Positions 1-34,926 of a DNA stretch of 34,926 nt are shown here, piece after piece. The number at the start of each line of letters is the position of its first letter. Within the stretch, counting starts at the first letter, position 1. Source of the DNA: an uncultured Bacteroidales bacterium (GTDB lineage: Bacteria; Bacteroidota; Bacteroidia; Bacteroidales; UBA4417); NCBI GenBank assembly GCA_903878265.1, contig CAIRHD010000028.1:1-34926 (forward strand). Reading direction: 5' to 3'. A program made the position numbers and the translations under genes. The notes beneath the pieces were generated by a model. It was not told the DNA's origin. It was given only the letters and a program-made list of their open reading frames with translations, and did not search any database.

Positions 1-200
1 CCTCCATCACCAAAATCCCACTGATATGTCGCAATAGTTGCAGGATTGGCAACAACTGGTGTAAAAACCGTCGCACTTCCAATACATTTTCCACTAAAAG
101 TAAAATCAATTTGTGCCGAAAGTGGTTTTGTGGAAAGCAGAATGATTCCATAAACAACTGAAATCCATGTGTTTAAACTGGAAAAACTTTTCATTGCCAT
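1..200 (-). CDS. Secreted PKD-domain-like protein, N-terminal fragment (runs off the window)
   Basis: Reverse strand from ATG at 200 reads MAMKSFSSLNTWISVVYGIILLSTKPLSAQIDFTFSGKCIGSATVFTPVVANPATIATYQWDFGDGG: signal peptide ending in SAQ, then a PKD-like YQWDFGDG motif. Confidence 0.75.
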   Translation of the reverse strand, partial: MAMKSFSSLNTWISVVYGIILLSTKPLSAQIDFTFSGKCIGSATVFTPVVANPATIATYQWDFGDG

Positions 201-320
201 TTAATATTATGGGATAAAATCACAAAATTAATTCTCTGTAAAGGTAAATGATAAACGAATATGAATAATCGAAATATGAGTTTTTTGCGAATGCCTTTAT
301 TCTTTGAAAATGAAAAACCA

Positions 321-1439
321 CTACAATTCTTTCCTAAAAACCCTGAACCGTTTTAATACCGGTATTTTAAGCCTTTCCATCTCGGAAAGCATCTTATAGT
401 TGTTTTCGAGTATCAGGTGCGCTTCAATATTTCTAAACCCGTTTTTCTTTGCCGAATCGATAAGACTGATACCCATAACCACTTCGAGGCCAGTGCCTTG
501 ATAATCGCGGTGCACCGCCCCAAGCATCAAATCCAACTGACTGGTTTTCCTTGCTGCCAGCAAAATCTGGAAAATTCCGATTGGGAACAAGTAGCCCTTC
601 GATTTTTGTATGCCCTTTGTGAGGTTAGGGATGGCAATAATGAAGGCAATAACTTCACCTCCCTTTTTTATTATTTTTACAAAATTCGGGTTTATAATGG
701 GAAGGTAACGCGATGCGAGTTCCTGGATTTCGGTGTCGGACATGGGCACAAAGCCATACAAATGGTCGTAAGTGCTGTTTACCAACTGCAAAACCGGCAC
801 TATATATGGTTTTAGTTGGCTACGCGAAGTAAATTCGACAAGCTCGGAGTTGTTGGAGTAATTAGAGCGTTTCTGGATTCGGTAGTACAATTCGGGCAAG
901 ACAAGGTTTATTGGGAATTTATAGGTCATACAATCTATTTCCTTGCCGAAACCTTCATTCTCTATCAGTTTCACAATGTAGGGTGGGTTGCAGGCCGAAT
1001 CAATCAATGGCGGATGTTCAAATCCATCAATCAGCAAACCCTGAATATCTTTATCCGAAAACCCATAAGGCCCAACAAGCAGGTTTTTCCCTTTTTGCTT
1101 TGCCCAATTTTGGATAAAATCAAATAAAATATGTGCAACCTCGTGATTATCAATTGAATCGAAATATCCAAAACGGGCATTATTTTCTTTTCGCAATAAA
1201 TTATACTTGTTATGGATGATGCCCATTATCCTGCCCACAGGTTTTCCGTCCATAAATGAAAGTACCATTATGGTATCGCAGGAATCGAACTGATGGTTTT
1301 TCTTTGGGTTGAAAAAACTCCAATCATCAGCATAAATGGTTGGCATCCAGTTTGTTTCGCCTCTATGGAGTTTGGCGGGCAAATGAATGAAAGTACGCAA
1401 CAATTTGCGGGAGTTTACCTCAACAATTTGAACTTCCAT
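321..1439 (-). CDS. GNAT-like acyltransferase family protein (paralogue 1)
   Basis: ORF 321..1463; likely start is the internal Met (MEVQIVEV) at 1439 by alignment with the neighbouring paralogue. Shared motifs: FIHLPAKLHRG, FFDPKKNHSF-like, VGRIMGIIN, GPYGFSDKD.QGLLI.GFE, LGAVHRDYQGTGLEV. Confidence 0.7.
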   Translation of the reverse strand: MEVQIVEVNSRKLLRTFIHLPAKLHRGETNWMPTIYADDWSFFNPKKNHQFDSCDTIMVLSFMDGKPVGRIMGIIHNKYNLLRKENNARFGYFDSIDNHEVAHILFDFIQNWAKQKGKNLLVGPYGFSDKDIQGLLIDGFEHPPLIDSACNPPYIVKLIENEGFGKEIDCMTYKFPINLVLPELYYRIQKRSNYSNNSELVEFTSRSQLKPYIVPVLQLVNSTYDHLYGFVPMSDTEIQELASRYLPIINPNFVKIIKKGGEVIAFIIAIPNLTKGIQKSKGYLFPIGIFQILLAARKTSQLDLMLGAVHRDYQGTGLEVVMGISLIDSAKKNGFRNIEAHLILENNYKMLSEMERLKIPVLKRFRVFRKEL

Positions 1440-1475
1440 GGTATTGTTTTTTGAAAAGTGCAAGCTTATTTTTTC

Positions 1476-2594
1476 CTATAACTCCTTCTGGTAAACGCGG
1501 AATTTTTTCAACAGAAATCCACCGTATCGCTTAAACTCAGCCATCATAGCAAGATTTTCTTCCATAACTACATGCGTATCAACGCTTGTCATTCCTCTCT
1601 TAATTGCTGAATTAATAGTGGATAAGGTAAAATATAAATCGAGGCCTCGTTTCTGGTAATCGGGAACAACTGCGCCGAGCATAAAGTTTAGGGACTTGGC
1701 TGTTTTCATTGCCCGGAGTATATGAAATAAACCGAAAGGGAATAGACGGCCTTTCGCCTTTTGCATTCCTTTATACATATTGGGCAAACTTATCATAAAG
1801 GCAATTACACGGCCTTCTTTGGCTACAATTTTCACAAAATCGAGATCAACCACAGGCAAGTACTTTTTTGCCATTTCTTGCATCTCGATTTCGTCCATTG
1901 GGACAAATCCATAAATATCGCCAAACGACTCGTTCATTGCCCTCAAAACAGGTACTATCCAAGGTTTTAGCTGACGTTTATTTTTGAATTCAAGAAACTC
2001 AAGGTCTTTTCGGGATGTAATACGATCATATATTTTGTACATTGTCTCAGGCAAGGTGTTTGCCAAAGGGTATCGATATATCACGCAATCCAATTCTCTT
2101 GTAAAACCTTCGTTTTCAACCAGTTTAGGCATGTATTCGAAATTGCAGGCACTATCAATAACAGGTTCGAATTCAAAACCTTCAATCAGCAAACCTTGTG
2201 GCTCGCGATCCGTAAATCCGAAAGGCCCCACAATTTTGGTCATCCCTTTTTCACGTCCCCATTTTTCGATTTCCGAAATAAGCGCATGAACAACTGCTTG
2301 GTCGTTGTATGTTTCGATAAATCCAAAACGGACGTTTTTAACACTGTTCATTTCATTGTACTGCCGGTTGATTATTCCCATTATCCGCCCAACCAAATTC
2401 CCGTCCTGATAAGCGAGGATTAACCGATGATCACAAACATTGAATGAATGGTTTTTTTTCGGATCGAAGAATACTTTTTCATCCATGTACAACGGTGGCA
2501 ACCACTCCTTGTGTCCTTGATGGATTTTTTCCGGGAGGTGGATAAAATCGTGATATTCCTTCTTTGTTGTAACATCCTTCAGTATTATCGCCAT
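1476..2594 (-). CDS. GNAT-like acyltransferase family protein (paralogue 2)
   Basis: 372-aa ORF colinear with 321..1439 over its full length (IHLPEKIHQGHKEWLPPLYMDEKVFFDPKKNHSF; LGAVVPDYQKRGLDL). Confidence 0.7.
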   Translation of the reverse strand: MAIILKDVTTKKEYHDFIHLPEKIHQGHKEWLPPLYMDEKVFFDPKKNHSFNVCDHRLILAYQDGNLVGRIMGIINRQYNEMNSVKNVRFGFIETYNDQAVVHALISEIEKWGREKGMTKIVGPFGFTDREPQGLLIEGFEFEPVIDSACNFEYMPKLVENEGFTRELDCVIYRYPLANTLPETMYKIYDRITSRKDLEFLEFKNKRQLKPWIVPVLRAMNESFGDIYGFVPMDEIEMQEMAKKYLPVVDLDFVKIVAKEGRVIAFMISLPNMYKGMQKAKGRLFPFGLFHILRAMKTAKSLNFMLGAVVPDYQKRGLDLYFTLSTINSAIKRGMTSVDTHVVMEENLAMMAEFKRYGGFLLKKFRVYQKEL

Positions 2595-2935
2595 AAATAC
2601 ATTTTTAGAGTGTTTTGAAATATATAATTTATTGAAGTTTTTTGTTTTGTTCCGCTTCCGCTGAAGTCAAAAAAGTTGTTGGCCAGCAGGTAGGTGATTT
2701 CCGCCAATAGAAAACTAATGAACGTATCGAACTCAGCAAGCCAGGAGGTTTCTGCTACCAAGATTTGCTGTTACCTGAACGCAATATTAATAAATTATTA
2801 CCAACATCAAGCCGATTGCTTTTATTCCTTTCAAAATCAATGTGTAGAACCAATTGCAACTATTTTTATATCAATATTTTATCTTATTCTTCAGTTCGAA
2901 TTAAAACAACTTTCCTTTGTTTTGGTTTAAAACAA

Positions 2936-2943
2936 TACTTTTG
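2936..2943 (+). promoter_or_regulatory. Candidate Bacteroidetes -7 box (TACTTTTG) for the CcmF-like gene
   Basis: TAnnTTTG match 25 nt upstream of ATG 2968; upstream TTTG at 2916-2919, although the spacing is slightly short. Confidence 0.45.
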
Positions 2944-2967
2944 CACACTAAACATATAGAAATCGAC

Positions 2968-5364
2968 ATGAACATACAATACATTGGCGAGCACCTAATG
3001 GCCGGATATTTGGGCCGGATATTTATTTGGGCCAGCTTTTTATCACTTATAATTTCGGCAGTTTTATTCATTTATGCCATTAATAAAGCCGATAAGCAAG
3101 CCTTTTTCACAAGACTGGCAAGCAACTTTTTCTGGTTGCATTTTTTATCGCTTTTAGGGGCCATAGCCTCTTTGTATTACCTTATCGGAAACCATTATTT
3201 CGAATATTCTTATGTGTATCAATACTCATCGGTAGATATGCAAAAAAAATTCATTGTTTCCTGTTTTTGGGCCGGCCAGGAAGGTTCATATCTGGTATGG
3301 GCTTTTTGGCAGGGAATAATCGGGCTGATGTTGATACGTTCGCTTCATGAATGGAAAAACTGGGTGATGCCGGTATTTGCGACTGGTCAATTTTTTCTTA
3401 TTTCGATGGTGTTGGGATTGGATTTTGGAAGTTTTAGCATTGGTGGAAGCCCCTTCGAATTGTTGAGGAACATACCTTCCAGTGCTGGCGAAGAGTTTTT
3501 TAAAGATCCGAATTATCTGAAATTCCTCACCGATGGCAATGGATTGAACCCTTTGCTCGAAAATATCTGGATGATAATCCATCCGCCATCACTCTTCCTT
3601 GGGTATGCAGTTGCTCTTGTTCCATTTAGTTTTGCCATTGCTTCGCTTTGGCGGAAAGAATATCACTCGTGGCTTAAACCTGCAATTCCTTGGACGCTTG
3701 CCAGTGTTTTGACTTTAGGGATTGGTATTATTCTAGGTGGCCGTTGGGCTTACGAATCGCTTACTTTTGGTGGTTTCTGGGCATGGGATCCAGTCGAAAA
3801 TGCTTCGCTTGTCCCATGGCTTCTGCTGATTGCCGCGCTCCACAGCATGGTAATTACCGCTAAAAGGTTCAATACATATTCAACAACCTATTTTTTAACG
3901 ATTTTGGGTTGGTTTTTTGTAATGTACGCTACTTATTTAACCCGTAGCGGCGTACTTGGCGAAACATCTGTCCACTCATTCGGTGCCAATGCACTGTCCA
4001 CACAAATGGCGGTTTTTACTGCACTTTTCCTCATTCTGCCATCTATTTTTATCCTTTTCAGGAAGAAAAACTTTGCCAAAAAAGATGGTGACGAAGTAAT
4101 GACCCGCGAATTTTGGATGTTAATTGGGGCGATCGTGGTGCTACTTTCAGCTTTTCAAGTAATTGCAACTACTTCTATACCAGTTTTCAACAAAATATTT
4201 GGCACCGGAATAGCTCCGCCAATCGACAATGTGAACTTTTACAACACCTGGCAAATGCCGTTTGCAATCGTAATTGCATTGGGGATTGCAATAAGCCAAT
4301 ATTTGTGGTATGGGCCGAATGACGTTAAGCAATTCCTGAAAAAAATAATGGTTGCATCAGGAATTGCTATTGTGCTCACTTTTTTGATTGCCTTGGGCGA
4401 CCATGTTACAGGAACAAGTCGTATCGTGTTGCTTTTCAGTATTTTATTGGCATCAGTTGTTTCAATTGATTTTGTGATCCGTTATATAAAAAAGACGACC
4501 AATGTAGGAGGTGCGCTTTCGCACGTTGGATTTATGGTGTTTTTGTTGGGCGTGGTGCTTGCCTTTAGCAATTCGCAGATAATATCCATTGATTCAACTG
4601 CCAATGGAACTGGTGATGAATCCGAAAATCGTGATAATATTATCCTGGTTAAAGGAATTGGAAAACCCATGGGCAGATACATGGTAACCTACACCGATGC
4701 CACCACAAAAGGCAGGGAAACTTTTTACAAAGTCGATTTTGTAAAGATGAAAGATGCTGGCACTGGCAAGGTTGATTTTTCGTTGCACCCTTCGTTGAAC
4801 GTGAACCAACGCATGGGAAATGTTTACAATCCTGATACAAAGCATTTTATTGATAAAGATATTTATACTTTTTTGAGTTTTGCGCAACAAACTGGAGGAA
4901 ATGTCGATGCAGAAGGTTATACCAAAAGTGGCGAACAACCTATGGATGTGAAAGATACGCTTGTGTTAGGCCGTAGTTTTGTGATACTTGACGAAGTAAA
5001 AACTTCTTTGGCAAACAATGATGTAAACAAAGCAAGCATTACTGCCCATTTTAAGATTATAAGCATGAAAGATGTGCAAATGGAGACAGAAGTAAAATAT
5101 GAAATTATTAATGGGGAGTTGAAGCGGACAGATGGCTTAATCGGGCCACTGAACCTGAAATTGCGGTTCGAAGGCGTGGCAACTGATTCAAAAGCCATTC
5201 ATATTGGGGTTTATGAAAAGCAACAGGATTATATTGTAATGAAAGCGATTATATTTCCGTTCATGTCAGTATTGTGGTTTGGAGTGGTTGTGTTGTTCAG
5301 TGCATTGACTTATGCTATAATGCGCCGTACCATGCGTAAAAACAATGAATTAGAGGTAAAATAA
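2968..5364 (+). CDS. ccmF: Cytochrome c biogenesis protein, CcmF/CcsA-type haem lyase
   Basis: Multi-TM protein with WWD-type motif GGFWAWDPVENASLVPW and conserved WAGQEGSYLVWAFW. The ORF track starts at 2917, but ATG 2968 (MNIQYIGEHL) is the better start. Confidence 0.85.
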   Translation: MNIQYIGEHLMAGYLGRIFIWASFLSLIISAVLFIYAINKADKQAFFTRLASNFFWLHFLSLLGAIASLYYLIGNHYFEYSYVYQYSSVDMQKKFIVSCFWAGQEGSYLVWAFWQGIIGLMLIRSLHEWKNWVMPVFATGQFFLISMVLGLDFGSFSIGGSPFELLRNIPSSAGEEFFKDPNYLKFLTDGNGLNPLLENIWMIIHPPSLFLGYAVALVPFSFAIASLWRKEYHSWLKPAIPWTLASVLTLGIGIILGGRWAYESLTFGGFWAWDPVENASLVPWLLLIAALHSMVITAKRFNTYSTTYFLTILGWFFVMYATYLTRSGVLGETSVHSFGANALSTQMAVFTALFLILPSIFILFRKKNFAKKDGDEVMTREFWMLIGAIVVLLSAFQVIATTSIPVFNKIFGTGIAPPIDNVNFYNTWQMPFAIVIALGIAISQYLWYGPNDVKQFLKKIMVASGIAIVLTFLIALGDHVTGTSRIVLLFSILLASVVSIDFVIRYIKKTTNVGGALSHVGFMVFLLGVVLAFSNSQIISIDSTANGTGDESENRDNIILVKGIGKPMGRYMVTYTDATTKGRETFYKVDFVKMKDAGTGKVDFSLHPSLNVNQRMGNVYNPDTKHFIDKDIYTFLSFAQQTGGNVDAEGYTKSGEQPMDVKDTLVLGRSFVILDEVKTSLANNDVNKASITAHFKIISMKDVQMETEVKYEIINGELKRTDGLIGPLNLKLRFEGVATDSKAIHIGVYEKQQDYIVMKAIIFPFMSVLWFGVVVLFSALTYAIMRRTMRKNNELEVK

Positions 5365-5400
5365 TTTTCTGTAACTCCTATATTCTAATACTTTGCCTCG

Positions 5401-6180
5401 ATGCAGAAAAGCATTAAAAATATTGCTTTTGCCGGTTCTGGGAATGTCGCTTGGCATTTGGCTCAGGCCCTGAAATTGCAAGGATTTCATATAAGTGGTA
5501 TTTGGAGCCGGGATTTTTCTAAAGCCGAATCCCTTGCCAAAGCCTGCAATTCTGTGGCTTGCGCGGAAGTTTCCGGTTTGTGCAAAGGTAGCGACCTGAT
5601 TGTGATCGCCGCCCCAGATAATGCCATTGGAGAAATAGTGTCAGCCATTGGCAATTATGAAGGTTTGGTTGTACACACAGCGGGTTCGGTATCGTTGGAA
5701 GTCTTGAAAAATAGCTTTGAGCATTCAGGAGTTTTTTATCCCTTGCAAACTTTTTCAAAAGAAATTTCTGTTGAAATTAATCATGTCCCTTTTTTTATTG
5801 AAGCATCAAATCGTTACGATTTTGAGACGCTAATGTCAGTTGCTTCAAAACTTTCCTCTAAGGTTTATGCAGCCGATAGTAATCAACGATTGTTGCTGCA
5901 TGTTGCCGCAGTTTTTGCCGGAAACTATTCAAATCTGATGTATGTTATAGGGAATGAGTTACTTACTAATTCAAATCTTCCTTTGGAAGTATTACATCCG
6001 CTTATTTCGGCAACAGCTAACAAGGCTATTGTGGGCAACCCATTACAAACCCAGACTGGCCCTGCCCGACGCAACGATACTGTCACAATCGAAAAGCATT
6101 TAGCAGCACTTGCTGCGCTTCCGGAATACGCTGAACTATACCAACTTTTGGCCAATTTAATTAGCAAAAAATATAAATAA
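5401..6180 (+). CDS. Rossmann-like / DUF2520 domain protein (NADP-binding reductase-like)
   Basis: N-terminal dinucleotide-binding motif IAFAGSGNVAWHLAQAL; C-terminal GPARRNDTVTIEKHLAAL typical of DUF2520 proteins. Confidence 0.75.
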   Translation: MQKSIKNIAFAGSGNVAWHLAQALKLQGFHISGIWSRDFSKAESLAKACNSVACAEVSGLCKGSDLIVIAAPDNAIGEIVSAIGNYEGLVVHTAGSVSLEVLKNSFEHSGVFYPLQTFSKEISVEINHVPFFIEASNRYDFETLMSVASKLSSKVYAADSNQRLLLHVAAVFAGNYSNLMYVIGNELLTNSNLPLEVLHPLISATANKAIVGNPLQTQTGPARRNDTVTIEKHLAALAALPEYAELYQLLANLISKKYK

Positions 6181-6194
6181 CAACCATAAAGTTT

Positions 6195-6716
6195 ATGTCG
6201 AACTACAAGGAAAAACTTTTAAAAGTAAATACTTTTATTTTTGATTACGATGGAGTCCTTTCCGATGGATCATTGCTATTGAACAGTGAAGGAGATGCGT
6301 TGCGTACCGCGAATGTGAAGGATGGATACGCCCTGCAACTTGCCAAAAAGAAAAACTACAGGGTTGCCGTCATTTCCGGTGGTTTTTCCGAATCGATGAA
6401 ACGCCGTTTCGAGAGTTTAAAAATCGAGGATGTTTTTCTGGGTGTTGAGAAAAAAATAGAAGTTTATAAACAGTACTTAGAAACACATAACCTGGAAAAC
6501 GAAAATGTTCTTTTTATGGGTGATGATATTCCAGATTATGAAATTATGCTCACTGTAGGCGTGCCTACCTGTCCGGCTGATGCCGCGGAAGAAATCAAGA
6601 AAGCTGCCTGCTATATTTCGCACCAATCGGGTGGGCGAGGCTGCGTTCGGGATGTGATCGAGCAAGTATTGAAAGTACAGGGAAAATGGATGAATGATGA
6701 TGCTTATCATTGGTAG
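6195..6716 (+). CDS. kdsC: HAD-family phosphatase, KdsC-like (3-deoxy-D-manno-octulosonate 8-phosphate phosphatase)
   Basis: 173 aa; HAD motif I FDYDGVLSDGS, VISGG, FMGDDIPDYEIM, CYISHQSGGRGCVRDVIE. Confidence 0.8.
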   Translation: MSNYKEKLLKVNTFIFDYDGVLSDGSLLLNSEGDALRTANVKDGYALQLAKKKNYRVAVISGGFSESMKRRFESLKIEDVFLGVEKKIEVYKQYLETHNLENENVLFMGDDIPDYEIMLTVGVPTCPADAAEEIKKAACYISHQSGGRGCVRDVIEQVLKVQGKWMNDDAYHW

Positions 6717-6798
6717 TAGTTGGATGTTGGATGTTGGATGTGCGATGTGAAAGAAGATAGAAAATAGAGATGGTAGTGGTGATTTGAATAGATAGTAT
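6709..6798 (+). repeat. C-depleted degenerate phrase repeat (TTGGATG unit) just after kdsC
   Basis: TTGGATGTTGGATGTTGGATGTGCGATGTG; only one C (6743) in 6709-6798. Confidence 0.7.
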
Positions 6799-6840
6799 CA
6801 CCTGTAACACAAATCACATTCATTTCAGAATTCTTTTAAC

Positions 6841-6917
6841 AGCCTAACAGTCAACCAATAATAGCCTAACCACCTAACAGCCTACAGCCTAACAGCCTAA
6901 CCACCTAACCTCATCCC
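6841..6917 (+). repeat. Degenerate phrase repeat (AGCCTAAC / CACCTAAC unit) directly upstream of ubiA-type gene
   Basis: AGCCTAACAGTCAACCAATAATAGCCTAACCACCTAACAGCCTACAGCCTAACAGCCTAACCACCTAACCTCATCCC, ending at ATG 6918. Confidence 0.8.
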
Positions 6918-7832
6918 ATGCGCTCCATTTTGTACATGCTTAGGATACCAAACCTGATGATTATTGCGATTACTTTCTTGCTGTTGAGGTATTTGGTTTT
7001 TGTTCCGGTATATTCTGCTTTTTCGATTGATGCGGGAATGGGTGAGGTGAATTTTCTGCTAATGGTTACTGCAACCATACTCATTGCAGCCACAGGATAT
7101 ATAAGCAACGATTATTTTGATATTGAAACCGACAGCATAAACAAGCCTGAAAAACAGCATATTGGAAAAAATATTTCATCAGGTTCGGCTATGGCCATTG
7201 CATTGGTTTTAAGTTTTTTTTCTGCTGTTCTGTCAGTAATTTTAACTTTAAATATTGAAAGCTGGATACCTGCATCCTTGTTGCTTTTCGCCCTTTTTGT
7301 TACCTGGTGGTATGCTATACTACTGAAAAAGAGTTTTTTATGGGGAAATGTTGCCGTTTCCTGTATGTCGGCTGGTACTATAGCAATGGCTTGGCTAATC
7401 GAAAAGCAATGTTCAGAGGTTCCTGAAGTTCCTTCTCAATTTATTACAAGTATAATAATTGGCATCAGCATTTTTGCATTTTTCCTTAGTCTGATGCGCG
7501 AAATAGTGAAAGATATTGAGGATATGGATGGGGATAAACTTATTGATTGTCATTCAGTTCCACTTACAAAAGGGATTCCATTCACATCCAAGCTTTTACA
7601 CACATTAACGGCACTAACTTTTTCATTTCTACTAATAGCTCAAATCGAATTGTACCAGTATTTCAGGTTTTTTACCGTAATTTGGTTGTTTATTTGTGTT
7701 GAAATACCATTAGCGTACTTCATGGTAAAACTAAACAAGGCTGAGACAAAACTGGAATTTCACAAACTAAGCTCCCTTCTTAAATGGATTATGTTAGGCG
7801 GTATGGGGTCAATCATTGCAGGACAATTTTGA
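6918..7832 (+). CDS. UbiA-family prenyltransferase (geranylgeranylglycerol-phosphate geranylgeranyltransferase-like)
   Basis: Polytopic 304-aa protein with both Asp-rich motifs: NDYFDIETDSINKPEK and REIVKDIEDMDGDK. Confidence 0.82.
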   Translation: MRSILYMLRIPNLMIIAITFLLLRYLVFVPVYSAFSIDAGMGEVNFLLMVTATILIAATGYISNDYFDIETDSINKPEKQHIGKNISSGSAMAIALVLSFFSAVLSVILTLNIESWIPASLLLFALFVTWWYAILLKKSFLWGNVAVSCMSAGTIAMAWLIEKQCSEVPEVPSQFITSIIIGISIFAFFLSLMREIVKDIEDMDGDKLIDCHSVPLTKGIPFTSKLLHTLTALTFSFLLIAQIELYQYFRFFTVIWLFICVEIPLAYFMVKLNKAETKLEFHKLSSLLKWIMLGGMGSIIAGQF

Positions 7833-7871
7833 AATTGACAAACTGTATTTTTTCAGAATTGTCGGTCTTAG

Positions 7872-8014
7872 AACTTCCATATTTCCCCACATTATCTCAT
7901 TCTCATATCTCCTAATCCTCAAATTAACTCATTACCACCTCCTCCAATCTCCAATCTCCACATCTTCACATCCCCAAATCCTTTCATTACCACATTACCA
8001 CATTATCACATTAA
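7872..8014 (+). repeat. 143-nt completely G-free intergenic tract made of short phrase repeats, upstream of maf
   Basis: No G from 7872 to 8014; contains CTCCAATCTCCAATCTCCACATC and ATTACCACATTACCACATTATCACATTA. Confidence 0.85.
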
Positions 8015-8017
8015 GCA

Positions 8018-8626
8018 ATGAACCAGGAAATTCTCCAGCATTACAACTTATTGTTAGGCTCAAAATCGCCACGCCGTCAGGAATTACTCAAAGCCTTGGG
8101 CCTTCATTACAGCCTTGTCGAATTTGATGTTGACGAAATATATCCACCCCATTTGCAAGGAGCAGAAATTGCTCGATTTCTTTGCGAACTAAAGGCCGAT
8201 GCTTACAATGCGGTACTGCTGCCCAAGGATTCGATATTGGTTACAGCCGATACCATTGTTTGGTTGGATGGGAAATATATCGGAAAACCATCAGGAAGGG
8301 AAGATGCAGTTGAAATGCTAAAGCAACTTTCGGGAAAGCAGCATTCCGTGTTTTCGGGAATCTGTTTAAAATCTTCGACGCGGAAAACTGTGTTCCATGC
8401 ACATACTTTGGTCAATTTCAGGGAACTTAAAGCTGAAGAAATTGATTATTATGTTGATCATTACAAACCTTTCGACAAAGCTGGATCGTATGGTATTCAG
8501 GATTGGATTGGTTATATCGGTATAACCGGAATTGAAGGCTGCTACTACAATGTAATGGGTTTTCCGGTCCAGATGTTTTATGAGGAGTTGGAGAAATTTA
8601 TTGCTTCGTTGCAATCCGAAGACTGA
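8018..8626 (+). CDS. maf: Maf-family nucleoside triphosphate pyrophosphatase
   Basis: LLLGSKSPRRQELLKALGL, VTADTIVWLDGKYIGKP, DKAGSYGIQDWIGYIGITGIEGCYYNVMGFPV. Confidence 0.93.
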   Translation: MNQEILQHYNLLLGSKSPRRQELLKALGLHYSLVEFDVDEIYPPHLQGAEIARFLCELKADAYNAVLLPKDSILVTADTIVWLDGKYIGKPSGREDAVEMLKQLSGKQHSVFSGICLKSSTRKTVFHAHTLVNFRELKAEEIDYYVDHYKPFDKAGSYGIQDWIGYIGITGIEGCYYNVMGFPVQMFYEELEKFIASLQSED

Positions 8627-9530
8627 GATATATAGGTTTTTTTTTTCTAATCATTCTATATCATTGAAAGCAATAAGCTTTATCATCAATTCAAATCATC
8701 TTATTGCCTTTGCGGCGGTTGCGCTCACCATGGCCACACAGGTGCAATTGGGCGCGAAACCGCAATTCCACGCTTATCTATTCGTTATTTTTTTTGCAAC
8801 CCTGCTGGAATACAATTTTCATCGGTTTATTGCAATTTCAAATCAGGAAACCGCTGCAAATGAAAAATATCAATGGTCGAATCAGCATACCGGAACTCAC
8901 AAAGTATTGATTTTATCCTCGATTGTAGGTTTGGCGTTTTCTTTGGTTTTTGTTCAACGCGATATCGTCATCTTTTTAAGTTTGCTGGCTTTATTTGCGC
9001 TGTTTTATTCAGTCGAAGGTTTTGGTAAGAATAAAAAGAAATACAGTTTGAAACGGATTATCGGTTTGAAAACCGCGGTTATAGCTTTTGTTTGGGCCTC
9101 GATAACGGTGTATTTGCCTGTATTGCAATTAGAAACCATTTTTGATCCCAGAAAAATAATGTTGCTGTTTGCCGAACGCTTTGCTTTTATTTTTGCCATC
9201 GCGATTCCGTTTGATATCCGCGATATGGAAGCCGATTCGCTTGTAGGCATAAAGTCATTCCCAATCGTTTTTGGGGAAAAGCGGGCTGTGCAAATCTCGA
9301 ATTTTGCTTTGTTGTTTTCATTAATAGCTTCCGTTGTCAATTACTTTTTGTCGGATTTGGGATGGGTATTTCTGGCATACCTGATTTTATTTGCATTTTC
9401 CGTGACCGTTCTTAATTGCAAGTCAATCAAAAATCATTCAAATTACTATCATGGCATTTTGGATGGCTGCCTTTTTTTGTATGGGTTGCTGATTTGGTCA
9501 AGTTTCTATTTTGCAAGGATTTTGGTTTAA
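8580..9530 (+). CDS. UbiA-like membrane protein (divergent paralogue); true start uncertain, TTG at 8664 possible
   Basis: Polytopic protein with UbiA-type second motif DIRDMEADSLVGIKSFPIVFG. The ORF-track start overlaps maf by 47 nt; an in-frame TTG at 8664 (LKAISFIINSNH) would avoid the overlap. Confidence 0.65.
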   Translation: MRSWRNLLLRCNPKTEIYRFFFSNHSISLKAISFIINSNHLIAFAAVALTMATQVQLGAKPQFHAYLFVIFFATLLEYNFHRFIAISNQETAANEKYQWSNQHTGTHKVLILSSIVGLAFSLVFVQRDIVIFLSLLALFALFYSVEGFGKNKKKYSLKRIIGLKTAVIAFVWASITVYLPVLQLETIFDPRKIMLLFAERFAFIFAIAIPFDIRDMEADSLVGIKSFPIVFGEKRAVQISNFALLFSLIASVVNYFLSDLGWVFLAYLILFAFSVTVLNCKSIKNHSNYYHGILDGCLFLYGLLIWSSFYFARILV

Positions 9531-9699
9531 CTGCACAGGGAAATCAACTTGCAATATTTTTTTTCTTGCGATATTTTTGCTGTTTACATGGAAATGTCTT
9601 TAATTTGACATTACAGATTTTCCAGGTTGGTTGTTCCGTAAAAAGGCAATTGACTATGAATTGAGAACATATTAACAACGAGACCCTAAATTCACTTTT

Positions 9700-12330
9700 A
9701 TGAAAGCTGCTTCTTACTGTTTTGCCTTTTTACTTTTCATTTCTATTTTATGTGGTACTCCACTTAAAGCCCAAAAAGGACAGTCGCCAGAGTCTTTCTT
9801 TGGATTTATTCCTGGTTCTGATGGTAACCTTTTCGATTACAATCAGTTGATTGCTTATTTCAAGCAATTGGATGATGCTTCGCCAAGGCTTCTTTTAAAG
9901 GAAATAGGCCTGTCGCCGATGGGCAAAAAAATGTACATACTGTTTGTTTCGTCCCCACAAAACCTCGAGAAACTCGATCGCTACAAAGAGATAAACCGCA
10001 AACTTGCCTTAGATTGGAAAATGGAGGATACAGAACGTGATTCACTCGTTAGCGAAGGAAAAGTATTTCTGTTGGCAACTTTGTCGATGCACTCCAACGA
10101 GGTTGGCCCTACACAGGCTTCTCCGCAAATTGTATATTCGCTGGCCAACACTCAAGATCCTGAAATGCTGAAATGCCTGGATAATGTTGTTTTTATGATA
10201 GTTCCAAACCACAACCCCGACGGTATGCAGATGGTGGTCGAAAATTACCGCAAATATAAAGGCACGCCTTACGAAGGTTGTTCGTTGCCAGGAATTTATC
10301 ATAAATATGTTGGACACGACAACAACCGCGATTTTGTAACCCTCACACAGCAGGACAACAAAGTAATTGCTGCCATTTATAATAAAGATTGGTTCCCGCA
10401 GGTAATGGTCGAAAAACATCAGATGGGATCAAGCGGTGTGCGTTATTTTGTTCCTCCCATGAGCGATCCGATTGCTCAAAATGTGGACGAAGGGATTTGG
10501 AACTGGTCGTGGATTTTTGGTTCTGCCATGGCTAAGGATTTGGCGGCAAATGCATGTAGCGGGGTTGCACAGCATTATCTTTTCGACGATTATTGGCCCG
10601 GGTCCACTGCCACTGCCGAATGGAAAAACATGATAGGACTTTTAACCGAAGCTGCCAGCGTAAACGGGGCAACACCTTTGTATATCGAAAAAAACGAAAT
10701 AAAAGTAATTGGCAAAGGTTTGGGCGAAAACAAAAAAGGAATCAACATGCCATTGCCGTGGGAAGGTGGATGGTGGCGGCTTTCCGATATTGTTCGGTAC
10801 GAGATGTATTCCACATTTTCGCTTTTAAAAACGGCATCGGCCAACAGCAAAGAAATACTTCAATTCAGGAATAAACTGTGCCGCAGACAGGTAGCGAAGG
10901 GCAAAACCGAAGCACCAGCTTATTTTGTCCTTCCGGCTCAGCAACACGACAAAGGCGAATTGATAGCTTTGGTGAACCTGCTGGATGAACATGGTGTAAA
11001 TGTGTTCAAACTTGACTCTGATTTGTTGTGGGGCGATAAAATGCTTCACAGCGGCGATATTGTGGTTCCTTTATCGCAACCTTTCAGGGCGTTTATCAAG
11101 GAAGTGATGGAAGCACAAACCTTCCCGGCCAGGCATTATACTCCTGGCGGCGAGTTGATCGATCCTTATGATATTACCAGTTGGGCGCTGCCACTTCACA
11201 AAGGCCTACAATCCTTTGATATTCCATTGGTTGTGGAAGAGTTGGAGGAAAAACTTGAAGCTGTTTCAATTCCATATTCGCTTAATAATAACTTCCCTGA
11301 ACACGAAAACGGATATCTGGTTTTCGATGCCTCGAACAACGAAAGCTATAAAGCATCATTCAAATCCTTGTCGCTTGAATTATCCGTTAAAAGGACCACG
11401 ACAAATGCAATTCAGAAAGGCAAATCAATCTCAGCAGGAAAATTTATAGTTTCTGGGTTTAATTCAAAAACCATTTTAGCATTGACAGATTCACTCACAA
11501 TTCCTCCCGATTGGTACGAAAGCAATCCCGATTCGTCGGCACAAGAAGTCAGGATGCCAAGGATAGCCCTTGTCGAAAGCTGGTTCCATGATATGGATGC
11601 CGGTTGGACGAGGTATATTTTCGATCAGTACAACATTCCTTTTACGGTGCTGAGGCCGGCCGATTTTGCAAAAAAATCATTTGAATTGAATTTTGATGTG
11701 GTTATCTTTCCCGATGAAGATAAAAATGTGTTGATGGAAGGCAAAACCAAAGCTGGCGATGACTATTTCATGGCAAATTATCCGCCAGAATTTACCAAAG
11801 GAATGGGAAAGGATGGTTTCCAGAAAGTACTGAAATTTATCAAATCAGGTGGAACTGTGTTGTCGTGGGGCAATTCAACTGCTCTTTTTGAGGGACTTAT
11901 GACAATAAAACTTAGCGAAACCGAAAATGAAGAGTTCAAATTCCCTTTCAGCAATATTGCCGATAAACTTAAGAAATCAGGTTTGAATTGCCCTGGTTCG
12001 TTGCTGAAAGTGAATCTTTTGCCCAAACACCAGTTGACCTTGGGCATGAAAAATGAAACTGGGATTTTAACAACAGCCGATCAGGTTTTTCAAACTTCTC
12101 AGCCATCGTTCGAAATGGATCGCAGGGTAATTGCAAGCTATCCCGAAACCCATTGTTTGCTCAGTGGCTATTGCGATAAAGAAGAACTTTTGGGTAATTA
12201 CGCCGCTATGGTTTGGCTGAAAAAAGGAAAAGGAAACCTCGTTATTTATGGTTTTAGCCCACAATTCAGGGCCTCTACTCCTGGTGTTTATAAATTGCTT
12301 TTTAATGGCCTGTTGTTACAACGGCACTAA
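9700..12330 (+). CDS. Secreted M14-family zinc carboxypeptidase-like protein
   Basis: Signal peptide MKAASYCFAFLLFISILCGTPLKAQ; HxxE zinc motif in LATLSMHSNEVGPTQ; downstream MVEKHQMG histidine; PNHNPDGMQ and GHDNNRDF. Confidence 0.85.
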   Translation: MKAASYCFAFLLFISILCGTPLKAQKGQSPESFFGFIPGSDGNLFDYNQLIAYFKQLDDASPRLLLKEIGLSPMGKKMYILFVSSPQNLEKLDRYKEINRKLALDWKMEDTERDSLVSEGKVFLLATLSMHSNEVGPTQASPQIVYSLANTQDPEMLKCLDNVVFMIVPNHNPDGMQMVVENYRKYKGTPYEGCSLPGIYHKYVGHDNNRDFVTLTQQDNKVIAAIYNKDWFPQVMVEKHQMGSSGVRYFVPPMSDPIAQNVDEGIWNWSWIFGSAMAKDLAANACSGVAQHYLFDDYWPGSTATAEWKNMIGLLTEAASVNGATPLYIEKNEIKVIGKGLGENKKGINMPLPWEGGWWRLSDIVRYEMYSTFSLLKTASANSKEILQFRNKLCRRQVAKGKTEAPAYFVLPAQQHDKGELIALVNLLDEHGVNVFKLDSDLLWGDKMLHSGDIVVPLSQPFRAFIKEVMEAQTFPARHYTPGGELIDPYDITSWALPLHKGLQSFDIPLVVEELEEKLEAVSIPYSLNNNFPEHENGYLVFDASNNESYKASFKSLSLELSVKRTTTNAIQKGKSISAGKFIVSGFNSKTILALTDSLTIPPDWYESNPDSSAQEVRMPRIALVESWFHDMDAGWTRYIFDQYNIPFTVLRPADFAKKSFELNFDVVIFPDEDKNVLMEGKTKAGDDYFMANYPPEFTKGMGKDGFQKVLKFIKSGGTVLSWGNSTALFEGLMTIKLSETENEEFKFPFSNIADKLKKSGLNCPGSLLKVNLLPKHQLTLGMKNETGILTTADQVFQTSQPSFEMDRRVIASYPETHCLLSGYCDKEELLGNYAAMVWLKKGKGNLVIYGFSPQFRASTPGVYKLLFNGLLLQRH

Positions 12331-12490
12331 AACGGAAATTCTGCCAGCCCCGTCGCTCGTGAATGAAAGATTTGAGCCAAGATTCCATGTTCAAAACGTA
12401 AAATTTGCTTAAAACCACGTTCTCAATGAACAATCAAGGCTCGGAATCCTTGTTTAGTAAATACGGAAACCTAACCTTAAACTAATTTTT

Positions 12491-13531
12491 ATGAGAAATT
12501 CGATTTTCTTCTTACTTGCATTTTTATCCATTGCCGTTTCGGCCCAGGAGAAACACTTGAAAAACATCCAACAGCTTACGTATGGAGGCGATAATGCCGA
12601 AGCATATTTCAGTTTCGATGGGAAAAACCTTTCATTTCAATGCAATAATGCAGCCTGGGGTTTAAAATGCGACCAGATTTTCAATCTTGATATTGCCAAA
12701 GCTGCTGCTGATACTACTTATCGCCCAACTCTTATCAGCACAGGTTTGGGACGAACTACCTGTTCCTATTTCATGCCTGGAAACAAGCAGATTTTGTATG
12801 CTTCCACCCATAAAGGCGCAAAGGAATGTCCGCCAAATCCCGAACCTCGTGCCGACCATAAATATTTGTGGGCAATATATCCTGATTTCGATATTTTTAT
12901 TGCCGACCTCAATGGAAACATTGTCAAGCAACTTACTAACTTGCCAGGCTACGATGCCGAAGCAACCGTTTCGCCCGATGGGAAAAAAATCGTTTTCACT
13001 TCAACCCGCAATGGCGATCTCGATTTATATACTTGTAACATTGACGGAACTAATGTGAAACAAGTTACTGACCAACTTGGTTACGATGGTGGCGCATTTT
13101 TTTCGCCCGATAGCAAGAAGTTGGTATTCAGGGCTTCTAGACCAAAAACTGCTGATGAAATCAAGGAATATAAGAATTTATTGGCACAAGGACTTGTGAT
13201 GCCTACCAATATGGAAATTTGTGTTTGCAATGTTGACGGCAGCGATTTTAAACAAATAACTCAATTAGGTAAAGCCAATTGGGCACCATTTTTCTCTCCT
13301 TCGGGCAAGAAAATAATTTTTTCTAGCAACCACCAATCTGCCAAAGGATATGATTTTCACCTTTTTATGGTCAACCTCGATGGTACGGGGATAGAGCAGA
13401 TTACTTCCGAAAGTTATTTTAATGCTTTCCCAATGTTCTCGCCTGATGGCAAAAAGTTGGTTTGGTCATCAAACAGGAACAACCACGGAACTAAGGACAC
13501 AAACTTGTTTATTGCCGATTGGGTGGAGTAG
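12491..13531 (+). CDS. Secreted TolB-like / PD40 beta-propeller protein
   Basis: Signal peptide ending SVSAQ; repeated FSPDGKKLVF / VSPDGKKIVFTSTRNGDLDLY motifs. Confidence 0.85.
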   Translation: MRNSIFFLLAFLSIAVSAQEKHLKNIQQLTYGGDNAEAYFSFDGKNLSFQCNNAAWGLKCDQIFNLDIAKAAADTTYRPTLISTGLGRTTCSYFMPGNKQILYASTHKGAKECPPNPEPRADHKYLWAIYPDFDIFIADLNGNIVKQLTNLPGYDAEATVSPDGKKIVFTSTRNGDLDLYTCNIDGTNVKQVTDQLGYDGGAFFSPDSKKLVFRASRPKTADEIKEYKNLLAQGLVMPTNMEICVCNVDGSDFKQITQLGKANWAPFFSPSGKKIIFSSNHQSAKGYDFHLFMVNLDGTGIEQITSESYFNAFPMFSPDGKKLVWSSNRNNHGTKDTNLFIADWVE

Positions 13532-13537
13532 TTTTGC

Positions 13538-13603
13538 TTGGGGTTGATGGGAAATAGATAATGGGAAATAGATAATGGAAAATGGTTGATTGGAAAAAGT
13601 TGA
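13538..13603 (+). repeat. C-free degenerate phrase repeat (GGGAAATAGATAAT unit)
   Basis: GATGGGAAATAGATAATGGGAAATAGATAATGGAAAATGG; no C from 13538 to 13603, starting 7 nt after the stop of the TolB-like gene. Confidence 0.75.
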
Positions 13604-13743
13604 CTTTTAATGGCTAATTGAGGATAGAAAATTGAAAAACAAAAAATAGACATATTTGAAAGTCAAATAAAATTCGATTTTATTCTTGTGGTTGTGTTTC
13701 ATACATTTGCATATCAAAAAGCAGTAATCCTGAGAGTAAAACC

Positions 13744-14859
13744 ATGCAAAATAAAATTACCATGCGGCAGGTGCTAAAGTATGTCGGCTATATTATGATT
13801 TTAGGTGTAGTTGGGTTCATGATATGGCGTTTCTCATTCCTACTGGTTTGGGTACTTTTTGCAGCCATTATTTCATTTATCGGGCATCCATTGGTACGGT
13901 TTTTCGATAGCCTGCACATCAAAAAATGGAGCATGCCACATTTTCTCAGTGCTTTATTCGCCTTGCTTTCAATTGTGCTTGTATTTGTTGGCTTGTTAGC
14001 CATTTTTGTTCCTCTTATTGTGCAACAAGCAACTACAATTTCCAAGATTGATGTTGGGCTTTTAGCGCATAACCTACAAGGGCCTTTAGATTGGCTTGGC
14101 GACCAACTTCATGCTTATGGCGTAATACCTGCCGAGCAAACCATTCATGAGTTCATTGTGCTCAAAGCGAAATCTGTGGTGAACATCGGTAGTGTTGCGA
14201 ATGTATTGAACGGCTTCTTCAACACAACCGGATCCTTTTTTGTGGGGATGTTTTCGGTATTTTTCATCGCTTTCTTTTTTATGAAAGACGAAAATATGTT
14301 TGAAGATACCATTTTACTTTTTGTTCCCGAAAAAAGCCACCAAGCCAGCCGAAAAGTAATTTCTGATTCTAAAAACTTGTTGATGCGCTATTTCATTGGA
14401 GTCATGCTCGAAGTATTGGGTGTAATGTCGATAATTGCCGTTGGGCTTTGGATTTTTGGAGTAGAAAATGCCCTGCTTATAGGTTTCTTTGGCGGCATGA
14501 TGAATATAATCCCATATTTGGGACCTGTAATCGGTGCCGCGATTGCCCTTACTCTAGGCGTGACTGCAACACTTGCCGCTGGAGCCTACGATGAATTATT
14601 ATCGGTTTTGGCCAAACTTGGAGGAGTACTTGTGGTTGCTAATTTTATCGACAATAACATTCTTGTGCCAATGATTTACTCAAAAAGCGTGAAGGCACAC
14701 CCACTCGAAATATTTTTCGTAATTATAATGGGCGGAAGCCTTGCGGGATTGTTGGGAATGCTGCTCGCTATACCTGTTTATACGGTGCTAAGGGTAATTG
14801 CGAAGGAATTTTTTCAGCAATTCAGGGTGGTACAAAAACTTACTGCTAATATAGGTTGA
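13744..14859 (+). CDS. AI-2E family transporter (PerM/YdiK-like permease)
   Basis: 371-aa polytopic protein; LLIGFFGGMMNIIPYLGPVIGA and FIDNNILVPMIYSKSVKAHPLEIFFVIIMGGSLAGLLGMLLAIPVYTVLRVI are characteristic. Confidence 0.9.
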   Translation: MQNKITMRQVLKYVGYIMILGVVGFMIWRFSFLLVWVLFAAIISFIGHPLVRFFDSLHIKKWSMPHFLSALFALLSIVLVFVGLLAIFVPLIVQQATTISKIDVGLLAHNLQGPLDWLGDQLHAYGVIPAEQTIHEFIVLKAKSVVNIGSVANVLNGFFNTTGSFFVGMFSVFFIAFFFMKDENMFEDTILLFVPEKSHQASRKVISDSKNLLMRYFIGVMLEVLGVMSIIAVGLWIFGVENALLIGFFGGMMNIIPYLGPVIGAAIALTLGVTATLAAGAYDELLSVLAKLGGVLVVANFIDNNILVPMIYSKSVKAHPLEIFFVIIMGGSLAGLLGMLLAIPVYTVLRVIAKEFFQQFRVVQKLTANIG

Positions 14860-15872
14860 AATTGAATAAAAGAAAATTTTTCCATCACAATTTTGAACTC
14901 TTAAAGTCTCTCAGCTTAAGCCGGTTAACTAATCTATTATTAGTAGAAGCAAGTTTTCTTCTTAGCTGCATATTCCATAAAGTTATTCTTTTCGGGAAAC
15001 CTTGGGCAGCATCCATTGAGCCTACAACTTCCTGTAACCTGCGTTGTCCTGAATGTCCGACTGGGACGCAATCCCTTTTGCGCCCAAAAGGGAATTTGGA
15101 ATTGATTAATTTCAATCAAATTGTTGAAAAACTTTCTCCTAACCTGATTTATCTCACGCTTTATTTTCAGGGCGAACCCTTGCTGAACCCCCATTTTACC
15201 GATATGATAAGGTTAGCCCGGAAGCGCCGGATTTTTGTTGCTACTTCCACCAACGGCCATTACCTAAACGACGAAAATGTAAGCCAGATTATTGGCAGCG
15301 GCCTTAACCATTTGATTATTTCCATGGATGGGCTTGATCAAGAAACCTACGAGAAATACCGTGTGAAAGGCAATTTGCAAAATGTAGTCGAAGGGATGCA
15401 AAGGCTAGTAACAGCCCGGAAGTCTGCAAAATCGAACCTTCCATTTATCGAACTCCAGTTTATTGTTATGCGCCACAACCAGCATCAGATAGCTGAAATG
15501 CGTGAGTTTGCCTTAAAGGCAGGAGTTGATAAAGTGGCTTTTAAAACAGCACAAGTTTACAATTTCAATCCTGAGAATTCTATTATTCCAACGCTAGACG
15601 AAAAATCACGGTATCGGCAATTGCCCGATGGTTCTTATATTATTGCCAAAAAAATCAAAAACCGATGCCACAGGATTTGGAGTTCGCTTGTGATTACCTG
15701 GGATGGCAAAGTTGTACCCTGTTGCTACGATAAAGATGCCGATCACCAAGTTGGAAACCTGTTAATTGAACCTTTGGAAAAACTTTGGAGAAACCAGATC
15801 AGTACTGCATTCCGGCAAAAAGTCCTTGCTCAACGTTCCGAAATTGAAATTTGCCGGAATTGTGGGGAGTAA
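14856..15872 (+). CDS. Radical SAM protein with C-terminal SPASM-like domain
   Basis: PTTSCNLRCPECPTG (CxxxCxxC) and C-terminal CHRIW...VVPCCYDKDADHQVGNL...CRNCGE. The start is a TTG overlapping the upstream TGA (TTGA); no ATG lies upstream of the CxxxCxxC motif in this frame. Confidence 0.85.
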   Translation: MKLNKRKFFHHNFELLKSLSLSRLTNLLLVEASFLLSCIFHKVILFGKPWAASIEPTTSCNLRCPECPTGTQSLLRPKGNLELINFNQIVEKLSPNLIYLTLYFQGEPLLNPHFTDMIRLARKRRIFVATSTNGHYLNDENVSQIIGSGLNHLIISMDGLDQETYEKYRVKGNLQNVVEGMQRLVTARKSAKSNLPFIELQFIVMRHNQHQIAEMREFALKAGVDKVAFKTAQVYNFNPENSIIPTLDEKSRYRQLPDGSYIIAKKIKNRCHRIWSSLVITWDGKVVPCCYDKDADHQVGNLLIEPLEKLWRNQISTAFRQKVLAQRSEIEICRNCGE

Positions 15873-16086
15873 AGACTGATGTAAGATGCAAAAAATATCT
15901 CTGGCTAGTTTCGTTTCTGAAATTCAATATACTTGTAGCTAATAAAACGATTTGTTCTGTGAAATCCGTCAGAAAAGGAAAAGCAAACCTTAGTGTTTCA
16001 TTATTTGCCACTACAAAATAGGCGAAGAGGCGCAAACCTATACAACGCTACAAGCTACTATTTTGATTGAATCCAAAACAAATTTG

Positions 16087-16126
16087 CTTTGCGGTTGAAG
16101 CAGTTTTTACGCTGAGAACCGCAAAG
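16087..16126. other. Hairpin-forming inverted repeat CTTTGCGGTT ... AACCGCAAAG
   Basis: Perfect 10-bp inverted repeat with a 20-nt loop in the 558-nt non-coding gap between the radical SAM gene and rplT, followed by ATTTTTCGC. Confidence 0.55.
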
Positions 16127-16382
16127 ATTTTTCGCTATAGTCAGTAGGTTAGCATTTATTCAAAATGTTTATAAGCTTATCAATAATCTTTGTATTTGAT
16201 TTACATAATTAATTGGACGCATTTTCCAAACGGAAGCACTAGTTTTTTCAATTACATAACCTGTCAACAATAATACAATCGTGATTCATTTCGCTAAAAG
16301 CAACGAAAACGAATTGGCATAAAAAAATCTCGGAAACAAGTATTTGGAGCATCAGAAAGCTGGAATACAATCAGTTGAAAGC

Positions 16383-16413
16383 AAAAAAAAACCACCTCAT
16401 CGGTGGCTTTTTT
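16383..16413 (-). terminator. Rho-independent terminator of the thrS-infC-rpmI-rplT operon
   Basis: On minus strand: GCCACCGATGAGGTGGTTTTTTTTT; stem CCACC/GGTGG and T-run, just after rplT stop. Confidence 0.85.
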
Positions 16414-16429
16414 CATATTGCGAAAAGGA

Positions 16430-16774
16430 CTACTTCACAAAATCGACAATAGCTTTAAAGGCTTCTACATTGTTCAGTGCAAGGTCGGCAAGTACTTTGC
16501 GATCGAGTTCGATATTCTTGGCGTGTAATTTGCCCATAAAAACCGAATACGACATCCCATACTCACGCGTACCAGCATTGATGCGGGTAATCCATAGGGC
16601 GCGAAAATTGCGTTTTTTGGTTTTTCTGTCACGGTAAGCATATTGTCCGCCTTTTTCATAGGCATTTTTAGCTACCGTCCACACATTTTTGCGCCTGCCG
16701 AATTGGCCTTTAACCGCTTTCAGGATTTTTTTCCTGCGGGCTCTTGACGCGACTGCATTGACTGATCTTGGCAT
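16430..16774 (-). CDS. rplT: 50S ribosomal protein L20
   Basis: [77 protein letters not shown]. Confidence 0.97.
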
Positions 16775-16855
16775 TTTTTTTGTTTTTTTTACTTCAGCGA
16801 CCGGCTGTTTAGCAGATTCTTAGGGAGCTGAAAGTAAGGTTAAAAATTAATTGAT

Positions 16856-17050
16856 TTAGCAAGCGAGCATTAACTTAACCGCTTTCACATCTGCCGTATC
16901 TACAAGTGTGGTGTAACCGAGGTTACGTTTACGCTTGTTTGATTTTTTTGTCAGGATGTGACTGTGGTAAGCATGCTTCCTTTTCAGCTTGCCCGTGCCA
17001 GTGGTCGTGAACCTCTTTTTGGCAGCGGATTTACTCTTCATTTTAGGCAT
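16856..17050 (-). CDS. rpmI: 50S ribosomal protein L35
   Basis: [46 protein letters not shown]. Confidence 0.96.
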
Positions 17051-17133
17051 GTTACTTGATTTTATTAATGGTGATTATTGATATTTAGGCTGTTAGGCTT
17101 TTAGATATTGGGTGGGCTAATGGGATGTTTGCA

Positions 17134-17715
17134 TTAAACAGATGCTTTCTTTGGTGCGATAATCATTATCATACGTTTTCCTTCAAGCAATGGAAGTTTT
17201 TCAACCTTTCCGAATTCCATCAGTTCTTGTGCAAATTTTAAAAGGATAATTTCCCCTTGATCTTTGTACACAATCGAACGGCCACGAAAAAACACCTCTA
17301 CTTTAACCTTAGCGCCTTCCTGAAGGAAACTGCGTGCATGTTTTAGTTTGAAATTAAAATCATGCTCGTCTGTTTGAGGACCCATTCGGATTTCCTTCAC
17401 AACAACTTTAGCTGTTTTTGCTTTGATTTCCTTTTGCTTTTTCTTCAGTTCATAAAGAAACTTTTTATAATCCACAATTCGGCAAACTGGTGGATTGGCA
17501 GTTGGGGAAATCTCAACAAGATCAAGTTCAAGATTTTCGGCCATTTGAAGAGCTTCTTTAAAATTATAGATGCCTGGTTCAATGTTTTCGCCTACCACCC
17601 GAACAACGGGCGATTTGATCTTATCATTAATCTTATGCAGTTCTTCTTTCTCGCGACGTGGAAATCTGCGATCCTGACGGTTACCGCTGCTGCTGCTGTA
17701 GTTAGTTGTTGCTAT
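17134..17715 (-). CDS. infC: Translation initiation factor IF-3, probable ATA start codon
   Basis: IF-3 signature through [32 protein letters not shown]...[17 protein letters not shown]. The ORF track starts at TTG 17766, but AAAGGAG (17730-17724) lies 8 nt before an in-frame ATA at 17715. Confidence 0.9.
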
Positions 17716-17723
17716 GGTTATAA

Positions 17724-17730
17724 CTCCTTT
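17724..17730 (-). promoter_or_regulatory. Shine-Dalgarno AAAGGAG for infC
   Basis: Minus strand ACAGAAAGGAGTTATAACCATAGCAACAACTAAC. Confidence 0.75.
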
Positions 17731-17784
17731 CTGTAGGTGAATAATTCTGATTTGTTTATTTTGCAATAATACTTCAACACTGTA

Positions 17785-19719
17785 TTATTCAAGTTGTTTT
17801 CTGGTTTCTTCGGTAATATGTGCGATAAAATCGTTCAAACTAAATGTACCAAGGTCACCTTGCCCATGCTTACGAATTGAAACCGAGCCATCTGCTTCTT
17901 CTTTTTCTCCTACAATAATCATGTAGGGGATTTTCATTAATTCGGCATCCCTAATTTTCTTCCCTGTCTTTTCACTGCGTTCGTCAACGAGGGCGCGAAT
18001 TTCGGAATTATCCAGCACCTGTGCAACTTTTTTTGCATAATCAACATATTTCTCGCTGATCGGCAAAATTATAACCTGATCGGGGGTAAGCCATAACGGG
18101 AAATTTCCGGCGGTATGCTCCAAAAGTACGGCAACAAAACGCTCCATGGAACCAAATGGGGCACGGTGAATCATAACCGGACGGTATTTCTGGTTATCGC
18201 TGCCTGTATATTCCAGTTCAAAACGCTCTGGCAGATTATAATCAACCTGAATAGTTCCAAGTTGCCATTTCCGACCGAGGGCATCTTTTACCATAAAGTC
18301 GAGTTTTGGGCCGTAAAAGGCAGCCTCGCCAAGTTCAACTGTAGTTTTCAAGCCCTTTTCGGCGGCAGCTTCAATAATAGCACTTTCGGCTTTTTCCCAA
18401 TTCTCATCGCTGCCAATATATTTCTCCTTGTTATTAGGGTCGCGCAATGAAATTTGTGCAGTATAATCTTTGAAGTCGAGGATGCGGAAAATATGCAAAA
18501 CAATGTCTATTACTGCCATAAACTCGACTTTCAATTGGTCGGGGCGGCAGAATAAATGCGCATCGTCCTGTGTAAACCCACGAACTCTTGTAAGCCCATG
18601 AAGTTCACCACTTTGCTCGTAACGGTAAACGGTTCCGAACTCAGCAAACCTGATTGGCAAATCTTTGTATGACCGCGGTTTCGCATTATATATTTCGCAG
18701 TGGTGAGGGCAATTCATTGGCTTTAGCAGGAACTGTTCGCCTTCTATTGGCGTATTTATTGGCTGAAATGAATCCTTGCCGTATTTTTGAAAATGCCCAC
18801 TGGTTTTGTAAAGCTCAACATTTCCAATGTGAGGTGTAATTACTGGCAAATATCCAGCTTTGCGTTGAAGACCTTTAAGAAAACTTTCGAGCCTTTCGCG
18901 CAATTGTGCTCCCTTAGGCAACCATAATGGCAAGCCCTGGCCAACTCTTTGCGAGAATGTGAACAATTCCAGTTCCTTGCCTAATTTACGGTGGTCCCGT
19001 TTCTTGGCTTCTTCTAATAACACAAGGTATTCTTCCAGTTCCTTTTGTTTCGGAAAAGTAATGCCATAGATGCGGGTAAGCATCTTACGCTTTTCGTCGC
19101 CACGCCAATATGCACCTGCAATTTTCAGCAATTTTACAGCTTTAATCGGTGAAGTATCAGGCAAATGTGGGCCACGGCACAAGTCGGTGAATTGCCCTGT
19201 TTCGTAAAACGTAATTTCCCCGTCCTGCAAATCGGTTATCAACTCAACCTTGTATTCGTCATTCTTGTTGGTAAAATAAGTTATAGCTTCTGGTTTTGAA
19301 ACCGAACGGCGTACATATTGCTGCTTTTGACGGGCGAGTTCAAGCATTTTGGCTTCGATGCGCTGCAAATCCTCAAGAGAAATCTGATAAGCCCCAAAAT
19401 CCATATCGTAATAAAACCCATTTTCTATATCGGGGCCAATACCGAATTTTACGCCCGGGAAAAGCAGTTCGATAGCTTCGGCCATCAAGTGGGCAGATGA
19501 ATGCCACATAGCGGATTTGCCTTCAGGATCGTTCCAAGTTAGCAGTTGTAAACGTACATCTTTGGTGAGCGGACGTGTGGAATCCCATACTTCGCCATCA
19601 ACCTTGGCGGCTAAAACATTGCGGGCCAAACCTTCGCTTATGCTTTGGGCAACCTGCATTGCCGTAGTGCCAGGAGCAAATTGCTTAACTGAATTATCGG
19701 GTAATGTAATGTTTATCAT
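17785..19719 (-). CDS. thrS: Threonyl-tRNA synthetase
   Basis: [17 protein letters not shown] (TGS-like), [57 protein letters not shown]. The ORF track starts at 19779; ATG 19719 is preferred. Confidence 0.96.
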
Positions 19720-19748
19720 TTGATTACTTATGTTCAAAAATAAGTTTG

Positions 19749-19756
19749 CAAAGGTA
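19749..19756 (-). promoter_or_regulatory. Candidate -7 box TACCTTTG for the thrS operon
   Basis: TAnnTTTG on minus strand about 30 nt upstream of thrS ATG; a clear -33 TTTG was not found. Confidence 0.4.
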
Positions 19757-19964
19757 ATGAAATTACAGATAAGTACCACATCTGGTAGCAGATGTTTTTT
19801 CGGTTGATTTGTATTATAAAATGTCTGTTTTTGAGGCTTTGCAAATCAACTATTGATTAATTTTGCTATTTGAGAAGCGAAATCAAGAATTTATCAATTA
19901 TGAAACATTTTTTTTGTAGTTTGGCTGCATATATCTATTTTTCAATCCTTAATCAAAACTGTAA

Positions 19965-21848
19965 ATGACATATCCTAATTTACTGTCGTTTGTGCAATCG
20001 CTCGAACAAGCAGATGAGTTAATAACAATAAAAGAACGCGTTTCGCCCCATCTCCAGATTACTGAAATTACGGATCGTTTCAGCAAACACGATGGGAAAG
20101 CCTTGCTTTTCGAAAACAACGGTACCCAATTTCCGCTATTGATTAACTCGATGGGCAGCGAAAAACGAATGTGTATGGCCCTTGGCGTTAAAAATTTGGA
20201 TGATGTAGCAAAACAAATAGAAGAATTAATTGCTGGGTTGATGACACCTCGTGATACTTTTTTCAGCAAACTTTCGCTTTTGCCAACCTTAGCCGAAGTG
20301 GCCGCATACATGCCGGGACATAAAAAAGGGATAGGTGCTTGCCAGGAAATAGTCATGGAAAAACCCGATCTTACTAAATTGCCCATTCTCACTTGCTGGC
20401 CACACGATGGCGGTCCTTTCATTACTTTGCCTGTTGTTCACACGCGGCATCCTGAAACTGGTGTCCGAAATGTAGGCATGTACCGGATGCAGGTTTTTGG
20501 CCCAGATAAAACGGGAATGCATTGGCACCTGCACAAAAATTCGGCAGCCCATTACCGCGAATATAAACGTCTTGGATTAAAAATGCCTGTTGCCGTAGCT
20601 TTGGGCGGCGATCCGGTTTATACCTATTCCGCCACAGCTCCACTGCCCGAAAACATTGACGAGTACATGCTTGCAGGTTTTTTGCGCAAAAAGAAAGTCG
20701 AACTTGTTAAATGTCTTACATCAGATTTAGAAGTTCCTTCAGATGCCGATTTTATTATTGAAGGCTATGTTGACCCCGCTGAAGAACTCATTCTCGAAGG
20801 TCCGTTCGGCGACCACACCGGGTTTTATTCCTTAGCCGATTTCTATCCCGTTTTCCATGTAACCTGCATAACCCATCGTAAAAATGCAATTTATCCAACT
20901 ACCATTGTAGGCATTCCGCCACAAGAGGACAAGTGGTTAGGCAAAGCAACAGAACGGATTTTCCTGCCGCTTATAAAACTGAGCATGTTGCCCGAAATTA
21001 TTGATATGGTAATGCCGGACGAAGGTGTTTTCCACAACATTGTATTGGCAAAAATAAAAAAAACATATCCAGGCCAAGCGCAAAAAGTAATGAATTCGTT
21101 TTGGGGAGCGGGCCAAATGATGTTTAACAAAATACTGGTTGTTACCGATGCCGATATTGATTTAAACGACAGCAAAGCAGTTTCGGCATTAATCTGCGCA
21201 CAGGTTCATCCAATTGATGATGTTCTGTTTAACAGAGGTCCAGTTGATGTTCTGGACCATTCGAGCAAACGTTTTGCATTGGGAAGCAAACTGGGCATTG
21301 ATGCAACTATAAAACTGCCGGGCGAAACATCATTTTTACATGAATCAAATCCAAATATTGAAGAAATCAGCCGTAAACTAAGCGGGTATTTGTGCAACTT
21401 CAGCCTAATTTTACAAAAATTCCCCGTATTAATCATAGGTCTTGATAAATCAAAAACAAATCTTCGCACAAACCACCAGCAACTATTTGATAGTAAGGCA
21501 CTAACTGGTATAAATTGGGTTGTGTATGTTGATGAAGAAGTTGTAAACATAAGGATTTCCGACATTGTTTGGCTTGTTGCGAATAACATTGATCCCTTGC
21601 GCGATTGTTTCTATGCATTAAACGAAAATGGACAACAAACCGGCCCGATGGCTATTGATGGGTCCAGGAAATCACTTGAATACGACAGTTTTAAACGGCA
21701 GTGGCCAAATGTACTGGTTATGGACGATGCCACTATAAATCAGGTAGATGCAATGTGGGGCAAATTAGGGCTTGGTGAAATGCTTGAATCACCATCTTTG
21801 AATTATAAAGGATTGGTAAAAAACGAAGGTGCTATTGCGGAAGGATAG
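19965..21848 (+). CDS. UbiD-family (prenylated-FMN dependent) decarboxylase
   Basis: MTYPNLLSFVQSLEQADELITIKERVSPHLQITEITDR; HWHLHKNSAAHYREYKRLG; EGPFGDHTGFYSLADFYPVFHVTCITHRKNAIYPTTIVGIPPQED. Confidence 0.92.
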   Translation: MTYPNLLSFVQSLEQADELITIKERVSPHLQITEITDRFSKHDGKALLFENNGTQFPLLINSMGSEKRMCMALGVKNLDDVAKQIEELIAGLMTPRDTFFSKLSLLPTLAEVAAYMPGHKKGIGACQEIVMEKPDLTKLPILTCWPHDGGPFITLPVVHTRHPETGVRNVGMYRMQVFGPDKTGMHWHLHKNSAAHYREYKRLGLKMPVAVALGGDPVYTYSATAPLPENIDEYMLAGFLRKKKVELVKCLTSDLEVPSDADFIIEGYVDPAEELILEGPFGDHTGFYSLADFYPVFHVTCITHRKNAIYPTTIVGIPPQEDKWLGKATERIFLPLIKLSMLPEIIDMVMPDEGVFHNIVLAKIKKTYPGQAQKVMNSFWGAGQMMFNKILVVTDADIDLNDSKAVSALICAQVHPIDDVLFNRGPVDVLDHSSKRFALGSKLGIDATIKLPGETSFLHESNPNIEEISRKLSGYLCNFSLILQKFPVLIIGLDKSKTNLRTNHQQLFDSKALTGINWVVYVDEEVVNIRISDIVWLVANNIDPLRDCFYALNENGQQTGPMAIDGSRKSLEYDSFKRQWPNVLVMDDATINQVDAMWGKLGLGEMLESPSLNYKGLVKNEGAIAEG

Positions 21849-22034
21849 TAGGCACTATGGATAGATTGAATACTTTAGCCTTACAAATTCAAGTGATTGC
21901 TTTCCTTCTGTTGTGGAACAAAAATTCAGCAGCCAACTAATTCTAAATCAATTTATAACACAACTTGATTTATAGCATTAATCATTTTACAAAAAGGAAA
22001 TTTCCGCCCGGCTTGGTAGTTGATTTATAATAAT

Positions 22035-22042
22035 TACCTTTG
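22035..22042 (+). promoter_or_regulatory. Candidate -7 box TACCTTTG for rocD
   Basis: TAnnTTTG about 40 nt upstream of ATG 22084. Confidence 0.45.
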
Positions 22043-22083
22043 CGCCATATTTAACCTTAACCAACATAAATTCAAGAATTTTT

Positions 22084-23319
22084 ATGCTTAAAGAGATCCT
22101 TAAAGATTTGACCTCAGCCAAAGCTATCGAGCTGGAAGACAAGTATGGTGCGCACAATTACCACCCTTTGCCAGTGGTTTTGGCCAAAGGCGAAGGTGCT
22201 TTGGTTTGGGATGTTGAAGGCAAGCAATACTTCGATTTCCTGTCAGCTTATTCAGCGGTTAACCAAGGGCACTGCCACCCAAAAATTGTTGGTGCAATGA
22301 TTGAGCAAGCCCAAACACTCACGCTTACGTCTAGGGCTTTTTACAATAATATCCTTGGCGTTTACGAAAAATATATCACCGAATATTTTGGCTACGATAA
22401 AGTTTTGCCAATGAATTCGGGTGCCGAAGCCGATGAAACAGCTTTAAAACTTTGCCGCAAATGGGCATATAAAGTAAAAGGGATACAAGATGGAAAAGCC
22501 AAGATCATTGTTTGTGAAGGCAACTTCCACGGGCGTACAATTACCATTATTTCTATGTCAACCGATCCGGATTCGTACAGTGGTTTTGGTCCATTTACTC
22601 CAGGGTTTATCACAATTCCTTACAACGACCTTGCCGCACTCGAAAATGCACTTGCCGATACCGATGTTGCTGGTTTCTTGGTCGAACCTATTCAGGGTGA
22701 GGCTGGAGTTTTTGTGCCAGATGCCGGTTATTTGGCAAAAGCGTATGAAATGTGCAAGAAAAACAATGTTCTTTTCATAGCTGACGAGGTTCAGACTGGC
22801 ATAGCCCGTACTGGAAAACTTTTGGCTTGCGACTACGAAAATGTTCGTCCTGACATACTTATTTTAGGAAAAGCACTTTCTGGTGGGGCGATGCCTGTAT
22901 CGGCAGTTTTGGCCGACAACGAAATTATGCTTACCATAAAACCAGGCGAACATGGATCCACATTTGGTGGAAACCCGATTGCTGCCCGCGTTGCTATTGC
23001 AGCTTTGGAAGTGGTAAAAGAAGAAAACCTTGCTGAAAAAGCTGAATACCTTGGCAAAATTTTCCGTGAAGAACTTGGTGGCATGAAAAGTGAAATGATA
23101 GAGCTGGTTCGTGGTAAAGGATTGCTCAATGCAATTGTTATCCGGCCTAAAAACGGTTTTGAAGCTTGGGATGTTTGCGTTAAAATGAAAGATATGGGAC
23201 TTTTGGCAAAACCAACCCATGGAAATATTATCAGGTTTGCGCCCCCTTTGGTGATAAGCGAACAACAATTACGCGAAGCAATAGTGATAATTAAAGAAGC
23301 TATTCTTTCGTTTGAATAA
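22084..23319 (+). CDS. rocD: Ornithine aminotransferase
   Basis: [97 protein letters not shown]. Confidence 0.94.
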
Positions 23320-23344
23320 AAAGCAATAAGTTCATTAAAAACAG

Positions 23345-23379
23345 AAAAGCCCGGAAAGAGAATCCTTTCCAGGCTTTTT
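23345..23379 (+). terminator. Rho-independent terminator downstream of rocD
   Basis: AAAAGCCCGGAAAG AGAATC CTTTCCAGGCTTTTT: 14-bp stem with a single mismatch and flanking A/T runs. Confidence 0.85.
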
Positions 23380-23388
23380 CATGTTTAG

Positions 23389-23477
23389 AAACTAAAATTT
23401 CTCTATTTACTATTTCCCAATAACTATTTCCCAATAACTATTCTCCAATAACTATTTTCCAATAACTATTACTTTAC
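23389..23477 (+). repeat. 89-nt G-free phrase repeat (CTATTTCCCAATAA unit)
   Basis: CTATTTACTATTTCCCAATAACTATTTCCCAATAACTATTCTCCAATAACTATTTTCCAATAACTATTA; no G between 23389 and 23477. Runs into the stop codon of the minus-strand sod gene. Confidence 0.85.
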
Positions 23478-24146
23478 GCTTTCGAACCGTTTCTGCACAT
23501 AATCCCAATTGACCACATTCCAAAATGTTGAAATATAATCGGCTCGTTTGTTCTGATATTTCAAGTAGTAAGCATGTTCCCAAACGTCGAGGCAAAAAAC
23601 AGGCGTTCCTCGCTTCTCTTCTGTATTCATCAATGGATTGTCCTGATTAGCTGTAGAAGTGATAAAAAGTTTTCCATCGCTTCCCTTAACAAGCCAAACC
23701 CAACCTGATCCAAAGCGTTTAACACCTGCTTCAGCAAACTGTTTTTTGAAATTATCGAAGGAGCCAAAAGCTGAATTAATGGCTTCTGCTAATTTCCCTG
23801 ATGGAATACTGCCACCATTGGGTTTCATGCAATTCCAAAACATTTCGTGATTCCAGTACCCACCGGAATTGTTTTTAACAGCGGGCGATACCGAACCAAT
23901 GTTGCCAAAAATGGCTTCCACAGGTGTTTTTTCAAGTTCTGTGCCTTTGATCGCGGCCAGGAAATTATTGTAATATGCACGGTGATGCCGGTCGTAATGG
24001 ATTTCCATGGTCATTTTGTCGATGTATGGTTCTAACGCATCATAAGCATAAGGCAAAGGTGCAAATTTGTGAAAAGGTTCCTGTTGAGCCTTAAGTGCTA
24101 ATGGTATTGCTAAAAGTGCAATTAAACCTACAAGTATTGTCTTCAT
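23469..24146 (-). CDS. Superoxide dismutase (Fe/Mn family), exported paralogue
   Basis: Signal peptide [24 protein letters not shown] motifs [50 protein letters not shown]. Confidence 0.93.
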
Positions 24147-24156
24147 GTTTTGAGTC

Positions 24157-24768
24157 TTATTTAACAATTGAATCGTACCGAGATTGTATTACTTCCCAAT
24201 TCACAACATTCCAGAAAGCTGAAATGTAATCGGGACGGCGGTTTTGGAACTTCAAGTAATATGCATGTTCCCAAACATCAAGGCCGAGAATTGGGATTGC
24301 AGGGCAATCGGCAGTATCCATCAATGGATTATCCTGATTGGCACTGGAACAAACACATAAACTATTATCGGCTTTTACCGATAGCCAAGCCCAACCACTT
24401 CCAAAACGGTTTGCAGCTGCATCGTTAAATTTGGCTTTGAATTCCTCGAAAGAGCCATATTGTGCGTTTATGGCATGGGCCAGTTTTCCGGTTGGGACGC
24501 CTCCGCCGTTTGGCGACATGCTTTCCCAGAAAAATGTATGGTTGTATAAGCCGCCTCCATGGTTGCGGACAGGCATTGGCAATTTGCTCACTTGTGTGAA
24601 TATTTCTTCGAGTGGTTTTCCGTTCAGTTCAGTCGTAGCAATAGCAGCAACAAACTTGTCGTAATAGGTTTTGTGGTGTTTTGAGTAATGGAGCTCCATG
24701 GTCATAGCGTCGATATGGGGTTCCAATGCATTGTATGCGTAAGGCAATTCAGGGAATTTATATTCCAT
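24157..24768 (-). CDS. sodB: Superoxide dismutase (Fe/Mn family), cytoplasmic paralogue
   Basis: [88 protein letters not shown]; no signal peptide. Confidence 0.94.
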
Positions 24769-24946
24769 TTTCTTGATTAGGTTAGAAGGTTTATATCATT
24801 ATTTAGATTCGATATAAATAACAAGGTTTGATACAGATGGTTCAATAATTATTCTGTGATTTAACATTTATGGGGAAAATGTTTTTTGTACCGAGTTGGA
24901 TAGAGTCTTTAGAGATTGAATTTCTGTTTTGTCGCTCATTAGGATA

Positions 24947-25146
24947 GAGTCCACTCCGAAAAATTATTTTTGCCACAAAGGCACAAAACCTATAAGTTTA
25001 CTCACGATTGCTTGTTTTTTTTGAGTTCGTGATATCGCTTCGCTAAGTTCACTAAATTTACAATACTGATTAACAGTGCTTTGTGAATCTTCGTATGTTT
25101 AGTGCCTTAGTGGTTTTCTTATTTTTAGGGTTATCGGAGTGGACTC
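24947..25146. repeat. 200-bp imperfect palindromic element bounded by perfect 12-bp inverted repeats
   Basis: GAGTCCACTCCG (24947-24958) and CGGAGTGGACTC (25135-25146); nested imperfect repeat CCACAAAGGCACAAAAC versus CCACTAAGGCACTAAAC (15/17 on opposite strands). Confidence 0.7.
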
Positions 25147-28100
25147 ACTGTTCTTTGGATTTTGGTATTTCGGCAACACCTGACAGGTATTTTTCTAAAA
25201 CTTTAACCAAATCTTTTTGAACAATGGGTTTTGTCAGAAAGCTGTCCATCCCCACATTCATGCACTTTTCCTCTTCGCCTTTTATGGATCCTGCAGTTAA
25301 AGCTACAATAGGGATATGGCCGCTTTTACCTCTTTCGTAGCTCCTGATTTCCAATGTTGCCTCAATGCCATCCATCAAGGGCATTTGTATATCCATAAAA
25401 ATGAGAGTTGGTTTTCCAACAATATACAAGTCCAAAACCTCTTGTCCATTTGTAGCCTCTAAAATTTCGACGTTTGGAACCATTTGCTTTATAAGGGTAG
25501 TAATCAGGATCATGTTCAGCCTAACGTCCTCGGCAACAAGTATAACCGGTTTGGCTTTAAAGGTTTTTTCGATAGTAGCCGGGGCTGTTTCTTGTGGTTT
25601 CTTATCAGTATGTTGAAAGTCAGGATGTTTACTGATATTTTTCAAGTAATGGAACAGTTCCTGCGATTTAATGGGTTTGGTGAGGTTAAAGCGAACGCCG
25701 AGTTTTTTGCATTCCTCGTATATTTCCATATCATCCGATGAACTATGCAACAAAATGACAGGAAGCACTTGGGGCGAAAGATGCAACTTTTCGCGGATCA
25801 TTTTTATCGTGTCGATTCCATTGAGAAATGGCATGTGGTAGTCGATAATAATCAGGTCGAATGGTTTTGAATGAGAAATAAGTTTAATTGCCGACAGCCC
25901 ATTATCGATGCCGCTATATTCGATGCCCCAATTGTTAAAAGTATGTTCCAGAATTAGGCGGTTGTTATCGTTATCGTCAATTACCAAAACGCGTTTCAAC
26001 TCGATTTCGGAGTTGTTGGAATCAAGTTTTTCACCTATTTCAAATTCTGTTTCCACTGTAAAGAAGAAATTGGATCCTTTGCCTTGTGAACTTATGATTT
26101 GTATTTCGCCACCCATTTTTTGAGCAAGCATATTCGAAATTGTAAGCCCAAGCCCTGTGCCTCCAAATTTGCGGGTGGTAGTCGTATCGGCTTGCGTAAA
26201 GGCTTTGAACAGCTTGTTCTGTTGGTCATCACTAATGCCAATACCTGTGTCGCGCACCGAAAACCTGAACTGACCTGTGGATGCATTTTTTTGTACAAAA
26301 GTCAGCTTTATCTCCACTTCGCCAGCTTCGGTAAACTTGATCGCATTTCCCAACAAGTTTACGAGAATTTGTTTTAACCTTACCGGGTCAACAACAGCAA
26401 AACGCGGAATGTTTGGGTTGATATTCAACAAAAGTTCAAGCCCTTTTTTTGCTGCGTGGTATTTAATAATGTCCGATGCTTGCTCAACCAGTTCAATAAT
26501 ATCGGTTTTAATGAGGTCAAGCTCCATTTTACCAGCTTCTATTTTCGAGAAATCAAGTATGTCGTTTATAATGCCAAGCAAAGAAATACCTGAAATATTG
26601 GCATTTTCGGCATATTGGAGCTGGGTTTTGTTCAAAGCAGTTTTGAGCAACAAATCGGTGAATCCAATCACGCCGTTCAGTGGAGTGCGGATTTCATGGC
26701 TCATATTGGCGAGGAATTCGCTTTTGGCCTTGCTTGCATTGTCGGCGTTCAACTTCTCGGCAATGAGGTTTTTTTCTAACGTAGCCCTATGCCTCACATT
26801 TACAAGCATTTCGGAAAAAACTGAAAGCAGTATTTCTTCAGCTTCAGAATAAGTATGAAGGCTATTAACAGAATCAAAACCCACAAAACCTGTGCATTTC
26901 CCATCGTTCATCATTGGGATGGCAATCAGGCTTTTAACTTCGTGGCCCAACAAAATATTCTTTAAGAAGTCGTCAAAAGGCAAATTTAAAGTATCGTGGA
27001 TGATGATTGAAAGGCCTTTGGAATGCGATTCGGCCCATTTGGGCATTTTAAGCAGCGAAATGTTTTGCAATTCATTTTTATAGGATGAAATTCCATCGCC
27101 AGTCCATTCGTGTGTGTTGTTGGCCACCTGATTTGCCCAGTCGTAGCTGAAAACATAAGCCCTGTCGGCTTCAACAAAGAGAGCGAGTTCCCTTAACGAA
27201 GTCATTATTTCAGATTCGATTTGGGCAACCGGCATATTAATATATTTGGATGAAATATCCATCAATATTTTTTGTAGGCTGGCTTGTTTTTTCAGGTCTT
27301 GTTCGGCTTGTTTCTGATGGGTGATATCACGATAGTGCCACAGGTTTTCAAATTCTTTGTCGGCAGTAAGTATAGGCACAAAGTCTCTCTGAAAAACGCG
27401 GCCATCAGTCAATTGCAACTCTTCGTTCAAGACAGGTTTTTTTTCTGCCAAAATTTGTCCAATCCGTTCAATAAACAATTCAGGGTGAATAAACAATAGT
27501 TTTGCTCCTTCCAAGGCTTCCTTACAGTCGTAACCCACAAGGGTTTCAGGAGTCTGGTCAATTCCGAAGAGTTCACAAAACTTGAGGTTGGTTTGTTGTA
27601 TTTTCCGTTGGGGTGTTTCCAGAAGTATGCCACTCGGCAGGTTTGCTATCAGTGTGGTCAGTCGGCTTGTCAAGTCGCGTGTTCTGTCTTCTGCCCGTTT
27701 ACGTTCGGTAATATCCTCTTTCACAGCAAGATAATGGTGTACCTTACCCGAGATGTCAACAATAGGCGATATGGAAGCAAATTCCCAGAAAAACTCACCA
27801 TTTTTCCTTTTATTATGAAGTTCGCCAGTCCATTGGTTTCCATTTCGAATTGCATCCCAAAGGGCACTGTAGGTTTCGGGCGGCTGGGTGCCCGATTTTA
27901 AAACATTTGGGTTCCTCCCAATTGCTTCCTCCGACGAATAACCAGTAACTTGCGTGAATTTAGGGTTCACATATTCAATTGCCCCAGCAGTGTCGGTAAT
28001 AACGATACTGACAGGGCTTTGTGCAATCGACTTGCTTAACAATGCAATTTCATCTTCATCTTTTTTCCTTCGCAAGGCAATGCAAATTTGGTTGGATACA

Positions 28101-30151
28101 AATTCCAGTAGCTCCAAATCGCTTTCGTTATAAGCATTTTGGTCGTGGTAGCTTTGCACCACAAATGCCCCAATGGCATTTCCATCCGACCGCAGCGGAA
28201 CTCCCAACCAACATAATGAATGGCCGCCCAAACGTTGTACTTTGCCTTCAAGTTCTAACTTTGCAACATCTTTTTGATGTAGCAACAAAGCACGGTTTTC
28301 GTGTACCACAAGTCCTGTAAGCGACTTATTTGCCGGCCATTCCTTTATTTCGTCAAACTCATCTTTAAAAAAGGGCGAACTAAGCGTATCTTTCTTTGGG
28401 TCGTAAAGTGCGACGAAAAAATTGGATGCGTCAATATATTTGTTCAGTTCAACACGGATAAGCTCGATAAATTCGCCCATATCCTTGGTGGCAGTAACAG
28501 CGGTGGCGATATTGAACTGGATTTTGTTTATTTGATCGGTTTTCTTCCGTTCCGAAATATCCCTGAGCGAGCCTTCGACCCCAACGACCTGGTTATCTTT
28601 ACCAAACATCAAATGGCAATTTACCGAGGTGTAAACCAGCCTTTCATCCTTTGTCCTCAGCCGCACCTCAAAATCGACAACTTCCTTTTTCTGCATCAAT
28701 GCTTCCATTAGTTTGATGCGATCGTTGGGGTCGTTATAGAATTTAGAAATCTGGGTTCCAACAATTTCGTCTACCGAATAACCGGAATACCTGCCAATAG
28801 AAGGGCTTATTTCAGTAACTAGGCCCGAAATATCGGTTTGATAGAAAACATCCTGTACATTTTCGAAAATTGTACGGTATTTTAACTCGTTTTTGACAAG
28901 GCTTTCTTCGGTATTTACATTATTTATTTTTGCCGCCACTATTTCGGCAACGGCTGTAAGAAATTCAACTTCCTCTTCTTGATGCTGATGCCCGACCGGC
29001 AGATAGACAACAATTACGCCGAGAGTCTTGTTTTGCGATACAATCGGGATGTTATAATGCCCGTGTTCCGTAATGCCTTCGTACATTATTTCATGGTTGT
29101 GGTCGAGGTTCGAAGCATGTTGGGGTTTGCGGGTCAAAGCGGCTTTGCCACACAAACATTTGCCAAAAGGCACCAGGTTGCAGTCTTTTTGTATTTCGGG
29201 AGATAGGTTTTTATGGGCTTTAAGTTGGAGAACCTTATCATCAGCAAGTGTAAAGACACCTATTCTGGGCAAAATATTGAGAAATGGGATACGCAGGAGG
29301 ATGTCGAGCATTTTTTGCAGAAAAACATCAAGTTGCTTTATTTGCGTACTTGCTTCGAACAATTTATTGATTGCTTTTTGCTTTATAAGTGCCAGTTGCA
29401 GTGTTTCTTCCGCCATTTTATGGTCGGTAATTTCCCTTTCGATGGCTATAAATTTTCCCACCGTTCCGTCATCACCTACAATTGGATCAATTTTCAGATC
29501 CAGCCAATACGATTTTCCTGATTTGGCATAATTTAGTATTTCGACGTGTACTGAGCGGTAATTGGCAATTGCATCGGCTAATTGTTGCCGTGTAGAAGGA
29601 TCAGTATCTTTGCCTTGTAAAAAGGTCCCGGGTTTTTTCCCTTTTATTTCTTCCAACGAATAACCGGTCAGTATTTCAAAAGCATCGTTTACCCACGATA
29701 TTTTTCCCATGCTATCGGTGATTACAACCACATCAGTGGTTTTTGAAGCAACCAATGCCAATTCCTGCAAGTCTTCTTTTAACTTTTTAAGGTCGTGTAT
29801 ATCGAAAAGGATAAGTGTGTAACCGTCATTCCCTAATGAAGAAAATATGACCTTGTACCATCTTTTTGCTGACGGAGAAAACCATTCCATGCAGCTTTCG
29901 GTAAAAGCTTGTCCTTCGTTGTTTTTTTCGAGGCACGAATCAATACAGAATATGTTAATTGAGGATAAAACATCGGAAGATTTACAATTCGGGATATCAA
30001 TCGATTGCAGACCAGTTATCCTTTCGAATTCTGCATTGACTTCTATAAAAGTGAAATCGTCAGACCTGCCATCGGGTTTGGGCACAATTTGAAGTAATGC
30101 ATAGCCAAAAGGTGCAGATTGAAAACTCTTTTGCGGATTTGTATCGGTCAT
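25145..30151 (-). CDS. Hybrid sensor histidine kinase: multiple PAS/PAC and GAF domains, HisKA-HATPase, two receiver domains
   Basis: PAS-like segments ([44 protein letters not shown]), H-box [27 protein letters not shown], ATPase motifs [39 protein letters not shown], REC1 [10 protein letters not shown]...[12 protein letters not shown], REC2 [10 protein letters not shown]...[15 protein letters not shown]...LTKPI. Confidence 0.95.
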   Translation of the reverse strand: [1668 protein letters not shown]

Positions 30152-30271
30152 TTTCCCGGCGAATAAAAGTAGGGTGAATTTTGGGTTAAAGGTAGCTTTT
30201 TCAAAAATAGTTAATAATACTGTAGATGTGGTTGCAAATGCATCAAATGTTGATATTGTTTCTAATTTTTG

Positions 30272-30306
30272 TTCTTTTCTCCTTTCTCACCTCTCACAAT
30301 TACCCC
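30272..30306 (+). repeat. Short G-free phrase tract abutting lutA stop
   Basis: TTCTTTTCTCCTTTCTCACCTCTCACAATTACCCC; no G in 35 nt. Confidence 0.45.
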
Positions 30307-31025
30307 GCCAAACCATCAGCCAATAAATCAATGATATGTATAGTTTTTATGGGCAGTTTATGTTTGTCGATATAGCCTTGTTGGTGCATAAGGCACGACG
30401 AATCGGTGCTAACAATATATTCGGCACCGGTTTCGAGGGCATGAAGCACTTTTTGTTCGGCCATGGCTGTCGAAATCGGTTCGTGTTTTACCGAAAATGT
30501 GCCACCGAAGCCGCAACAGGTATGGGTTTCTTTCATTTCGCGAAGTTCGAGGCCATGTACGTTTTTCAGCAATTCGCGGGGTTGGTCGGCAAGTTTGTAT
30601 TCGCGCAAAGCAGCACACGAATCGTGGTAAGTTACCACATGCTCGAAGGTAGCACCCACATCGGTTACCTTCAATACATTGACCAAAAAATCGGTAAACT
30701 CGTAAAAGTTCTTTTTTAATTGGTGGTATTCGATATGCAAGGCTGAATTGTAAAACATCTCGTCGTAATAATTCCGCACAAAACCTGCACACGATGCCGA
30801 TGGCCCAACAATGTAGCGGTTATGAGGGAAATCGCGGATAAATTTTTCGCCGATGCTTTTGGCTTCTTCCCAAAAACCGCTGTTGAAAGCCATTTGGCCA
30901 CAGCAAGTCTGTTTGTTGTTATAATGGACTTCGACCCCAAGTTTTTCGAGTATTTTGACCATATTAAAACCTGTTTCGGGATAAATCTGGTCAATGAAGC
31001 AAGGGATAAAAATATCAACAGTCAT
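30300..31025 (-). CDS. lutA: LutA/YkgE-like (Fe-S)-binding protein with two CCG domains
   Basis: IFIPCFIDQIYPETGFNMVKILEKLGVEVHYNNKQTCCGQMAFNSGF; VTYHDSCAALREYKLADQPRELLKNVHGLEL..ETHTCCGFGGTFSVKHEPIS. Confidence 0.88.
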   Translation of the reverse strand: MTVDIFIPCFIDQIYPETGFNMVKILEKLGVEVHYNNKQTCCGQMAFNSGFWEEAKSIGEKFIRDFPHNRYIVGPSASCAGFVRNYYDEMFYNSALHIEYHQLKKNFYEFTDFLVNVLKVTDVGATFEHVVTYHDSCAALREYKLADQPRELLKNVHGLELREMKETHTCCGFGGTFSVKHEPISTAMAEQKVLHALETGAEYIVSTDSSCLMHQQGYIDKHKLPIKTIHIIDLLADGLAG

Positions 31026-31098
31026 GGATGCTTTTTATTAAGTTACGATGGCAAAAATATCAAAAAAAATGCCGCTGGAAGCTACAAAGTTATTAACC

Positions 31099-31158
31099 GA
31101 GTTTTTGGAGGTGGGATATTGGATGTTAGATGTTGGATGTGCAATGTGAGTTTGATTT
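31099..31158 (+). repeat. C-depleted phrase repeat (TTGGATG / TTAGATG unit), same family as 6709-6798
   Basis: GGATATTGGATGTTAGATGTTGGATGTGCAATGTGAG; only one C (31142) from 31099 to 31158. Confidence 0.7.
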
Positions 31159-31175
31159 CCTCTTTTTACTTTCCC

Positions 31176-32435
31176 TTATTCGATGATAAAACCTGCTTTT
31201 TGCATATCTTCCCAAAAATCCGGATACGATTTCTTGACCACCTCGGGTTCATTAAAACAAATTTTATGGTGTAGCAAGGCTAAAGGCGCAAAGGACATTG
31301 CCATGCGATGGTCGTCGTAACATTTTACTTCTTGCGTTACTTCATTTTGATAGCCAGATGGAATTGTGTCAGTAAGATGTATTTGATCACCAACCACATT
31401 AACTCCATAACCTAAATTGCCAAGTTCGTTCTGTAAGGCTGCAATACGATCGGTTTCCTTTATGCGCAAGGTTTTAAGGCCTGTAAAACAGCCATTTATA
31501 CCCAAAGCTGCGCAGGTTACAATAACCGCTTGGGCCAGATCGGGGCAATTGGTGAAATCAAAATTGAATTCTTCAACTCTCGGCAATCCTGATTTTGTTA
31601 TCAGCAAACCTTCGGCAACAAAAACTGATCTTATACCTAAATGCTCATAAATAGAAGGCAAAACCGAATCGCCCTGAACACTTTCTGCTTTTAAGCCTTT
31701 AAGTAAAATTTGTGCTTCAGGTGCTAATGCAGCAATCTCGAACCAAAAAGCTGCCGCACTCCAGTCCGGTTCGAGTAGTGAAGAAAAATCATTTTTGTTG
31801 TAGTTTCCTTCATTAATATTCAACTCATTTCCATTGAAACTGACATTTGCACCGGATTTTTGAATCAATGCCTTGGTCATGTCAATATAGGATTGAGATA
31901 TTATATCTCCTTGTAAACCAATTGAAAGTCCACCTTTTAAATAAGGTCCAATCATCATTAATGCACTGATAAACTGACTGCTGATTCCCGCATTTAGGCT
32001 AATGTTCCCACCTCTCAGGTTTCTGTTTCCACTGATGAAAACTGGTGGAAAACCATCGTTCTTGAGAAATCTTATATCGGCACCAAGTTGTTGCAATGCA
32101 TCGGTAAGTGGTTTAACAGGTCGCTGTTTCATGCGTTCGGAACCCGTTAACAGCCATTTTCCAGGTGTAACAGCAAGCAATGCCAACAGAAATCTCATTA
32201 CTGTTCCGGCATTGCCAACATTTATTTCGGCAACAGATTCATGGTTGAGGTTTTTTCCAATTTCCAACAACGAATTTTGCATTGCCAAAACATCAGACGC
32301 ATCAGAAATCAAATCCGTAATGGCAGCACCATCTGAAAGATGGTTAATGACCAACCTCCGGTTAAGGATGCTTTTGCTTTGAGGCAAAGTAATTTGGCAA
32401 TGTATGTTTTCTTTTGGATTGGTGATGCAGTGCAT
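31176..32435 (-). CDS. aroA: 3-phosphoshikimate 1-carboxyvinyltransferase (EPSP synthase)
   Basis: LPQSKSILNRRLVINHLSDG, NVGNAGTVMRFLLALL, LRIKETDRIAALQNELGNLGYGV, YDDHRMAMSFAPLAL. Confidence 0.95.
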   Translation of the reverse strand: MHCITNPKENIHCQITLPQSKSILNRRLVINHLSDGAAITDLISDASDVLAMQNSLLEIGKNLNHESVAEINVGNAGTVMRFLLALLAVTPGKWLLTGSERMKQRPVKPLTDALQQLGADIRFLKNDGFPPVFISGNRNLRGGNISLNAGISSQFISALMMIGPYLKGGLSIGLQGDIISQSYIDMTKALIQKSGANVSFNGNELNINEGNYNKNDFSSLLEPDWSAAAFWFEIAALAPEAQILLKGLKAESVQGDSVLPSIYEHLGIRSVFVAEGLLITKSGLPRVEEFNFDFTNCPDLAQAVIVTCAALGINGCFTGLKTLRIKETDRIAALQNELGNLGYGVNVVGDQIHLTDTIPSGYQNEVTQEVKCYDDHRMAMSFAPLALLHHKICFNEPEVVKKSYPDFWEDMQKAGFIIE

Positions 32436-32472
32436 GAAGTTTTGGCTGTTAGGCTGTTGGGGGATTAGGCTG

Positions 32473-33543
32473 TTAGATGACTTTCCATATATCCATATAA
32501 TATTTCAAGCTTTTGCGAATCAGGTTTTCGCCCGGAAATTTGTCCCAGACAGGGTTGCCAACATTGTTGATCAGCGAAAAATTCAATTGGGTGTTGTCGG
32601 TGTTTTTTTTGTCGTGGAACATCAATGCAAGCAATTCGTCAACCGTGCCCGCTGCGATAGTATAATGCTTAAAATGCAACTTCACATGGGCAGATATTTT
32701 TGCCAAATTATTTCTATCTAAACCAAACATCTTAGAAGAAATATAGCTTTCGCAAATCAAACCAATAGCCACAGCTTCGCCATGTGAAAGTGGATCTGTA
32801 TCGTTTTTCTGCGAAAATGCTTCTATTGCATGCCCAATTGTATGCCCAAAATTCAATACTTTGCGGATGCCGCCTTCAGATGGATCCTGCTCCACCACTT
32901 CAATTTTTACCGCTGCCGATCGTAAGATAGCCGTTTCGATACAGGCGTTCATCGGAGAATTAAGCCCCAATAAATCAGCGAAATGATCTTGGGAATCAGT
33001 CAGTGCATGTTTAAGCATTTCGGCATATCCCGAAAGCTTTTGTCTTTCTGGCAGGGTTTCAAGGAATTCGGTAAACACAAAAACACTTTTGGGCTGTGCA
33101 AACACACCAACCTGGTTTTTCAGCGAATCGAGGTTAATCCCGGTTTTTCCACCTATTGCAGCGTCAACCATAGCTAAAACTGTGGTTGGGATGTGTACAA
33201 AATCCATCCCTCGTTTGAAGGTAGCAGCGGCAAAACCACCAATATCGGTTATAACCCCACCACCCAAACAAAGAAGCAGCGAACTGCGCATTGCCTTGCC
33301 AACAGTGAGCATCTGCCAAATTTTTTCGATGCTTGCGACAGTCTTGTTGGCTTCGCCACTTGGGATGTTGATAATGCATGCTTCGGTAATGCAAGCGCAT
33401 TTCTCCAGTAAAACCGGAAGGCAATATTTAAAAGTGTTTTCGTCAACCAGAATGTAAATTCCCGATGGGTTGTAATCCGAGATTATTTCCTGCAACCGCA
33501 ACCAGCCTTTTTTACCCGAATATAATGATTTTGATAGCTCCAT
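32473..33543 (-). CDS. aroB: 3-dehydroquinate synthase
   Basis: GEANKTVASIEKIWQML, LCLGGGVITDIGGFAAATFKRGMDFVHIPTTVLAMVDAAIGGKTGINLDSLKNQVGVF, VLNFGHTIGHAIE, SHGEAVAIGL. Confidence 0.96.
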   Translation of the reverse strand: MELSKSLYSGKKGWLRLQEIISDYNPSGIYILVDENTFKYCLPVLLEKCACITEACIINIPSGEANKTVASIEKIWQMLTVGKAMRSSLLLCLGGGVITDIGGFAAATFKRGMDFVHIPTTVLAMVDAAIGGKTGINLDSLKNQVGVFAQPKSVFVFTEFLETLPERQKLSGYAEMLKHALTDSQDHFADLLGLNSPMNACIETAILRSAAVKIEVVEQDPSEGGIRKVLNFGHTIGHAIEAFSQKNDTDPLSHGEAVAIGLICESYISSKMFGLDRNNLAKISAHVKLHFKHYTIAAGTVDELLALMFHDKKNTDNTQLNFSLINNVGNPVWDKFPGENLIRKSLKYYMDIWKVI

Positions 33544-33548
33544 GTGGG

Positions 33549-33556
33549 CAAAGGTA
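33549..33556 (-). promoter_or_regulatory. Candidate -7 box TACCTTTG for aroB
   Basis: Minus strand TACCTTTGCCCACATG: only 5 nt between the box and the aroB ATG. Confidence 0.45.
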
Positions 33557-33911
33557 AGAATTTTACGAAAAGAAGCGGATAATACGCCATCAAAGCACCT
33601 GCTTTGAGGTAGAAAATACTTTTTAAATTGAACTCAAAAATCAATTTGATACTATTTTACGGTACAAAATATATTCCCCATTTATACGTGTGTAGGAAAG
33701 TACTATATCTTTGCTGATATATGGAAGTCAGGCAGGTTTTACATGGCAGCCAATAATTAGAGTTTGTTTTTATCTTGGATTTTCCAAAAATGAACGAATT
33801 AAGAATCAAGATTTACGATTTTTTTTCAGCGGGTTATGTGTCAATTGTCAATTGTAAATAAAAATAAAACTTGCATTCTGGACAGACTCTAATTTGTAAT
33901 TCGATACTTTA

Positions 33912-34181
33912 ATGAACAGGGCATTCTTTAAATTTTATGTAGATTCAACAAGATATAATTTGTCATTTTCGGTATTGGTGTTTTTGATGGTTAACCCTTT
34001 AGCTGGCCTAATATCATTACCAACATTTGGCTTAGCGGTCGGACTGCTTTGCTTTCAGCAATTTCAGGGGAACCAATACTATTTCTATTACAATGTTGGG
34101 CTAACGAAACAAAAGTTGATCGTCAATTCGTTGATCATCAATTTAATTATATCAACTCTTTTGTTACCAATACTCCAATAG
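33912..34181 (+). CDS. Small (89 aa) hydrophobic membrane protein, probable partner of the following ABC ATPase
   Basis: ATG-initiated ORF with two or three hydrophobic segments, stop codon directly adjacent to the ATG of the ATPase gene (TAG|ATG). Confidence 0.6.
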   Translation: MNRAFFKFYVDSTRYNLSFSVLVFLMVNPLAGLISLPTFGLAVGLLCFQQFQGNQYYFYYNVGLTKQKLIVNSLIINLIISTLLLPILQ

Positions 34182-34853
34182 ATGAGCGAACTTGTAATAC
34201 ATAAACTATCCAAAAAGTACAAACAGCGGATAGTACTGTCTAATATTTCGTTCAGTATAAAAACCGGAGAGATTTTAGGGATGTTTGGGCGCAATGGCTG
34301 CGGGAAATCTACATTGTTAAAAATCCTGTTTGGTGTTTTGCCTTCCGATTATCAAGAAATAGTACTTGATAACGAATGTTTTAAGCCTTCGGGCAATATT
34401 AAATCGATGATCATTTCGTATTTGCCACAAGATGGTTTTCTGCCTAACAACTTAACGGTTAGGGAGGTAATCCCAATGTATTACGCGGATGGAAAAGCTC
34501 AGGATAAAATTTTTTACGACCCGAGGATTGCCCGATTTGAGCGACAAAAAATTGGAGCCTTGTCGATGGGCGAAAGAAGGTACTTCGAGATTGTTTTGGT
34601 TTCGAGGTTACCACATAAATTTTTAATGCTCGACGAACCCTTTTCCATGATAGAACCTTTATGTCAGGAAGCAATAAAGGAACTCCTGGTTGAATTAAAG
34701 AAAGAAAAAGGCATACTGATCACAGACCATTATTATCGTAATGTTCTTTCGGTTTCGGATAGAAAAATGATTATAAAGGATGGCCGAGCGATTGAAATCG
34801 AGAATGAAAATGATTTGATTGAGAATGGATATTTATCAGAACCAAGAATATAA
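34182..34853 (+). CDS. ABC transporter ATP-binding protein
   Basis: Walker A GMFGRNGCGKSTLLKILFG, signature LSMGERRYFEIVLV, Walker B KFLMLDEPF. Confidence 0.92.
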   Translation: MSELVIHKLSKKYKQRIVLSNISFSIKTGEILGMFGRNGCGKSTLLKILFGVLPSDYQEIVLDNECFKPSGNIKSMIISYLPQDGFLPNNLTVREVIPMYYADGKAQDKIFYDPRIARFERQKIGALSMGERRYFEIVLVSRLPHKFLMLDEPFSMIEPLCQEAIKELLVELKKEKGILITDHYYRNVLSVSDRKMIIKDGRAIEIENENDLIENGYLSEPRI

Positions 34854-34926
34854 ATAGTCTGCTTAACTCATAGCCTGTGACCTCAGTCCCGCACCCCAAA
34901 GCTGAACCTTAACCTTTAACATTCAC

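Follow-up and report, generated by a model that had tools for sequence, protein, structure and literature searches.

A G-free tract before maf belongs to a genome-wide class of polar intergenic tandem arrays in a Bacteroidales bacterium and its relatives

The window analyzed here is a stretch of 34,926 nucleotides from the genome of an uncultured Bacteroidales bacterium, probably from a lake (5.78 Mb in 629 contigs; G000). It contains a HAD-ubiA-maf gene cluster that is conserved in relatives. Between the second and the third gene of this cluster lies a long tract without a single G on the sense strand of maf. The features of the region are listed below.

6195..6716, + strand: gene for a HAD-type hydrolase (Pfam), first of the HAD-ubiA-maf cluster
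6918..7832, + strand: gene for a UbiA-family prenyltransferase (Pfam PF01040, 1.7e-26), upstream of the tract
7834..7866, + strand: predicted hairpin right after the ubiA stop, by pattern not an intrinsic terminator
7872..8014, + strand: G-free array of degenerate 7-8-nt words (CATTACCA, CTCCAAT, CATTATCA), leaving the maf sense strand without G
8018..8626, + strand: maf gene (Maf-like protein family; Pfam PF02545, 8.9e-54), downstream of the tract

A composition count of the 143-nt tract gave 53 C, 47 T, 43 A and 0 G, and 3 nt separate its end at position 8014 from the maf ATG at 8018, as the initial annotation had stated. The same annotation had described the tract as built of short near-repeats, and TRF indeed resolves tandem 7-8-nt units at 7942-7980 and 7985-8013, the periods found by this program across the window being 7, 8 and 14. 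The tract RNA is nearly unpaired by prediction; the exception is a single short A/U-rich stem close to the 3' end. Rfam covariance models gave no match at gathering score between 6500 and 9800, and this result and the near absence of pairing across the tract led us to reject a structured RNA or riboswitch. An intrinsic terminator was likewise rejected, given that no U run follows the hairpin at 7834-7866 and that the ubiA-maf gap yielded no terminator-like site. A local maf promoter was rejected too: a search of the gap for promoter-like sites directed into maf came up empty, and the -7/-33 elements of Bacteroides promoters require TTTG/TTG, for which a G-free sense strand has no place.

The window holds six further arrays, absent from the initial annotation, as follows.

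6718..6798, + strand: C-free/C-poor array (GTTGGAT words), directly 3' of the HAD stop
6805..6917, + strand: G-poor array of TAACAGCC words that extends to the ubiA start
13543..13650, + strand: C-free array (ATGGGAAATAGATA), a short distance 3' of a stop codon
23389..23477, + strand: G-free array (ACTATTTCCCAATA, 4.4 copies) at the 3' end of a minus-strand ORF, C-free in the sense strand of that gene; at 89 nt the second-longest G-free run in the window
30259..30304, + strand: G-free array adjoining the 3' end of a minus-strand gene, its sense strand C-free after the stop
31099..31155, + strand: C-free array (GTTGGAT/GTTAGAT) in a minus-strand gap, a polarity exception because it is sense-G-free near a stop

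The tract before maf belongs to a class of intergenic tandem arrays spread across the genome of this bacterium and also present in its relatives, and in each array one strand is without C and the other without G. A detector of C- or G-depleted windows with 6-11-nt periodicity identified 110 periodic arrays in 628 kb of contigs taken regardless of content, compared with 15-20 in block-shuffled controls; 90 of the 110 are mostly intergenic, and both strands are represented. Applied to 50 kb of E. coli K-12, the detector found no array. With the tract itself as query, a DNA search of its own genome returned 43 resembling places on both strands; matches to a 70-nt G-free pattern, which overlap one another, number about 1,700 per strand. 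Dominant array periods are 8, 7 and 14. The arrays comprise many word families, examples on the C-free strand being GATAATGT/GATAATGC, GGTTATT, GGTGATT and GTTGGAT, and the word pair GATAATGYGATAATG was found again in 9 of 16 congeners. A survey with a generic pattern, free of C and with G at every seventh position, was positive for 41 of the order's 78 genera and for 68 of 149 genomes sampled from the phylum, some of them with multi-Mb contigs, and the genome of the window is among the richest in it. Genes were defined by ORF calling only, and most of the genomes used are MAGs. An assembly artifact is unlikely, given that the arrays sit between conserved genes in several MAGs and occur in the genomes with multi-Mb contigs.

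One contig of the same genome ends within a long C-free GAGTAAT/GAGTAGT array (G000:C1:15057-15406, L039), suggesting that assembly from short reads breaks at such arrays, which may be part of the reason for the 629 contigs.

The abundance of these arrays also bears on how the length of the tract is to be judged. The initial annotation had put the chance of such a run at roughly 1e-14 per start position, a figure that assumes independent bases and is the wrong baseline for a genome so rich in such arrays. As a more suitable null we used an order-3 Markov model trained on array-masked intergenic DNA. In ten simulations of 0.7 Mb each, the longest G-free run was 55-89 nt, whereas in the 628-kb sample two G-free runs reach 143 and 145 nt, and one C-free run reaches 286 nt. 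The view that the tract is not background holds on this comparison as well, with 143 nt against a simulated maximum of 89 nt.

The arrays are polar with respect to neighboring genes. Counts were pooled from this genome and four congeners (G015, G014, G011 and G002) with a cut-off of 40 nt; they take in 277 kb of contigs chosen for matching the tract, and a few orthologous gaps were possibly counted in two genomes. In this set, all 44 arrays at most 40 nt from a start codon have a sense strand without G, whereas among the 59 arrays at most 40 nt from a stop codon the sense strand is without C in 45 and without G in 14 (starts versus stops, Fisher p = 4e-17). Several of the 14 stop-side exceptions look weakly repetitive. 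The bias is seen at codirectional starts (33 sense-G-free to 0) and stops (36 sense-C-free to 12), at divergent starts (11 sense-G-free to 0) and at convergent stops (9 sense-C-free to 2), and it recurs in each of the four congeners. Gaps with both kinds of array read C-free then G-free in nine cases and in the reverse order in one. Whichever way the adjacent gene is oriented, the G-rich strand points away from it in the 5' to 3' direction. An ORF-calling artifact at starts was rejected, as only three weak sense-C-free arrays overlap ORF 5' ends.

Comparison of orthologous gaps across relatives, which the initial annotation had proposed, revealed that both the length and the words of the ubiA-maf gap vary. 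In the distant relatives Nonlabens and UBA5537 the gap is 0 and 10 nt long, respectively; congeners lacking an array have 74-132 nt here, and those possessing one have 135-201 nt. In the closest relative, L079/G015, whose maf is 91% identical, a G-poor array of CACATTCC words precedes maf. Another relative (L080/G014; maf 85%) uses this vocabulary on the opposite strand (GATAATGCG), attached to the ubiA stop, and five relatives (L081-L084 and L086) have no array at the ubiA-maf gap. At the HAD-ubiA gap, the genome of the window and G015 have a layout in common, with a C-poor array after the stop and a G-poor array before the start. The words differ between the two: the after-stop array of G015 consists of GGATTGC/GGATGTC, and its G-poor array before the ubiA start is likewise made of other words. 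The two gaps compared show no change in gene order. These comparisons show the arrays of the ubiA-maf gap to be gained rapidly and to turn over within a conserved gene cluster, with position and polarity kept while the array sequence is replaced. The initial annotation had named random drift of tract composition between relatives as an observation that would speak against its functional reading. Such drift is seen in part: word content and even the strand do change, but polarity toward the adjacent gene does not.

Compared with the window, where they are short (169 and 160 nt), two gaps contain an extra ~200-250 nt in G015 (L185:12456-12854 and L185:15483-15844). The two extra stretches are similar in sequence and lie in opposite orientations (TTGAGTCCACTCCGA ... 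CACAAAG ...). They look like a dispersed MITE-like repeat that is absent from the window at these gaps.

The account we favor, and regard as reasonably probable, is that the array before maf grew by slippage and is tolerated in only one orientation by its content of start and stop codons. Arrays of this kind would be seeded and enlarged by slipped-strand mispairing, with words copied from a shared pool and with fast turnover, and selection would then filter their orientation through coding punctuation. Close to a start codon, an array would be tolerated only with the G-less strand in the mRNA, because ATG, GTG and TTG all contain G and the leader would otherwise be crowded with decoy starts. 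Close to a stop codon, the C-less mRNA strand would be favored because it is dense in TGA, TAG and TAA. Across 159 arrays (10.1 kb), C-free strands contain 1269 start triplets (ATG/GTG/TTG) and G-free strands 43, and the corresponding numbers of stop triplets are 945 and 362. For the start half of this filter, the agreement with the data is strong. The stop half is less secure, because the bias there is weaker and the sense-G-free exceptions on the stop side showed no enrichment of stop codons (p=0.71). For maf, we infer that the outcome is a long leader, co-transcribed with ubiA inside the conserved cluster, without start codons and unstructured by prediction; such an unstructured leader would be a plausible by-product of the array. 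Slippage alone leaves two things unexplained, namely that the words are always without C or without G and that the same words recur at unrelated loci.

Among the other explanations, post-transcriptional control through leader words bound by an S1-, Csp- or Csr-like protein, as MacGregor proposed for TAACTGA repeats (PMC4679880), would fit arrays that adjoin start codons and has a precedent in the TAACTGA arrays of Beggiatoaceae and Flexibacter litoralis, which share this location and direction. We nevertheless consider such control unlikely, since words are not conserved at orthologous sites and belong to many families, several relatives have no array at maf, and the arrays at stops are polar as well.

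The initial annotation had offered two readings of the tract, an unstructured leader for maf or a Rho-dependent terminator or insulator after ubiA. The first agrees with the nearly unpaired RNA and with the uniform sense-G-free state of arrays at starts. According to the second, C-rich, G-free RNA made after ubiA would load Rho, and transcription would end before maf. The composition of the tract (C 37%, no G) is ideal for loading and its RNA is unstructured by prediction, but the distribution of the arrays is the reverse of what this reading predicts: those with a G-free sense strand avoid stops (14 versus 45), are scarce at convergent stops (2 versus 9), where terminators would be expected, and are found at divergent starts (11 to 0), with nothing upstream that would need a terminator. 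On this distribution we reject Rho as a general explanation of the array class. At maf itself, the tract lies inside a conserved cluster, in which a strong terminator would be polar, in a gap that otherwise measures 0-132 nt, and the array of L080 has the opposite, non-Rho orientation. We therefore regard Rho-dependent termination at this site as quite improbable.

Very little likelihood attaches to general compositional drift, by which gaps would be G-poor before starts and C-poor after stops and the arrays would form the extreme tail. Array-free gaps are mildly skewed in the same direction (C.179 and G.118 before starts; G.185 and C.163 after stops), and a general compositional force may thus contribute to the skew. 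However, the Markov null disfavors drift as the source of the arrays, the skew being far too weak for runs of 143-286 nt, and drift yields no 7-8-nt periodicity. Most improbable of all is end-directed synthesis, in which both ends of an intergenic break would receive a C-free, telomere-like 3' extension before being joined, leaving arrays as scars; if true, it would explain the outward G-rich strand at both gene ends in every gap type and the C-free-then-G-free order, but arrays adjoin genes rather than lying at random within gaps, and gene order is the same at the two gaps compared.

Taken together, slippage under a punctuation filter provides a testable account of the growth and turnover of intergenic DNA in Bacteroidota. 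It also advises caution, in that striking G-free leaders in this phylum are not automatically regulatory.

Several known systems resemble these arrays in part. Like rut sites, the tract would yield a C-rich, G-poor RNA that is unstructured by prediction; unlike terminator rut sites, the arrays are located at starts and stops in a manner opposite to the expectation for terminators. The short tandemly repeated repetitive (STRR) sequences of cyanobacteria are also dispersed intergenic heptamer arrays, with different words and in a different phylum. TAACTGA arrays were reported just 5' of start codons in Beggiatoaceae, Cyanobacteria and a few Bacteroidetes; of the 14 in Flexibacter litoralis, 12 point forward, and one set directly follows a stop codon in reverse orientation (MacGregor 2015, PMC4679880). 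The Bacteroidales arrays share with them a short period, a location just upstream of starts and one preferred direction. The TAACTGA repeats, however, consist of a single conserved word in which both C and G occur, mostly in 2-6 copies, and are not G-free, whereas the Bacteroidales arrays are longer and made of many C- or G-free words; TAACTGA is not present among the G-free words of the maf tract.

The closest description is that of intergenic 7-nt tandem arrays, GGGAATC in Xanthomonas and GGGGA(C/T)T in Nostoc, which occur on both strands (Rehm et al. 2015, PMC4692102). In the 50 bp upstream of ORFs the G-rich strand of these arrays is the antisense strand, whereas within 50 bp of stops it is the sense strand, and the arrays lie nearer to the 5' neighboring ORF, on average 28 versus 160 nt in xanthomonads (PMC4692102). 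Array polarity has so far been described only in these two unrelated bacterial groups. The Bacteroidales arrays are likewise dispersed, mostly intergenic, built of ~7-nt units and of the same polarity, but they belong to another phylum, comprise many degenerate word families and have a period of 8 besides 7. They also turn over between relatives, whereas increased stability was reported for the heptamers, which were discussed as quadruplex formers (PMC4692102). Here, the C-free strand of the maf tract has no quadruplex motif (four or more GGG runs), and four GGG runs are present in only 5 of 159 arrays. The 61 arrays without any GGG are still polar (19 to 0 at starts and 18 to 9 at stops), and we therefore reject G-quadruplexes as the cause of polarity. 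Polarity in arrays that are mostly unable to form quadruplexes removes the requirement for these structures, and leaves strand composition, start and stop codon content and the mode of DNA synthesis as candidates.
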